Assembly (NCBI RefSeq): GCF_002215035.1 | Contig: NZ_NKFP01000006.1 | Coordinates: 942,530 to 1,006,529, forward strand | Origin: Leptolyngbya ohadii IS1 | GTDB taxonomy: Bacteria > Cyanobacteriota > Cyanobacteriia > Elainellales > Elainellaceae | Direction: 5' to 3' | DNA length: 64,000 nucleotides | Shown: one piece after another, positions 1 to 64,000 of the stretch | How the letters are laid out: every line of letters begins with the position of its first letter | Position numbering within the stretch: the first letter of the stretch is position 1 | Program-made: the position numbers and the translations under genes | The notes under the pieces: generated by a model | The model's database searches: none | What the model saw: only the letters and a program-made list of their open reading frames with translations | Told to the model about the DNA's origin: nothing

Positions 1-388
1 CAGATCCCTGGGCTGGGGTTGGGAGCGGTGGAGGGGCGATCGGCTCTGTTGCAGCAGGATTGCTGGTGGCGGGATTGATTGCAGGGGCATGAGCAGACGC
101 TACAGGCGGCACCGAAGCAACCAATGGATCGGGCGGAATCAGCGGATCGGGGGCAGGTAAATCCGGGATATCCAGATCAGGGGCGATCGTCGGCGGAATA
201 TAGCTGGGCGTTGCTGGCGCTGCGTTTACCTCCAAGCTGGAGCCACATTGACCGCAGAAGCTGGCATCCGTTTGTACCGATGCACCGCAGTTTGGGCAGG
301 TGGTCATGGCAGGCAAGGGCGTATAGCAGGCTTCGCACTGGATCGCCGCATCTGGATTCTGGTGGTTGCAGTTAGGACAAACAATCAT
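1..388 (-). CDS. Double zinc-ribbon protein, N-terminal part only
   Basis: The reading frame opens with an ATG at 388 on the minus strand and stays open to the window edge, so only about 129 N-terminal residues are visible. They contain two CxxC pairs forming a first zinc ribbon (Cys4, Cys7, Cys18, Cys21) and a second one (Cys31, Cys34, Cys45, Cys48), followed by a Pro/Ala-rich low-complexity linker. From memory of cyanobacterial proteins with this start, an FHA (phosphothreonine-binding) domain usually follows, which would make it a signalling adaptor, but that part lies outside the window. The ribbon structure is seen directly; the FHA assignment is inference. It is followed on the same strand side by pgl, transcribed the same way and ending 78 bp upstream of this start codon. 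Confidence 0.75.
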   Translation of the reverse strand, partial: MIVCPNCNHQNPDAAIQCEACYTPLPAMTTCPNCGASVQTDASFCGQCGSSLEVNAAPATPSYIPPTIAPDLDIPDLPAPDPLIPPDPLVASVPPVASAHAPAINPATSNPAATEPIAPPPLPTPAQGS

Positions 389-466
389 GCCCCGTCTCCC
401 GATCGTCACTCAAAGTCGTACTGACTCTATCTTATTGGCTTTGGGTCGCTCTACCGCATGGATTGC

Positions 467-1195
467 TTATGCCTGGGGTAAATTTGCCCCTGCTGCCTGA
501 TCCAGAAGCCACCAGAGTTCGCCATGTTCGGGGTGGACTAGGCTGGACGGGTAGGTGGAGGTATCGGGGTTGGGGGAAAAGACGTGAGAAAGGGCATTTT
601 GCTTGTTCTCCCCTGCCACCATAAAAATAATCGTGCGCGACTCGTTGATGATCGGTACAGTCATCGTGATCCGGGGCTGTCCGTCTTTGTTGCCTACCGT
701 TGCTAGAAGATCGCACACCTGAAGCGCCTCTGTATGGGGAAACAGGGAAGCCGTATGTCCATCGTCGCCCATGCCCAGCAGCATCACGTCGATGTGGGGA
801 ATCTCGTCCCGATCGAGGTTAAAGAACTGCCTTAGCTCGCGATCGTATTTTGCCGCCGCATCTACCGGATCAGCGTCATCGGTGGGCATGGGGTGAATAT
901 TGGCTGCTGGTAGGGGAACTTTATCCAGCCATGCCTGTCTTGCCATACGAGCGTTGCTGTCGGGATGGTCGTGGGAGACGAATCGCTCATCGCCCCAGAA
1001 GATCTGAATTTTGTCCCAGGGCAAGTCCTGCTGCGCCAGTGCCTCGTACAGCGGTTTGGGCGTGCTTCCTCCCGATAGGGCGATCGTTGCAACATCCCGT
1101 TCCGCAATTGCCTGCCGCAGTTTCTCCAGCACCAGTTCCAGCGATCGTTGAATCAGCGCGCCGGTGTCCGGCAAAACTTCAATGTGCTTGCTCAC
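467..1195 (-). CDS. pgl: 6-phosphogluconolactonase
   Basis: A 242-residue protein of the PGL/NagB sugar isomerase fold (DevB type). It hydrolyses 6-phosphogluconolactone to 6-phosphogluconate, the second step of the oxidative pentose phosphate pathway, in the cytosol. Family marks seen are the ALSGGSTP phosphate-binding loop near residue 40, the FWGDERFV segment near 66 and the LLGMGDDGHTASLFP segment near 140. Length is typical for the family. The ATG at 1195 directly follows a short A/T- and GAGG-containing leader (aggaggaaaa on the coding strand), a good ribosome site. It is co-directional with the zinc-ribbon gene downstream. In cyanobacteria this pathway provides NADPH in the dark; no regulatory site is evident here. 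Confidence 0.96.
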   Translation of the reverse strand: MSKHIEVLPDTGALIQRSLELVLEKLRQAIAERDVATIALSGGSTPKPLYEALAQQDLPWDKIQIFWGDERFVSHDHPDSNARMARQAWLDKVPLPAANIHPMPTDDADPVDAAAKYDRELRQFFNLDRDEIPHIDVMLLGMGDDGHTASLFPHTEALQVCDLLATVGNKDGQPRITMTVPIINESRTIIFMVAGENKQNALSHVFSPNPDTSTYPSSLVHPEHGELWWLLDQAAGANLPQA

Positions 1196-1281
1196 GTTTT
1201 CCTCCTCAACACGCGAATTGGTTCACCCGATTGCGATCGTTCGGCGATTTGATTCAGCAGGGTTTTCCTCTTGTGACCTGC

Positions 1282-1447
1282 CAACCCACAATTACCCAAC
1301 CCACAATTACCCAACAGTGTAGGCAAACTTTTAGCCCAGGCAGAACGATATTCCAGATTCCTTTAGCTTGTGTCTGTGAATACTGTACCTACCGCTTTCA
1401 CACCTACTGCTTTTACACCTAATTGCTCTCACACCTACTGCTTCTAC
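1282..1447. repeat. Two small tandem arrays upstream of hpsJ
   Basis: The 451-bp gap between pgl and hpsJ carries two separate arrays of 15-bp units. The first is two exact copies of caacccacaattacc at 1282-1311. The second is four degenerate units of the type acctactgcttttac at 1387-1401, 1402-1416, 1417-1432 (one extra base) and 1433-1447. The rest of the gap shows no gene. The 112-codon minus-strand frame through it is low complexity and has no ribosome site. Confidence 0.85.
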
Positions 1448-1646
1448 AAACGGTATTCTGCCAGGTTTAGCCCGGCTTCCCCAGTCCCCTTCGGATGGAT
1501 TTCTAGCAGATTGTTGCGTTCCTGGACTCTCAGGGAAAGCTACACTGGAGAGTCTGCTCATTCGCCTTAATGCCTTAATTAAAAGTTGCGCTGATGCCCC
1601 TTCCACTCCAGAATGAAGTCCGTTGCCGTCAAGAATTAACGAAACT

Positions 1647-2438
1647 ATGACTTTGAAACAAGCTCCCACAACCCAACGCCCCTACTCAGTTCTGGTGTCC
1701 CGTGCCCTCAAGATCGTCGGCATCGTTGTCACCCTGGCTGCCCTGGTCGATATCCTGATCCTGCCGATTCCTTACCAGTTGGGCGATCGCCAGTGGCAGA
1801 TTAACTTTGCGGCGCAAATGGTCGATCGAGGTGTGGTTCCTTTGGTCGGAATTGCCCTGATCCTGACGGGTTTCTGGGTCGATAGTGTCGCAGGGGGACT
1901 GACGGAGCGCAAGCGGCTGTGGCAAGACCCGCGTTTCTATGCCTGTCTGCTGTCCAGCTTGCTGGGGCTGATGTTTGTGCTGCTGTTTCCGCTTCACCTG
2001 AATAACGTGCGGATTGGCAATACCGAAGTACAGGGACAGCTTGAGCAGCAGGCAACCCAGGCGCAAACCGACATTAACACCCGCCTCCAGGCAGAAGTGC
2101 AGTCCCAGCGGCAGCAGATTCAGCAGCTTTTGGGCGCAACCGATGAGCAGCTTCAGCAGTTGGTGACTGCCGGACAGTTGAGCCAGGAGCAAGCTAACCG
2201 GATTAAAGAGTTCAAGGCAAACCCCGCAAGCCTGGATACCTTCCTGAAGGAGCGGGAAGGGCAACTCCGGGAGCAGCTTCAGTCTCAGGTCGGCGTTCGC
2301 AAAGAGGAGCAGGCAGCAGCCATTCGCAATGAGGCATTGAAGTCCGGGTTACGCGTTGGTCTGAGCAGTTTACTTCTAGCGATCGGCTTTAGCGCAGTCG
2401 GCTGGCTGGGACTGAGAAACTTGGCAAGCGATCGATAA
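1647..2438 (+). CDS. hpsJ: HpsJ-like membrane protein
   Basis: A 263-residue protein counted from the ATG at 1647; a TTG at 1623 would add eight residues but has no better ribosome site. It has two N-terminal membrane spans (about residues 20-42 and 62-82 with a conserved RQWQ...MVDRG segment between them), a third span near 103-121, a long Gln-rich coiled coil (about 130-225, many QQ and LQ heptads) and a final span near the C terminus. This matches the HpsJ family of the hormogonium polysaccharide system and its cyanoexosortase-associated relatives. The role inferred is in exopolysaccharide or surface-protein export in the inner membrane. A glycosyltransferase follows 83 bp downstream on the same strand and a PEP-CTERM substrate is present at 22.6-23.5 kb, both compatible. 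The family call is recognition by sequence pattern, not by search. Confidence 0.7.
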   Translation: MTLKQAPTTQRPYSVLVSRALKIVGIVVTLAALVDILILPIPYQLGDRQWQINFAAQMVDRGVVPLVGIALILTGFWVDSVAGGLTERKRLWQDPRFYACLLSSLLGLMFVLLFPLHLNNVRIGNTEVQGQLEQQATQAQTDINTRLQAEVQSQRQQIQQLLGATDEQLQQLVTAGQLSQEQANRIKEFKANPASLDTFLKEREGQLREQLQSQVGVRKEEQAAAIRNEALKSGLRVGLSSLLLAIGFSAVGWLGLRNLASDR

Positions 2439-2521
2439 CCCTAAATCTGAATCCCAAACCTGTTCCGCATCCCTTTCGATCCTTCCTTCCGCCGCATTCT
2501 ACCCCTCAATCGATTCAGGCT

Positions 2522-3508
2522 ATGTTCTCGATTTACATCCTCACGTTTAACGAAGAGCTGGATATCGGTGCCTGTATCGAGTCCGCCCTACTTTCCGATG
2601 ATGTGGTCGTGGTTGATTCTTGCAGCAGCGATCGCACGGTCGAGATTGCCACTGAAATCGCCAGCCGCTTTCCGGTACGGGTGGTGCAGCATCCCTTTGA
2701 GAGCCACGGCAAGCAGCGAACCTGGATGCTGGAGGCGGTGCCGCCTAAGCATGAATGGGTCTATATCCTAGAAGCCGATGAGCGCATGACCCCCGAACTG
2801 TTTCAGGAGTGCCTGGCTGCGATTCAGGACGATCGCTCTGGAAATCGCTATGTGGGGTACTATGTCGCCGAACGGGTGATGTTTATGGGGCAGTGGATTC
2901 GTCGCAGCACCCAGTATCCCCGCTACCAGCTCAGGCTGTTGCGCCACGGCAAGGTCTGGTTTAACGACTACGGACATACAGAGCGGGAAGTTTGTCAGGG
3001 GGAAACGGGATTTTTGCAGCAGACCTATCCCCACTACACTTGCAGCAAAGGCTTGAGCCGCTGGATCGAAAAGCACAACCGCTATTCCACCGATGAGGCG
3101 ATCGAAACCCTGCATCAGCTGGAAGCGGGGGCGGTGAACTGGCGCAATTTGCTCCTGGGAAGAACGGAAGTCGATCGGCGGCGTGCGCTGAAGGATCTGT
3201 CCCTGCGGATGCCGTTTCGTCCGCTGATTCGTTTCCTGTATATGTATTTGTTGCTGGGCGGCTGGCAAGATGGGCGGGCAGGCTTTGCCTGGTGTACGCT
3301 TCAGGCGTTTTACGAGTACCTGATTGTCCTGAAAGTGCGAGAACTCCGACAGGCTGCTGCTGCGACGCCTACCCCTACCCCTGCTCTTCAGCAGTGTCCC
3401 GGTGCCCAGAATGCGTCGAGTGTCTCTGCAAGTGTCGCTACAAATGTCTCTGCAAGTGTCTCTGCAAGTGTCACTGTGAATACAGATAAAGATAAGATTT
3501 ACTCGTAG
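2522..3508 (+). CDS. Family 2 glycosyltransferase (WaaE/KdtX-like)
   Basis: A 328-residue GT-A fold glycosyltransferase without signal peptide. The N-terminal ILTFNEE motif (residues 6-12), DSCSSDRT (32-39) and the acidic EADE metal/nucleotide site (84-87) are typical of the GT2 subgroup related to the LPS core beta-1,4-glucosyltransferase WaaE/KdtX. A hydrophobic segment around 235-250 (FLYMYLLLGGW) suggests membrane association. Likely role: sugar transfer to a lipid-linked or surface polysaccharide; donor and acceptor cannot be told. It sits behind hpsJ on the same strand. Oddity: the last 45 residues after the conserved domain are a Pro/Thr then Ser-Ala-Val repeat (SASV units) encoded by a small tandem DNA repeat at about 3418-3478, so the C terminus looks like a recent low-complexity addition. 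Confidence 0.88.
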   Translation: MFSIYILTFNEELDIGACIESALLSDDVVVVDSCSSDRTVEIATEIASRFPVRVVQHPFESHGKQRTWMLEAVPPKHEWVYILEADERMTPELFQECLAAIQDDRSGNRYVGYYVAERVMFMGQWIRRSTQYPRYQLRLLRHGKVWFNDYGHTEREVCQGETGFLQQTYPHYTCSKGLSRWIEKHNRYSTDEAIETLHQLEAGAVNWRNLLLGRTEVDRRRALKDLSLRMPFRPLIRFLYMYLLLGGWQDGRAGFAWCTLQAFYEYLIVLKVRELRQAAAATPTPTPALQQCPGAQNASSVSASVATNVSASVSASVTVNTDKDKIYS

Positions 3509-3567
3509 TAGGAATGTCACTCATTCCGATAGAATCATTTCACGCTGAAATCTTGCCTTTGGCAGAG

Positions 3568-3587
3568 GCGATCGTGCGATCGCTTTT
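3568..3587 (+). terminator. HIP1-built hairpin terminator after the glycosyltransferase
   Basis: Two overlapping HIP1-type octamers give the perfect stem gcgatcg (3568-3574) / cgatcgc (3577-3583), more realistically five pairs with a six-base loop, followed by tttt at 3584-3587. It lies 60 bp after the glycosyltransferase stop codon. Structure is seen; termination is inferred. Confidence 0.55.
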
Positions 3588-3899
3588 CGGCATAGGGAAG
3601 CAGTCCTGACTTCTATCGTAAATTCAAACCTCAGTTGCCGTCGTTGACAGAATTTAGCTCAAGTTACCTTGAAACAATTGTTTCTAAATATTACAAATAT
3701 AAGTAAGTCGTACTAGACCGCTAAAACTGTGGGGACAGTCCCAGATCTCACTTAGACCTCTCACTTAAAAGGGTAGATGAGTGTCAGAGCGAAGACCTAG
3801 ACCCAATTCTGTCGGAATTCATACCAAAGTTTTTGATTAAGCCGGGTATTGCAATCGATGCGGTGGTTCTCCCGCTCAAGGTATTGAAAGGAGCAAAAA
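3588..3899. other. Leader region of the DUF502 gene
   Basis: A 312-bp non-coding stretch. I see no ORF and no repeat; the AT-rich part around 3660-3720 is the best place for a promoter. At 3887-3893 the run aaaggag is a near-perfect ribosome site six bases before the TTG at 3900, which decides the start of the next gene. Confidence 0.5.
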
Positions 3900-4640
3900 T
3901 TGTCTCTACTCCAACGCTTTAAGCAAGACCTCAAAAATGACCTGATTGCTGGGCTGCTGGTGGTAATTCCGCTGGCAACTACGATCTGGCTCAGCTATAC
4001 CATCGCAACCTGGGTCATTGACTTTCTGACGCGCATCCCCAAACGGCTCGATCCCTTCAATGGGCTAAATCCGTTGCTGGGTGATCTGCTCAACTTTGCG
4101 ATCGGGCTAACCGTTCCCCTGGCGTTCATTCTGTTAACGGGCTTGATGGCGCGGAACATTGCGGGTCGCTGGCTGCTAGATGTGGGTGAACGTCTGCTGC
4201 AAGCCATTCCTCTGGCGGGTGCAGTTTACAAAACCCTGAAGCAACTCCTGGAAACCCTCCTGCGCGACACCAACAATAAATTCCGGCGCGTGGTGCTGGT
4301 GGAATATCCGCGTAAGGGAATTTGGGCGATCGCCTTTGTGACGGGGGTTATGAGTCCGCAGATTCAGTCTCAGATGACGGGAACGATGCTGAGCGTCTTT
4401 ATCCCAACGACGCCCAATCCGACGACGGGCTGGTATGCGGTGGTTCCAGAGGACGAAGTCGTGAATCTGTCGCTGTCGATCGAGGATGCGTTCAAGATTG
4501 TGGTATCCGGCGGCATTGTCAGCCCTGGCTCAACCAGTCTCCCTGCTCTCAGCGGCTACGAGAGTCGCGAACCTGCGATCGAACCTGCTTCAGATAAATC
4601 CCTCCAGCCGTTATCGGCGGCTAAGACGGAAGAAGCGTAG
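3900..4640 (+). CDS. DUF502 family membrane protein
   Basis: A 246-residue protein starting with TTG at 3900, chosen because of the strong aaaggag ribosome site just upstream and because the conserved N terminus (LLQRFKQDLKNDLIAGLLVVIPLATT) begins here. Two membrane spans lie near residues 16-40 and 62-84, followed by the conserved PLAGAVYKTLKQLLETL segment and a soluble beta-rich region with a FIPTTPNPTTGW motif. This is the DUF502 family, common in cyanobacteria and plant chloroplast/Golgi relatives (COV-like). The molecular function is unknown. The C-terminal 25 residues are a variable tail. Transcribed alone; the next gene is convergent. Confidence 0.9.
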   Translation: MSLLQRFKQDLKNDLIAGLLVVIPLATTIWLSYTIATWVIDFLTRIPKRLDPFNGLNPLLGDLLNFAIGLTVPLAFILLTGLMARNIAGRWLLDVGERLLQAIPLAGAVYKTLKQLLETLLRDTNNKFRRVVLVEYPRKGIWAIAFVTGVMSPQIQSQMTGTMLSVFIPTTPNPTTGWYAVVPEDEVVNLSLSIEDAFKIVVSGGIVSPGSTSLPALSGYESREPAIEPASDKSLQPLSAAKTEEA

Positions 4641-4754
4641 ATTGCATAAAAAACCCGCTCAACCAGGAACGGGGCGTTTGACACAAAAAATTAGCTTACC
4701 GCTTCAGCAGAACCTTACTTCCAACCCACAGTCAAACATCGAACGTCGAGCCAA

Positions 4755-5375
4755 TTACAGTCGATCGTTTTCGGGGGAAGTGCTGCTGCCTGCCTGACGG
4801 AACAGGTTGCCTGCGGCATCGTTTTGATAAACGCAGTCGATTCGAGTATTGCCGTCTGCCCGATCGATGTCTCCGGTATAGGCAAAAGTGTTCATGCGTC
4901 GGCGGCACTCGGTCATCTGTTCACCGTTAATTAAGTTGCGGCTTTGCAGAATGTTCCAGTTGCTGCTTCTAAGCACACAGCCCGGAACCATACGCGGCTG
5001 CGTCACAAAGACGCTAAAGGGGTTGAGGGTCATAAATGCCCGCAGGTCTACCGTCACCGCACTCGCGCCGTACTGCAAGCAGATTTCTGGGTTAGGCGAT
5101 GCCTGTTCAATATCCACGCGGGTCGCCACGCTGCTCAGGTTCGACGAGGGCGTGTAGGAGCCGAAGAACATCCCTAAGCCGATGCCCACAATAAATACCG
5201 TCGCTAGAATTGCGCCTGTGGTATAGGTCAAGGCTCCGCCAAAGAGTCCCTTTTGCTGCGGTTTTTCGGGTTTGTCCATATAGGGATCTCGGTCATAGTA
5301 GTCCCGATCCCGATCGCGATCGTCGGAGTAACGGGGCGATCGAGGCGGTGTTTTTGGAGGTCTACGTTTGATCAT
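4755..5375 (-). CDS. DUF3172 membrane-anchored protein
   Basis: A 206-residue protein. The N-terminal 45 residues are strongly charged (RDRDRDYYDRDP repeats), then one membrane span at about 48-72 (TTGAILATVFIVGIGLGMFFG), then a globular C-terminal domain with four conserved-looking cysteines, consistent with an extracytoplasmic or lumenal domain. This is the cyanobacterial DUF3172 family; I know of no assigned function. It converges with the DUF502 gene (114 bp between the stops), so both may share termination signals. The charged Arg/Asp N terminus is encoded by repeated HIP1-like cgatcgcgatcg DNA around 5300-5340. Confidence 0.85.
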   Translation of the reverse strand: MIKRRPPKTPPRSPRYSDDRDRDRDYYDRDPYMDKPEKPQQKGLFGGALTYTTGAILATVFIVGIGLGMFFGSYTPSSNLSSVATRVDIEQASPNPEICLQYGASAVTVDLRAFMTLNPFSVFVTQPRMVPGCVLRSSNWNILQSRNLINGEQMTECRRRMNTFAYTGDIDRADGNTRIDCVYQNDAAGNLFRQAGSSTSPENDRL

Positions 5376-5706
5376 AGGGATGCGTCACTAGGCTGACTAT
5401 CTATCCAGAGCAGGCAATCCTGTTGGTCAATGGGTGGAACTATACGGGCGAAGACATCAAAAGAATGAGATGATTTTTCACCCTATCATTCCTTCTTCCA
5501 GTTGCCCCTCTTCCAGTTTAAGAGAAGCATCGCCGATCGGCTGCACTCGGAGGGAAATCATGACTCGGCGGTCGGGCGAACTTTGTGAGCTAAATCGGGG
5601 CAGGAATAAATCGATTCGATAGAGGCTTGCAGGAAGTGTCAAAATAAAGAAAAAATAATAATCTTTGCTGTCCTGTAATTGCTGTTTTGTCTGTCTCGTA
5701 GCCGCA

Positions 5707-5758
5707 GGGTTGAAAGGCAGGGTTAAAAGACAGGGTTGAAAGGCAGGCTTGAAAGGCA
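5707..5758. repeat. Four 13-bp tandem units
   Basis: Units of the type gggttgaaaggca at 5707-5719, 5720-5732, 5733-5745 and 5746-5758, with one to three differences between them. They lie in the 485-bp gap (5376-5860) between the divergent DUF3172 and ABC-2 permease genes. The rest of the gap shows no supported gene; minus-strand frames that cross the array are low-complexity by-products. Confidence 0.88.
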
Positions 5759-5860
5759 GAGTGTAACCGCAGAACATCTTCAAGGCTAAGGTGCAAAGCT
5801 TAAGTTGCCCTATCTCAGTGCCATTTTGTTGAGTGCCATTTTATTGATCGGCAGGTCATC

Positions 5861-6646
5861 GTGCTTAAAGCTTCTTCGATTCGCGGCATTTTCACCGATA
5901 GTTTGACCGTTTTCTGGGGCGACTGGCTCGACTTGCGAGTTCGTTTGCCTCAGGTGATTGCTTCTGGCTTAATTTCGCCTCTCATCTACATTCTGGCGTT
6001 TGGTCTGGGCTTGGGTAGTGCGCTGGCAGTGCGTCCGCCGATCGGGGATTCCTATCTGGAGTTCATTCTGCCGGGAATGGTTGCCCTCTCCTCAATGACG
6101 ATTAGCTTTGGCGGCACCACCTTTTCGATCTGCGGCGAACGGCTCTACTCCAAAACCTTTGAGGAAATCCTGCTGCTTCCGGTTCATCCCCTGGCACTGT
6201 TCCTGGGTAAGATGCTGGCAGGCGTGGTGCGCGGACTGATGACCTCCGGTGCGGTGATTGTCGTGGCGCTGCTGTTTACGCGCAATCTGGCATTTCTGAA
6301 TCCGCTGTTTCTGCTGGTGCTGGTGCTGAACTGCGCGATTTTCTCCGGCTTGGGCGTGATCGCAGGTCTAAACGTCAAATCCCTGGAAGGCGTGGGGTTG
6401 ATCAATAACTTCTTGATTGTGCCCATGTCCTTCCTCGGTGCAACCTTCTTTGATCCCACAAAGCTCCCCATGCTGTTCAAAGGCATTATCTTCCTGCTGC
6501 CCCTCACCTACACCAGTATCAGCCTCCGATCGATCGTGCTGGATTCGCTGGCGAACTTTCCCTGGTACAGTATTCCAATTCTGCTGATCGCAGGGATTGC
6601 GCTATCGGCGATCGGGGCTTATCAGTTCTCGCATCAGCAGGACTAA
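5861..6646 (+). CDS. ABC-2 type transporter permease
   Basis: A 261-residue integral membrane protein starting with GTG at 5861. Six membrane spans are visible, with the ABC-2 signature region in the middle (LPGMVALSSMTISFGGTTFSI, then EEILLLPVHPL). It belongs to the ABC-2/NodJ-like exporter permeases, which move polysaccharides, lipids or drugs out of the cell together with a separate ATPase. No ATPase gene is adjacent; lysS follows 46 bp downstream on the same strand, so the partner must be encoded elsewhere. Substrate cannot be inferred. Only a weak ribosome site precedes the GTG (ggcaggtcatc), and no nearer ATG gives a full-length family N terminus. Confidence 0.88.
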   Translation: MLKASSIRGIFTDSLTVFWGDWLDLRVRLPQVIASGLISPLIYILAFGLGLGSALAVRPPIGDSYLEFILPGMVALSSMTISFGGTTFSICGERLYSKTFEEILLLPVHPLALFLGKMLAGVVRGLMTSGAVIVVALLFTRNLAFLNPLFLLVLVLNCAIFSGLGVIAGLNVKSLEGVGLINNFLIVPMSFLGATFFDPTKLPMLFKGIIFLLPLTYTSISLRSIVLDSLANFPWYSIPILLIAGIALSAIGAYQFSHQQD

Positions 6647-6692
6647 GCTGAAGATTTTTAAGACTAATTAGACTAACGACTCTCTACCTCCT

Positions 6693-8237
6693 ATGGCTTC
6701 TGAAGACCTCCGTGCGACGCGCCTCGAAAAAGTTGCCCAAATCAAAGAACTGGGCAAAAATCCCTATGCCTATCGCTGGGAAATCACTGCCCATGCCGCA
6801 GAACTCCAGCAAAAATACGCTGATCTGGCAGCGGGAGAAGATCTCGACGTCGAAGTGTCGATCGCCGGACGGATTACGGCTCGTCGGGTGATGGGCAAGC
6901 TGGCATTCTTTACGCTGCAAGACGAGACGGGCACAATTCAGCTGTACCTGGACAAAAAGAAAATCCAGGAATTCATGGGGCAGATCGACGCAGAAGCGTT
7001 TAAGCACCTGACGCAGTTGACCGATACCGGAGACATTCTGGGCGTGAAGGGCACAATCCGCCGCACAGAAAAGGGCGAACTGTCGGTTAGCGTCACCTAC
7101 TACGAAATCCTGACCAAGTCCCTGCTGCCCTTGCCGGACAAGTGGCACGGCTTAACGGACGTGGAAAAACGCTATCGCCAGCGGTACGTCGATCTGATCG
7201 TCAATCCGGAAGTGCGGGAAACCTTTCGCCGCAGAGCCTTGATTACGGCTGCGATTCGTCGCTATCTGGATCAGCAGGGCTTTATCGAGATCGAAACCCC
7301 AGTGCTTCAGCCGGAGGCAGGGGGGGCGGAGGCGCGTCCGTTCGTCACATACCACAACACGCTGGAGATGGAGCTGTATCTGCGGATTGCCACCGAACTG
7401 CACCTGAAGCGGCTAATCGTCGGTGGATTCGAGAAAGTGTTTGAAATGGGGCGAATTTTCCGCAACGAGGGAGTCTCGACGCGCCACAACCCAGAATTCA
7501 CCTCGATCGAGGTTTATCAGGCGTACGCCGACTACCACGACATGATGACCCTTACCGAAAACATCATTGTCTACGCGGCAGAGACGGTACTGGGGACGCT
7601 GAAGATTGCCTACCAGGGACAGGACGTGGATCTGACTCCTCCCTGGCGACGAATCACGATGCACGAAGCGGTACAGGAGCAGAGCGGAATCGACTTCAGC
7701 CAGTTCTCTTCTCTGGAAGAAGCGCGATCGGCGGCAAAGGCAGCAGGGATTAAGGACGTAGAAAAGTGTGAGTCGATCGGCAAACTGCTGAACGAGGCAT
7801 TTGAACAAAAGGTCGAAACCACCCTGATTCAGCCCACCTTTATCCTCGACTATCCGGTCGAAATCTCGCCGCTGGCAAAGCCCCACCGCAGCAAACCCGG
7901 ACTGGTGGAGCGATTCGAGCTATTTATCGTCGGACGCGAAACGGCAAACAGCTTTTCCGAGTTAACTGACCCGATCGATCAGCGGGAACGTCTGGAAGCG
8001 CAGGCTGCTCGCAAAGCCGCCGGAGATCTGGAGGCAAACAGCGTCGATGAGGACTTCCTGACTGCCCTGGAATACGGAATGCCCCCCACCGGAGGGATGG
8101 GGATGGGAATCGATCGTCTGGTGATGCTGCTTTGCGACTGTGCCAGTATCCGGGACGTAATTGCTTTCCCGCTGCTGAAGCCAGAACCCAAGGTAGAAGA
8201 AGGAAAGTCGGAGGAAGTAAAATCGGGCGAAGGATAA
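6693..8237 (+). CDS. lysS: Lysyl-tRNA synthetase, class II
   Basis: A 514-residue class II aminoacyl-tRNA synthetase that charges tRNA-Lys in the cytosol. An N-terminal OB-fold anticodon-binding domain covers about residues 50-150 ([23 protein letters not shown]). Class II motif 1 lies near 190-215 ([22 protein letters not shown]), motif 2 near 250-270 ([11 protein letters not shown]...HNPEFTSIE) and motif 3 near 475-490 ([14 protein letters not shown]). Length and order fit bacterial LysS. A short Glu/Lys-rich tail after residue 495 is variable. The upstream ABC-2 permease is 46 bp away on the same strand, so read-through is possible. Confidence 0.98.
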
Positions 8238-8372
8238 ACTCTGAATGAAGCAGGTCGGCTGCTGTTTAAGGAAACGGTAGAGTTTTCTGGGGGATCGGCG
8301 CAACGGATTTCTAGCTCACTACAATCAGAGCTACACCGCAATTGCACGTCCCCCTAGTTCAATGAAGGCTCG

Positions 8373-8996
8373 ATGAAGTCGCCGCACGTCCTATCTCTGT
8401 TTCTCCTGTCCCTCGGAACTCTTGCTGGCTGTAATCTGACCAAAACCCAGCTTCCGGCTACAGTCAGTTCTCCTGCTCCGTCGATCGCCGTTTCCCCCGC
8501 TGTTTCTCCAACGCCCAACCCTCCTCCGACTGCTCCATCCCTGTTTCCGTCGCCTACCCCTGCTACAGAAATTCAGATCTACCGGGAAAAGACCGGAAAG
8601 TTTGAAGTTGCTTTTCCCAAAGGTTTCGTTTACCAGGACACCGGGAGCGGTGTTGCCTTTGCCTCTGCCGATCAAGGATTTGCCGGAGCTGTAGATTTTG
8701 GCTCTGCTCAGGGACAAAAACTCACGACGGGTCAGCTTGAGGCCGCCCTCAAAGCCGAGTATCAGAATCGACTCAAGGAGGTTAGCTGGACGCGATCGAC
8801 CCTTCAGCCCGATGGCAGTCTCCGCATTGACTGGACGGGCAAAGACGAGCAGGGCAGCACCCTGGATGCCGTCAGCTTTGTGGAGCAGCGAGGCGACACC
8901 CTCTTTATTTTGAATTTATACGGCGTCAACCAGCCCTACCAGAAGTATGAAAAGGATGCTGGGGCGATCGTGAAAAGCTATCGAATTAAATCCTGA
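8373..8996 (+). CDS. Predicted lipoprotein
   Basis: A 207-residue protein with a type II signal peptide ending in the lipobox LAGC (Cys about residue 20). A Pro/Ser/Thr-rich spacer (about 25-65) precedes a compact domain that begins YREKTGKFEVAFPKGF and ends in VKSYRI. That pattern resembles the PsbP/DcrB-like fold seen in many small cyanobacterial lipoproteins, but this is only pattern resemblance. It is probably anchored at the outer face of the plasma or thylakoid membrane. Function unknown. The gene converges with the amino-acid ABC ATPase gene (38 bp between the stops). Confidence 0.8.
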   Translation: MKSPHVLSLFLLSLGTLAGCNLTKTQLPATVSSPAPSIAVSPAVSPTPNPPPTAPSLFPSPTPATEIQIYREKTGKFEVAFPKGFVYQDTGSGVAFASADQGFAGAVDFGSAQGQKLTTGQLEAALKAEYQNRLKEVSWTRSTLQPDGSLRIDWTGKDEQGSTLDAVSFVEQRGDTLFILNLYGVNQPYQKYEKDAGAIVKSYRIKS

Positions 8997-9034
8997 AGAT
9001 TAAATCCTAAAGCTTGAATTTTTAGAGATAAATT

Positions 9035-9817
9035 CTAGAGAATCTGCGACAGGAATTTTTTTGTCCGCTCCTCCTGCGGATTGTTGAAGAACTCGTCGGG
9101 AGTGGCTTCTTCTATGAGCAGTCCATCTGCCATCAGCACGACTCGATCGGCAACTTCACGCGCAAACCCGACTTCGTGGGTGACACAAACCATTGTCATA
9201 CCGCTGTTTGCCAGGGTTCGCATCACGTCCAGCACTTCCCGCACCATTTCCGGGTCGAGGGCGGAGGTCGGTTCGTCGAACAGCATGATTTTTGGCTGCA
9301 TTGCCAGGGCACGGGCGATCGCGACTCGCTGCTGCTGACCGCCAGAGAGCTGACCGGGAAACTTCTTTGCCTGCTCCAGAATGCCGACCCGCTCTAGAAG
9401 CTGCATGGCGATCGCCTCGGCTTCGGCTTTGGGCTTGCGGCGCACCCAGATGGGAGCCAGGGACACATTTTGCAGAACGCTCAGGTGGGGAAACAGGTTG
9501 AACTGCTGGAATACCATCCCCACTTCCCGCCGGATGGCATCAATGTTCTTCACGTCGTGGGACAGATGAATCCCATCAATGATAATTCTGCCCTTCTGGT
9601 ATGCCTCCAGCGCGTTAAAGGTACGGATGAAGGTCGATTTACCCGATCCTGATGGTCCCATGACCACCACCACTTCCCCCTTTTTGACCGTCAGGCTGAC
9701 CCCGCGCAGAACGTGGAAATTGTTGTCGTACCACTTCTCGACATTCTCAGCAATAATCATCAGTTCGTTAGCATCGGTACGATCGGTGGTTGCCCCATTG
9801 ATCTGGCTTTGCGTCAT
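9035..9817 (-). CDS. Amino-acid ABC transporter ATPase
   Basis: A 260-residue polar amino-acid type ABC ATPase (GlnQ/AapP/BgtA group). Walker [10 protein letters not shown] lies near residue 55, the Q-loop [16 protein letters not shown] near 103-118, the signature LSGGQQQR near 157 and Walker [14 protein letters not shown] near 178. It powers import through the two permeases encoded just upstream and shares their strand. The gap to natH is 191 bp, larger than others in the operon, so an internal promoter is possible. In Nostoc the N-II permease uses the shared ATPase BgtA; here the ATPase is encoded with its own system, as in aapJQMP operons. The first 18 residues are a variable extension. 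Confidence 0.95.
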
Positions 9818-10008
9818 GGTTGTCCTCTTTGGCTGTGGTCAATTTAGCGTGGTTTAGTGAGCTGTGGTTTGCAGGTGACTTGTTGAAAATCAGGAGATAA
9901 AAATTAGGGAATGACTGAATCTAAAAATAAATCAATGGATGAATTCTAGCGAATTGATTTCGGCGAATGAAGTGCGGTGGAGACTAGGCGAATGATTGGC
10001 GATAAATC

Positions 10009-11223
10009 CTAGCGGCTGGTATTCATCTGCTGTTCAAGCCGACGGCTCCCCACGGACATGGCATAGCAGCACACCCAGTAAATGATGCCAATAAACAGAT
10101 AAACCTCGCCCCGCCTGCCCAGGAACTCTGGGTTCGCCAGTACCGCGTTTGCCATACCCAGCAACTCCTGCACATCCACAATGTAGAGCAGCGTTGTGTC
10201 CTGGAACAGGCTGATAAATTGACCGACGATCGCCGGAATCGAAATCTTTAACGCCTGGGGCAGAATGATCAGGATCGTGGTGAGGAGCGGATTCAGTCCC
10301 AACGCCTGTGCTGCCTCGGTTTGTCCTCGCGGGATCGATTGCAGTCCGCCCCGGATGTTTTCCGCCAGGTAAGCTGCACTGAACATCGCCAGTACGACGA
10401 TCGCTCTCAGCAGATTATTGGGTGTGGGAGAGCCGATCGGCAGAAAATCCGGGAAGATAAATTTGCCGATAAACAGCCAGGCAATCAGCGGTACACCCCG
10501 CACCAGTTCAATAAAGGCGGTACAGATGCCGCGAATCATAGGCAGATCGCTGCGTCGCCCCAGTGCCAGCAGGACACCCGCCGGGAAACAGAGAACGATA
10601 CTGGAAACCGCCATAAACAGCGTCAGTGCCAGTCCGCCCCAATCGTTCGTGGAAACCGGGCGCAGTCCAAATCCGCCGGCTAGCAGCCACAGGGTTAAAA
10701 CGTAGGTAATCCCCCAGATCAGGGGAAGCCAATTGACCAGATTGGGAATCTTATAGCCGACGCGATGCCCTATCCAGGCGGTTGCCAGCAGCAACGCTTC
10801 CAGTGCCAGCAGAATAATGTGGGTTTGGGTCGGAACAGGGAGCAGAATAGTGATCGCGGCAGCCACCCCTACCCAGGTCAGAACGTTTCGCGTCAGGAGT
10901 TTGGGCGTGTTGCGAACCAAGGTTCCCCAAGTTAACCCTGCTACAGCTAGCACGATCGCAAACAAGATCCAGATGCGCCAGCGTTGTGCCGCTGGATAGC
11001 GCCCCGCAAAGAAAAGCGCCATGTTTTTGGGAATTACGTCCCATCTTGCCTGAGTAAATGCCCAGTTTAGAAATCCGCTTGCCCACCAGAGTAATCCTGC
11101 CAGAATTAGCAGGGTGAGCAGGGTATTAAACCAGTTGCTAAAGAAGTTTTTGCGAATCCAGGTGGCTGGACTGGAACGGGCAGAGGGTGGGGGAGCAATA
11201 GAGCTGCTGGGAACGGTAGTCAT
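10009..11223 (-). CDS. natH: Amino-acid ABC permease, second subunit (NatH/AapM-like)
   Basis: A 404-residue integral membrane protein. An N-terminal block with several spans (about residues 30-180) is followed by a typical His/Glu/Gln permease domain with the EAA loop RGQTEAAQALGL near 305-316 and conserved AYLAENIRGGLQ. The long N-terminal extension distinguishes AapM/NatH from short GlnP-like permeases. It pairs with NatG to form the channel of a general or neutral/acidic amino-acid importer. Position second among permeases in an SBP-permease-permease-ATPase operon matches aapJQMP and Nostoc natFGH. Gap to natG is 82 bp. The symbol is assigned by family and gene order, not by experiment. 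Confidence 0.9.
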   Translation of the reverse strand: MTTVPSSSIAPPPSARSSPATWIRKNFFSNWFNTLLTLLILAGLLWWASGFLNWAFTQARWDVIPKNMALFFAGRYPAAQRWRIWILFAIVLAVAGLTWGTLVRNTPKLLTRNVLTWVGVAAAITILLPVPTQTHIILLALEALLLATAWIGHRVGYKIPNLVNWLPLIWGITYVLTLWLLAGGFGLRPVSTNDWGGLALTLFMAVSSIVLCFPAGVLLALGRRSDLPMIRGICTAFIELVRGVPLIAWLFIGKFIFPDFLPIGSPTPNNLLRAIVVLAMFSAAYLAENIRGGLQSIPRGQTEAAQALGLNPLLTTILIILPQALKISIPAIVGQFISLFQDTTLLYIVDVQELLGMANAVLANPEFLGRRGEVYLFIGIIYWVCCYAMSVGSRRLEQQMNTSR

Positions 11224-11305
11224 GGGTGCGTCGGGAAAGGACTCGAAGGGCGGAGGAAAGTCGCGGAATCTGAGATTTATATCGATTAGATTTGATGAGA
11301 TTCAG

Positions 11306-12481
11306 TTAGCGTTCTTTAAGCTGAACGGCACGGTTCAACTGGTTCATCACAACCGAAATAATCAGGTTTAGCAGCAGGTAGGTCGCAGCGATGATCAAGA
11401 TAAGTTCCACCGATCGCCCCGTCTGGTTCAGCGAGGTTGCCGCCACGGAGAACACATCGGGAAAACCCACTGCCAGCGCAAGACTGGAGTTCTTCGCCAG
11501 GTTCATGTACTGGCTGTTGAGCGAGGGAATAATGACCCGCAACGCCTGTGGAAAAACCACGAGACGCATTACTAATCCCGAATGCAGTCCCAGCGATCGT
11601 GCCGCTTCCCATTGCCCTCTAGAGACAGACTGAATCCCGCCCCGCACAATCTCCGCGATGAAGGCTCCGGTATAGAAGGTTAAACCGAACAGCAGTCCGC
11701 AGAACTCTGAGGAAAGCCGCAACCCACCCTGAACCTGCCCCGAACTTGGCGACTGGGGAATTTGCCAGCCCAGACCAAAGATCAGCAGCAGGAGAGAAAT
11801 AACGGCGATCGCCCCAATGCCGATTAGCTGCGGCTGTCCAGACTCGCCCCGCTCCACAATCAGACGGGTTCGCCAGGTCCAGAGCATAAACGCGACGATC
11901 GTACCTGCAATCAGCACCAAAACGCTCAGCCAAGTCAGCAGACTGCCAGAGGGCCAGGGAATGTGGATTCCTGTATTGCTCAGATAGAAGGAATTAAAAA
12001 GAATGATTTGATTGTCCGGTCTGGGCAGACGCAGAAAGACCGTGAAATACCAAACGATCAGTTGCAGCAGCAGCGGTGTATTGCGGACGATCTCCACATA
12101 GACCCGACTGATCTGGCGCACCAGCCAGTTCTCCGAAAAGCTGGCAATTCCGGCGACCGTACCTACGATCGTCGTAAATATAAAGCCCAGCAGAATCACC
12201 CGCAGCGAATTCAGCAAGCCGACCAGAAAAGCTCTGGCGTAGTTGTCGTTGGGCGTATAAGAAATCAGGGTTTCGCCGATATTAAAACTGGCGGCGTTGG
12301 TCAGAAAGCTGTAGGTGAAGCGGGTGCCGCGCCTTGTCCAGTTGCCCGTCAGATTACGAAACAGTACGGACAGCAAAATGATAACCAGCACAACCGCAGC
12401 CACCTGGAGCGCAACTCGCCAAAATCGCTGATCGCGCCAAAAGGGAATCTTCTCTTCACCGTTATTTGTGGTGGAGGTCAT
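11306..12481 (-). CDS. natG: Amino-acid ABC permease, first subunit (NatG/AapQ-like)
   Basis: A 391-residue inner-membrane protein. It has one span near the N terminus (about 26-44), a segment with the family mark VGLLNSLRV (88-96), a large insertion between spans, and the C-terminal permease domain with the EAA loop RGQWEAARSLGLHSG near 290. This is the AapQ/NatG type, which forms a heteromeric channel with the AapM/NatH subunit. The gap between the binding-protein gene and this gene (139 bp) contains a strong palindrome at 12522-12546 that may reduce permease expression relative to the binding protein, a common arrangement in ABC import operons. ATG at 12481 has no strong ribosome site. Confidence 0.9.
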   Translation of the reverse strand: MTSTTNNGEEKIPFWRDQRFWRVALQVAAVVLVIILLSVLFRNLTGNWTRRGTRFTYSFLTNAASFNIGETLISYTPNDNYARAFLVGLLNSLRVILLGFIFTTIVGTVAGIASFSENWLVRQISRVYVEIVRNTPLLLQLIVWYFTVFLRLPRPDNQIILFNSFYLSNTGIHIPWPSGSLLTWLSVLVLIAGTIVAFMLWTWRTRLIVERGESGQPQLIGIGAIAVISLLLLIFGLGWQIPQSPSSGQVQGGLRLSSEFCGLLFGLTFYTGAFIAEIVRGGIQSVSRGQWEAARSLGLHSGLVMRLVVFPQALRVIIPSLNSQYMNLAKNSSLALAVGFPDVFSVAATSLNQTGRSVELILIIAATYLLLNLIISVVMNQLNRAVQLKER

Positions 12482-12521
12482 AGGGTTGCAAGGGGGGGAT
12501 GCAAGCGAAAAAAGCTAGAAC

Positions 12522-12546
12522 TGGGCGGGCAAAATGCCCACCCCCA
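12522..12546. repeat. Dispersed palindrome in the nat operon
   Basis: The sequence gggcgggca-aaa-tgcccaccc forms a hairpin of about eight pairs between natF and natG. Near-identical palindromes occur at 27238-27258 and 58511-58527, so this is a repeat family rather than an operon-specific site. Confidence 0.75.
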
Positions 12547-12620
12547 GAATCAATTCAATCCAGACTCATTCAATCTAGATTGACAGGAACCTACTCCCCA
12601 GAGGGACGATCGCAGATTCC

Positions 12621-13727
12621 TTAGCGGAACGGCGGCGAGTAGATGAGTCCACCCTCTGTCCAGAGTTTGTTCTGACCGCGATCTAGCTTCAGTTCCGAGC
12701 CTGTTCCCACGTTGCGCTCGTAGATTTCGCCGTAGTTACCCACGGTCTTAATCACCTTCACCATGAAGTCGTTGGCAACGCCGAGCTGCTTACCCAGATC
12801 ACCCTCTGCTCCCAGGAAACGCTTCACAGACGGATCTTGAGTGGAACTGAGAATTTGATCCACATTAGACTGATTAATACCGAATTCCTCTGCCTGGAAC
12901 AGTCCGTAAGTGACCCAATCCATGATGGTTGAGAAGGCAGCGTCGTTATTGATTGTCACTGGACCCAGCGGCTCCTTCGACATCACGACTTCCATCAACT
13001 CATAGTCTGCCGGAGTGGGTAACTTGGTACGACGAGCAGCCAACTGCGATCGATCAGAGGTTGCCGCGTCACAGCGCCCTTCTGCCAGAGCGGAATAGAC
13101 ACCGTCGGAATCTTGGAACTTAACCTCGTTGTACTGTACGCCCGCTTTCCGCATCTGGTCTGCCAGGTTCAGCTCGGTGGTGGTTCCGGTTTCCACACAG
13201 ATCGACTTTCCTGCCAGATCCTCAAGGCTGTCGGCGTTCAGGCTGGTTCTCACCAGCATTCCCTGACCGTCGTAAAAGGTGGTAGGACCAAAGGAGAAGT
13301 TATTGCCGCCGATCGCACTGCGGCTAACCGTCCAGGTGGTGTTCCGTGAGAGCATATCCACTTCACCACTGGCGAGAGCCGGGAAACGAGCGGTAGAGTC
13401 AAGGTTGCGGTACTCGATCTTGTCGTCAATGTTTTCCGAAGTATCGAAAATAGCTGCGGCAACGGCACGGCAGACATCCACATCCAATCCGGAGTATTGA
13501 CCGTCGGAACCCACGAAACTGAAGCCGGGGATGGTGCCTTCAACGCCGCAGAGCAACTTACCCCGCTGCCGAATGGTATCGATACGGCTGGTTCCTGTTG
13601 TCGCTGCTGGAGAAGCCGTTCCGCCTCCACTGGTCGATGTCGTAGCTGTATTGGTTGTGCCCGCGCAGGCACTCAGCGTTGCTACTGTCAGGGTTGCAGC
13701 CAGGAAAAGAGAACCCCACTTCCGCAT
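12621..13727 (-). CDS. natF: Amino-acid ABC substrate-binding lipoprotein (NatF/AapJ-like)
   Basis: A 368-residue periplasmic binding protein counted from ATG 13727; a GTG at 13742 would add five residues, but the ATG gives a clean signal peptide and has ggtga eight bases ahead. The lipobox LSAC lies near residue 20, followed by a Thr/Ala/Ser-rich tether. The mature domain begins RIDTIRQRGKLLCGVEG and carries GLDVDVCRAVAAAIF, the hallmark of the AapJ/GltI-like general amino-acid binding proteins. It captures amino acids outside the plasma membrane for NatG/NatH. First gene of the operon. An NtcA-like palindrome lies about 255 bp upstream. In Nostoc the N-II system takes up acidic and neutral polar amino acids; substrate range here is inferred from that. 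Confidence 0.93.
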   Translation of the reverse strand: MRKWGSLFLAATLTVATLSACAGTTNTATTSTSGGGTASPAATTGTSRIDTIRQRGKLLCGVEGTIPGFSFVGSDGQYSGLDVDVCRAVAAAIFDTSENIDDKIEYRNLDSTARFPALASGEVDMLSRNTTWTVSRSAIGGNNFSFGPTTFYDGQGMLVRTSLNADSLEDLAGKSICVETGTTTELNLADQMRKAGVQYNEVKFQDSDGVYSALAEGRCDAATSDRSQLAARRTKLPTPADYELMEVVMSKEPLGPVTINNDAAFSTIMDWVTYGLFQAEEFGINQSNVDQILSSTQDPSVKRFLGAEGDLGKQLGVANDFMVKVIKTVGNYGEIYERNVGTGSELKLDRGQNKLWTEGGLIYSPPFR

Positions 13728-13982
13728 ATATGTTTCACCCACTTTCTTGTATTAGAGAATCGAAAACGAGAATCGCTTTGTCTACTCCTCTGACCTTCAC
13801 CAGCAGTGGTGCCCAATAAAAACAGCACCAACCAGGAAGAGTTAGCACTGTCTGACCTACCTAAACAGGGTCAGAGAAGCGAGAAGTTACTTAACCAGGG
13901 TTTCAGATCCAAAGTGAAATGGGATCAATTTTGCCCGATTCTTCTCACTTGTTTACATTCCCCTGGTTTGCGCTTCAGTTTT

Positions 13983-13996
13983 GTATCTTAGTGTAC
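13983..13996. promoter_or_regulatory. NtcA-type palindrome upstream of natFGH
   Basis: The sequence gtatcttagtgtac fits the NtcA consensus GTA-N8-TAC exactly. It is in the 338-bp leader (13728-14065) of the amino-acid importer operon, about 255 bp before natF. I do not see a clear TAN3T box about 22 bp downstream on the minus strand, and GTA-N8-TAC is expected about once in 4 kb by chance, so the support is mostly position. The rest of the leader holds no gene. Confidence 0.35.
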
Positions 13997-14065
13997 AAGT
14001 TCTTTATCGTGGGTCAGATTCTCTAATGTTTTCGGGTGGTTCTCGGAAATGATTGGGGTGGCTAA

Positions 14066-14293
14066 TTAAGCGTGATAGGCGAACTGGGACTCCTGCGCCA
14101 TGTCTCGAATCATGGCAAGCCGCTGACAAATGTAATCACCCAAAATATCCTGTTGATGGCGATCGAGCGATTGTTCCGAGCGTACCTGCCGCAGAAGCCA
14201 CTGCACCAGACTCCGATCGTCCAGGGCTAGCGGAATAGTCGATCGGGTCGCATCGATAAAAGCCCAAAATTGACGCATCATCGTTGGACTCAT
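14066..14293 (-). CDS. Small conserved-looking protein, unknown function
   Basis: A 75-residue cytosolic protein with no membrane span or signal peptide. It is rich in Gln, Arg and Asp and predicted mostly helical (RQFWAFIDATRSTI, SLVQWLLRQV, DRHQQDILGDYICQRLAMIRDM). The ATG at 14293 is preceded by ttaagagg seven bases ahead, a good ribosome site, which favours it being real. I do not recognise a family with a function. It lies alone between the nat operon leader and the FtsH gene, transcribed in the same direction as both. Confidence 0.65.
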   Translation of the reverse strand: MSPTMMRQFWAFIDATRSTIPLALDDRSLVQWLLRQVRSEQSLDRHQQDILGDYICQRLAMIRDMAQESQFAYHA

Positions 14294-14538
14294 GGCAACC
14301 TCTTAAGGTTTTTTTTAGATTTCACTAAGTTACTCTGATTTTGCCCAGTTGTACCAGCGGCAGACACAACACGCATATAAGAGTTACAAAGCTTTAGGGA
14401 GCGATGGATAAATTGACTCGTACCTCGGTTTTTACGGAGTTGGGGTCTAACAAAAGAGGGATGACACAAGCCCATCGATCTAGGTCGTCCCATCCCTGAT
14501 AACTATTGATTTGTTGCCCTCGTGATTGCCTCGTTTGT

Positions 14539-14588
14539 CCTCGTTCCAATGCTCTGTGTTGGAATACCGTCTGAGAGGCTTTGCCTCC
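14539..14588 (-). repeat. Dispersed ~50-bp repeat, copy A
   Basis: Read on the minus strand this begins ggaggcaaagcctct and ends in the block caacacagagcattggaac. A second copy, in plus orientation, is at 33350-33398. It lies in the 396-bp gap 14294-14689, which otherwise holds no gene I can support, about 100 bp downstream of the stop codon of the FtsH gene and in the same direction as that gene. Confidence 0.75.
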
Positions 14589-14689
14589 AACCTTCCCAGT
14601 TAGCATCAATTCGCGGCAGAGTCGCATCCGGAGCATTCAGGCTGAGCCTGGACACCAGATTTATCCTGTAGGAACAAGCTCAACTGACG

Positions 14690-16624
14690 TTAGGCAGAGG
14701 TAGCCGTAGTTAGCTGCTTTTCGGGAAGTTCCACGTATTCCGACACGAGTTTGCGGAACTGCTCCCCGTCGATCGTTTCCTGCTCCAGGAGCATATCTAC
14801 AATCCGATCGAGCAATTCCCGGTGGTCGCGCAGAATCCGACAGGCTTCGGAATAGCAGCGCATCGCGATCTCCCGCACCTGATGATCGACACGGGTTGCC
14901 ACTTCGTCTGAATATTCCGATCGCGACATCAGATCCCGTCCCAGGAAGACCTCCTGACTATGGCTTTCCAGCGCAAAGGGTCCGAGGTCAGACATGCCGT
15001 AGCGTGTCACCATTTCCCGTGCCAGGTTTGCCACGACCTGAATATCGTTGCTGGCTCCAACTGTAATTTCCGCGTCGCCAAACACTTCCTGCTCAGCTGC
15101 CCGTCCCCCCAGCGCGATCGTAATTCGGTCAAGCAACCAGGAGCGGGTGTATAAGCCGCTGTCGATCATTTCCTCGTTAAAGGTCTGCTGGGCAAAACCG
15201 CCAATGCCACCCGAGCGGGGAATAATCGTCACCTTGTTGAGCGGATCGGAGTTCTTTAGCAGCGTCATGAGCAGGGCGTGTCCCGCTTCATGGTAGGCAA
15301 TCAGCCGCTTTTTCTTGCTGTCTAGCAAAGGAGCTAGCGTCATTCCCGTCGTTACCCGATCGATCGCGTCGTCGATTTCCAGCAGCGTGATTGCATCCTT
15401 GCGCCGTCTTGCCGTCAAGATTGCGGCTTCGTTCAGCATATTTGCCAGTTCTGCGCCAGAAAAACCGGGCGTCCGGCGGGCGATCGCTTCCAGGGAAACA
15501 TCCGAGTCAAGCTTTTTGTTGCGGGCGTGGACTTCCAGGATGCCAAGGCGACCTTTGTAGCTGGGCAGATCGACGCTTACCTGGCGATCGAAGCGACCGG
15601 GACGCAGCAGCGCGGAGTCCAGCACATCCGGTCTGTTCGTTGCCGCGATGATGATGATGCCTGTATTGCCCTCGAAGCCGTCCATCTCGGTGAGCAACTG
15701 GTTCAGGGTTTGTTCCCGTTCGTCGTTGCCACCGCCAATGCCTGCTCCCCGCTGACGACCCACGGCATCAATTTCATCGATAAAGATGATACAGGGCGCG
15801 TTTTCCTTTGCCTTCTTGAACAGGTCGCGCACCCGCGACGCACCCACACCCACGAACATCTCCACGAATTCAGAGCCGGAGATGCTGAAGAAGGGTACGC
15901 CTGCCTCACCGGCGATCGCCTTTGCCAGCAGGGTTTTACCCGTTCCGGGAGGACCCACCAGCAGCACGCCTTTGGGAATTTTTGCGCCAACTGCGGTAAA
16001 GCGCTCGGGTTTCTTGAGGAAGGTGACGACTTCCTGAAGTTCTTCTTTTGCTTCTTCAATGCCTGCCACATCGTCAAACATGACGCCCGTTTTGGCTTCC
16101 ATCTGGAATCGTGCTCTGGACTTGCCAAAGTTCATTGCCTGACCGGAGGCATTGCTGGTTCGGCGCAGGAACATTAGCAGGGCAGCAATGAGTACAAACG
16201 CCAGCAGACCATGGGTTACGAGCCAGGCGATCGTCCGACTATCGGCAGAAGGCTGGACATCTAGCTCCACATTATTGCTGCGGGCGGCTTCCACCAGTTC
16301 AGGATTATCGCCTGTGAACAGGGTGACTTCCTGACTTGTACTGCCCTGATAGGGCTGCTTGAGCTGAACCTCCGCCACATTACGAGCCGGGTCAATTTCA
16401 ATTTTGCTGACTTCGCCTGCTTCCACCTTGCGAACCAAATCGCTATAGCTCAGGGCATCCCTGGAGGGAGTGGAGGACTGTGCTAAAGCGGGTACGCCGC
16501 CAATCGTCGTTTGTAGCATCAGCCAGACTGCGGTTGCTGCCCCGGTCATCCAGGAGCCCTGCCGCAGTTTCTTGCCGTGCTTAGAAGATGGAACAATATT
16601 TGCCTGTTGCCCAGCCTTTCTCAT
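14690..16624 (-). CDS. ftsH: FtsH protease, divergent FtsH1/2-type paralogue
   Basis: A 644-residue ATP-dependent membrane zinc protease. Membrane spans lie near 27-48 and 133-153 with an FtsH extracellular domain between. AAA domain: Walker A GPPGTGKT (224-231), Walker B IIFIDEID (279-286), SRH around 327-345. The zinc site HEAGH is at 445-449. The segment [32 protein letters not shown] places it with the FtsH1/FtsH2 thylakoid group. It differs from that group after the zinc site: the usual RGxAxGLTWF stretch is replaced by [13 protein letters not shown], and the N terminus is extended. All catalytic residues are present, so it is probably active. The likely role is membrane-protein quality control, possibly as an accessory copy. 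A second FtsH (FtsH4 type) is at 31.2-33.1 kb. Confidence 0.93.
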
Positions 16625-16757
16625 AGCCTGTTGCCCTTTGCTGTCTTGTATCGCACTTATATCGCACTGTCTTATTGCAGACTGATCGCAGAATGTACTG
16701 CCCTAGCTTTTTTCGCCTGGTACTAGTTTAGCTTGCCCTATCGTAGCCTTTGTTGCC

Positions 16758-17816
16758 CTAACGCTGCACCTTCGCCAGCGCCGCGATCGCCTGCAAACGC
16801 ACATCCGGGTCTTCGTCCTGGGTTAACTGTTGTAGCTGTTGGATAATTTGTTCCGAGTTGCTGCTGCCCTGGGCGGCAATTTCTCCAAGTTCGTAAACGG
16901 CTGCCACGCGAACGGTGCCATCTCCGGTGAGAAGAGCGTGCATAAATCGACGGGTACGATCGTCGGAAGACTCACTGCTCGCTGTGTCTGCCATCGGTCG
17001 GAGCTGGGCGATTTCTTCCAGAACGGAGGGGTGATGCGTTCGATTCTGCTCTGAGTTCGCGTTGAGGACTTCGCTAATGGCAGGATCGGTGGGAATCAGA
17101 TCGGGAATTTCGACGGATGCAGACGATTCCGGATTGACAAGATCGGTAACGGACACGGAGGCAGCCAGGATCAGATCCGCATCGGGATTGATCATCATGG
17201 GGGAGCCGATCGGCATTGGGGTCGATGGGGTAGCTTCAGACGACTCTTCGGACATCGAAGCGGCTGACTCAGGAATTGCGGGGGCAGTCAGGTCAGGGTT
17301 TGCAATTGCCGCAGGGGGTTCGGGACTGGCTTCCTGGGCGATTGGCGCAGAGATTTCCTGAACGGGGGCGGATTCTGGTTCTGGTAGGGCGATGTCCTGC
17401 TCAGCAAATTCGGAGATTTCCGCTTCCGCGATCGAATCAACGCCAGAGGCTTCTGGAGCAGGGGCGGACTCGGCAATGAGAGTGGAAGCTGCCCTCTCTA
17501 GCGCCTCAGCCTGCGGATCGGCAGACTCCGAGGAACGGTCTTTGCGGATTGTTTCATTGGGGGAAGAAGCGCTCAGGGAAGAATCGATCGCCTGCCTGGA
17601 GGACTCATTTTCCTCAGCTGAATTTTCTCTAGTCGAAACCGCTTGAGGTGTCACCGCAGAGGGTTCCGGCATGGAGGTAGGACTGGTTCGGGCAGAATTC
17701 TGGGTCGAGCCTGGCGCGGAATACTTTTGCATTCGCCGTTTGCGAACTACGCGCTGAGCTGCAAAATATGCTGTTACTAAAAGATAAAATACTAAGCCAA
17801 TCAAAATAAATCGCAT
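16758..17816 (-). CDS. HEAT-repeat protein with N-terminal membrane anchor
   Basis: A 352-residue protein starting at ATG 17816; upstream in-frame codons exist, but this start has aagagg at a workable distance and begins with the membrane anchor MRFILIGLVFYLLVTAYFAA. After a basic stretch (RKRRMQK) there is a long low-complexity Ser/Glu/Ala/Pro-rich acidic region (about 50-270), then a C-terminal domain of roughly 65 residues with two HEAT-like helical repeats (VRVAAVYELGEIA, DVRLQAIAALAKV). Such repeats are protein-binding surfaces. Architecture suggests a membrane-tethered scaffold with a flexible arm; no specific role known. It lies 133 bp upstream of the FtsH gene on the same strand, so a shared transcript is possible. 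Confidence 0.8.
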   Translation of the reverse strand: MRFILIGLVFYLLVTAYFAAQRVVRKRRMQKYSAPGSTQNSARTSPTSMPEPSAVTPQAVSTRENSAEENESSRQAIDSSLSASSPNETIRKDRSSESADPQAEALERAASTLIAESAPAPEASGVDSIAEAEISEFAEQDIALPEPESAPVQEISAPIAQEASPEPPAAIANPDLTAPAIPESAASMSEESSEATPSTPMPIGSPMMINPDADLILAASVSVTDLVNPESSASVEIPDLIPTDPAISEVLNANSEQNRTHHPSVLEEIAQLRPMADTASSESSDDRTRRFMHALLTGDGTVRVAAVYELGEIAAQGSSNSEQIIQQLQQLTQDEDPDVRLQAIAALAKVQR

Positions 17817-18028
17817 GATTTGATGACCTCTTACTGTGCTTTTACTGCGCTTTAAAGGTATTGCAGCAAACAAAGTGGGGGTATGACATCTCACTTACTG
17901 AAGAATTTCTGCATTGCTGTAAAAGAATCGCTATCCTGCAAGCGATCGAAGCTACATTGAAAGCCAGAAGATCATCCCAGGTACAACGGTGAGTACGGGG
18001 GCACAATAAATGACAAGGCGTGGTGGTC

Positions 18029-18346
18029 ATGGCACTGCTGGAACTGACGCTCCACCGGGCACCCGATGAACCGACTCACCCCCGTCTGAGTCCTGGCTTA
18101 AAGCTGGCTTCTGGAGCGCTCGCCCTCCTGTTGGGCTGGTTGAGCGCAGGGTTATGGGTGATTACCTTGCAGCTAGGATTGGTGCTGGTGCTGGGCATTT
18201 CGATGATGTATGGCTTATATGTCTGGTTCACTCAGGACTTGCCGTTGCCTCAGTTATCGACTGAACCATTCACCGAGCCATCCATCCTGGATTCTGTTGA
18301 CATTAGCAGCAGTGTGGACATTAGCAGTGTGGATGACGATCGCTAA
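18029..18346 (+). CDS. Small two-span membrane protein, unknown function
   Basis: A 105-residue protein from ATG 18029; an in-frame GTG at 18020 would add three residues. Two membrane spans lie at about 30-48 and 52-72, followed by an acidic, Ser-rich tail with SSVDIS repeats. I do not recognise the family. It starts about 210 bp from the divergent HEAT-repeat gene and converges with gpmA, 14 bp between the stops. Confidence 0.65.
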   Translation: MALLELTLHRAPDEPTHPRLSPGLKLASGALALLLGWLSAGLWVITLQLGLVLVLGISMMYGLYVWFTQDLPLPQLSTEPFTEPSILDSVDISSSVDISSVDDDR

Positions 18347-18360
18347 TGCTGCTTAGCTCG

Positions 18361-19056
18361 TTAATTCAAAATCACTTTCTGAAGCACTTTCCCAGCGGTA
18401 TCTATGCGATAAATAATCGGCACACCCGTCGCGAGTTCCAGCAGGGGCACCTCTTCCGGTGTCAGGTGATCCAGCTCCATTATGATCGATCGCAGAGAAT
18501 TTCCGTGGGCTGCTACTAACACATTGTCGCCTGCCTTCAGGTGTGCCAGGATGCGATCGTGGAAGAAGGGCATGGTGCGGTGCATTGTATCTTCCAGACT
18601 TTCGCCGCCCGGAGGACGCACAGAGAACGATCGTCGCCAGAGTTGCACCTGATCTGCGCCAAATTTTTCGGCGGTTTCCTGTTTGTTTAAGCCCTGAAGT
18701 TTGCCGTAGTAGCGTTCGTCAAGCTGAAATGTAGTGAAGATGGGCAATTCCTGGACGGGTTCGCCGTCGTAGTGATCCCAGCCGTGCCAGTTGGGGTCGT
18801 CGTCGCCATGTTTGAAGATGGGCGTTTTGCCGCCGCAGATCTCGCTGCACTCCGTTAAGCAAATGACCGCCGTTTCCATTGCCCGGAACAGCAGGCTGGT
18901 AAAGCAGACATCAACGCGGAAGTTTCGCAGCTTTGTTGCCGCCACCATGGCTTCTGCCCGTCCCTGTTCGCTCAGCGGTACATCCACCCAGCCCGTAAAT
19001 TTGTTCGCAGCGTTCCACAAGCTTTGTCCGTGACGAATCAGAATCAGATCGGGCAT
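18361..19056 (-). CDS. gpmA: 2,3-bisphosphoglycerate-dependent phosphoglycerate mutase
   Basis: A 231-residue histidine phosphatase superfamily enzyme interconverting 3- and 2-phosphoglycerate in glycolysis. The catalytic LIRHGQSLWN motif is at residues 5-14 (His8), the second catalytic part AAHGNSLR near 183, and the DERYYGKLQGLNKQETAEKFG segment (about 112-132) is typical for dPGM. GpmA of E. coli is 250 residues, so this is slightly short but complete. The ATG at 19056 starts exactly at the conserved N terminus. It is divergent from the small exported protein gene at 19109, with only 52 bp between the starts. Confidence 0.95.
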   Translation of the reverse strand: MPDLILIRHGQSLWNAANKFTGWVDVPLSEQGRAEAMVAATKLRNFRVDVCFTSLLFRAMETAVICLTECSEICGGKTPIFKHGDDDPNWHGWDHYDGEPVQELPIFTTFQLDERYYGKLQGLNKQETAEKFGADQVQLWRRSFSVRPPGGESLEDTMHRTMPFFHDRILAHLKAGDNVLVAAHGNSLRSIIMELDHLTPEEVPLLELATGVPIIYRIDTAGKVLQKVILN

Positions 19057-19108
19057 GGCGATCGCCTCACGAAACTAGCAGTTTGCTCTATATTCTCCTA
19101 GTAATAAA

Positions 19109-19534
19109 ATGCTGGAAGTACGTCCATTTTGTATTGACCCAAAGGAATTAATTTTGCAGGAATTCAAGAACCTGTTTGAAAAATTTCTGTCTCTCATTCG
19201 ATCTGCCTTCCTCGACTCCCAAGGCTGGGGGAAACGTTTTCGAGCAACGCTGCTGGGAATTGTCGTGATGCCACTCTGGCTGGGATTGATACCTGTTGCT
19301 CAGGCTGCTTCCTGTCATTCGGTTAACGATCGAACCATTTGCATTGTGGAGATCAAGCGCAGCGCCAAATACCCGTGGGAGTATCGGGTGAGTTTGAGTC
19401 AGGACGGGGTGAAACAGCCGCAGGAGCTTTATAACTGTCGCGATCGCGTCCGGGTGGGTGCCGATGGAGTCGCTGTCCCGTTTGCTGCGGAGGGCAATGG
19501 TGAATGGATCTGCCGTCGCCTGAAGCGCAATTAA
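19109..19534 (+). CDS. Exported small protein, unknown function
   Basis: A 141-residue protein. An unusually long N-terminal region (about 45 residues, basic and amphipathic) precedes a hydrophobic segment ending in a signal-peptidase-like site after VAQAAS, near residue 67. A shorter start inside the frame would give a more usual signal peptide, so the ATG at 19109 is not certain. The mature part is about 75 residues with four cysteines (CHSV, CIVE, CRDR, CRRL) that could form two disulfides, and a YPWEYRVSLSQDG segment. Probably periplasmic or lumenal. I do not recognise a functional family. Divergent from gpmA. Confidence 0.7.
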   Translation: MLEVRPFCIDPKELILQEFKNLFEKFLSLIRSAFLDSQGWGKRFRATLLGIVVMPLWLGLIPVAQAASCHSVNDRTICIVEIKRSAKYPWEYRVSLSQDGVKQPQELYNCRDRVRVGADGVAVPFAAEGNGEWICRRLKRN

Positions 19535-19609
19535 AACCAGAAATTTGCGGAAAACCTTAACTTTTGTGGGAGGTTCAGGGATTCAGAGTCGGTTAGACTA
19601 CTCGCGACG

Positions 19610-21217
19610 GTGCGGCTTAAAGCGCGGGCAGCTTTTATGGGTGAAAGCGTGTTTGAGAACGGATTTCAAATCGGTCAAATCCTCCAGGTTACACAGGACT
19701 TGCAGCAAAATCGCTATCGATTAGTCGAGCCGCTAAAGATCAACGGTTTGAGGCAAACCTGGCGATCGATTAATCTGACAAATCAACAATTCTGTGTAAT
19801 CAAGCTGCTGGCATTTCATGGGGCGCTGCAATGGCAGGACTACGAGCAGTTTGAGCAAGAAATCAAGGTTCTCAGATGCCTGAAAAGCGATCGAATTCCT
19901 CGCTATCTCTCCCATTTTTCGCTGCAAATTGCAGGAATTCACTGGGTTGCCTTTGTTCAAGAAGAAATTCCTGGTCGATCGCTACAAGCGTTGTTGAATG
20001 ATTACGAGCGATTTAGCGAAGCCGAAATTCGTCAGATTGCGATCGAACTGCTGCAAATCCTGATTGATCTGCACGAACAGTATCCGCCGATTCTGCACCG
20101 GAATATCAACCCCAGCAAGGTAATTCTCACATCCGATCGATCGGTCTATCTGGTTGATTTTGGCGCAGCCGGAACTCCCAAAATCGGAGTTGCAGCGAGT
20201 CATCCTGATATCCATGCAACTTGTATCAATTCCAGTGTGCCGGGAACCGATGGCTATGTCGCACCGGAGCAGATTTACGGACAGGCGTTACCCGCTTCCG
20301 ATCTCTATGCGGTGGGTACAACGTTGGTGTATTTGTTAACCGGAATTTGTCCTGCGGATCTGCTAGAAGATTCCCAAAATCCTCAACTTCAGCAGCTTGT
20401 TGGCATTGACGATCGCTTCTTAAAATGGCTCTCTAAAATGCTAGAGCCTGATGTAAATTTACGATTTCAGGCAGCTCGTCAGGCATTCACTGCTTTATTG
20501 TCAGACGAATGCTTGATGCTGTTAGACAATCAATCAAAAGATCAATTAGATGATCAATCAAAAAAAAGTCTAATCCAATTCACTCCAGGAACTTCGCAAA
20601 CCGCAGTTTCAGCATCCTTTAACCATAACCCTGATGTGCAAGTCAGAAGCTCGCCGTTACTAGCCAGGGACATTTCGCAGCGTATCAAAGTTTCTACCCT
20701 TTCCGATCGCCTTCAAATCAACATTGGCAGACGGGGAGTTCGGTTGGCAGACGTGCTATGGCTGGGGGCAGGGGCACTAACGGGCAGCGTTTCGGTGATG
20801 ATGCTATTTTCTCACGTTCATCCGGCTCTCAGCGTGCTGTGCTGGCTTGATAGTTTGCCGCTGTTTGGCATTGGTCTAATTTCGGCGCTAGGTGAGGCAG
20901 TCATGACGATCGATTCCAGTCCTGCTTTTCCGACAACCCCTGCGATCGAAGCTGCAAACGCCAGCCAGCAAAACCCCGCTTCCTTTTCAGTTCAATGGAA
21001 GTGTTTAGGTATCCCCTATCGCAGGATTCGTTCATTGGGGGCGATCGTGTCTATCCAGAGCAGTCTTCCGGCTGAGGGCAACAGTTCTGCCGCATCGGGT
21101 ATCACGATTCAAACCGAGAATAGGCAGTACAGTATTGGGCAATTTTCGCCGCCATTGAGTCAGGGAGAGGCAGAGTGGATTGCGGATTGGGTAGATGGGT
21201 GGATGGGTGAAGGGTGA
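19610..21217 (+). CDS. Ser/Thr kinase-like protein, probable pseudokinase
   Basis: A 535-residue protein from GTG 19610; an ATG at 19637 is an equally good start. The kinase domain (about 34-315) keeps the ATP lysine (VIK, Lys65), the helix C glutamate (Glu84), DFG (183-185) and an APEQ motif, but the catalytic loop reads HRNINPSK (163-170) instead of HRDxKxxN. All three catalytic-loop residues (Asp, Lys, Asn) are replaced, so phosphotransfer is unlikely, while nucleotide binding may remain. After a linker there are two membrane spans (about 381-425) and a soluble C-terminal domain. Function unknown; a membrane sensor or scaffold is plausible. The final residues (WVDGWMGEG) and stop are written by a dispersed G-rich repeat that starts near 21191. 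Confidence 0.82.
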   Translation: MRLKARAAFMGESVFENGFQIGQILQVTQDLQQNRYRLVEPLKINGLRQTWRSINLTNQQFCVIKLLAFHGALQWQDYEQFEQEIKVLRCLKSDRIPRYLSHFSLQIAGIHWVAFVQEEIPGRSLQALLNDYERFSEAEIRQIAIELLQILIDLHEQYPPILHRNINPSKVILTSDRSVYLVDFGAAGTPKIGVAASHPDIHATCINSSVPGTDGYVAPEQIYGQALPASDLYAVGTTLVYLLTGICPADLLEDSQNPQLQQLVGIDDRFLKWLSKMLEPDVNLRFQAARQAFTALLSDECLMLLDNQSKDQLDDQSKKSLIQFTPGTSQTAVSASFNHNPDVQVRSSPLLARDISQRIKVSTLSDRLQINIGRRGVRLADVLWLGAGALTGSVSVMMLFSHVHPALSVLCWLDSLPLFGIGLISALGEAVMTIDSSPAFPTTPAIEAANASQQNPASFSVQWKCLGIPYRRIRSLGAIVSIQSSLPAEGNSSAASGITIQTENRQYSIGQFSPPLSQGEAEWIADWVDGWMGEG

Positions 21218-21254
21218 GTAGGGGCAGGGAGCAGGGGAGCAGGGAGCAGGGGAG
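21191..21254. repeat. G-rich dispersed repeat, copy 1
   Basis: gatgggtggatgggtg followed by cagggagcaggggag-type units. It overlaps the 3' end of the pseudokinase gene and runs towards the convergent trm1 gene. Related stretches are at 27321-27365 (opposite strand), 37388-37460 and 47172-47228. Confidence 0.75.
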
Positions 21255-21311
21255 AATTGGAGGATTGGTTGTTTAGGAGTGGGATGGGTTGGCGCAGCGT
21301 AAAGCATGATT

Positions 21312-22472
21312 TTAGAGGGCAGGGGAGTGGGCGGCTTCCAGGCAGGTTGAGAGCGGGGCAGTGGTTTTGATTGCTTGGGGGTTGATGTGGGTGGGGCTGG
21401 CGGCATATCCCCAGGATTGGAGGGTCTGGATCAGGTGCGATCGATTGGGGAGGTCGAGTTTGCCGCGTCGTCCGATTTCGCGCAGGGTGTAGAAGTAGGG
21501 GGGGAGCGATGCTTCGGTCTGCATCATAGCCAGCAGCGATACACAGTTTGTCCAGCCCCACTGCTCTGCTAAATTTTTCATTGCGGTCAATTGCTCCACG
21601 TCGTGCAGGTTGCCCAGCCACAGGGGTCCGCTGATGCTGAGGGGTGTGCGATCGGGGCTATGGGGATTAAGGTTATGGGGATCGGGGTTATGGCGGTCGT
21701 GGGGACAGTCTGTCCGTCCGAGTTTGTTCCAGGCGATCGTTTGATAGTCGCCGCAGGTGTGGCAGTAGCCTAGGAAGCCGTAGCTGTTCGTGTTGAGCAG
21801 CACTTTGGGCACCAGGCGCACCATCACTCGGTAGCTTTCCCCAGCAAAGAGGGAAAACACGGGGACGATGCCTAATCCTTTAGCAGCGGCGAGTTGCTGA
21901 ACAGAACCGATTAGAATTCGGAGTCCCTGTTCATGGGCGGCAGGATGGGAACGGGCATATGCTCCAAAGGCGGCAAGACCGCGATCGGGTGTTGAACCAG
22001 TTACGCTTCTGCCGTCGGTGCTGGTGAGGTAAAGCAATCCGCCGATTTTGACCGACCAGAGACTCGTACTGAGATAGGGCGCAGGCGTCCCAAAGGAATC
22101 TACATCCACCAGATCATAGAAATCCTGTTGCCCATAGCACTCAAAAAAGACCTGATTCGCGTCCTGGCAGGTCAGCTTAAATCGATTGACCGGAAGCTGA
22201 GACAGGTTGTGCAACCGGACGGCACTGACTTCGGGATTGCTGTCGTTGACCCACAGCCAATCTGCCCCACTCTCAAGCCAATAGCGCAGCGATCGGACCC
22301 CGCACCCTGCCATAGCATCCAGGACGCGCAGCCTTCCAGTGTGCTGACGATAAACCGCAGCTGCGAGGACACCTAGATCGCGTACCATGCGGCTTTGTGG
22401 ACGGTAGAAAGCATTGCCCACCTGAAACTGAACCGATCGTTCCCAGGCAGGTGCATCGGAAAAGGAATTCAT
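21312..22472 (-). CDS. tRNA (guanine-N2)-dimethyltransferase, Trm1-like
   Basis: A 386-residue class I SAM-dependent methyltransferase of the Trm1 family, which makes N2-methyl or N2,N2-dimethylguanosine at position 26 (and 27 in Aquifex) of tRNA. The N terminus FQVGNAFYRPQSRMVRD is family-typical. SAM motif I is LDAMAGCGVRSLR (51-63), the acidic ribose-binding part VNDSNP (75-80), and the catalytic motif is DVDSFGTP (123-130), where archaeal and eukaryotic Trm1 have DxDPFGSP. A C-terminal zinc-binding part is visible (GYCHTCGDY...DCPHD). A short repeat-rich insert (HNPDPHNLNPHSPDR) follows the zinc part. Trm1 is widespread in archaea and eukaryotes but restricted in bacteria. Exact target base is inferred. 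Confidence 0.85.
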   Translation of the reverse strand: MNSFSDAPAWERSVQFQVGNAFYRPQSRMVRDLGVLAAAVYRQHTGRLRVLDAMAGCGVRSLRYWLESGADWLWVNDSNPEVSAVRLHNLSQLPVNRFKLTCQDANQVFFECYGQQDFYDLVDVDSFGTPAPYLSTSLWSVKIGGLLYLTSTDGRSVTGSTPDRGLAAFGAYARSHPAAHEQGLRILIGSVQQLAAAKGLGIVPVFSLFAGESYRVMVRLVPKVLLNTNSYGFLGYCHTCGDYQTIAWNKLGRTDCPHDRHNPDPHNLNPHSPDRTPLSISGPLWLGNLHDVEQLTAMKNLAEQWGWTNCVSLLAMMQTEASLPPYFYTLREIGRRGKLDLPNRSHLIQTLQSWGYAASPTHINPQAIKTTAPLSTCLEAAHSPAL

Positions 22473-22514
22473 GGCAGTCTAATTCATGACCCTCTATTGT
22501 CCGGTTAAACGGTC

Positions 22515-22542
22515 AAAAAAAACCGCGCTTTGCACAGCACGG
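22515..22542 (-). terminator. Rho-independent terminator after the PEP-CTERM gene
   Basis: On the minus strand ccgtgct - gtgcaa - agcgcgg gives a seven-pair stem with one G-U pair, followed directly by eight T (22522-22515). It lies about 105 bp after the PEP-CTERM stop and just before the trm1 start, so it insulates the two genes. Confidence 0.85.
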
Positions 22543-22646
22543 CTGATTATTTATCCAAATTGTGATTTGGTTCTGATTCAAGTTCCGGCGCAAATCGACC
22601 TGAAATGCGTCCAGCATGAATCCAATGGAGCTAAAGGAAATTGCGT

Positions 22647-23534
22647 TTACGCTTCAGCTTCCTGAGGACTGCCCGCCAGCTCGATTGCCTCAGACGACAG
22701 ATTTCCCTGTTCCGATCGACGCTTCAGCAGCTTCACACCCCCGATTGCAGTCAGAACGATCGCCGCAGTCGTACCCGGTTCAGGAACTTTTGCAGGTGGC
22801 TTGGGTGTCGGCGGAACGACAACGACAGGCGGCAGGACAGGAGGTGGAACGGGAGTGGGAGTGGGAGTGGGAGTCGGCGTGGGGGGTGGAGTTACGACTG
22901 GCGGAGGTGTGGGCGTGGGAGTGGGAGTGGGAGTCGGCGTAATCGGAGGTAGATTAGGCGCGACTGCGGATAGCTTGCTGCTGCCCTCGCGGCTTGCTCC
23001 GGTGCCAACGCTGGTGACACGCACGCCAAAACTCTGGCTCGTGAACTGGCTCAGATCCAGTGCCCGTGAACTGTGGGACAGCGTAAAGACAGTCGATCGA
23101 ATATCATCGCTGCCGCCTTTCAGACCCTCCCGACCAATTTCCAGACCTACGTCGAATCCGGAAGTGCCACCGCCGTTCAGGTTATTGCCACCGCCGAGAT
23201 CGATGATCTTGCCTGCATTGAAGGCAGATTGGGTCACGTTTGTTCCGGTGACAGTGAGACCGCTTAAAAGTGAATCATCCTTGATGTTGAAGAAGATTCC
23301 TCGCAGATCGCCCAGGCTGACAGACTCATCGACCTTGACCCTGAACTGAATTTTTCCTGCTCCAGCTGCCGTGTCATCAAGCAGAAAATCCACCTTGGCT
23401 CGATCGCCCGTAAATGGATTGACACTAAAAGACAGAGAAGCAGCGTTTGCGGAGGAAAAAGCGCCTCCAGTCAAGGGAATGGCTGTCGCAACCAGCGTTC
23501 CGAGAAGGAGTCTTGTTTGCAGAAGATGCCGCAT
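22647..23534 (-). CDS. PEP-CTERM sorting-domain protein
   Basis: A 295-residue exported protein from ATG 23534 (an upstream TTG at 23567 is in frame but separates the start from the signal peptide). The signal peptide ends near FSSANA. A cohesin/discoidin-like beta domain with FFNIKDDSLLSGL and several Gly-rich loops follows. Then a Pro-Thr array (TPTPTP and TPPP units, about 35 residues) encoded by a gtgggagtgggagtg-type DNA repeat, then VPEPGTTAAIVLTAIGGVKLLKRR, the exosortase recognition and membrane segment. This predicts processing by an exosortase and export to the surface or matrix. Unlike most members, about 22 more residues follow the RR, so the sorting tail is not terminal. No exosortase gene is in the window. 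Confidence 0.85.
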   Translation of the reverse strand: MRHLLQTRLLLGTLVATAIPLTGGAFSSANAASLSFSVNPFTGDRAKVDFLLDDTAAGAGKIQFRVKVDESVSLGDLRGIFFNIKDDSLLSGLTVTGTNVTQSAFNAGKIIDLGGGNNLNGGGTSGFDVGLEIGREGLKGGSDDIRSTVFTLSHSSRALDLSQFTSQSFGVRVTSVGTGASREGSSKLSAVAPNLPPITPTPTPTPTPTPPPVVTPPPTPTPTPTPTPVPPPVLPPVVVVPPTPKPPAKVPEPGTTAAIVLTAIGGVKLLKRRSEQGNLSSEAIELAGSPQEAEA

Positions 23535-23754
23535 AAAATTGACGCTCTGTTGCAATAAATCAAACAAGTAATATTTGTGAATGTACCCGTTGCTTAGGCA
23601 GAGCGATCGTCAATTGTACGTCGTTAATCAAATCTAAATTGATTCAGAATTCGATACGAGAGAATACGGATTCGGAAAATGCCTATTGCTTAGCCAGCGT
23701 ATTTCTACGCATGGAAAAAAAGAGTGAAGCGCACTTTGCCAAACGATCGAGGTT

Positions 23755-25227
23755 TTACCGAAGTTTTACGACCCAGATAGCTCCCTGTTGCTCTGTCATC
23801 AATCTGGAACAGGACTGAAGAAATATGGGGTATCGCTGATTAATATTGAGTTTTTTAATCGCTTCTGTGATTGGTAACTGATATCGATGGCGGAACTGAC
23901 TGGCTACATTATTAATATTGTGAAATCCCGATGGTGTACTGGATAGTGTATTGCCCTGCATTGTCTTAATAATAGAAACGATCGCTGCCTCCAGTTCATA
24001 TCTGCTTTGGGGCAAAACGGGCAAAACTTCTGTTGAAGCCTGCCTCTGGTGAAAATTTTCACAATCTGTTTTAATCAGGTTCTTTTCATTCTTCTGGGTA
24101 GAGATGTTGTTTTCAACACTTTGATGAGTTGAGTTGAATCCTGAATCAAATAGACTAATGTATAGTTCAGAGTTCTCAAGAGGTTGATGAACAGCAAAGA
24201 CTTCTGGATGGCTCAGAAACAAATCTCTGCCTATCTTTCCCGGCATATAAGCGTTTACAGCTGAGGTAATTGAGAAGCCAGTTTTAGTGCGAAAATGGGT
24301 TGAAATTGTTGCCAGCTTAATCCATAGAGTAGATTGCTTCTGCTGTTCTGCCAATACAATTTCTCGTATTGTTCCCATACATTCCGCCAGGGTGGGCAAA
24401 GTGTGGTCTAGAATCTGCTGAGCCTGACCTGTTTTACCATGAATAAAGCACAATACGCCGTTAGGCTGTTTCTGAATCTTGTGAACAGTTAGCCCCTGTT
24501 GCCGTAATTCTGTACAGAGGTTAGTCATTACTTTGTCGGAGGAACAGATTAATACCTCCTGTACCTTTGGATAGTGTTCTCTCAGGGATAAGCCAACCGC
24601 AATCATCTTCCCATCAGCCATGTCGTTTCCTGTCGGAACATGAATCAAGTCGTAATCCCTTTGATGCAGCTCCGTATCATACTGTTTGCCTAGCTTTCTC
24701 CAGTTTGCAAAGGCAATTTTTACCCGGAGCGGGTAAGCACACATATTAGCAATACGGTTTTCCTGCTGTGCAGTTAACTGAAGGTTTTCAGCATCGAGTA
24801 AAAGGAGGGCAAATGCTCCCAGTTGACTCGCAAACTCCCCAGCCTCTAATTGGTTAGAAATAGCAGGAGAAATTGACGAAGAAGCTAATAATGATTCTGA
24901 ATGGCTTAATGTTTCTTCGAGCTTTATGATGTCATCTAATTCAACATTTAGCTTCTGATGAGCAGATGTCTCGAAAAAAGCAGCTTCAAAAACTGACTTC
25001 AATAACTGCTGGCATTTTTGAGGCTGTTGCGAAATTGGGATTCCCGCTAATAAACCTGTTGCCTGCTGTGTAAATTTCAATTGAACTGCTTCTGCTTGCC
25101 AATCAGCTTTACGAAATTTTTCAGCCACTAAAGACGGATTTTGCTGGTGCAAGATGACAATCGCCTGACACATTCTACTGGCAAGCTGAGATGCGATCGT
25201 CAAGCTATTCTGTCGGTCTGCAACCAT
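23755..25227 (-). CDS. NYN-domain protein with OST-HTH/LOTUS-like C-terminal region
   Basis: A 490-residue cytosolic protein. The first 130 residues are helical and of unknown fold. A NYN (PIN-like) nuclease domain spans about 135-262: FALLLLDAENL with Asp145, HVPTGNDMADGK with Asp202/Asp205, and ICSSDKVM with Asp231 provide the acidic metal-binding residues. Two later segments (about 300-350, and 415-490) resemble OST-HTH/LOTUS winged helices (GFSITSAVNAYMPGKIGRDLFLSHPEVF; INNVASQFRHRYQL). NYN plus OST-HTH proteins bind and cut RNA in other systems. It starts 81 bp after the dnaA stop on the same strand, where many bacteria have dnaN. Base composition is more AT-rich than its neighbours, hinting at different origin. 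The NYN call is fairly secure, OST-HTH is inference. Confidence 0.78.
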   Translation of the reverse strand: MVADRQNSLTIASQLASRMCQAIVILHQQNPSLVAEKFRKADWQAEAVQLKFTQQATGLLAGIPISQQPQKCQQLLKSVFEAAFFETSAHQKLNVELDDIIKLEETLSHSESLLASSSISPAISNQLEAGEFASQLGAFALLLLDAENLQLTAQQENRIANMCAYPLRVKIAFANWRKLGKQYDTELHQRDYDLIHVPTGNDMADGKMIAVGLSLREHYPKVQEVLICSSDKVMTNLCTELRQQGLTVHKIQKQPNGVLCFIHGKTGQAQQILDHTLPTLAECMGTIREIVLAEQQKQSTLWIKLATISTHFRTKTGFSITSAVNAYMPGKIGRDLFLSHPEVFAVHQPLENSELYISLFDSGFNSTHQSVENNISTQKNEKNLIKTDCENFHQRQASTEVLPVLPQSRYELEAAIVSIIKTMQGNTLSSTPSGFHNINNVASQFRHRYQLPITEAIKKLNINQRYPIFLQSCSRLMTEQQGAIWVVKLR

Positions 25228-25308
25228 TTTGACATTAACCTTCCTGGTGTCCTGGCTCTACAGGTTAGTGTTCCACAGGGAGAATTGTTTCATAACACAT
25301 TTCTATAC

Positions 25309-26697
25309 TCATCGGCGAGATTGATTCTGTGCCTGATTGGTGAGCGTAATTCGATCGCTTAACTGACGCAGATTTCTTGCCATTTCCGGATCGCTGTCCT
25401 TTTGCTGGGCAATTTTATCGCAGCTGTAGAGGACGGTTGTGTGATCCTTGCCGCCAAAGACCTCCCCGATTTTAGGCAGGCTCAGATCCGTGTGCCGCCG
25501 CATCAGGTACATTCCAATCTGCCGCGCCACGCTAATTTCCCGTCGGCGAGAACTGCCCTTCAGGTCTTCGATCGACACGCCATAGGTTTCCACGATCGCA
25601 TTCATTACCGCCTCCGGGGAGGCTTCCACCTGTTCGTTGGGCGGATTCAGCACGGGGGCGATATTTTCCACCGTCATGGGCAAACCGGAGATCGAAATAT
25701 ATGCCACTGCCCGGATTAGCGCTCCCTCCAGTTCCCGAATGTTGGAGGTGTAGCTTCTGGCGATGTACTCGATCACCTCGCGGGGCAGGCGCATACTCTC
25801 GTACTCTGCTTTCTTTTGCAGAATTGCCATCCGGGTTTCCAGGTCGGGAGGCTGGATATCGGCGATTAGACCCATCGAGAAGCGGGAACAAAGCCGCTCT
25901 TGCAGACGGGGAATATGGTTAGGTGGACGATCGGAGGCGAGAACTACCTGCTTGCCTGCCTCGTGGAGCGTATTGAACGTATGGAAAAACTCCTCCTGGG
26001 TGTATTCCTTGCCCTCAATAAACTGGATATCGTCCACCAGCAGCACATCCACTGCCCGGTAATGCTCCCGGAAGCTCTGCATACTGTCCTTGCGGATGGC
26101 GGCGATCAGGTCGTTGGTAAACTGCTCCGTCGAGACGTAGAAAATTCTTGCCCGCGAGTCAATTTCCAGCCGATAGTGCCCGATCGCCTGCATCAGATGG
26201 GTTTTCCCCAATCCAACGCCGCCACAGAGAAACAGCGGATTAAACTCCCGTCCGGGAGATTCCGCCACCGCCAGGGATGCCGCGTGCGCCATGCGGTTGT
26301 TCGCCCCGACGACGAAGCGCGAAAAGATGTACTTCTGATTCAGTTCCGTTTGCCGCACCTTATTAGCAGGCGTTTCCGCAGGGGGAACTTCCGCAGGCTT
26401 CGACCACACCACTTCCGACGCTTCCGGCAAGCCCTCGGACTCCGCTCCCGGTTTAACCGTGATGTGAATGTCTACCGATCGCCCCAGCAAATCCTGTACG
26501 ACATCGCCGATCGTCTTGACATAGTACTTTTGCAACCAGTTCCGCGCAAAAGGATTGGGCGTACAGATGACCAGGCACGTTTCGTCGAGCCGTTCAGCGG
26601 TCGCAGATTTAATCCAGGTTTCAAAAGTCGGGCGACTCAGTTGGAGTTGCAGCCGCTCCAAAACCTGATTCCAGAAATTTTCCAGGCTAAATTCCAC
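25309..26697 (-). CDS. dnaA: Chromosomal replication initiator DnaA
   Basis: A 462-residue AAA+ initiator that binds DnaA boxes and melts oriC. Domain I lies at 1-85 ([22 protein letters not shown]), a variable linker to about 115, the AAA+ core from [13 protein letters not shown] with Walker [10 protein letters not shown] (about 158-166) and Walker [13 protein letters not shown], and domain IV with the DnaA signature [16 protein letters not shown] near 420-435. Length is typical. In many cyanobacteria dnaA loss is tolerated or the gene lies away from oriC; I see no cluster of TTWTNCACA boxes in the 670 bp upstream, so an origin here is not supported. Confidence 0.98.
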
Positions 26698-27366
26698 TGC
26701 TCACCTCAATTGCTCGATCGCCACAGGATAAATGAATGCTCAAAGCGAATGCCCAAACCGTTTACCGTACCGCTTTCCCAGGGGCGAACCCCACACTACA
26801 CCCAAAACTCATCAAGTTGATTACTTCAGGTCACTTATTTTTCAGGTCACTTATTTTATAGCTGTCGTCCACGAATTCAGCACAACGAAACCGATAACAG
26901 GGAGCAATGCTCCTCAATGGGGCTAAATCCCCTATGCCCAGTTCCCATCTCGGTGACGATCGTCATAGTTTCATTCAGAAAGAATAATCTTCAAAAAAAC
27001 AATACCGTGACCTAACGAAGCGAACAGCTATTCCCAAGCATCCCCTATATGTTGCGTAGCGAATGCCCTTTCGATCAAGATGTGGAGATATTATGCAGAC
27101 AAAACGTCAAGAAAGCTAGAGAGCGACTGTTCTGCCCACCCCCTTATCCCACGCCTCCCCTACGGAAATCATGCGTTACGCTGCGCTAACACATCCTACG
27201 TGACCTGAATCTTTTGGCTAGGAGCGATAGACCTCGAATGGCGGGCAAGATGCCCATCTCACAAGACCATTAACTAGCCAGATTGCCAGCCCAAAATCTC
27301 CCTATCCCATCATCCCCCCATCTCCCTGCTCCCTATCTCCCTGCTCCCCATCTCCCCTGCTCCCCA
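26698..27366. other. Repeat-rich intergenic region upstream of dnaA
   Basis: 669 bp without a supported gene. It holds two exact 16-bp direct copies of ttcaggtcacttattt (26825-26840, 26841-26856), small palindromes ggagcaatgctcc and ggggctaaatcccc around 26899-26928, a tgcgttacgctgcgctaac-type element at 27171-27200, the gcgggca-aga-tgccc palindrome at 27238-27258, and a ctccctgctccc array at 27321-27365 ahead of the rnhA stop. All look like dispersed cyanobacterial repeats. The dnaA promoter should lie near its proximal (26700) end but no clear box is visible. Confidence 0.75.
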
Positions 27367-28329
27367 CTAATCAACTCGCTCCAACTGCCAAAGAATCTGA
27401 TTCCCCTCCCGTCTCACCCGCGAAACCACCCAATTTCGCCAGACCCAGTTATCGCCTCGACTGGTGACAGCGCTAGCATTGACATCCATCAGGTCTGCCA
27501 GCTCGGAGCTGGTAATCAGATAGCCCTGCTGGGCGATTTCGTCTGCCATTCGCAGGGTTTCTACGAGGCTACGCAGCAAGGATACCCGCACTTCGTGGGG
27601 CAGGTCTGAACCTTCAGGGGAGGTGGTGGAAATGGGCAAATCTACCATGGGAGGATCAGAGTGGGGGGCATTAGGGTTGATTGCTTCGGAGGTTAGGGCA
27701 GGAGAAACTGTAGCCGCTGCATCCAGCAAACTGGTCTGGGAGCCGATCGCAGAACGGGCTGGCTGGCTGAATTCTTGTGTGGATTCTATCGCTTCCTTGG
27801 GATTGGAGTCCGTATTCCCAGTAGCCGGACTTGCTGGACTTGCCTGACGCAGAGCGGGAGTTTGTCCCAGGGAAAAGGCACGGGCAATCGTATCACAGCG
27901 TTCGTTGCCCTCGTTGCCGGAATGTCCGCGCACGTACTGCCACTGAAAGGAAGGGACTTGCTTCGTCGCCTTTTGATTCAGTCGATCGAGCTGTTCCCAC
28001 AGGTCTTGGTTCAGCACAGGCTTTCCGGCGGAGGTTTTCCAGCCTTTGCGCTTCCAGCCGCTCACCCATTTGGTAATCCCGTTTTTGACGTATTCGCTGT
28101 CCGTGTAGAGGGTTACGGGGTCGGTCTGGGAAACGTTGAGCAGGTACTCCAGTCCGGCGATCGCTGCCTGCATTTCCATCCGGTTGTTGGTGGTTTGGCG
28201 ATCGGCTCCGCCCAGCTCATAGATTGAGCCATCGTTGTAATAAATAACTGTTCCCCAGCCTCCCGGACCCGGATTGCCGGAACAGGCTCCATCCGTATAA
28301 ATGCGCTGAATCTGTGGTTTGGAAGGCAT
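27367..28329 (-). CDS. rnhA: Ribonuclease HI with C-terminal extension
   Basis: A 320-residue protein from ATG 28329; the longer frame to 28386 lacks family similarity. RNase H fold in the first 155 residues with the four catalytic acids: Asp13 (YTDGACSGNPG), Glu52 (NNRMEMQAA), Asp77 (LYTDSEYV) and Asp146 (GNERCD). It removes RNA from RNA-DNA hybrids. A low-complexity linker (about 155-245) is followed by a 70-residue C-terminal module (LRMADEIAQQGYLITSSELADLMDVNASAVTSRG...WVVSRVRREGNQILWQLERV) that looks like a winged helix-turn-helix, doubling the usual length. ackA lies 57 bp upstream on the same strand, so the two are probably cotranscribed. Confidence 0.95.
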   Translation of the reverse strand: MPSKPQIQRIYTDGACSGNPGPGGWGTVIYYNDGSIYELGGADRQTTNNRMEMQAAIAGLEYLLNVSQTDPVTLYTDSEYVKNGITKWVSGWKRKGWKTSAGKPVLNQDLWEQLDRLNQKATKQVPSFQWQYVRGHSGNEGNERCDTIARAFSLGQTPALRQASPASPATGNTDSNPKEAIESTQEFSQPARSAIGSQTSLLDAAATVSPALTSEAINPNAPHSDPPMVDLPISTTSPEGSDLPHEVRVSLLRSLVETLRMADEIAQQGYLITSSELADLMDVNASAVTSRGDNWVWRNWVVSRVRREGNQILWQLERVD

Positions 28330-28386
28330 GGCGAAAGACGATCTGGTACAGCAGCTTATAAATATACAGTGCGAATTACAGTCCAA

Positions 28387-29598
28387 CTAGGAGTTGACAA
28401 GAATTTCCCAGCAGTCCCGCGCGATCGTCCAATCTTCCTGCGTGTGGATCACCCAGACGGAAGTCGCCGAATCGGGTGCAGAAATCAGCGTATCTTCCCT
28501 GGAAACAAACTGATGGGGGTCGAGCTTGATGCCCAGCCAGGACAGGGGTTCGCAAGCAGCCGATCGCACCCGTGCCGAGTTTTCACCCACGCCGCCCGTA
28601 AATACCAGCCCATCCAGTCCACCCAGGCTCATCAGCATTCCGCCCAGCTCGCGCCGCAATCGATGGATATAAATGTCGAGCGCTAACTTTGCCCTTGTGT
28701 TGCCAAATTCAATCGCCTCAGTGATCGATCGCAAATCGTTCGAGATGCCTGAGATGCCCAGCAAGCCGGATTTTTTGTTGAGTACCTGATCAAGCTGATC
28801 GGCGGTATAGCCCTCCTGCCGCATTAAATAGATCAAAATACTGGGGTCAACGCTGCCCGATCGGGTGCCCATCATCAGTCCGTCCAGGGGAGTGAAGCCC
28901 ATCGTGGTGTCGATGCTATGCCCGTTCTGGATGGCGGCAAGGGAGCAGCCGTTTCCCAGATGGCAAGTGATTAACCTGAGTTCGTTTAAATTCCGCCCCA
29001 TCAGTTCTGCAACGCGATCGGCGCAGTAGCGGTGGCTGGTGCCGTGGAACCCATAGCGGCGAATTCCCTTTTCTACCCAGTCATACTCGCCCGGATAAAT
29101 GGCAGCAGCATCGGGCATCTGGGCATGGAAGGCAGTATCAAAGACCGCCACCTGGGGCACATCGCCGAGAAATTGCTCGATTGCTTCAATGCCCTCTAGA
29201 TTCGCCGGATTGTGGACGGGAGCCAGTGCCGAGAGCCGATCGATCGCCGCTTTCACGTCTGGCGTAATCCGAATGCTGCTGTGGTAATCCTGCCCGCCAT
29301 GCACCACCCGATGTCCCACGACGGTAATTTCCTGCGGGTCTGCAATCACCTGGGTTTCCCCTGTCCAAAGGCTCTGCAAAAGCTGCTGAATCACTTGAGG
29401 GCGATCGTCCGCAGGCAGTTCGGCTTTCAGCTCCCCTTTTCCGGTTGTGACTTTTAATTCGGCAACGTTGGGCTGATGCGTCCAGTCAATTTTGGCTTCC
29501 CAGAGCGGTTCGGGTACTTTGGCAGGCAGGGCATTGCCGATTTCATAAAGACAGCTTTTCTGACTGCTCGATCCGGCATTCATCACCAAAATTTTCAT
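28387..29598 (-). CDS. ackA: Acetate kinase
   Basis: A 403-residue ASKHA-fold kinase that converts acetyl phosphate and ADP to acetate and ATP, used in dark fermentation. The N-terminal MKILVMNAGSSSQKSCLY motif, the substrate loop VVHGG near 95, VFDTAFH near 155, HLGNGCS near 215 and the ATP-binding VFTGGVGENS near 330 are all present. ATG at 29598 is the conserved start. No pta gene is adjacent. rnhA follows 57 bp downstream; the combination has no obvious functional link. Confidence 0.97.
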   Translation of the reverse strand: MKILVMNAGSSSQKSCLYEIGNALPAKVPEPLWEAKIDWTHQPNVAELKVTTGKGELKAELPADDRPQVIQQLLQSLWTGETQVIADPQEITVVGHRVVHGGQDYHSSIRITPDVKAAIDRLSALAPVHNPANLEGIEAIEQFLGDVPQVAVFDTAFHAQMPDAAAIYPGEYDWVEKGIRRYGFHGTSHRYCADRVAELMGRNLNELRLITCHLGNGCSLAAIQNGHSIDTTMGFTPLDGLMMGTRSGSVDPSILIYLMRQEGYTADQLDQVLNKKSGLLGISGISNDLRSITEAIEFGNTRAKLALDIYIHRLRRELGGMLMSLGGLDGLVFTGGVGENSARVRSAACEPLSWLGIKLDPHQFVSREDTLISAPDSATSVWVIHTQEDWTIARDCWEILVNS

Positions 29599-29742
29599 GC
29601 TTGCTTCTGGCTCTCCCTACGCGCAGCAAATTAAAAATGCGTACTAATGTTAACTATTACTGCAATCCTTCCATACGCTGTCCCCTTTTTTGGTACAACT
29701 CCGAAAACAAGCGATCGTTAATAATACAAAGGAGACAAACCC

Positions 29743-30003
29743 TTGTTTACTGCTTTAATCGCTGATGTAGTGGCAAGACTGCCCGATTGGACTCCCACCG
29801 TTGGGCTGATCATGCTTGCCTGCAATCTGGTTGCTCTGGGAATTGGCAAAGCTGGAATTAAGTATCCCAATGTGGGACCCGGAATTCCTGTGCTGTCAGA
29901 CACAACAGGTCTGAGTGCGGCGGCAATTCTGGCAGCAACGAGCTTTGGTCATATCATCGGCGCGGGTGTCATCCTGGGCTTGACCAACGCTGGCGTAATC
30001 TAA
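29743..30003 (+). CDS. psaK: Photosystem I subunit PsaK
   Basis: An 86-residue thylakoid membrane protein, peripheral subunit X of photosystem I. Two membrane spans flank the conserved loop GIGKAGIKYPNVGPGIP (residues 36-52). The second span carries LAATSFGHIIGAGVILGL. It starts with TTG at 29743, supported by aaaggaga seven to eight bases upstream (about 29728-29735) and by the lack of any ATG before the conserved region. Some cyanobacteria have two PsaK copies with different light responses; only one is in the window. A strong terminator follows at 30098-30122. Confidence 0.96.
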   Translation: MFTALIADVVARLPDWTPTVGLIMLACNLVALGIGKAGIKYPNVGPGIPVLSDTTGLSAAAILAATSFGHIIGAGVILGLTNAGVI

Positions 30004-30078
30004 ACCAAACGCTGTTTCTTGCAGCCAAGCCAATTGGTTTAGCAACAATCTCATTTATTGATCTGAGTGATCTGCTGT

Positions 30079-30122
30079 TTCGCCTCAGGCGAAGTTGGTC
30101 AGGGTTCATCCCCTGACTTTTT
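30079..30122 (+). terminator. Double hairpin terminator after psaK
   Basis: First hairpin ttcgcc-tca-ggcgaa (30079-30093), second hairpin gtcaggg-ttcatc-ccctgac (30098-30117) followed by five T. The second has the form of a Rho-independent terminator. It ends a monocistronic psaK transcript of roughly 400 nt. Confidence 0.85.
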
Positions 30123-30688
30123 AATGGACTTTTTAATGGACTTTAAGGCGCTGGCTTTTCGAGCTGGGTCGATCGCTTGACGTTTTACCCATCCTCCTGT
30201 ACTGTGGAAAGCTCTAAGAGCGGTATTTTTGTACTAGAGCTGCCGTCTATTCCAGTCCGGAGCGATAGCGAGCGATACTTGTCCGCTTTCGGAGGTTGGT
30301 TCTGGCTCGGCTTAGTCGAAGGTCGAATGAAGGCTTTTGGCTGCGTCTTTGGATAGGGCGCTTCAATCAAGCAACTCAAACGGAATGATTCAGAAATAGG
30401 CATTCCTAAAAATGTTGCTCAAGAAAGAAATTGAGGAACTCTATCAGGAACGAATGGCTTAGATGAGAAAGGGCGCTTCGGGAAGCCTCCCGGATGAGTA
30501 GGTCATCTTAATCGCAGTCGGTTCCTTCAAGAAAGGCTAATACTCGTGAAGACTCGGTTTTCAATTCCTAGGGAAGATGTTTCATTTTCGACGTTTATCG
30601 CTATAATTACCATCAACAAATTCTGAAAGAAGTTCATAAAACTTAAACTAACCGTTACAGACTTTTATATTTTTAAGGGGCAATCAGG
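30123..30688. other. Non-coding region between psaK and the DUF2949 gene
   Basis: About 566 bp without a supported gene. ttaatggacttt occurs twice at its start (30120-30145). A perfect TATAAT at 30602-30607, 82 bp before the DUF2949 start, is the best promoter box but has no good -35. The 72-codon minus-strand frame at 30185-30403 has no ribosome site or recognisable feature. Confidence 0.45.
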
Positions 30689-30889
30689 ATGGCACAGGTG
30701 TCAACGGCGCAGGCAAAACTAATTGATTTTCTCAGGGATGAGCTGGCAGTTCCCACCCAGGCGATCGCCTTTGCATTGCGGCAACCCGATCACGGCTCTA
30801 ATTTGCTGCCGATGATTCTCTGGCAGTACGGCTTGATCACGACGGAACAGCTCGATCGTGTCTTTGAATGGATGGAGACGGCGGCTTAG
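30689..30889 (+). CDS. DUF2949 family protein
   Basis: A 66-residue soluble helical protein. The segments LIDFLRDELAVP, IAFALRQ and LLPMILWQYGLITTEQLDRVFEWME match the small cyanobacterial DUF2949 family. Function is unknown; the helix pattern resembles a helix-turn-helix-like tri-helical bundle. The ATG at 30689 follows aaggggcaatcagg, a good ribosome site. It stands alone between psaK and ftsH on the same strand. Confidence 0.85.
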   Translation: MAQVSTAQAKLIDFLRDELAVPTQAIAFALRQPDHGSNLLPMILWQYGLITTEQLDRVFEWMETAA

Positions 30890-31200
30890 TTCAGGAACGG
30901 CTGTTTATTTCAGGAAAAATAGGGGTAGGGATTTCCGCCCATCTGAACTTCTCTATAAATGAAAGCCATTATTTAGAATTATGAATATCACGCTGCTCAG
31001 AGTAAGCTGTTCCTGCTGATGGGATTTCCTCCATTGGGGACAGGATACGGACTTTGAGCAAGGGCTATGCTTCTGGAAGTTTGTCAACTGGGATTCCCTT
31101 TTCTGAGAGTTCGTAATAAATGGCGGCACTCTGCACTGACGCGATCGCCAGCAAGACTTCCCTTAGCCCACCTAAACCATAAAATAAGGACGCTGAACAA
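30890..31200. other. Leader of the ftsH4 gene
   Basis: 311 bp without a gene. The AT-rich stretch tataaatgaaagccattatt (about 30953-30972) is a possible promoter area. The ribosome site ataaggacgctgaacaa precedes the ATG at 31201. Confidence 0.4.
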
Positions 31201-33126
31201 ATGGCGATAAAAGATCGACCTCAGCCCTCCCGCTTCCGCCAGATCAGCAACATTCTGCTGCTTGTTTCAGGACTGTTTCTGCTGGCAAATATCTTCCTGC
31301 CTAACCTGTTTGGCTCTTCGGTGCCTCGCGTACCCTACAGCCTGTTCATTCATCAGGTGCAGGATGGGGAAGTGGCGCGGGTTTCTGTGGGGCAAAACGA
31401 AATTCGCTACCAGCTAAAAGCTGAGGATAATGTCCCCAACAGCACAGTTGGACAGATTTTAGAAACCACTCCGATTTTTGACCTAGAATTGCCGAAGCTG
31501 CTGGAATCTAACGGCGTTGAGTTTGCGGCTGCACCGCCTCCTAAAAATAACTGGATTGGCAGTGTGCTGAGCTGGGTGATTCCGCCGCTGATTTTTGTGG
31601 CAATCTGGCAGTTCTTCATCAATCGCGGCAGTGGTGGACAGCAGGGCGTTCTGTCGATCGGTAAGAGCCGCGCCAAGGTATACGTTGAAGGCGAATCGGA
31701 TAAAGTCACCTTTGCGGATGTGGCAGGGGTAGAAGAATCCAAAACGGAACTCGTGGAGATCGTGGATTTCTTGAAGAATCCGCAGCGGTTTACGGCGATC
31801 GGCGCAAGAATTCCCAAAGGCGTACTGCTGGTGGGTCCTCCTGGAACGGGTAAAACCCTGCTGGCAAAAGCGGTGGCAGGCGAGGCGGGTGTGCCTTTCT
31901 TCAGCATCTCCGGTTCGGAATTCGTAGAACTGTTTGTGGGTGTGGGTTCTTCCCGCGTTCGCGATCTGTTTGAGCAGGCGAAAAAGCAGGCTCCCTGCAT
32001 CATCTTTATTGATGAGCTGGATGCGATCGGTAAGTCTCGTGCCAGCAATGGCTTCTACGGCGGTAACGACGAGCGGGAACAAACCCTGAACCAGTTGCTC
32101 ACGGAAATGGATGGCTTTGCCGCAGGCGATCAGACCGTGATTGTGCTGGCTGCAACCAACCGTCCCGAAACCCTTGATCCGGCACTGCTGCGCCCCGGTC
32201 GATTTGACCGTCAGGTATTAGTCGATCGCCCCGACCTCCAGGGACGACTGGCAATCCTCAACATTCACTCTAAGGGTGTGAAGCTTGGTCCCGACGTGGA
32301 TCTGAAGGTGATTGCAACTCGGACTCCCGGCTTTGCCGGTGCAGATCTGGCAAACCTGGTCAACGAAGCAGCACTGCTGGCTGCCCGAAATAACCGTCAG
32401 GCGGTGGCACAGGAAGACTTTGCGGAAGCGATCGAGCGGGTGGTGGCTGGACTGGAGAAGAAGAGCCGCGTCCTGAACGAAAAAGAGAAGAAGATCGTGG
32501 CGTACCACGAAGTTGGACACGCAATGGTTGGAGCGGTGATGCCCGGATCGGGTCGAGTGGAAAAAATCTCGATCGTGCCTCGCGGAATGGCGGCTCTGGG
32601 CTATACGCTGCAACTGCCGACCGAAGACCGATTCCTGATGAGCGAAGCCGAGCTTCAGGGCGAAATTACGACGCTGCTGGGCGGACGATCGGCGGAAGAA
32701 GTGGTATTCGGCAGCATCACCACCGGAGCCTCCAACGACCTGCAACGCGCTACTGATTTGGCGGAACGGATGGTTACGACCTACGGCATGAGCAAAATCC
32801 TGGGTCCGCTGGCATATCAGCAGGGACAGCAGAATAACTTCCTGGGCGGCGATATGAATCCGCGTCGGATGGTGAGTGCCCAAACCGCAGAGTCGATCGA
32901 TAAGGAAGTGAAAGGCATTGTTGATCGGGCACATGAAACCGCCCTGACGATCCTGCGAAACAACCGGGATCTGCTGGAGACGATCGCCACCCAACTGCTG
33001 GAAACGGAAGTGATCGAAGGCGAATCTCTGACGGCAATGCTGAGTCAGGTGAAGCTGAGCGAAGATCACGGTGAGGGTCAAACTGAGAATTCCGCTGGGA
33101 CGGAGCAAATGGCGGCAGCGCACTAG
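31201..33126 (+). CDS. ftsH: FtsH protease, FtsH4 type
   Basis: A 641-residue ATP-dependent zinc metalloprotease of the membrane. Two spans at about 15-36 and 120-140 flank a lumenal/periplasmic domain; Walker A GPPGTGKT (212-219), Walker [12 protein letters not shown] (about 268-278), SRH near 320, zinc site HEVGH near 433-437. The N-terminal sequence ([21 protein letters not shown]) and [24 protein letters not shown] are closely like Synechocystis FtsH4 (Sll1463), a homomeric thylakoid protease involved in photosystem II biogenesis and high-light acclimation. A dispersed 50-bp repeat follows 224 bp after the stop. Confidence 0.96.
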
Positions 33127-33349
33127 TTGTCATAGAACGATTGTCATAAAACGATCGAACGTTTGAGGCGATCGAACTAATTCAGGGCAGGGGGTGGAAG
33201 ATAAACCACTTTCTGTCCTTTGTTTTTTAGAGAATATTTTTTAGAAATGCTGAGTGCCAATGGTCTGTGAGGGCTGGAGTTCCTGAAGGGTTTCCCCTTA
33301 CATCTCCCTGCCTCCCTCAAGGGTTCTCTGCCGCTAACTAATACGACTC

Positions 33350-33398
33350 GGAGGCAGAGCCTCCATTTGGTATGCCAACGCAGAGCATTAAAACCGCG
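33350..33398 (+). repeat. Dispersed ~50-bp repeat, copy B
   Basis: Begins with the palindrome ggaggcagagcctcc (33350-33364) and ends in ccaacgcagagcattaaaacc. Same element as 14539-14588, here in plus orientation. It lies in the 439-bp non-coding gap 33127-33565 after ftsH4; the rest of that gap shows no gene. Confidence 0.75.
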
Positions 33399-33565
33399 TA
33401 CGGTCTGTACCGATTGATAATGGCAATGGGGCAGCTGCGCCTTCGCGGGAAACGGTGGAAAACGGCACCCACCAGCCTCTTTCGCGTCCGCTGTTTATCT
33501 ACTGAATGCAGCGGGAACCTATCTGAGGACAGGCTATTCTAGCAACAGAGCAAGATACCGTAGTC

Positions 33566-35680
33566 ATGATGCCTTTCTCTAGATTGAAATTGTCTCGACT
33601 CAACTTCTCCCGCCTTGAGTTCCGCCTTAAGTCCCGGCTCAAACTTCGGCTCGTCGCTTTTGTGGGTAGCCTGCTGGCGATCGTCTCCTACCACAGCCTG
33701 GTATCGGTTGCTTGGGCACAAACCCTGACCCAAACTCAGTCCGGCGTCCCGACTCCTGATCAAACGGTAAACTGCCAGATTTTGATCGCGGGAGGAGGGT
33801 TGGCAGGAACGGCGGCAGCCTATGAAGCGCTATCGGACGGAAAAACAGTCTGCCTGACTGAAATTACCGACTGGTTAGGAGGACAGTTGACCTCGCAGGG
33901 AACCTCTGCCCTGGATGAGACACAGCGTCAGCGATCGCTTCTGTTCTACCCGCGTGGCTATCTGGAGCTTCGATCGCGCATTGAGCAGAAGTATGACACG
34001 CTGAATCCGGGGGATTGCTGGGTGAGCGAATCCTGCTTCTTGCCCCAGGATGCGGCGGACATTTTGCAGTCTATGCTAAAGGAAGCGGAGCGGCAGGGCA
34101 AAGGTGAGCTGAAATGGTTTCCTGCTACGGTCATTAAGGATTTGCGGCTCAGCGCAGACGGCAAGCAGATTCAGCAGGTGACGGCAATTCAGCACAGCCC
34201 CGCTGCGGGTCAGCCCCCTCTGAATACAGAAACGCTTTCTCAGACGATCGCGGATGCCTACCGCTACGAGGATTCCGATCGCTTCCAGAAAACCATCATT
34301 TCCTTTGTGCCGTCTCAGAATAGAACCGAGAATCAGAGCCGCTGGTTTGTGATCGATGCTACGGAGACTGGGGAACTGGTAGGGCTGGCAGATGTACCTT
34401 ATCGGCTGGGCATTGACCCGCGATCGTACCGCGATCCCTCTTCTCCCAGCGAAACGGGCGATCCCTACTGTACGCAGGGCTTTACCTACACTTTTGCAAT
34501 GGAGCAAACGGAAGACGCGCAGCCCCAGGAAATGCCCTCCTTCTACCCGCAGTATGCGCCTTACTACAGCTATGAGCGTGAGAATGCTGCTGACTTCAAC
34601 TATGTGTTTACCTATCGACGGATCTGGGACGCGAATCCAGAAGGGGAAAGGGGTCGCTATGGCGTTTCGGTTCCCAAAGCGGGCGACATTTCCATGCAGA
34701 ACTGGACGTGGGGCAACGATTACCGTCCCGGCACCTCAGCAGATAATCTGATTCTGAGCCGCGATCAGCTTCAGCAAACAGGGCAGCTTGAGCCGGGAGG
34801 CTGGATGGGCGGACTGCGATCGGACACTCTGCGAAAGGGTGAAGAAAACGCGATCGGCTACTATTACTGGCTGGTGGAGGGCACCACGGATTCGCAGCTT
34901 GGGGAGGGGGTCAAACAGCCTGCGCCGAATCATCGCTACTTGCAGGGATTTGATGCGCCGATGGGGACAGCTCACGGTCTGTCCAAGTATCCCTATATTC
35001 GCGAGTCGCGCCGGATTCTCGGTCGTCCATCCTACGGTTACGAGAACGGTTTTTCGATCGCCGAAATTGATATTTCCCAGGTGGATTACAACGATCCCTA
35101 CTATCAGCAGACCCTGTCGCCCAGCCAGTATCGCCAGCTGCGGATTGCCCTCGCCGGATTGGAAGCTACCCGTGCGATCGCCCAGGATGTTCCCGCAGAT
35201 CAAATTCCACGCCGCACCCGATCGACCATCTATCCCGATTCAGTGGGGATTGCCCAATATGCGATCGACTTTCACCCCTGTATGACTCTCTCTCCGCCGG
35301 AAACTCCCGGCAATACGGAACGGGAAGGAATGCGTCGGGCACATGGTTCTGCCTACCCCGGACAAATTCCGCTGCGGGCAATGATCCCTCAGAAAATCGA
35401 CAACCTGCTGGTCACAGGTAAGAACATTGCGACTAGCTTTATCGCTGCCGCTGCCTATCGCGTCCATTCCTTTGAGTGGTCTGCTGGAGCTGCTGCCGGA
35501 GAAACCGCTTCCTTTGCGCTGGACAAGGATCTCTTCCCCTACGAGCTGGTGGATAACCTGCCCCTCCCCGAACCCCAGCTTAGCGAACTCCAAACCAGAC
35601 TCAGGGCAAGGCAAAATCCGATCGCTTTCCCAAATACGTCAATTTTTAATCTGGATTGGGATGAGTGGCGCGTCTGGTAG
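33566..35680 (+). CDS. Exported FAD-dependent oxidoreductase
   Basis: A 704-residue protein. A basic N terminus with repeated (F/L)RLKLS units precedes a hydrophobic core and a cleavage-like site after SVAWAQ (about residue 52), so it is probably exported to periplasm or lumen. The Rossmann FAD motif ILIAGGGLAGTAAAYEA is at about 72-88, followed by LTEITDWLGGQLTSQG, typical of the FAD_oxidored (pfam12831) family. A second FAD-contact part near the C terminus reads NLLVTGKNIATSFIAAAAYRVHSFEWSAGAAAG. Substrate unknown. It converges with the small exported protein at 35684, only three bases between the stops, so the two genes share a terminator region or overlap in transcripts. Confidence 0.88.
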   Translation: MMPFSRLKLSRLNFSRLEFRLKSRLKLRLVAFVGSLLAIVSYHSLVSVAWAQTLTQTQSGVPTPDQTVNCQILIAGGGLAGTAAAYEALSDGKTVCLTEITDWLGGQLTSQGTSALDETQRQRSLLFYPRGYLELRSRIEQKYDTLNPGDCWVSESCFLPQDAADILQSMLKEAERQGKGELKWFPATVIKDLRLSADGKQIQQVTAIQHSPAAGQPPLNTETLSQTIADAYRYEDSDRFQKTIISFVPSQNRTENQSRWFVIDATETGELVGLADVPYRLGIDPRSYRDPSSPSETGDPYCTQGFTYTFAMEQTEDAQPQEMPSFYPQYAPYYSYERENAADFNYVFTYRRIWDANPEGERGRYGVSVPKAGDISMQNWTWGNDYRPGTSADNLILSRDQLQQTGQLEPGGWMGGLRSDTLRKGEENAIGYYYWLVEGTTDSQLGEGVKQPAPNHRYLQGFDAPMGTAHGLSKYPYIRESRRILGRPSYGYENGFSIAEIDISQVDYNDPYYQQTLSPSQYRQLRIALAGLEATRAIAQDVPADQIPRRTRSTIYPDSVGIAQYAIDFHPCMTLSPPETPGNTEREGMRRAHGSAYPGQIPLRAMIPQKIDNLLVTGKNIATSFIAAAAYRVHSFEWSAGAAAGETASFALDKDLFPYELVDNLPLPEPQLSELQTRLRARQNPIAFPNTSIFNLDWDEWRVW

Positions 35681-35683
35681 GCA

Positions 35684-36172
35684 TTATTGGGCGACGGTAA
35701 CGGTATAGCTCAGCTGAAACGGATTGAACGCTCCCGGTGTCTTGGGACTGCCGCGCAGCACCACATCGTAGGTTCCGGCACGGGGAAAGGTGACTCTGGC
35801 ACTGGGAAGGTTCGATCGTCCTTCGGCGGAGGTGGCGCTTAAGGCGGGCTGCTGGAGGGGTCGATCGCCCGATCTCCTGGGCTGAGCATAGACGGACAAA
35901 GCGCAGTTACAGTCCGATAGGGGAATTGCCTGTCCTCCTCGCTTGACCAGGGCAAACCAGACGAGGCTTGACGTTCCGGCACGGGGACGATCGTTCGGTT
36001 CGACGTGAATGGTTGCCCCCACATTGCCAGCGGTTTCGACTTCGTGGGCTATTCCAGGGGAGGAGTCGATCGCGCTATATAAAACGGGAGTAATGGTTAA
36101 CGCCAGTCCCAAAACAGCGAAGAAAAAGGATTTACGCAAAAGAGATTTACTTGGTTTTGTACGGTGGAACAT
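35684..36172 (-). CDS. Small exported protein overlapping the SafE-type gene
   Basis: A 162-residue protein with an N-terminal hydrophobic segment (SFFFAVLGLALTITPVLYSA) acting as signal peptide or anchor. The mature part looks like a beta-sandwich: ATIHVEPNDRPRAG, LVWFALVKRGGQAIPLSDCNCAL and GTYDVVLRGSP are typical of small Ig-like periplasmic domains. The CNC pair could bind copper or form a disulfide. The ATG at 36172 lies 26 bp inside the end of the upstream SafE-type gene, so translation is probably coupled and the two products likely work together. No precise family recognised. Confidence 0.75.
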   Translation of the reverse strand: MFHRTKPSKSLLRKSFFFAVLGLALTITPVLYSAIDSSPGIAHEVETAGNVGATIHVEPNDRPRAGTSSLVWFALVKRGGQAIPLSDCNCALSVYAQPRRSGDRPLQQPALSATSAEGRSNLPSARVTFPRAGTYDVVLRGSPKTPGAFNPFQLSYTVTVAQ

Positions 36173-37385
36173 AAAATTTTTTTAACGCAAAAATAGACCA
36201 CAGCCAGGAGCAGCGCAGCAGCAAAACGATCGCCACAGTTAGCCCTAATCCGATTGTCCAGCCCCAATTCCAGGCAGTGGGCTGCATTGCCCCCAAAAAT
36301 TCGGAGCCAGTGGAGATGGTGTGAGCTGCTGCTAGAAGTAAGGCTGGAATCGACAGCAGATGGATTGATCGCCAGGCTTTCCCTAACTTTTGCTGAGCGC
36401 GATCGAAGCTGGTAATGGCGGCAGGCAGCATCAGCAGCAGAGCAATCCCACCCAGAACGATCCCAATCTGATAGGGCACGGGCATAAAGAACAGCGCATC
36501 GAAATTCCACTGCCAGGAATGCTCGATCATGTGCAGGGTATGCGCCAGCGCCAGCAAAAACGCACTCACCCCCAGGACGCGCCGATACTGCAAAGGAGCC
36601 GCCCACAGTCGGGCGATCGGACGCGCTGCCAGCGCCAGCATCAGACAAAGGATTGCCCCGTAGCCGGTGTAGTCGCTCATTACATCCCCGGTTCGCATCA
36701 GGGTGAGGATGCCAATCAGCAGGGTAATCCAGCCGCCTAGCCGAAATAGCTGACTGCGCCGATCCGCACTCACTGACCCGATCGACACGCCTACGCCCAC
36801 CATCATCGGCATTGTCCCAATCCCAAATGCCAGCAGGCTTGCCATCCCGCGCCAGAGATTGCCCGTTTCCGCTGCCTTGATCTGCGCGGCATAGAGAAAT
36901 CCGCAGGGAATCAGCCCCCAGACGCTCCCCAGCAGAAAAGGAGTGAGCCAATGTTGCCCAAAGGACAGCTTCACCATGCCCTGACTGAGGCGATCGTGCC
37001 ATTTGCCGCCCAGCAGCGGATGGAGGAAAGGCAGTTTGGGCAGCACACCCGGAGCCACCTGACTCAAGCCAAACCAGATCAGCAGACTTCCCGTAATCAA
37101 CGCCATACCGCGCCGCAGCAAACTCCCTACCCCTGCCATTTGTCCGCCCGCAATCAGAACGGAACCCAATGCGCCGATCGCCGCCCCGACTAAGGCATAG
37201 CTAAGAATGCGTCCCAGGTTAAGCAGCAGATGATAGCGCAGTTTTGCCCAGCGAGAGGAGCGGGCTGGGTCTGATGAGGATGTATCTGATAGAGAAAAGG
37301 CTGCCGCGATCGGACCACACATTCCGGCACAGTGTCCGAAACTGCCGAGAAATCCGAGACTGGCGAGCAGGAGCAGGTCGAGCAT
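36147..37385 (-). CDS. SafE/UreH-type membrane protein fused to a heme-type membrane domain
   Basis: A 412-residue integral membrane protein. The first about 220 residues are a six-span SafE/UreH-2 domain (sulfite exporter TauE/SafE family, also found in copper delivery to cytochrome oxidase) with the hallmark GHCAGMCGPIAAAFS at 17-31 and SVWGLIPCGFLYA later. From about 245 to 405 there is a second membrane block with His residues in spans (LAHTLHMIEHSW, RSIHLLSIPALLLAAAHTIS) like ferric-reductase or cytochrome b561-type heme ligands. Inferred role: metal handling linked to membrane electron transfer. It overlaps the next gene by 26 bp. The SafE half is well supported; heme binding is inference. 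Confidence 0.82.
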   Translation of the reverse strand: MLDLLLLASLGFLGSFGHCAGMCGPIAAAFSLSDTSSSDPARSSRWAKLRYHLLLNLGRILSYALVGAAIGALGSVLIAGGQMAGVGSLLRRGMALITGSLLIWFGLSQVAPGVLPKLPFLHPLLGGKWHDRLSQGMVKLSFGQHWLTPFLLGSVWGLIPCGFLYAAQIKAAETGNLWRGMASLLAFGIGTMPMMVGVGVSIGSVSADRRSQLFRLGGWITLLIGILTLMRTGDVMSDYTGYGAILCLMLALAARPIARLWAAPLQYRRVLGVSAFLLALAHTLHMIEHSWQWNFDALFFMPVPYQIGIVLGGIALLLMLPAAITSFDRAQQKLGKAWRSIHLLSIPALLLAAAHTISTGSEFLGAMQPTAWNWGWTIGLGLTVAIVLLLRCSWLWSIFALKKFYVPPYKTK

Positions 37386-37387
37386 GG

Positions 37388-37460
37388 AAGCGGGGGAGCG
37401 GGGAGGCGGGTAGGGAAGAGAGGGAGTAGGGAGTAGGGGGCAGGGGGCAGGGGAGGGGGG
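37388..37460. repeat. G-rich dispersed repeat, copy 3
   Basis: A run of cgggggagcggggagg, agtaggg and gcaggggg units between the SafE-type gene start and the TPR gene stop. Related to the elements at 21191, 27321 and 47172. The ribosome-binding region of the SafE-type gene lies inside it. Confidence 0.7.
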
Positions 37461-37499
37461 AATCGTAATTGACGTGATTCCAGATGAATCTGGGGTTGT

Positions 37500-38498
37500 T
37501 TAACCGACCGGCTCCGCCGCAGCGCCAAAGGCGATCGCCATTCCGACAAAGCGAATTTGATCCAGCAGTTCCAGGGTTTTATGATATGCCAGCATCATTC
37601 CCTGATGGCAAAAACAGTCTGCTGCCTGCTGTAAGTCTTGAATTGCGGCGATCGTCTCGCCCAAATCCCGGTGAATCATGCCCCGATTTAAGAGAGCCTG
37701 TGCGTCATCGGGAACCCGGTTTAGGACTTCGGTGAAATCGGCGACGGCGGCGATCGCATTGCCCTGCTGATGGTGGGCACAGCCCCGGTTATAGTAGGCG
37801 CGAACGGCAGATCGGTCAAGCTGGACGGCGGCAGTAAAGTCCGCAATTGCCTGATCCAGGTTGGTTTGTAGAAGCTGTGCCAGTCCCCGATCGGTCAGGA
37901 TTTCTGCCAGCGTCCCGTGATCGAACGGAGAAACCTGCCGTGCCGCTTCGCCAAAATCTACGATCGCCTCCCGATATGCCTGCAATGCCATCTGGGACAG
38001 TCCGCGATTGTAGTAGGCGCGAAAGTCGATCGGCTGCATTTGCAAAAGCTGGGAATAGTCGGCAATGGCTGCTGCAAATTTGCCCTGTCGGTGATGTGCC
38101 AGCCCCCGGTTCAGGTATGCCTCAATCAAACGAGGATTTTGATCGATCGCTGTGGAGCAGTCCTCCACTGCCGCCTGATATTGACTGAGCTGCAAATTCG
38201 CCAGACATCGATTTGTATAGGCTGCGGTCAGCGTGGAGTCCTGAGTGATTGACTCAGAGAAAGCTGCCACTGCCGCTATATAGTCTCCCTGCTGAAATGC
38301 CAGTACTCCGGCTTTGAGCTGGCTCCGGGCATCCTGGGGAGCTTCTGTTGCACTGGCTTGAGTCTCAGACAGAACTCTGGACAGAACTCCAGGCGGAACC
38401 TCAGACCAAACTTCGGCATAAGCCGATCGACTTCCGGGTAGCACGATCCAGAGCATCAGCACCAGAACCACTGTGACGCAAGCTAGATAACGTTTCAC
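37500..38498 (-). CDS. Exported TPR-repeat protein
   Basis: A 332-residue protein from GTG 38498, chosen because gaggt lies seven bases upstream and because the signal peptide (MKRYLACVTVVLVLMLWIVLPG...AYA) begins there; a TTG at 38573 gives a longer frame without support. Six to seven tetratricopeptide repeats follow, each of the form YNRGLAHHRQGKFAAAIADYSQLLQ, from about residue 70 to 300. TPR arrays bind proteins; this one is probably in the periplasm or thylakoid lumen. Partner unknown. It is transcribed in the same direction as the sensor kinase genes upstream (131 bp gap). Confidence 0.85.
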   Translation of the reverse strand: MKRYLACVTVVLVLMLWIVLPGSRSAYAEVWSEVPPGVLSRVLSETQASATEAPQDARSQLKAGVLAFQQGDYIAAVAAFSESITQDSTLTAAYTNRCLANLQLSQYQAAVEDCSTAIDQNPRLIEAYLNRGLAHHRQGKFAAAIADYSQLLQMQPIDFRAYYNRGLSQMALQAYREAIVDFGEAARQVSPFDHGTLAEILTDRGLAQLLQTNLDQAIADFTAAVQLDRSAVRAYYNRGCAHHQQGNAIAAVADFTEVLNRVPDDAQALLNRGMIHRDLGETIAAIQDLQQAADCFCHQGMMLAYHKTLELLDQIRFVGMAIAFGAAAEPVG

Positions 38499-38629
38499 CG
38501 ATCGACCTCGCCATAGAATCGCCTCTTTATCCTGGCGAAACGGGGAGGAAATTGTCAAAAGACGGGCTGTCAAAGTTATCGAAAATCAAAGTCATCGCCA
38601 ATTTATCGAGAACCGAAGCTATCGAAGAT

Positions 38630-40150
38630 TCAATCGGCTTCACGGACATTTTGGGCGTTGGGTACACGGGGTAAGATCACCGTAAAGGTTGTGCCAGCAT
38701 TGATTTCGCTGGAGACCGAGACCTGTCCCTGATGAAGCTCGACACAGTGTTTAACGATCGCCAGGCCCAAGCCCGTTCCCTGGATCGATCGCGTATTGGA
38801 TGCGCGAAAAAAGGATTCAAACACCTTTGCCTGATCCGCCGCTGGAATGCCGATGCCCTGATCCCGCACTTCAAAGATAACTGTCTCCGCTTCTAAGCCG
38901 TAGGTGTAGCGGAAGTGAATCTTGCCCCCTGCCGGGGAGTATTTAACAGCATTATTGAGCAGATTGCTCAAAGCCAGCCGCAGCAGATTCTCATCGATCC
39001 AGGTTTCTAGCGGCTCATCGGGGCAGGCAAAGAGGATTTCATGGGCTTCGGAGAGGTTGAGGGAGCATTCTTCAACCAGGCTCTGACAAAGCTGTTGCAG
39101 ATTAATCAGGGTCGGCATGAACTGAAGACGATTTGCCTCGCTTCGCCCGATCAGCAGCACCTCCTCCATGAGCTGATTCATCTGCCGCACAGAGGCTTTA
39201 ATGCGCTCCACATAGCTTTTTACGCGATCGTCTAGCTGATCCGCTCCGTATTGTTCAATCAGTTCCGCAGCCGTGCGAATCACCGTCAGGGGCGTGCGAA
39301 ATTCGTGGGAAACCGTGGCAATAAACTGCGACTTGAGCCGGTTTAGCTCCTGCTCTTTCTCCAGGGCAGTGGCTAGGATTTCACTGCGGCGGTGAGCACT
39401 CATGTCGCAAAACACGACAACGACTCCGCGAATGCTCTCCTGCTGACCCTGAAGCGGAGACGCGCTATCGCCAATTGGTACTCGCTCCCCGTTCTGTTTG
39501 ACCAGTGCCGTGAATTCATTGAGGAAAGCCACTTCTTGCGTTCTTAGGACTTGGGCAACCGGATGATCGATCGGTAGGTCGGTCACTTCGTCTACCAAAC
39601 GCAAAACTTCCGTCGCGTTCCTGCCAAATGCCTCCGATTCTTGCCATCCGGTCAGTGCCTCTGCCGCCGGATTCATAAAGGTGATGATGCCCTGCTCATC
39701 GGTTGCAATCACCGCATCGTGCATCGATCGCAGCAGCGTTGCCAGATAAGCCTGATTTTCGCGGAGTTCTTGGTCAACCTGATGCTTGAAGAGCGCCAGC
39801 TCAACGGCAACACGCAACTCCTGCGGCGTGAAGGGTTTCACCACATAGCCCAGAGGCAGGGTTTCCTTTGCCCGTTGCAGAGTGTTGTCGTCTGCATAGG
39901 CAGTCAGGAATACGATCGGAATATTTCGCTGAACGGAAATCTGGCTGGCAGTGGTGACACCATCCATTTCCCCCTTCAACATAATGTCCATCAGAACCAG
40001 ATCTGGCTCGACACGATTAGCGGCTTCGATCGCCGCTGCCCCAGAGGACTCCATGCCCACGACGGTATATCCAAACTGCCTCAGCTGATTGGCAATGGTA
40101 CGAGCGACAATCACCTCATCTTCAACGACTAAAATTCTGGCTTGAACCAT
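38630..40150 (-). CDS. Response regulator-PAS-histidine kinase hybrid
   Basis: A 506-residue cytosolic two-component protein. An N-terminal receiver domain (1-120) has acidic residues at 10-12, the phospho-acceptor Asp55 (LVLMDIML) and Lys105 (VVKPF). A PAS domain covers about 135-250 (DAVIATDEQGIITFMNPAAEALTGW). The histidine kinase core has the H-box ATVSHEFRTPL with His282 and an HATPase domain with N, G1 (VRDQGIGIP) and G2 (GTGLGLAIV) boxes. With the receiver first, it likely takes phosphate or protein signals from another kinase and passes them on. It is 152 bp downstream of the giant kinase gene on the same strand, so the two may form one pathway. Confidence 0.93.
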   Translation of the reverse strand: MVQARILVVEDEVIVARTIANQLRQFGYTVVGMESSGAAAIEAANRVEPDLVLMDIMLKGEMDGVTTASQISVQRNIPIVFLTAYADDNTLQRAKETLPLGYVVKPFTPQELRVAVELALFKHQVDQELRENQAYLATLLRSMHDAVIATDEQGIITFMNPAAEALTGWQESEAFGRNATEVLRLVDEVTDLPIDHPVAQVLRTQEVAFLNEFTALVKQNGERVPIGDSASPLQGQQESIRGVVVVFCDMSAHRRSEILATALEKEQELNRLKSQFIATVSHEFRTPLTVIRTAAELIEQYGADQLDDRVKSYVERIKASVRQMNQLMEEVLLIGRSEANRLQFMPTLINLQQLCQSLVEECSLNLSEAHEILFACPDEPLETWIDENLLRLALSNLLNNAVKYSPAGGKIHFRYTYGLEAETVIFEVRDQGIGIPAADQAKVFESFFRASNTRSIQGTGLGLAIVKHCVELHQGQVSVSSEINAGTTFTVILPRVPNAQNVREAD

Positions 40151-40302
40151 TCAATACCCTGAAAAAGACAGATCCCATGGCTCCAGGAGCATAACCCAGG
40201 ACTTCCATCCGTTATGCTCACTCAAAAAGGCTTCCTCAAAAATACTCGATTTCTGTTTTGCGCTTTTATTTCGCGGTTTTATTTCGCGCTTTTATTATGC
40301 GA

Positions 40303-43300
40303 TCAGCTTTCTCCTTCGGTTAGCGGTGGAATCTGGAATACGGGAGTCTGGCAAAACTGGATTTTAAAGACAGTACCGTGGTCAGAATCGCCCTGGGGAG
40401 AATTGACCTCTAGCTGACCGTCCAGCTGCTCAACCGTTAAGTCATGAACCAGGGAAAGTCCGAGGGATTGAACGTTTTTCCAGTCAATCCACTGGGGTAA
40501 ACCAATTCCATTATCCCGAATTGTGAGCTGAATAAGGTGATCGACGGAAGGCGGTAGATCGATGTGAATTACGCCGCTGCGATCGTCCGGAAAGGCATAC
40601 TTGAGAGCATTTGAGACAAGTTCGTTGATAATTAACCCGCAGGGAATCGCCTGATCGATGTTGAGCATAACGGGCGCAATGTTGAGGTTGAGCGTCACCT
40701 GTCCCGGACGGATCTGATAGGAAGACAGGAGATTGCTGGCAAGGCTGGGGATGTAGTCGGAGAGATCGATCTGTCCCAGATCCGTCGCAGCATATAGCTT
40801 CTTATGGATGAGAGACATCGACTCAATTCGATGCTGGCTTTCCAGCAGGATGCGCGAAATAGCAGGATTAGTGACGGTTCCTGCCTGAAGCTGAAGCAAC
40901 CCCGAAATGATTTGCAAATTGTTTTTGACGCGGTGATGAATCTCTTTTAGCAAGACCTCCCGCTCTGTCAGGCTTTGTCGAAGCTGCTCCTCGGCACGCC
41001 GTCGCTCTTGAACTTCCTGCTGGAGTGCTTGATTGCTGACCTCCAGGATTTGAGCATCGGTTTCAAGCTGTGCGTACAAACGAGAATTCTCTAGAGCGAT
41101 CGCTGCCTGAGCCGTCAATACCTGGAGGATGGCTGCGCGATCGGCGGGAAACGCATTGGCGGTCAGATTGTTTTCCAGATACAGAATTCCAATGAGCTTG
41201 CCGTGTCCCTGAATTGGTAAACAGAGAACAGAGTGCGGCTGGTGCAATTGAATGTAGGGATCGCTGGCAAAGCGTAAATCTTGCGTCGCGTCGTCGAGAA
41301 TTACCGTTTCCGATTTGCGGCTAACGTACTGAATCAGCGAAATGGGAAGCCGATCGGTTTCCTCCAGCGGCAGGCAGGGCTGCACAGCGATCGTCAGCGG
41401 ATTGGCGGTTCCTGTTGCCTCGATGCAGAGATGCTGGTCGGCTGCTAAAAGCAGCGTTCCGGTTTGGGCACCCGCATTTTGCAGCACCAGGGTCAGCAGT
41501 TGTTCCAGCAATTTTGTTCGATGCAGTTCTCCCGATAGCATCTGGGAGGCTCGGATCACCGTTGCCAGATCCAGGGTTTCGGCAGGATGTCGGTTTGTAG
41601 TCGCTGTGCCGATCGGCTGAACCCGCAGTAATCCCCGTCGTTCTACTGGAACCATACTTCTACTGGGCTGTGCGAGCCACCGGGAATAGCGACTTTCCAG
41701 GTCAACCACTTTGGCAGTTGCACCCCATCTGCGATAGCCATACTGCGCTTCTTGCAGGTACGCTCTAGCCGGAATGTCCTTGCCTTGCTCCAGGTAAAAC
41801 AGTGCGGTTCGTTCATAAGTCAGGGCTTTTTCCTGAAGATAGCCGTGCGTCTGGGCAAGGTCTGCCGCCTGTTCGTAGTGGGCGATCGCCGCTGTGGTTT
41901 CCCCCAGAAGTCGCTGCCGTTCCGCTTCGATGAGATGCCATCGGTGCAGATTGTTCATCGGAGCATGGTGCGCCCAAAGCTGCATTTTTTCCTGATTTTC
42001 CAGGACTCGCTGCATCAGAGCGGATTGGGTGTCGGCATTGACCCTGGGATACTGCATCAGCCGCGCCAGGGAATCGTAAAAGTGAAAGATGGGAAACACC
42101 GCATTCGATCGTCCTCCATCGGGATAGCGGCTTGCCTGATCTGCATTTTCGACAGCGCGATCGGCATCGTTAAAATAGCAGCTCAGCAGCAGTTTGTTGA
42201 AATACAGATAAAACAGTCCTTTCTGGTGATTTGCCTGCTCCAGGAGCGGTAATTCCTGCGATTCGTCGTAGGCTTCTCCGATGAGGTGGGTTGGGTCAGC
42301 GGTGGGTTGGGTCAGATTGAGGATGGTTTGCAGATAGACGCGCAGCGCATTGGTATTGGTGGATTCCTTAATCTGGGTTAGCGCCTCAATGTAGCCTGTA
42401 ATGGTTTGCTGCACTTCCTGCAACGGCAGACCGACAAAAAAGCAGTGGTCGCAGTGGTGCAAAATGCTGTATGCGGCAAATTCCAGATCGCCGGACTCAA
42501 TCCCAAACTGATAGGCTTCCTGCAATGGCTGAATCGTCTCCCGGACATGGACTTTGCAGAATCGCACGGAGCAATTTGCCATAAACAGCGTTTTGCAGCG
42601 CAGCAGCGGATTCGGAAATCGATCGAGCAATTGCAGAGCCAATTCAACAAACTGATAGCTGCGATCGAGGTCGAACACCACGCAGTTGAGAATATTGGCA
42701 TAGGCTGCATAGGCAAATGCAGAGAGTTCGTGGTTGCCCTGCGCGATCGATAAATTCACCATCTTCAGAATCAGCAGCGGAAACAGGGGAGGTGCGGCTT
42801 GATAGGACGGTGCCAGCAAATGGGTGAGCAGGCGGAGACTCTGAGCGGCGATCGCATCGGTCATGGGCGGCAGCTCGATCAGCGTTTCAATGCACCGATT
42901 TTCGAGCAGAGCATCGGTTTCGGCAAAGGCGGATTGGATATCCTCCGGGATAGGAGAGATTGGCAGATCGATGCCCAATTTGGCTAGCGCTTGCAGTCCA
43001 ATTTGCAGTGCCGTTAAAAACTGCATCTGGGAGCCATATGCCTGAAGCTCCACCTCGTAGATTCTGACTTTGTCCTGAAGCGTCCGAGCATGGTTCAGCA
43101 CGATCGCTGCAAATTGCTCTGTCTGCGCCAACTGACCATTCAAATATGCCGCTTCTGCTGCCAGCCTATAGAGGCCCAGAGTCAGGTCATAGTCGGCTTC
43201 CCAGGGATTTTTGGGCAGTAAGTCCAGGGCAAGGGTAGCGTACTGGAGGGCGGCGGTGTAAGCGGCAGAGGCTTTGGCTTTTTCAGCTGCAATCCGGTTT

Positions 43301-45690
43301 AGTGAGGCGAGTTCCTGGCGATCGAATTCCGGCTCTATTGTCAAGGGGACTTCCTGGGTTCCAACCGCTTTCCAGCCCAGATTGAGATGATTCACAATAT
43401 CGAAAATTTGCTGCTCCCGTCGTTCTACTGGCGTATGGCGCAGAATTTGCTGTCCGATCTGCCAGTGAATCAGTGGTTTTTCGACATCGGCATTGAGCGA
43501 ATAGGCAGCCTGCTGAATCCGATCGTGGGCAAATTTGTACTCCATCTGGGCAGCGTCATCCGGTCGGGCAGTTCCCAGTTCAATCCGTCGATCGCAGCTG
43601 TTGAGGGGAATGATCAACCCCAGGTTAATCGCCTCCCGAAGCAGGGCGATCGCGGTTGCGGGTTCTGGGGTAGAAATCACGCCCAGCGAATACAGAACGA
43701 ACGTCAGCGTTTGCAGATCAAACCGATTGCCAATACAGGCAGCCTGTCGCAGAGCATCCTGTGTTGATCGGTCGAGCCGCTGAATTTTTGTCACCAATAA
43801 TTCCACGACATTGTCGGTGATGTTGCGCTGCTGAATCTCGGCGATCGACCATTCCCATCGACGCTGCCCATAGTTAAACGCCACCAGGTCTTCGACGTAG
43901 AGCGTCCGCAAAAATTCGCTGACAAAAAAGGGATTGCCGTCGGTTTTCGTCAGGATCAGGTCAGCTAAAGGGGCAACGTCCGTTGCGGTGGCGTCCAGCG
44001 TTTCGGCTAAAATCTGCTGGATATCCTGCGGTTGCAGAGGGGCAAGGGCAAGGGTTTGAATCGGGATGCCGTCCTGCTGGCTTGCGGCGATCGTCTGCAT
44101 CAGGGGATGGGTAACGCTCACCTCGTTATCGCGGTATGCCCCGATCAGGAACAGGGAGGGAACGTTTGTGGTGACTAGCACCCGGACTAGCTGTAGCGAT
44201 GCGGCATCAATCCACTGCAAGTCGTCCAGGAAAATCACCAGCGGATGATCGGACTGCGCCAGAACTTGAATGAACTGCTGAAACACCCGATTGAAGCGAT
44301 TCCGGGTTTCGGTGGGCGGCAGAGCGGGGACGGTAGGCTGCGACCCCAGCACCAGTTCCAGTTCGGGCAAAACATCGAGAATGACCTGGGCATTGGGTTC
44401 CAGAGCAGTTTGGAGCCGTTCTCGCCAGCGGTTCAGCTGATCCTTGGGTTCCGCGAGCAGCAGATTTACCCATTCCGCAAAGGCACTCACCAGGGCAGCG
44501 TAGGGCAGATCCCGCTGATACTGATCGAACTTTCCCGATACAAAATAGCCCCGTCGCCGGGTCAGCGGCTTATAGATTTCCTGCACCAGCGAGGTTTTGC
44601 CGATACCTGCATAGCCTGTGATCAAAATCAGTCTGCTGACCGATCGAAGATTAGATAAAGCCTCAGATGGAGCAGCAGCTAGATCATCAGATAACGCAGC
44701 AGACGAAGAGAAATCTGAATTGTCTGTCGTATCCCTGCCGATCGCCTGTTCAAAGGCAGACAAAATGATTTCCACCTCCCGATCCCTGCCGTAAAGCTTC
44801 TGCGGAATTTGCAGCGTATCGGCGCGATCGTCCTGGGCGAGGGGAAAGGCTGCAATCTCACCAGCAGTCTGCAACTGCGTCAGACAGGTTTCTAGATCCG
44901 CCTGAATGCCGCCACTGCTCTGGTAGCGTTCCTCTGCGTTTTTTGCCAGCAGCTTCATGACGATCGCCGAGACAGGGGGAGGAATTGTGGGAACGCGATC
45001 GCTCGGTGGAATCGGAGTTCTTGCCAGGTGGCAGTGAACCAGCTCCAGAGCATCGTTTGCCTCAAAGGGAAGCTGCCGTGTCAGCAGTTCATATAGCGTT
45101 GCGCCCAGGGAATAGAAATCGGTGCGGTAGTCAATCGATCGGTTCATGCGCCCTGTTTGCTCTGGAGACAGATAGGCGAGCGTGCCTTCCAGGACATTAG
45201 GGCTACGCAGGACAGGAATTTCTCGCGTAATCCGGCTGGCAATACCAAAGTCAATTAGCTTAAGCTGCCCGGTCGCAGGATTCCAGATGATATTGGCAGG
45301 ATTGATATCTTTGTGGATAATCTGCTGCTGATGCACCTGCCCCAGAACTTCGCTGATTTGAATGCCGATCGTCAAAACTTCGCTGAGGGAGACCGATCGC
45401 TGAGTGAGCCAATACGCTAGCGACTCGCCGCCAAAATCCTCCAGAAACATCACCAGGCTGTGCTGATGGGTTTCCATGCCGTAGACCTGAATTACGCCAT
45501 CCAGGCAGAGCGATCGGGTGATTTCATACTCCTGCCGATACCGAGTCAGTTCTTCCGGCGTCGGGTAATCCGGTTTGAGGGTCTTAAAAACGATCGGCTG
45601 CAAATCCTGCGATCGTACTCCTCGATACACCAGTGAATTTGCGCTTTCGTAAATCTTGGTCGCGATCGAGTAGCCGGGAAGGGACAGCAT
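40303..45690 (-). CDS. Ser/Thr kinase - AAA ATPase - GAF - histidine kinase
   Basis: A 1795-residue multidomain signalling protein. Order: protein kinase domain (7-270) with Lys36, the complete catalytic loop HKDINPAN (127-134) and DFG (147-149); an AAA/NACHT-like ATPase domain (about 300-600, Walker [10 protein letters not shown]); a long helical TPR-like region (about 750-1350); a GAF domain (about 1390-1545); a short coiled coil; a HisKA_2 dimerisation box with [11 protein letters not shown]; and a final HATPase domain (NGIGLP). Unlike the 19.6-kb protein its Ser/Thr kinase loop is intact. This is the cyanobacterial trifunctional kinase family (HstK-like). The ligand of the GAF domain is unknown. 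Its histidine kinase may signal to the adjacent receiver-containing protein. Confidence 0.95.
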
Positions 45691-45858
45691 GATGGGATGG
45701 CTCTGGAAATAGGCTATGTCCTAAGCGTAGATCGTTCAACGCAGACAACCCGATCGCCTGCACGAATCTTTAGCCTCACGCTGTCTAGCCATGTGTTTGG
45801 GGAAGTTCCTGGTGTGTCATCCCAGCGGCTTTCCCGTAAGCTAAAGTCAGGCTTCTGT

Positions 45859-45884
45859 TTTATAGTTCATCTTTATAGTTCATC
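45859..45884 (+). promoter_or_regulatory. 13-bp direct repeat before blaI-like gene
   Basis: tttatagttcatc occurs twice in tandem (45859-45871, 45872-45884), ending three bases before the ATG of the BlaI-like repressor gene, in the 197-bp gap to the divergent kinase gene. Position suits an autoregulatory site, but BlaI operators are normally inverted repeats, so this is only a possibility. Confidence 0.4.
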
Positions 45885-45887
45885 CCC

Positions 45888-46307
45888 ATGTCTGCCCTAC
45901 CCCCCCGTCGTCCCAAACAGCTCTCCCTCGGACCGCTGGAAGCTGAAATTCTGGAAATCCTCTGGGAGCTTGGCTCTGCCACCGTCAAAGAAATCCACGA
46001 TCGCATCTTATCTGACCCCGATCGTGAGCTTGCCTATGCTTCTGTCACTACCGTTTTGCGGCGATTGGGCGAGAAGGGCTGGCTGTCCTGCGATCGTCAG
46101 GATCGGGCGTATCAGTGGCGTCCGCTGGTGTCCCGCAAAGAAGCGCAGATGCTCCAGGCACACGATCAGCTTCAGCGATTTTTGGCGATCGGCAATCCCG
46201 ATGTGGTCGCTGCCTTTGCCGATGAACTCGATCGCGCCAGCGTTGAAAAGCTCGATGCCATTGCTCAGCGGCTCAAAGCAGCCCGTCAAGCCAGGGAGGA
46301 ACAATAG
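45888..46307 (+). CDS. BlaI/MecI/CopY-family repressor
   Basis: A 139-residue winged-helix transcription factor. The N-terminal half (about 12-85) has the family pattern LGPLEAEILEILWELGSATVKEIHDRI...ASVTTVLRRLGEKGWL; the C-terminal half is a dimerisation helix region. BlaI-type repressors are inactivated by proteolysis triggered by an M56 membrane protease, and such a protease gene starts on the base after this stop codon (tagatg), so the two form a tight regulatory pair. The target genes are unknown; no beta-lactamase gene is in the window. ATG at 45888 chosen by family N terminus. Confidence 0.93.
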   Translation: MSALPPRRPKQLSLGPLEAEILEILWELGSATVKEIHDRILSDPDRELAYASVTTVLRRLGEKGWLSCDRQDRAYQWRPLVSRKEAQMLQAHDQLQRFLAIGNPDVVAAFADELDRASVEKLDAIAQRLKAARQAREEQ

Positions 46308-47177
46308 ATGCACCTGCTACTCATGGCACTGGCGCTCATGGGGGGCTGGCTCCTGCGCTGGAAGTCTGCTCCGATTCAGGGAAATGGGGCGATGCGCTGG
46401 CAGTTTGCCCTCAGCCGATTGATTCTGCCGCCGCTGCTGCTGCTGACGACAAGTATTGCCGTGCTGTGGATGGGCATGGATGGCGCGATGCTGGGCTTTT
46501 CTGCCGGGTGGATTGGCTGTCATTTGGCGAAGGCAATTCTGGCTTTTGCGCTGCTGACGCTGCTGATTTGGGCAGGGCAGGGCTGGCGATCGTCCCGGCA
46601 AGTGAAACAGTACCCCTGTGAAACCGTCGCCCAAAGTAAAAATCAGAGTGAAAAACTGGCTCATACCAGCGCTCACCTCCTGGATACTGAAATTCCCTTT
46701 GCCGCACAGGTAGGTTTCTGGCGATCGAAGCTCGTGATCAGTCGCGGTTTACTGAATCAGCTCAACGACGAACAGCTCGAAGCCGTCCTCACCCACGAGG
46801 AAGCACATGCCTACTACCGGGATACCTTCTGGTTCTTCTGGCTGGGCTGGCTGGGACACCTCACCTTCTGGTTGCCCCAAACCGAAACCCTCTGGCAAGA
46901 ATTACTCCTTCTACGAGAACTGCGGGCAGACGCCTGGGCAGCCAAAAAAGTGGATGCGATCGTCGTCGCAGAATCCCTATTGCAAATCGTCCAGAATAGC
47001 CAAATCTCTCTCACCGCAACTCAGGCAGGCTTTAACAGCGATCTCACCCCGACCCGCCTGGAAGAAAGAATCGATGCCCTGCTAGACCCCTTGGAGTCGA
47101 TCGGGGAACCGGGGCGATCGTGGGTTTGGCTAGGGGTGGGGTTGCTGCCGCTGTTGACGCTACCGCTGCATGGGTAG
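46308..47177 (+). CDS. M56 family membrane metalloprotease (BlaR1-like)
   Basis: A 289-residue integral membrane protein with spans near 1-17, 36-55, 70-90, one at about 175-190 and one at the C terminus. The zinc-protease motif HEEAH is at 163-167, with the downstream acidic motif LRELRADAWA near 200. It is the protease part of BlaR1/MecR1 without a penicillin-binding sensor domain, so it must sense another signal. Inferred role: cleave or inactivate the BlaI-like repressor encoded directly upstream. The end of the gene runs into a G-rich dispersed repeat (47172-47228). Confidence 0.9.
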   Translation: MHLLLMALALMGGWLLRWKSAPIQGNGAMRWQFALSRLILPPLLLLTTSIAVLWMGMDGAMLGFSAGWIGCHLAKAILAFALLTLLIWAGQGWRSSRQVKQYPCETVAQSKNQSEKLAHTSAHLLDTEIPFAAQVGFWRSKLVISRGLLNQLNDEQLEAVLTHEEAHAYYRDTFWFFWLGWLGHLTFWLPQTETLWQELLLLRELRADAWAAKKVDAIVVAESLLQIVQNSQISLTATQAGFNSDLTPTRLEERIDALLDPLESIGEPGRSWVWLGVGLLPLLTLPLHG

Positions 47178-47228
47178 AGGGGTGGATGGGTGGATGAGTA
47201 AGCGGGGGAGCAGGGAGCGGGGGAGAGG
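47172..47228. repeat. G-rich dispersed repeat, copy 4
   Basis: ggtggatgggtggatgag followed by gggggagcagggagcggggg, closely like 21191-21254. It lies between two convergent genes, as does copy 1. Confidence 0.75.
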
Positions 47229-47295
47229 AATTGCTCAATACCTTTTTGTTCTTGGAGAGAACGGAAGCCGGAATCGTAAAACTAAACTTTCTGGA

Positions 47296-47892
47296 CTACT
47301 GCTCGATCGCGGAACGTCCCTGTTTGCCCAGGCGGACGAAGACAAAGTAAATCAGATAAAGGGTGTAAATCACCAGTCCGGCAATGCCGATAAATCCCAG
47401 GAAGCCAGTGGTGTAGCGGGCGTGGAGGAAGGAGTGGAAGCCGATTGCGGGCTGAAGCCAGACCTGACAGAAGGGTGTTGTGAAGGCTGTTTGGGAGAAG
47501 CCACACTGTAGAAAGGGCAAACCTGTTAATACGCCCAGCATACAGTAGAGGCTAACTGCCCATCGCCAGGCGGTGAATGCCAGCTTAAAACCACTTTTGG
47601 GCTGTTCGTTAATTTCCTCGTTCAGATCCACCCAGAACCACAGGCTAATCGGAATCAGGATGCCCCCTGCCAGACCCGCCAAAAAGCCGATCGGCAAATT
47701 CCCCATTAGCAGATAGACCGTGATCGCCAGCAGGCTTGCCACTCGCCAGTAAATGATCAGCAGGCGGGATGCGGCTTCTGCTTTGGCAAACAGTGCCCAA
47801 ACGAGCAGAACCAGCGGCAGAAACACCGTAAACAGCAGTGCCAGGCGGTAATCCAGCCAGACAAGCGATTGAAGCAGGTCTTGAGAAATCAT
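47296..47892 (-). CDS. DUF3177 membrane protein
   Basis: A 198-residue integral membrane protein with about five spans (near 13-33, 46-62, 68-88, 108-128, 163-186). The pattern VWLDYRLALLFTVFLPLVLLVWA at the start and the LHARYTTGFLGFIGIAGLVIY segment match the cyanobacterial DUF3177 family. No function is known. It converges with the M56 protease gene, with the G-rich repeat in between. Confidence 0.85.
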   Translation of the reverse strand: MISQDLLQSLVWLDYRLALLFTVFLPLVLLVWALFAKAEAASRLLIIYWRVASLLAITVYLLMGNLPIGFLAGLAGGILIPISLWFWVDLNEEINEQPKSGFKLAFTAWRWAVSLYCMLGVLTGLPFLQCGFSQTAFTTPFCQVWLQPAIGFHSFLHARYTTGFLGFIGIAGLVIYTLYLIYFVFVRLGKQGRSAIEQ

Positions 47893-48044
47893 GGAGACAG
47901 GAAAGGATCAGGGCGGTACTTGTGCGGTACCCATTGTAGTTCAATGGTAGTCCAATGCTTCGGGATTGGAAAAATTCGCCCGATCGACCGCTATTTTGCT
48001 CTCTTAAGCTTTCTTGTAGGCTCAGCTAAAGGCTTAGCTAAAGG

Positions 48045-48620
48045 CTAGGCAATTGCGCCAAACAGTTCCCTTGCCCGATCGCGAATGGCGCAAAGGTTCA
48101 CCACAAATCCGCGCTTTAAGCGGCGTTCGATCAGGGCGATCGGCATGGTGCGGGGCGGCAAGACGTTGAGGGTGTAGCTGAGTTCGGTGAGGCGATCACT
48201 GATGGGATGCAGATTCCAGCTTCCAGAGAATTCTTTGAAGTCGCCTTCGACCATCTGGAAAGCAATCTGATGGGGGAAGTTTTCTGCCATATCCAGGACA
48301 ACTCGCGCCCGAAACTTGAAGTTCAGGAATTTCTCTGCGCCGATCTGCTCGATGCGGATAGACTGCGGATGAGTCAGCCGTTCGCTCTTTGCCAGGTTGG
48401 GCACAAAGTCCGCCAGATGATCGTAGTCCGTCAGGATTTGCCAGAGCTGTTCTGGACTGTAGGGAAGCTGAATCCGGGCAGAAAGCTGACGATGCCGCCC
48501 CTCAACCCGATCGGTGGAAACTTCTACATCTGCGGAGTCGATCGGTTCTGCGAGGGTTTCCTCGTTTTCAACGGCGTCGAGGGTCATCAGGTCGGCTCTC
48601 AGGTCGGACGGTGCTTCCAT
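48045..48620 (-). CDS. SRPBCC/START-like polyketide cyclase-type protein
   Basis: A 191-residue soluble protein. After an acidic N-terminal tail of about 40 residues, the START/SRPBCC fold begins with SARIQLPYSPEQLWQILTDYDHLADFVPNLAKSERL and ends in a long amphipathic helix (EFFGAI-like end). This is the coenzyme Q-binding/RatA/cyclase-dehydrase superfamily, whose members bind hydrophobic ligands. In cyanobacteria related proteins are plastid-like lipid or pigment handlers, but ligand is unknown here. A tandem repeat of 17-18-bp units lies directly before the ATG, in the 5' leader. Confidence 0.82.
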   Translation of the reverse strand: MEAPSDLRADLMTLDAVENEETLAEPIDSADVEVSTDRVEGRHRQLSARIQLPYSPEQLWQILTDYDHLADFVPNLAKSERLTHPQSIRIEQIGAEKFLNFKFRARVVLDMAENFPHQIAFQMVEGDFKEFSGSWNLHPISDRLTELSYTLNVLPPRTMPIALIERRLKRGFVVNLCAIRDRARELFGAIA

Positions 48621-48627
48621 AGGTTCA

Positions 48628-48698
48628 GTGACGGGAATGAATTAGGTGACGGGAGTGAATTGGTGACGGGAATGAGTTAGGTGACGGGAATCGAGCGG
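48628..48698. repeat. Four tandem 17-18-bp units
   Basis: Units of the type gtgacgggaatgaattag start at 48628, 48646, 48663 and 48681 with a few substitutions. They begin eight bases upstream of the SRPBCC gene start (minus strand) and so sit in its leader. Confidence 0.85.
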
Positions 48699-49233
48699 CA
48701 GGGGGCGATCGAACGGGAACAGCGTAAAACCTATCCTTTTATGATCACCCACATTTGCAGTGGATGCTACCTGATTTGCTAGCCATTCGATTTGCAAAAC
48801 ATTGGACTCGAAACGCATCAAGATCATTTAATTCATTAGAATTCACCAGATTTAGTGTAGGTCAGGTGTTCTTTCCGTATGATGTAAATGAGTTCGTTTG
48901 ATCTTGGTTCATTTGAACTTAGTTCATCTGGACTTAGCTGATTTGAGTCAAGTACAGGCGATCGCTCAAGGGACGGTCAGGTAAACAGGGATGACCCGGT
49001 AAACAATGGTTCAGGTAAACAGCTGTGGTTCTAAATTAGCTGCTCGGTTCGCGAAACCAGATCCGTGAATTCCCGCTATTATTCAGTACGCTGATTTTTC
49101 CACAAACCGGCTTTGGGCATATTTCAGGTCAACGTCGAGATATTTCAAGGCTTCATCTCAAAAAACAGGCAAACTCGTTTAGGCAGATTTTATCCAGGCA
49201 GATTTTATCCAGGCAAACTACGATCGCATTCCT
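48699..49233. other. Non-coding region with a small tandem repeat
   Basis: 535 bp between divergent genes with no supported ORF. It holds aggcagattttatcc twice in tandem (49181-49195, 49196-49210), partly repeated again before and after as caggcaaact, ending 16 bp before the ATG of the HerA-like gene, and loose copies of gttcat/cttagt around 48890-48945. Confidence 0.7.
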
Positions 49234-50937
49234 ATGGTTTCAGCCCCTACTCGCATCGTGACGGCTCCGGTAATTGGCACGGTCAAGGGACCTGGTGAAA
49301 ACGGCAACCAGTATGTCTTTATTACTGCCGATAACCGTCAGGTCAAAATTGGCGAATTCGTGTACTACGAAGCCCGTGTGTCCGGCGAAAACGGTTCCGC
49401 CCCGCCGGTGCTGCAAATTCTAGGAAAAATCTCCGATCGTCGCCTGCTGGATCACCTGCCCGATCGCATCTTTGCCGATACGGAAATCAGCCCGGAAACG
49501 ATCGCCGCTCTGGTGGGCTTTGTCCATCCCAATCCGGAAATCTATGAGGTGACGGTCGAGGTGATCGGGCATTTCCACCCGCAGCTAGGGTTTATGAACC
49601 CGCGATTGACCCCCGATCCTGGCGCAAAGGTCTATCTGACAACGGACGATCGGCTGAAGGAAGTCCTGAGCAAAAAACAGCCCGGAGCCATTGGGTCTGC
49701 CCATATTGGGGCGCTGCTGCTGCGTGATCCGGAGGCGGTGCCGATCGCGCTAGACGTGAAGGAACTGGTGAGTACCCACATGGCAATTCTGGCGGGCACG
49801 GGTTCCGGGAAGTCCTACACCGCAGGCGTCCTGGTCGAAGAACTGCTGGCACCCCACAATCGGGCAGCGGTTCTGATTTTTGACCCCCACGGCGAATACG
49901 GCACTTTAGCGGAACTGCGCGGACACCCTGCCTTTACTGCGCCCGACGGCTATGCCCCCCATGTAAAAGTCCTGACGCCGCAAGACGTAAAAATCCGCAT
50001 CTCGTCCCTGGACTACTACGATATTCTGACGCTGCTGCCCGAAATGAGCGATCGCCAGCAGTCTATCCTCAACAAGGCATTTACGATCGTTCGCAAGCAC
50101 CGCTACGGAGACTACCGCTGGGGTGTGCAGGACTTGATTGCCGCTGTGTTTGAAGCCGATCGGACTCAGGACGACGAAGGCAACGAGAAAACGGGCACCT
50201 CCGCTCCGGCGATCGAATGGAAGCTGGAAAAATTGGCGCGATCGTCCTACTTCGACACCATGCAGCACCTTTCGCCCAAGGATCTGTTTGCACCGGGACA
50301 GGTGACGGTTTTGCAGATGAACGAAATCAGCCAGGAAGAACAGCAGGTGATCTGTGCGGCAGTGCTGCGGCAGGCAAACCAGGCGCGGATGAACACCCAG
50401 AAGGAGCTGATTACCCCCGACGACGAGAACTATCTACCCTATCCGGTGTTTATTTTGATCGAGGAGGCACATCGCTTTGCCCCCGGTCACGAACCCTCCC
50501 GCTGCAAGCTGATTCTGCGGACGATCCTGAGTGAGGGACGGAAGTTCGGCTTGGGGGTAGGGCTGATTACCCAGCGACCGGGCAAACTCGACTCCGATGT
50601 ACTGTCCCAGTGTATGAGCCAGTTCATTATGCGAATCGTGAATCCGGTGGATCAGGACAGTCTCAAATATGGCGTGGAGGCGGCAGGACGCGATCTGCTA
50701 AAAGAACTCCCCGCCCTTACGAAAGGACAGGTAATTATTTCCGGAGCCTGTGTGAATACGCCCGTCCTCTGTCAAGTCCGCAAACGCCTGACCAAACACG
50801 GCGGCGAAACCCTGGACGCTCCGCTGGAATGGCAGAAATACTTCCAGTCCCATCAGATAGAAGCTCGCAAAATTGAACAAGCTCCGATCGCCAGTCGATC
50901 GCGCCCGAAGACCTACAAGGGATTGAGCCTGGATTGA
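49234..50937 (+). CDS. HerA-like DUF87 ATPase
   Basis: A 567-residue soluble ATPase. An N-terminal beta-barrel region (about 8-65, HAS-barrel type: PVIGTVKGPGENGNQYVFI) is followed by a RecA-like DUF87 core with Walker A GTGSGKSYT (188-196), Walker B FILIEEAHRFAP near 405, and the arginine-finger part EGRKFGLGVGLITQRP near 435. HerA-type ATPases form hexamers that move along DNA, often with the nuclease NurA. No nurA-like gene is adjacent, so its role may differ. ATG at 49234 is the only good start. Confidence 0.88.
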   Translation: MVSAPTRIVTAPVIGTVKGPGENGNQYVFITADNRQVKIGEFVYYEARVSGENGSAPPVLQILGKISDRRLLDHLPDRIFADTEISPETIAALVGFVHPNPEIYEVTVEVIGHFHPQLGFMNPRLTPDPGAKVYLTTDDRLKEVLSKKQPGAIGSAHIGALLLRDPEAVPIALDVKELVSTHMAILAGTGSGKSYTAGVLVEELLAPHNRAAVLIFDPHGEYGTLAELRGHPAFTAPDGYAPHVKVLTPQDVKIRISSLDYYDILTLLPEMSDRQQSILNKAFTIVRKHRYGDYRWGVQDLIAAVFEADRTQDDEGNEKTGTSAPAIEWKLEKLARSSYFDTMQHLSPKDLFAPGQVTVLQMNEISQEEQQVICAAVLRQANQARMNTQKELITPDDENYLPYPVFILIEEAHRFAPGHEPSRCKLILRTILSEGRKFGLGVGLITQRPGKLDSDVLSQCMSQFIMRIVNPVDQDSLKYGVEAAGRDLLKELPALTKGQVIISGACVNTPVLCQVRKRLTKHGGETLDAPLEWQKYFQSHQIEARKIEQAPIASRSRPKTYKGLSLD

Positions 50938-51060
50938 TTTTGGGTCGGGAGGAGATGAAACCAGTAACTCTAGGTAAAACTGTTCGCCAATCAATAGCTG
51001 GATTTAGGTCGATCGGCTTCTCTGGTAGAAAGTAAACAAACGTAAAGAGAAACTTAAATC

Positions 51061-51411
51061 ATTCTAAAGCTCCTACCCAAGTGAAGATACGGATTATTGG
51101 GTAGAATGCCCCTATTCAAGGAGCGATCGTTGAGCGATTATAGAAATAGATAAAAACCGCTGGCACGCTTTATAAGCCAGTTCTTCAAAAATCATCAACC
51201 CCCTTATTTAGGTTGATAGTTATAGACACAAGATCCCAGGCTCCGGCTTGGGGTCTAGTCGTTTAAAGGGAATTTTGGGCTGGCGATCGTTTGATAGAAG
51301 ATTGTGAATAGTATTTCTTCTAAAGATTGAGTTTATTCTTTTCAAATATCCCTTGAGATAGGAAAGTTATTTGCAGCTATTAGAGGATTTGGGAAACACA
51401 CTTTGAAATCC
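51061..51411. other. Run of five hairpins in a non-coding region
   Basis: In the 736-bp gap 50938-51673 there are stems at 51073-51080/51097-51104 (ctacccaa/ttgggtag), 51160-51164/51176-51180, 51194-51200/51211-51217 (atcaacc/ggttgat), 51231-51241/51246-51256 (11 pairs with two G-U, tccg loop) and 51385-51390/51406-51411. No reading frame accompanies them. It could be a structured RNA or a set of degenerate repeats. Confidence 0.4.
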
Positions 51412-51494
51412 TGCATTGTCCCCCAAATTCCCCAAGAGTGGCTACTGTGTACACACAAATCCTCAGCTGGGTAGCGCTACTCCTAACGCCCGCT

Positions 51495-51543
51495 AAATCC
51501 CCCTTTTTTATTTACCGCTCCTAGGGAGCGAGGGGGGACTTTG
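51495..51543. repeat. Nested inverted repeat, MITE-like remnant
   Basis: aaatccccc ... ggggggacttt encloses the inner palindrome cgctcc-tag-ggagcg. This pattern is frequent as a dispersed element in cyanobacterial genomes. It follows the stop codon of the cyclophilin-RTX gene on the minus strand by about 130 bp and could also act as its terminator region. Confidence 0.65.
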
Positions 51544-51673
51544 AATTTGAGGAGTTTCTCAGCGGTTGCCAGTGGGGGCACTTTGCGAGGATAAGGGTCG
51601 CTTTCGATCGCCTTAATAATCTGCAAGAGAACAAGCGGCAAATTGAATGTCACTTCTTGATGCCAAAAATCCC

Positions 51674-53077
51674 CTAGCGAAAATCCGCCTGCCCGATCGC
51701 CGTTGCCGCCACATTTTCCAGCAGAACACGGGTGCCGCCAATTCGCAGCAGGGTATCGTCTCCACGCTGACGAACGCTTAACTGCCCAAAGGATAGCCCG
51801 TCCTCCAGTTTGATTTTGTCTCTTCGATCGGCGAAATCCTGCACCACGTCGAAGCCATCGCCTCGCCCGATCACAATTACATCTCGCCCTTTGCCCGTTA
51901 CCAGTCGATCTCTTCCGGCACCGCCATCCAGCCAATCATTGCCTGCATCACCCGCAAGCCGATCGGAGCCTGCCCCTCCTGATAGTCGATCGTTTCCGTT
52001 GCCGCCGTTAATTTGATCGTTGCCGCCCAGTCCCGCAATTACATCATTGGCATTGGTTCCCAGCAGGCGATCGTTCCCCTCGGTGGGTTGATTGTTGGGT
52101 ACGGGTGAAGGGACAGGAACGGGGTTTGGAGTTCCGGGGGGATTGGACGTGCCATCGGACAGGGTGACAACAAACGTATCTTCGGTACTTTCTCCTAGCA
52201 GATTGGTTGCCCGAATCGTAATTTCGGCGGTTTGCGCTGCGGCAGAGCGGTAGCTCATCACGAGCTGATTGTTGACGATCGATGCCGTCACCAGATCCGG
52301 GTTAGTGTTTTTGACCACCGAGAACTGGAGTTCGCTTTGCTGGGAAACCGTGATGTTCCGGTAGCGGACAAAGTTCTCATCGCCCGCGATCGGAGTTTGT
52401 GGATTGACTCCCTGAAGTGGAAGTTCACCAAAAGCGCCCTGGTTGAAGAAAGAGCTACCGTTGAATCGGGGCAGGGCAGCGATCGCATCCAGGGGAGCCA
52501 GATCCGCAGTGGACATTACCTGACCAAAGACCGTAAAGCCACCGTTCTGGTTGTCCAGACTCAGAGGATTCGTGGGGTCGTTGTTGTTCGCCAGGTTAAA
52601 AAACCACTGGCTGGTTGCACTGTTCGGATTAGTGCCTAGCTTTGCCATTGCGATCGTGCCGCGCACATTCGATCGACCGGGGCTAAATTCATTTACGACG
52701 GGCGGATCGGTCGGGATAACGCCAATTGCTGCGGGAGGATTAGGAGGGGTTTGTGCCAGTGCTGCCGCTAGACCATTCGCAGTAAAGCCACCTCCCTGCA
52801 CCACAAATCCGGGAACCGATCGATGGATGATGGTATTCGCGTAGTCGCCATCGTTGATGTAGTTGCGGAAGTTTTGCACGGTTTGGGGTGCGCCTGCTCC
52901 CGCCTGGTCAAACAGCACCACATTCGTGACACCGCCGCCCAGGGCAGGATTGTACAGCTCAAAGCGAGCCACCAGTCCGGTCGTCCGGGGATCGTCAAAC
53001 GCACTGAACAGATTTAGCGTTGTTGTGTCGGTTGTTTTGACGACCTGATCGGCGATCGGCGTAACCACGAGTGCCAT
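51674..53077 (-). CDS. Cyclophilin-type peptidyl-prolyl isomerase with RTX repeats
   Basis: A 467-residue protein from ATG 53077, preceded by ggaagag; a GTG four codons upstream is less likely. An N-terminal cyclophilin domain (about 50-240) has [18 protein letters not shown], with the catalytic Arg, and the [13 protein letters not shown] segment. A beta-sandwich (about 255-330) and a Pro-rich linker follow, then RTX Ca-binding nonapeptides ([27 protein letters not shown]) and a C-terminal module [16 protein letters not shown]...GDDTLLRIG. No signal peptide; the RTX end predicts type I secretion. So a folding catalyst is probably exported. The same C-terminal module occurs in the protein at 62.4-64 kb. 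Confidence 0.9.
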
Positions 53078-53259
53078 AAACTCTTCCACCCTTGAACGAA
53101 TGAACTAAAGCAAACTGCCGTCCTAAGACGGACAACTCAGCCTCCAGGGTTCCCGAAAGTAGGGCGATCGATCGCAGCGGTCTGCGTCCCTCTTGAAGAA
53201 CTCAACGTTCGATAAAAGTTTGGTGAAGTCTTGTGGAATGCACGCCGATATCCTCTGGT

Positions 53260-55599
53260 TTACCCCTTCGACGACTCATCCAGTTCGCCAAATTTTGGAC
53301 TCCAGAAATGCCCCTTTGCCGTGTAGAAGTACACCGCATCCTTGTGCTTGGCATCCTCTTGCCGTTTGGTGCGGTCGGAACAGCGCAGAAGCGTCTTTTG
53401 CTGCCCGTCTTTCTGGTAGGTGTATTCTTCGAGCGGCTGACGGCACACCGGACAGGGATAGTCGGTTAACTTGTTCTGGGTAGATGATTCCTGGGAGGAT
53501 TCCGCTGCACCCGATTGCCCCTTCCCTCTCGGCAATTCCCACTGCTGGGTGCGATCGCTCCAGAACAGCACAACATCCTCGCACCGCTGGCATTTGAGGA
53601 AGAATCCTTTGGACAGCTTGCGACTGGGAATTCTTGCCATCTCGTACTGGCACTGCGGACAGGGCGCATCGGTTAGGGTGATGGGAGAGGCTGGTTCATC
53701 GGTTTGAGAAGCAGTTTTACGGGTAGTTTTACGAGTCGTTTTACGGGTGGCTTGACTGACAGTTTTACCCGCAGCTTTGCCAGAAGATTTGCTAGACGAC
53801 CTACCGGAAAATTCACCGGGCGATTTACCGGAAGACGGGACAAAATTAGACGGCTCTGGCTTAAAGGTCGATTCCGCCATGTACTGCATCATCTGCCGCT
53901 GTGCCTGATCGAGGGCGGGCAGGAAGTAACCCTGATTCCAGTTCAGCAGCCATTCCTCCCAGCCAATTTCCCCCTGGGCAATGCGATCGAGCGACTGCTC
54001 CATTTCGGCAGTGAACACGGGATCGACCAGTTTGGTCAGCAGCTTTTCTAATGCCGTGTCCAGTTCCAGTCCCAGTTCCGTTGGCTGAAGTTTGCCCTTT
54101 TCGACGTAGACATAGTTGCGCTGCTTCAGGGTTTTGATCGTGGGTGCATAGGTCGAAGGTCTGCCAATGCCCTTACGCTCCATGAGCTGTACCAGTTTCG
54201 GTTCCGAGTAGCGGGGCGGCGGCTGAGTTTGCTTTTGGTCTGCCTGCGATCGCGCCAGCGTCAGGGGTTGTCCTTCGGTCAGCAGCGGCAGTTGGGCATC
54301 CGCCTGAAGGTTTTGCCAGTAGCGGGTATATCCGGCAAACTCTACCACCTGTCCCCTGGCTTCCCAGTACAGCGTCCCAGATTGAGTCACGACACGGGTT
54401 TTGCGTAACCGGGCAGGATTGCACTGAGAGGCAACCGATCGCTTCCAGATCATCACGTACAGGTCAAACTCATCGCCTGAAAGTTCGGTTCTGAGCTGGG
54501 CAGAAGGACGGTGGATATCCGTGGGACGAATTGCCTCGTGTGCTTCCTGTGCCCCTTTGCGGCTGCGGTGCTGGGTTGCCCGTTTGGGCACGTTGTCCGG
54601 ATCGCGTTCCGTGAGCCATTGCCGGACTGCCTGACAAAATTCGGGGCTGAGACTGACGCTGTCCGTTCGCATATAGGTAATCAGCCCTTTCTCGTAGAGG
54701 GATTGGGCGACCTGCATGGTTTTCTCCGGGCTGAACCGCAGCTTTGCCCCAGCTGCCTGCTGCAAGGTGGACGTGGTGAAGGGGGGCGGCGGCGACTGAT
54801 AGGCAATCTTGCCCTGCACCGAAACCACTTGATGAGACTGGGATTGGGCGATCGCTACGAGTCGATCGGCTTCTGCCTGGGAAAGCACCTGATCGGAGTC
54901 GGGAGCGGCATTGGGTTCGCCCGTATCGTCTGCCGTATCCGATTCGTCCGCTTTGGCAGCGTTGAGCTTGACGCGATAGAAGGCGCGAAATCCTTCCTCG
55001 TACTCCACCCACACCGACCAATAATCGTGGGGCTGAAAGGCTCGAATCTCTCGCTCCCGCTGGCAGAGCAGATGCAGAGTCGCACTCTGAACCCGCCCCA
55101 TCGACTTTGCACCAATGTTGAGCTTCCAGACCACATATTTGCTGCCCTTGTAGCCCACCAGCTTATCGAGACAGTCCCTTGCTCGACCTGCCGCGATCAA
55201 ATTGGTATCCAGCGGACGGGGATGGGCGATCGCCTGTCGGACTGCCTGCGGCGTAATTTCGTGGTACACCACCCGCTGCGGATTTTTCAGCCGCAATTCC
55301 TGTGCCAGATGCCAGCTAATCACTTCGCCTTCCCGGTCTTCGTCGCAGCCCAGCAGAACGCGATCGGCTTGCTTTACCGCCTGTCTCAAATCCGCCAGCA
55401 CTTTCTTTGCCTTGGCATCGCGGGGGACGTAGCGGCACTGCACGGTGGCTCCGTTGAACTTAAATCCCAGGGAATCTTCCCCTTCATCTGCCAGTTCGCG
55501 AATGTGTCCCATACTGGCTTTCACCATCCACCCGTCACCGAGAATCTGCTTCAGCTTGGCAATTTTTCCGGGAGACTCGATCAAAAGCAGGTTAGGCAT
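53260..55599 (-). CDS. topA: DNA topoisomerase I (type IA)
   Basis: A 779-residue type IA topoisomerase that relaxes negative supercoils. A Toprim domain at 1-115 has LIESPGKIAKLKQIL and the acidic DEDREGEVISWHLA; the catalytic tyrosine is in LITYMRTDSVSLS near 310. The C-terminal part has two Cys-rich zinc modules (CPQCQ...CQRCE and CPVCRQ...LRCSD) separated from the core by a Ser/Lys/Thr-rich linker with RKTT repeats. Cyanobacterial main TopA is often near 880 residues, so this shorter form may be either the main enzyme or a second copy; that cannot be settled from one window. Confidence 0.94.
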   Translation of the reverse strand: MPNLLLIESPGKIAKLKQILGDGWMVKASMGHIRELADEGEDSLGFKFNGATVQCRYVPRDAKAKKVLADLRQAVKQADRVLLGCDEDREGEVISWHLAQELRLKNPQRVVYHEITPQAVRQAIAHPRPLDTNLIAAGRARDCLDKLVGYKGSKYVVWKLNIGAKSMGRVQSATLHLLCQREREIRAFQPHDYWSVWVEYEEGFRAFYRVKLNAAKADESDTADDTGEPNAAPDSDQVLSQAEADRLVAIAQSQSHQVVSVQGKIAYQSPPPPFTTSTLQQAAGAKLRFSPEKTMQVAQSLYEKGLITYMRTDSVSLSPEFCQAVRQWLTERDPDNVPKRATQHRSRKGAQEAHEAIRPTDIHRPSAQLRTELSGDEFDLYVMIWKRSVASQCNPARLRKTRVVTQSGTLYWEARGQVVEFAGYTRYWQNLQADAQLPLLTEGQPLTLARSQADQKQTQPPPRYSEPKLVQLMERKGIGRPSTYAPTIKTLKQRNYVYVEKGKLQPTELGLELDTALEKLLTKLVDPVFTAEMEQSLDRIAQGEIGWEEWLLNWNQGYFLPALDQAQRQMMQYMAESTFKPEPSNFVPSSGKSPGEFSGRSSSKSSGKAAGKTVSQATRKTTRKTTRKTASQTDEPASPITLTDAPCPQCQYEMARIPSRKLSKGFFLKCQRCEDVVLFWSDRTQQWELPRGKGQSGAAESSQESSTQNKLTDYPCPVCRQPLEEYTYQKDGQQKTLLRCSDRTKRQEDAKHKDAVYFYTAKGHFWSPKFGELDESSKG

Positions 55600-55906
55600 G
55601 GCTCGATCGTCAAAACTTCCAATTCAAAACTTCAAAACGTCTGGGCGAATGACTCAATCAGTAACTTTATCAGTAAATTTGTACTAATTATAGCGGTTTT
55701 TGTTGCTTGGCTATCTGCTTTTTTCTCCTTTTTTAGGGTGCGGTTCAGGTGTTTTTTCATGTGCCGATAGCTTCCTGCCCGCGCCTATAATCCTTGCCTG
55801 GAGCATACCTTTGGGTATAGGCAAAAGCCAATCCTAACGACAGACCATTTCTCCAAATTGGCTCGATAGCATAGGGCTAAAGTGAAGAGTTTAAGCAAGA
55901 TTCAAA
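55600..55906. other. Divergent promoter region topA / hli
   Basis: 307 bp between the divergent topA and high-light-inducible protein genes. A TATAAT box occurs at 55786-55791 on the plus strand, about 115 bp before the hli start, without a good -35. No repeat or ORF noted. Confidence 0.4.
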
Positions 55907-56116
55907 ATGAAAACTTCAAACACGATTAACACGGAGCAGGTTCCGACCGTTGCCCCGGCTTATAACGGTGCCGATCGCAATGCCTGGATTTTTGGCTGGA
56001 ATCCTCAGCAAGAGCTGTGGAACGGTCGTCTTGCCATGATTGGTTTTGTGGCTTATTTGCTGTGGGATCTGGCGGGCTACAGCGTTCTGCGCGATGTGCT
56101 TCACCTGATTCGCTAA
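55907..56116 (+). CDS. hli: High-light-inducible protein (Hlip/SCP)
   Basis: A 69-residue single-span protein of the chlorophyll a/b-binding-like family. The chlorophyll-binding motif ELWNGRLAMIGF is at residues 36-47, inside the membrane helix that continues VAYLLWDLAG. Hlips bind chlorophyll and carotenoid and protect photosystem assembly under light stress in the thylakoid. The first 30 residues are a soluble N terminus. Many cyanobacteria have several copies; only one is in this window. No HLR1-type light-response box was recognised upstream. Confidence 0.94.
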   Translation: MKTSNTINTEQVPTVAPAYNGADRNAWIFGWNPQQELWNGRLAMIGFVAYLLWDLAGYSVLRDVLHLIR

Positions 56117-56317
56117 TTCGATCGATTTAGGAATATCACTGGAGCGATACAGTGCGGCGATTCGGTATCCCGAAAAAGTAAAAAAAGTCTTTGATCTAGT
56201 CAGGCTTTCTGTCAGATTGTCAATCTGACTTTTATCAACGCTGCGATCGCCCAACGATTATCTTTTGATTCACCCCTTTCATTCTTCTAACCGTCAATTT
56301 ATCCTGCCCCTATTTCT

Positions 56318-56773
56318 ATGCAAAACTCCTCGAACGTTTCGGCTAATTATTCGATTCGATTTACTGCCCTCGGTATCGGCTTGTTGTTCCTGCTGCTGGG
56401 ACTAGCTGGCTTTGTGCCCGCTTTTGTGGCTCCGCCAGATTTTGTGCCTGCAATGGGCTTTGGCTACCTGTTTGGGTTGTTCCCGACTAACTACTTCCAC
56501 AATGCGATCGGTATTTTGGTGGGGCTGTGGGGCATCGCTGCATTCACCAGCCTGACGGGATCGATCGTGTTTAACCGCATTTTTGCGATCGTCTATGCCT
56601 TAGGCGCTGTCCTGGGTCTAATTCCCTTCACCAATACCCTGTTTGGCATTACGCCGCTGCTGGGCAACAATGTCTGGCTGGATGCGCTGGTAGCTGGAAT
56701 TGCCTTCTACTATGGCTTTGTGAAGTCCGCGCAGATCGCGCCAAATTCCTCGTCGGCTCAGCCTAGCGTTTAG
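56318..56773 (+). CDS. DUF4383 membrane protein
   Basis: A 151-residue integral membrane protein with four spans (about 13-35, 60-83, 88-110, 118-138). The segment FGYLFGLFPTNYFHNAIGILVGLWG is the hallmark of DUF4383, a family found in cyanobacteria and actinobacteria. Function unknown. It lies 200 bp behind the Hlip gene on the same strand. A candidate small RNA gene follows in the same direction. Confidence 0.88.
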   Translation: MQNSSNVSANYSIRFTALGIGLLFLLLGLAGFVPAFVAPPDFVPAMGFGYLFGLFPTNYFHNAIGILVGLWGIAAFTSLTGSIVFNRIFAIVYALGAVLGLIPFTNTLFGITPLLGNNVWLDALVAGIAFYYGFVKSAQIAPNSSSAQPSV

Positions 56774-56968
56774 GTTGTACGGCTAAGAATTGGAAATTCA
56801 ATCAGCTAGAATTTTAATGATGGGGTGGGCTGCTTGCCTGCCCTTTCACTCGTTTGGCACTGCTTCAGGCTGTTCAGAAACAGCGGAATTTCGCTACCGG
56901 AGATTCGTGTACTGTGCGGTAAAATTCGTGCCTCAAATTAAGCCGAATTCATATTTTTTCTAAAAACA

Positions 56969-57061
56969 TATAATTCCCTTATTTTTCCTCGCTACCTTAG
57001 AGTTAGCGAATGACACCGACTCAACCTCAATTCCTGACGACCGGGAGTTGGGGTATTTTTT
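56969..57061 (+). ncRNA. Candidate small RNA gene
   Basis: A perfect TATAAT at 56969-56974 is followed, from a predicted start near 56981, by a perfect six-pair hairpin tcgcta/tagcga (56989-56994, 57004-57009), an unpaired linker of about 15 bases (57010-57024) and a 12-pair terminator hairpin (57025-57036 / 57042-57053, three G-U, five-base loop) with a T-tract to 57061. Expected product about 80 nt. The gap 56774-57107 has no ORF, and the terminator is 250 bp from the end of the DUF4383 gene. The layout is like Yfr1, but the Yfr1 core actcctcacac is absent. No good -35 box. Confidence 0.5.
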
Positions 57062-57107
57062 ATGTCTACTTTTTCTGCCTCCTCCTTTTTGCTGCCTATC
57101 GATATCC

Positions 57108-58289
57108 TCATTCCGATGGCTGAAGGGACTGCCGCTTGAACCAGACGATGGCCCCCAACACCAAGATCATCATAGGAATGCCGCCCAGATTAACCGCTGC
57201 CCAGCCGTAATGCTCGTACACGCTGCCCGACAGCAAAATGACCGCCGCCACAAAAGCAAACATCAAGAAATCGTGGGCTGCCTGGGTTTTTGCTTTTTCC
57301 TCCGGGTAGTATGCCTGGGTGAGCAGGGTAGTGGAGCCGATGTAGAGAAAATTCCAGCCAATCCCCAGCAAAGTGAGGGCGATCGTAAAGCTGAACAAAT
57401 TAGACTGCACCAGATTGATGCCAATACAGGTCAGGCTTAGCACCGCTCCCGTGCTAATCAGCGGCAATATGCCAAATCGGGCGATCAGTGCCCCCGTGAA
57501 AAATGAGGGTGCAAACATTCCCAGAACGTGCCACTGCATTACATTCGCTGCATCGTGAAACGGATGATTGTCCGCTACCATTGCCAGCGGCGTTGCAGTC
57601 ATCACAAACGCCATCACGCCATAGCCGAGCATACTTCCCAGTACCGAGACAATAAAGATGGGCTGACGCATAATTACGCCGATCGATCGTCCCTTGTCCT
57701 GTTCAAAGCGTCTGGGCTGCGGCAGTTTTACCCCCAGCAATAGAATCAGTGCCGCAAACTGGAGCAGAATAATCAGTCCGACAGATCCGCTAAAGCGAGC
57801 ATTGGGTAGCCAATCCTTTGCCAGGTTTGCCAGCTGTGGACCTGCGACAGCCGCAATGACGCCACCCGCAATCACAAAGGAAATCGCCTGCGATCGCCCT
57901 GCCTCTGTCGTTGTTTCTGCCGCCGCAAATCGATAAAATCCCACAAAGCTATTGAAGCTGCCAAACAAAAGGGTTGCCCCACAGAACAGCAAAAACTGCC
58001 GGGAGACGATCGCATAGAATGCCAGCGCTGCGCCGAACAGTCCCAGCAGCACACCCAACATAAATCCCTTTTGCCGTCCAATCCGCTGCATCAGCAGGGA
58101 AGCCGGAATGGTGCCGACCATCGTGGCAATTTGCAGTAGAGCGAGCGGGAGGGTGACAAGAGACTGATTCGCGGCGATCGATTGTCCGACCAGGGCGGAG
58201 GTCGTGAAAAGAATGGTGCTGCCAGTCATTGCGAGTGCCTGACAGAGGGCAAGCAGAAGGACGGTGAGGTGGGCGGGGTTGGTGAACAT
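57108..58289 (-). CDS. MFS transporter
   Basis: A 393-residue membrane protein with 12 predicted spans of the major facilitator superfamily. The conserved loop between spans 2 and 3 reads LMQRIGRQKGFMLGVLLG (about 65-82). It resembles the drug-efflux or unknown-substrate group often annotated YfcJ/YbfB-like. No ligand can be assigned. It is transcribed alone on the minus strand; the 280-bp leader contains a 14-bp tandem array and the dapL terminator lies beyond it. Confidence 0.88.
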   Translation of the reverse strand: MFTNPAHLTVLLLALCQALAMTGSTILFTTSALVGQSIAANQSLVTLPLALLQIATMVGTIPASLLMQRIGRQKGFMLGVLLGLFGAALAFYAIVSRQFLLFCGATLLFGSFNSFVGFYRFAAAETTTEAGRSQAISFVIAGGVIAAVAGPQLANLAKDWLPNARFSGSVGLIILLQFAALILLLGVKLPQPRRFEQDKGRSIGVIMRQPIFIVSVLGSMLGYGVMAFVMTATPLAMVADNHPFHDAANVMQWHVLGMFAPSFFTGALIARFGILPLISTGAVLSLTCIGINLVQSNLFSFTIALTLLGIGWNFLYIGSTTLLTQAYYPEEKAKTQAAHDFLMFAFVAAVILLSGSVYEHYGWAAVNLGGIPMMILVLGAIVWFKRQSLQPSE

Positions 58290-58440
58290 CGCGGTAGGAA
58301 AATAAGACCGCTATTCTAAAGGGGTTTGCTGATTTAATCAATTCAATTCGTACATAGAATCCTTGCGATTTGTTCATCTAGAGTCTCTGTTGAGGGAGCA
58401 TCTGTAGGGCGATCGCGGCGCGTAGCAGTTGATGCCCAAA

Positions 58441-58496
58441 ACTTGATGCACAAGACCTGATGCACAAGACCTGATGCACAAGATCTGATGCACAAG
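58441..58496. repeat. Four 14-bp tandem units
   Basis: acttgatgcacaag, acctgatgcacaag twice and atctgatgcacaag, directly adjacent at 58441-58454, 58455-58468, 58469-58482 and 58483-58496. They are in the 280-bp non-coding gap between the MFS start and the dapL stop. Confidence 0.92.
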
Positions 58497-58504
58497 AGAG
58501 GCAC

Positions 58505-58527
58505 AAAAAAGGCGGGCAATGCCCACC
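58505..58527 (-). terminator. Terminator after dapL, dispersed palindrome copy
   Basis: On the minus strand ggtgggc-att-gcccgcc (one mismatch) followed by six T (58510-58505), 43 bp after the dapL stop. The hairpin belongs to the ggcgggca/tgcccacc palindrome family. Confidence 0.75.
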
Positions 58528-58569
58528 CTCTAGAGATTTAGATTGCTCGATCGCAATAACGGCTCAATC

Positions 58570-59805
58570 CTATGCCTGGAACTTCTCCGTAATGCGTCGC
58601 ATCGCTTCTTCTACATTTGCCCGACTGTTAAAGGCAGAAATGCGGAAATAGCCTTCGCCTGCCGCGCCAAAGCCCGACCCCGGAGTACCCACGACGTTGC
58701 AAACGTGCAGCAGCTTATCGAAGAAATCCCAGCTGGATAAACCGTTTGGCGTTCTCACCCAGACGTAGGGCGCATTCACGCCGCCGTAGACCGCAATTCC
58801 TGCCTGGCTCAGCTTTTCGCGAATAATGCGGGCATTTTCCAGGTAAAAGCTCACCAGTTCCTTAATCTGTGCCTGTCCTGCCTCGGAGTAGACCGCCTCT
58901 GCACCCCGCTGCACAATGTAGGAAACGCCGTTAAACTTGGTGGACTGGCGACGGTTCCACAGCTTCCAGAGTTCGACATCTGAGCCGTCTGCCGCCTTTG
59001 CCTTCAGCGTTTTAGGTACGACCGTCAGCGCACATCGGGTTCCGGTGAATCCCGCATTTTTGGAGAAAGAGCGAAACTCGATCGCACAATCCCGCGCCCC
59101 GTCGATCTCATAAATGGAGTGGGGCAGGGAAGGATCGGTGATAAACGCCTCGTATGCTGCATCGAAGAAGATAATCGACCCGTGCGATCGGGCATAGTTG
59201 ACCCAGGCTTGCAGGTGTTCGCGAGTGGCAACGGCTCCCGTGGGGTTGTTGGGGAAGCAGAGGTAGATCAGATCGACTTTTTGATCAGGAATCTGCGCCG
59301 TGAAGTTATTTTCTGCGGTGATGGGCAGATAAACGAGTCCGCCATATTCGCCCCGATCGTTTGCATCGCCCGTATGTCCTGCCATGACGTTGGTATCCAC
59401 ATACACGGGATACACGGGATCAGTGACGGCGATCGTATTGTTGTCGCCAAAGATATCGAGAATGTTGCCCGTATCGCACTTGGAACCGTCCGAGACAAAA
59501 ATTTCCGAAGCGTCGATGTCGCAGCCGCGAGCCTGGAAGTCGTACTTAGCAATTTTCTCGCGCAGCCAGCCGTAGCCCTGCTCTGGTCCATAGCCCTGGA
59601 AGGTGGAGCGATCGCCCATTTCCTCAACCGCTTTGATCATTGCCGTGCGGCAGGCTTCTGGTAAGGGTTCCGTGACATCGCCGATGCCCAGCCGAATAAT
59701 TTTTGCTTCCGGATTTGCCTCTGCAAATGCATTGACCCGCCGCGCAATTTCCGGGAACAGGTAGCCTGCCTTCAGTTTCAGGTAGTTATCGTTAATCGTT
59801 GCCAT
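58570..59805 (-). CDS. dapL: LL-diaminopimelate aminotransferase
   Basis: A 411-residue fold-type I PLP aminotransferase from ATG 59805 (the frame continues upstream without family similarity). It converts tetrahydrodipicolinate to LL-diaminopimelate in one step in the lysine and peptidoglycan pathway of cyanobacteria, plants and chlamydiae. Marks seen: [25 protein letters not shown] terminus, [10 protein letters not shown] near 182, [10 protein letters not shown] near 207 and the PLP lysine in [13 protein letters not shown] near 244. Length matches DapL. A terminator follows. crtL and a sugar permease lie upstream on the same strand. Confidence 0.97.
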
Positions 59806-59881
59806 GATGGATTCCCGCCGTCTAATCAGAACCGATCTAACCAGAACCATTATTCCGCAGATAGACCGCAGATAGGAGGGC

Positions 59882-60739
59882 TTAATTCTCCGAAACGCGC
59901 AACTGCACATAAACCAGTCCGATCGTCACCAGCAAAAGTCCGATCGTCATTGCCGCCGCACTGCCAAAGTCAAACTGGGCAAACGCCTGCTCGTACAGGT
60001 AAAACACCAGCAAACTCGTAGAATTGAGCGGACCGCCCCCGGTCATAATATAGGGCTGCTCGAAGCTGCGAAGGGTGAAAATCACGGTCGTAATGGCGGC
60101 AAAGATCAGAGTCGATCGCAGTCCGGGCAGGGTAATGTACCAGAACTGCTGCCAGTCGTTTGCTCCGTCCAGTTCTGCCGCCTCATAGCGACTCTGGGGA
60201 ATCGTTTGCAGCCCCGCCAGAAACACCACCAGGTTGAAGCCAATCTGCTTCCAGACGCTCAGCAAAATCAGTACGGGCATCGCCCAGATCGGACTGCTCA
60301 GCCAGGGAACTGCCTCAAGCCCCAATCGCGTTAACACCTGATTCACCACCCCATCGGTTTGGAACAGCCAGCGAAACCCCAGTCCCACAGCGGCGATCGA
60401 TGTCACCGAGGGAATAAAGTAAGCCGTTCGCAAAAAGTCCCGCAGTCCAATCGGCATCAAGCGGTTGAGCAGCACTGCCAGCCCCAGCGGAATTATCAGA
60501 CTGGGAATGACTGTGGCGATCGTGAAATATGCCGTGTTGCCCAAAACCTGCCAGAAGTCGGGATCGGTGAGCAGCCGCCCATAATTTTGTAGCCCCACCC
60601 AGTGAACCCCCGCCCGCGTAAAGCTCCCCGCCGTAAAGCTGAGGTAGACCAGATAGGCGATCGGGTACAGCACAAAAATTCCCAGCAGCACCAGGGCAGG
60701 AGCGAGAAAGAGCCAGGGAATCAGGCGATCAGAGTTCAT
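59882..60739 (-). CDS. Sugar ABC transporter permease (MalF/UgpA type)
   Basis: A 285-residue inner-membrane protein with six spans. The EAA loop [21 protein letters not shown] lies near 190-208, typical of CUT1 carbohydrate importers. No second permease, binding protein or ATPase is in the window, so this is an orphan subunit of a split system. The gene starts five bases after the crtL stop codon, suggesting coupled expression with crtL despite unrelated roles. Substrate not inferable; cyanobacterial relatives carry glucosylglycerol, trehalose or sucrose. Confidence 0.9.
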
Positions 60740-60744
60740 CGAGG

Positions 60745-61977
60745 CTAACCGACCAGCACATTCCAGAGCAACGCCCGCTCGTTCCAGGCAGAGCGCACTA
60801 AATTCCAGCGCACTTCATTTGTGGTGTAGCCAAATAGGTTCATCATCGTTTGCAGCATTTCCGGCGTAGAAAAGGTGTTTGCCAGAAACGCGCTCCACTG
60901 CGATCGGGGTAATCGAAAGAAGGAGGCAAAGAAAGCCTGTAGGGTTTGTTCCTCAAACCGCATCAAATTCTCTAAGCCAAACAGATAAAGGGCGCGTTTA
61001 CGCATCTCGTCGCTTGTCCACAGCGTTTGCCAGGCAGAGGTCGCAATGCTTTCGGGGGAGGCGTTTGGGTTTTCAACTGCACGAGCGATCGTTTTTGCCA
61101 CCCCAGGTGCCCGTCGCAGCAAAGCCCCCACCATATAACCGGATGCCGGATGCACCATACTCGCCGCCCCACCGAATCCCATCACCGCCTGGTCGAGAGA
61201 CGGTAACGGCAAATTCATGGGAAACAGGCAGTATTCAACGTGCTGCACCTCCTTTACCTGCACCCCCCGGAAGGCAAGCCGCTGCTCTAACCGCTGCTGT
61301 AACACTTCAAACGTCACGGCGGGACTGTTCGACAAGGAAGTCTCTTCGACAAAAAAGACATCATTGCCTAAGTCCATCGCATAGAGGAAGGTGGGAGGCG
61401 CTCTACGTTCCTCCGGTGACAGGTGATCTGCCCGGTAATCCATCAGGACAAACTGTTGAGGGTCGATCGGCGGTGAAGAGAATTTGCCCACAATGCCATA
61501 GGCTGCCTGGTAAGCGATCGCTTCGCTTTTGGGTCTATCTAGCAGGGCAGGATTGTGACCACTGGCATCGATCACCACCCTGGCGGATAAAGCCGTTCCT
61601 TCTGCTGTGGTGACACTGGAATGATGGGCAAAATGCTCCACAGCCGCAGCAGTGCCCTGATGCCATACCATCTTGCCGCGATCGCAGCGTTCCAGAAAGT
61701 AGTTTTGCAGTTTGCCGTTATCGAATAAGCCATAGTCCCGCCCAAGTGCGACTTTTCGTTGAGCCGCATACATCACACTGTTTTGCCAACGGTGGCTCAA
61801 AAGATGCGTCAAGTTCATCGGCTCTAATTCGTCGCACCAGATGCCATAGGTGTTTACCCACTCTACCGGAGGCGGAACGGGCGCTAAACCTGCAACGTTC
61901 AACCCTTCATCACAAAGGGCGGCAGCGATCGCCAGCCCCGCAGGTCCCGCTCCAACAACCAAAGCATCAAACACCAA
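60745..61977 (-). CDS. crtL: Lycopene beta-cyclase, CrtL type
   Basis: A 410-residue FAD-dependent cyclase that forms beta-rings on lycopene for beta-carotene and zeaxanthin synthesis. The N-terminal FAD motif DALVVGAGPAGLAIA is at 4-18, followed by NTYGIWCDELEP (about 43-54) and DASGHNPALL near 140, both typical of CrtL-b/CrtL-e. The middle part FLYAMDLGNDVFFVEETSL is the conserved cyclase segment. It acts at the thylakoid or plasma membrane surface. Start ATG at 61977. A sugar permease gene follows almost directly. Confidence 0.95.
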   Translation of the reverse strand: MVFDALVVGAGPAGLAIAAALCDEGLNVAGLAPVPPPVEWVNTYGIWCDELEPMNLTHLLSHRWQNSVMYAAQRKVALGRDYGLFDNGKLQNYFLERCDRGKMVWHQGTAAAVEHFAHHSSVTTAEGTALSARVVIDASGHNPALLDRPKSEAIAYQAAYGIVGKFSSPPIDPQQFVLMDYRADHLSPEERRAPPTFLYAMDLGNDVFFVEETSLSNSPAVTFEVLQQRLEQRLAFRGVQVKEVQHVEYCLFPMNLPLPSLDQAVMGFGGAASMVHPASGYMVGALLRRAPGVAKTIARAVENPNASPESIATSAWQTLWTSDEMRKRALYLFGLENLMRFEEQTLQAFFASFFRLPRSQWSAFLANTFSTPEMLQTMMNLFGYTTNEVRWNLVRSAWNERALLWNVLVG

Positions 61978-62157
61978 AATCTAACCTCCAGGGTGGTTTC
62001 CCTTACACCAATTACTAAAGCTCTATGACAAAGACCTATTACAAAGTCAGTACCGTGGGTAACTCCCAAAGTTCGACAGTTTCGGAAGTCTAAGGAAAAG
62101 TCTCTTCAACGCGAACAACTGAGTGTTTGTATCAGTGTTCGTATCAAGGAGACTTCA

Positions 62158-62313
62158 ATGAAAGATACTGGTAGCTTATGTCATACGAAATGGAAGTGCA
62201 AATCCTATGGGGGTATCCCCAAATATTGGCACAAAGCGTTGTCCATTGAGGTCTTTTTAAGCAGGTCGTTTGGGCGATCGTACTCTAGCCGCCTATTTCC
62301 GACCGTCCCCTAG
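62158..62313 (+). pseudogene. Relic of an IS200/IS605-type TnpA transposase
   Basis: A 51-codon frame with a good ribosome site (caaggag) starts MKDTGSLCHTKWKCK and continues with IPKYWHKAL, matching the N terminus of IS200-type TnpA (SLxHTKWxCKYHVVFxPKYRRK). The residues that should be YHVVF are replaced by SYGG, and after residue 30 the sequence leaves the family and stops at 62311. Everything downstream, including the catalytic HUH and Tyr, is missing. About 25 bp further on, ggcaagaacccatgaagctca could be a remnant of the element's right end. Fragment call is recognition by pattern. Confidence 0.7.
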
Positions 62314-62349
62314 TGTACCTGTTCGGGCAGGCAAGAACCCATGAAGCTC

Positions 62350-62382
62350 ACAAGCCTAAAACAAGCCTAAAACAAGCCTAAG
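62350..62382. repeat. Three 11-bp tandem units at the end of a gene
   Basis: acaagcctaaa, acaagcctaaa and acaagcctaag at 62350-62360, 62361-62371 and 62372-62382. The stop codon of the minus-strand gene (62367-62369) is inside the second unit, so the repeat writes the last residues (LGLF) and the stop. Confidence 0.9.
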
Positions 62383-64000
62383 TGAACAAACTGATGGGCA
62401 GACAATGCCTTCAACGGCGTATTTTGAACCACTGCCAGTAAATCATTGCGATGGTGAATCAAGAGATCATCCTGATTCTGGGTGATGTCTAATGTCCGAG
62501 CTGTCATCCCGCCTGTTAGGGCAATCCAGTCCTGTTGCGTAAAATCTTGTATTAGCGCAAAGCCTTTGCCCTTTTGTAAAACCATCCCATCCTCTCCCTG
62601 TCCACCTATTAGCCGATCGTATCCGCTCCCACCCCACAGCAAGTCATTTCCTTGATTGCCCATTAGCCGATCGTTTCCTGCACCACCATACAGTCTGTCA
62701 TTTTCCTCTCCACCCACTAACCAGTCATTGCCACTATTCCCAATCAAAAGATCAGGATTTCTTTCGCTATGTTTATCGGCATGATTGAATTTGAGTAAAC
62801 GATCGTCTGTTTCTAATCTTCTAGCTTGTGGAATTCCTGTTATCTCATCAGTTGTCTTTCGGTGTGAATAAATCTGTCCTATATTCTGGCTTAAAGAACC
62901 AGAAACCATACTGGATGAATGCTCGTATTGAATTGTTAACCGTTGATTGATAGCAGGAGAGGAAATGATTTGCTGTGTTCCGTCTGTCCAGATCACCTGA
63001 ACCGAATCAATCACAGATTGTTGTCCCAAGCCAAAATAGAGGCGATAGTGTCCCTGAGAAAATCGCGATCCCTCTGACTGTCCGACTTGCTGAAGCTGTT
63101 TGCCCTCCGGCGTCGTGACAATGACCTTCGCGCCGACCGCTTGCCGATTGCCCGGTAGCCCAACGAGTTGAACTTGCAGCCAGTGGTTCTCCGTCAACAA
63201 ATTGCGGTGAAGCTGGGGCGATGATTCACCCCCTCCACGGGTAGCAGTGACCCCATCTCGGGTGCCATTGTTGTCAAAATCAAACCAGTTTGCCCAGGCA
63301 AATAAAGTTGGCGGGTGAGTCAGGAGCGACGTTGCCACAAATTGATGCTCTGGCGTTTGCCGATATAATCCGTCCGGTAAAACGTGCAGATCGATTAAAC
63401 CATCGTTGTCGTAATCGACCCAGTTTGCCGTTAAAGTCTGGGTTGGAAGTCCAACTGTCTCTGGACTCTGCGCGATATATTTTCCACTGTTGTTCACTAA
63501 CAGGATGCTGGACTGTTGCGACGCCACAAACACATCTAGGTCGAGATCCTGGTCAAAATCACCGATTGCGAACCTGCGGGCATCTAATCCTGCAACGGGA
63601 ATAGTTTGGTGTGAGGGAAACCGCCCTGCCTGATTTCGATAGAGTTTGATGTAGTTCTTCTCTGCGATTAGCAAGTCCTGGTCATTGTCGTTATCCGCAT
63701 CCAGCCATTCAAACTGCGGAGATGTAGAAAAATTAAGCCCTAGCTTTGGCGCAACGTTTTTGAAGCGTCCGTTGGGCTGCTGCTGAAAAAGTTCGCTGGG
63801 GCTTCTCTCGCCGCCAATATAAAGATCGAGGCGGTTATCCCCATTAAAATCAATCCATTTTGCCTGTCGGGCACGGCATCCCTGCTTCTCAAACCCCAGA
63901 AATGCTGTCCTATCTTTAAAGCGATGATTACCCTGATTGACCAACATCTGATCGCGGATATGGGCGGAGCGGGGAAACTTGAGAATCTGACCTCGTAGCC
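62367..64000 (-). CDS. FG-GAP/ASPIC-UnbV and RTX protein, 5' end beyond window
   Basis: The frame is open from the window edge to 62367 (at least 543 residues); an internal ATG at 63947 is not its start because upstream codons continue the family (FPRSAHIRDQMLVNQGNHRF). It has repeated VCBS/FG-GAP beta-propeller units with DFNGDNRLDLYIGG, DADNDNDQDLLIA, DFDQDLDLDVFVA and DYDNDGLIDLHVL, then an ASPIC/UnbV segment (WLQVQLVGLPGNRQAVGAKVIVT), then RTX nonapeptides (GGAGNDRLMG, GGSGYDRLIGG) and a C-terminal module GFALIQDFTQQDWIAL...NQDDLLIHH. A secreted, calcium-binding surface protein is likely. The window may truncate a much larger gene. Confidence 0.85.
   Translation of the reverse strand, partial: LRGQILKFPRSAHIRDQMLVNQGNHRFKDRTAFLGFEKQGCRARQAKWIDFNGDNRLDLYIGGERSPSELFQQQPNGRFKNVAPKLGLNFSTSPQFEWLDADNDNDQDLLIAEKNYIKLYRNQAGRFPSHQTIPVAGLDARRFAIGDFDQDLDLDVFVASQQSSILLVNNSGKYIAQSPETVGLPTQTLTANWVDYDNDGLIDLHVLPDGLYRQTPEHQFVATSLLTHPPTLFAWANWFDFDNNGTRDGVTATRGGGESSPQLHRNLLTENHWLQVQLVGLPGNRQAVGAKVIVTTPEGKQLQQVGQSEGSRFSQGHYRLYFGLGQQSVIDSVQVIWTDGTQQIISSPAINQRLTIQYEHSSSMVSGSLSQNIGQIYSHRKTTDEITGIPQARRLETDDRLLKFNHADKHSERNPDLLIGNSGNDWLVGGEENDRLYGGAGNDRLMGNQGNDLLWGGSGYDRLIGGQGEDGMVLQKGKGFALIQDFTQQDWIALTGGMTARTLDITQNQDDLLIHHRNDLLAVVQNTPLKALSAHQFVHLGLF

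What the first reader, a model, noticed from the sequence alone, without database searches (positions are those of the whole stretch)
56969..57061. Free-standing promoter/hairpin/linker/terminator block: likely small RNA
A perfect TATAAT, a perfect six-pair hairpin, an unpaired linker of about 15 nt and a 12-pair terminator with T-tract lie in order in a gap without ORFs, 250 bp from the end of DUF4383. This is the architecture of trans-acting sRNAs such as Yfr1, but the Yfr1 core is absent, so it may be a different family.
Basis: partly seen in the sequence, partly recalled or inferred. Interest (0 to 1): 0.62.

Follow-up and report, generated by a model that had tools for sequence, protein, structure and literature searches.

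The report
Genus-restricted cyanobacterial small RNA candidate
A roughly 80-base stretch between two cyanobacterial genes looks like a small stand-alone RNA gene, because a 32-base core in front of its transcription-stop hairpin is kept in the one other held species of the genus although the surrounding DNA has been scrambled; it matches no catalogued RNA family, but its expression and targets are untested.

Summary
The described block is really there: TATAAT at 56969-56974, a 6-bp hairpin (56989-57009), a single-stranded linker and a 13-bp terminator with a T6 run (57024-57061), in a gap with no convincing ORF. The terminator is one of three of that strength in the 64-kb window; the TATAAT has no -35. 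The other held species of the genus (G001) has one copy, beside the same convergent MFS transporter gene. There 29 of 32 bases (57003-57034) are identical, while four-fold sites of the MFS gene are only 44% identical and the rest of the gap does not align. In G001, DUF4383 lies elsewhere and all genes for over 4 kb upstream point the other way, so the forward terminator has no gene to serve. This supports a free-standing small RNA and argues against a DUF4383 3' UTR. What is conserved is the linker and the 5' arm of the terminator; the TATAAT and the 5' hairpin are not, and the G001 terminator hairpin is much weaker. No other homolog turned up in about 390 genomes of the class. It is not Yfr1: both genomes carry a genuine Yfr1 elsewhere. 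Most likely a genus-restricted trans-acting sRNA with unknown targets.

The parts
56969..56974 (+). candidate -10 box (TATAAT), no -35; TSS would be near 56981
   Evidence: not conserved in G001
56989..57009 (+). 5' hairpin, 6 pairs
   Evidence: not kept in G001
57003..57034 (+). conserved core TTAGCGAATGAC(A/C)CCGACT(CA/TG)ACCTCAATTCC; its unpaired part (57010-57023) is the proposed base-pairing region
   Evidence: 29 of 32 identical in G001 at 44% neutral identity
57024..57061 (+). intrinsic terminator, 13-pair stem with T6
   Evidence: 10 of 13 pairs still possible in G001 but far weaker there
56981..57061 (+). proposed small RNA, about 80 nt
   Evidence: inferred from the -10 box and terminator
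56818..56846 (+). terminator-like hairpin behind DUF4383 (weak T tract), which could end that gene's transcript before the block
   Evidence: fold of 56811-56850, -19.1 kcal/mol

Best explanation
An independent small RNA gene of about 80 nt on the + strand, transcribed from a promoter in the 56774-56980 gap (probably the TATAAT at 56969) and ended by the terminator at 57024-57061. It most likely acts in trans by base-pairing of the conserved linker region (AGCGAAUGACNCCGACU, perhaps with the adjoining ACCUC) with mRNAs. Shown: the anatomy, the conservation of the core against a saturated neutral background, and independence from DUF4383. Inferred: transcription, the start site and the base-pairing mode. 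Unknown: the targets.
For: Fold z = -3.4. Homolog in the other held species of the genus: E = 1e-9 in the genome search, 5e-13 within the gap. 29 of 32 identical in the core against 80 of 180 (44%) at four-fold sites of the adjacent MFS gene, binomial P = 6e-8 (the 32-base stretch was chosen after seeing the alignment, so this P is optimistic). The rest of the gap does not align. In G001 the genes upstream (XRE regulator, histidine kinase) and downstream (MFS) are all on the other strand, so the forward terminator has no upstream gene. The DUF4383 ortholog (79% identical) lies on another contig there, without the element. Terminator register: 86.5% of cells paired against at most 51% when slid (partly circular because the structure comes from one of the two sequences). 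In the window the hairpin is far stronger on the + strand than on the - strand (-18.6 against -6.8).
Against: Only two genomes carry it, and in G001 the hairpin is weak (-7.1 kcal/mol, whole-RNA z about 0 to +1) and equal on both strands. The -10 box and 5' hairpin are not conserved. There is no -35. No compensatory changes. No expression data.
Confidence: 0.66

Rival explanations
1. It is the 3' UTR and terminator of the DUF4383 mRNA, possibly a 3'-end-derived RNA, not an independent gene.
For: DUF4383 is the nearest upstream gene on the same strand, 250 bp away.
Against: In G001 the DUF4383 ortholog is on another contig with unrelated downstream sequence, while the element stays beside MFS with no upstream + gene. 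DUF4383 in the window has a hairpin of its own at 56818-56846.
Confidence: 0.1
2. The conserved block works as DNA or as part of the MFS 3' UTR on the - strand (protein-binding site, mRNA 3'-end element, or roadblock between convergent transcripts).
For: The linkage to the MFS 3' end is the only synteny kept. In G001 the hairpin is equally stable on both strands.
Against: The T tract is on the + strand only in both genomes; in the window the hairpin is much stronger on +. The 3' flanks of MFS orthologs outside the genus show no such block (by eye; by search).
Confidence: 0.16
3. A short coding sequence: ATG at 57010 opens a 37-codon frame with a hydrophobic stretch.
For: Frame open in the window; the first four codons are kept with one synonymous change.
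Against: G001 has TGA as codon 5, and the window frame would read through the terminator.
Confidence: 0.03
4. A chance or decaying leftover: a terminator relic without present function.
For: The G001 terminator is weak relative to the window, and the promoter is not conserved.
Against: 91% identity of the core at saturated neutral divergence points to purifying selection in both lineages.
Confidence: 0.05

Closest known systems
Yfr1 (RF01116), cyanobacterial sRNA
   Same: Size and order of parts: 5' hairpin, unpaired conserved stretch, terminator; intergenic.
   Different: The Yfr1 core ACUCCUCACAC is absent; no Rfam match to Yfr1 in the block at either threshold; genuine Yfr1 lies elsewhere in both genomes. 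Yfr1 is reported in all cyanobacterial genomes (PMC6974561), this element only in one genus.
Other cyanobacterial trans-acting sRNAs (PsrR1, NsiR4, IsaR1)
   Same: Intergenic, short, ended by an intrinsic terminator (general knowledge).
   Different: Those are reported from many cyanobacteria (general knowledge); no sequence comparison with them was made here other than through whatever Rfam holds.

Membership tests
Yfr1 (RF01116) | Fully conserved single-stranded core ACUCCUCACAC | tested here: not met
   Absent from the block; present at three other places in this genome, one of them a full Yfr1.
Yfr1 (RF01116) | Covariance-model score above gathering (38 bits) | tested here: not met
   No hit in the window; the real Yfr1 in this genome scores 57.9.
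Intergenic trans-acting bacterial sRNA (kind, not a family) | Own intrinsic terminator and no upstream gene on that strand | tested here: met
   Window terminator; G001 context. The G001 terminator is weak.
Intergenic trans-acting bacterial sRNA (kind, not a family) | Own promoter | tested here: inconclusive
   TATAAT without -35, not conserved; G001 has at best TAAAAT about 55 nt upstream of the core.
Intergenic trans-acting bacterial sRNA (kind, not a family) | Conserved unpaired region in related species | tested here: met
   29 of 32 identical in a congener; the linker is predicted unpaired in the window, partly paired in G001.
Intergenic trans-acting bacterial sRNA (kind, not a family) | A short transcript that pairs with mRNA | not testable with these tools
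   No expression data; a rough seed search found no shared target.

The most novel reading that the evidence does not exclude
A new, lineage-specific sRNA family of cyanobacteria, with a 32-nt conserved core unlike any catalogued family, in which the core rather than the 5' hairpin carries the function.
Probability: 0.55. Interest if true: 0.4.

Novelty: new member of a known kind. Interest (0 to 1): 0.3.

Why it matters
If expressed, it adds a lineage-specific regulator to the few known cyanobacterial sRNAs and shows that an sRNA gene can keep its core while its promoter, 5' hairpin and neighbours turn over. The expectation is an ordinary, lineage-specific sRNA, not a new mechanism.

Tried and rejected
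Rfam on the whole window and on the gap with permissive thresholds: nothing relevant. Sequence-model search of 390 genomes of the class: beyond the two members, the best matches (E 0.003-0.05) were viewed as sequence and three were checked against ORFs; they look like coding or chance matches, several in one genus are one shared coding site, and the G042 match is only a similar terminator. Flanks of MFS orthologs in the family: no block seen outside the genus. Target search with the reverse complement of the linker: fewer hits than the reversed control, and the one shared intergenic hit pair is not orthologous. Duplex energies rank MFS 20th and DUF4383 18th of 43 window genes, so no sign that the neighbours are targets.

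Full report
Observation. The predicted RNA 56981-57065 folds at -26.7 kcal/mol against -16.3 +/- 3.1 for shuffles. The terminator carries most of this; the 5' part alone has z = -2.0. Terminators of at least 12 pairs occur at three places in 64 kb and at none in three shuffles; TATAAT occurs six times. There is no -35 box.

Context. Upstream on the same strand lies DUF4383 (56318-56773, PF14325), with a hairpin of its own at 56818-56846. Downstream and convergent lies an MFS transporter (57108-58289, -). A 37-codon frame from ATG 57010 runs through the terminator into the MFS 3' end.

Conservation. Of 60 relatives, only the one other held species of the genus, G001, gives a significant match. 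It lies beside the orthologous MFS gene (81% identical protein), 5 bp from that gene's end instead of 47. In the core 57003-57034, 29 of 32 bases agree; over 60 bases 49 agree. Four-fold sites of MFS agree at 44%, that is, near saturation, and the rest of the gap does not align. The core has therefore most likely been under selection. In G001 the next genes upstream, an XRE regulator and a histidine kinase, are on the - strand, and so is MFS. The DUF4383 ortholog lies on another contig with different downstream sequence. So the + strand terminator of G001 can only belong to a transcript that starts in the 217-bp gap or is antisense to the XRE gene.

What is not conserved. The TATAAT, the 5' arm of the first hairpin, and part of the terminator 3' arm. 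In G001 10 of 13 terminator pairs can still form, three of the pairs differing on one side between the two genomes and three broken, but the best local hairpin has only -7.1 kcal/mol and is no stronger than on the other strand. This is the main weakness of the sRNA reading and leaves room for a DNA-level or - strand function. The 37-codon frame has a stop at codon 5 in G001, so it is not a conserved protein.

Distribution. A sequence model of the two members found no further convincing member in 390 genomes of the class; the best remaining hits look like coding or chance matches. MFS orthologs in other genera have different 3' flanks. The genus has only two held species, so genus-wide conservation is an extrapolation.

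Relation to Yfr1. The order of parts resembles Yfr1, but the Yfr1 core is missing, and both genomes have a genuine Yfr1 at another place (57.9 bits). A fully conserved motif and presence in all cyanobacterial genomes are reported for Yfr1 (PMC6974561). The block is not a member.

Mechanism. The most economical reading is a trans-acting sRNA whose conserved linker pairs with mRNAs. The linker is predicted unpaired in the window. No target was found, and the neighbours show no unusual complementarity. Transcription itself is inferred, not shown.

Noticed in passing
L251:1468-1526 (-) and L256:1490-1543 (+): Both congeners carry, besides a full Yfr1, a second RNA-like unit with the complete Yfr1 core (ACACUCCUCACACCACA) and a GC-rich terminator but without the usual 5' hairpin; it scores 25 bits, under the Rfam cut-off of 38, and its terminator stem seems to differ by an A-U to C-G exchange. 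Possibly a second, shortened Yfr1 copy.
   Followed up: partly
57010-57123 (+): 37-codon frame with a hydrophobic stretch overlapping the terminator and the MFS 3' end; broken by a stop in the congener.
   Followed up: yes
56818-56846 (+): Hairpin GGGTGGGC-TGCTT-GCCTGCCC behind DUF4383; similar GGGTGGGC hairpins appear in the MFS flanks of two other genomes (L166, L167).
   Followed up: no
55907-56116 (+): Small chlorophyll a/b-binding-like (HLIP type) protein, 69 aa, just over the Pfam cut-off.
   Followed up: no
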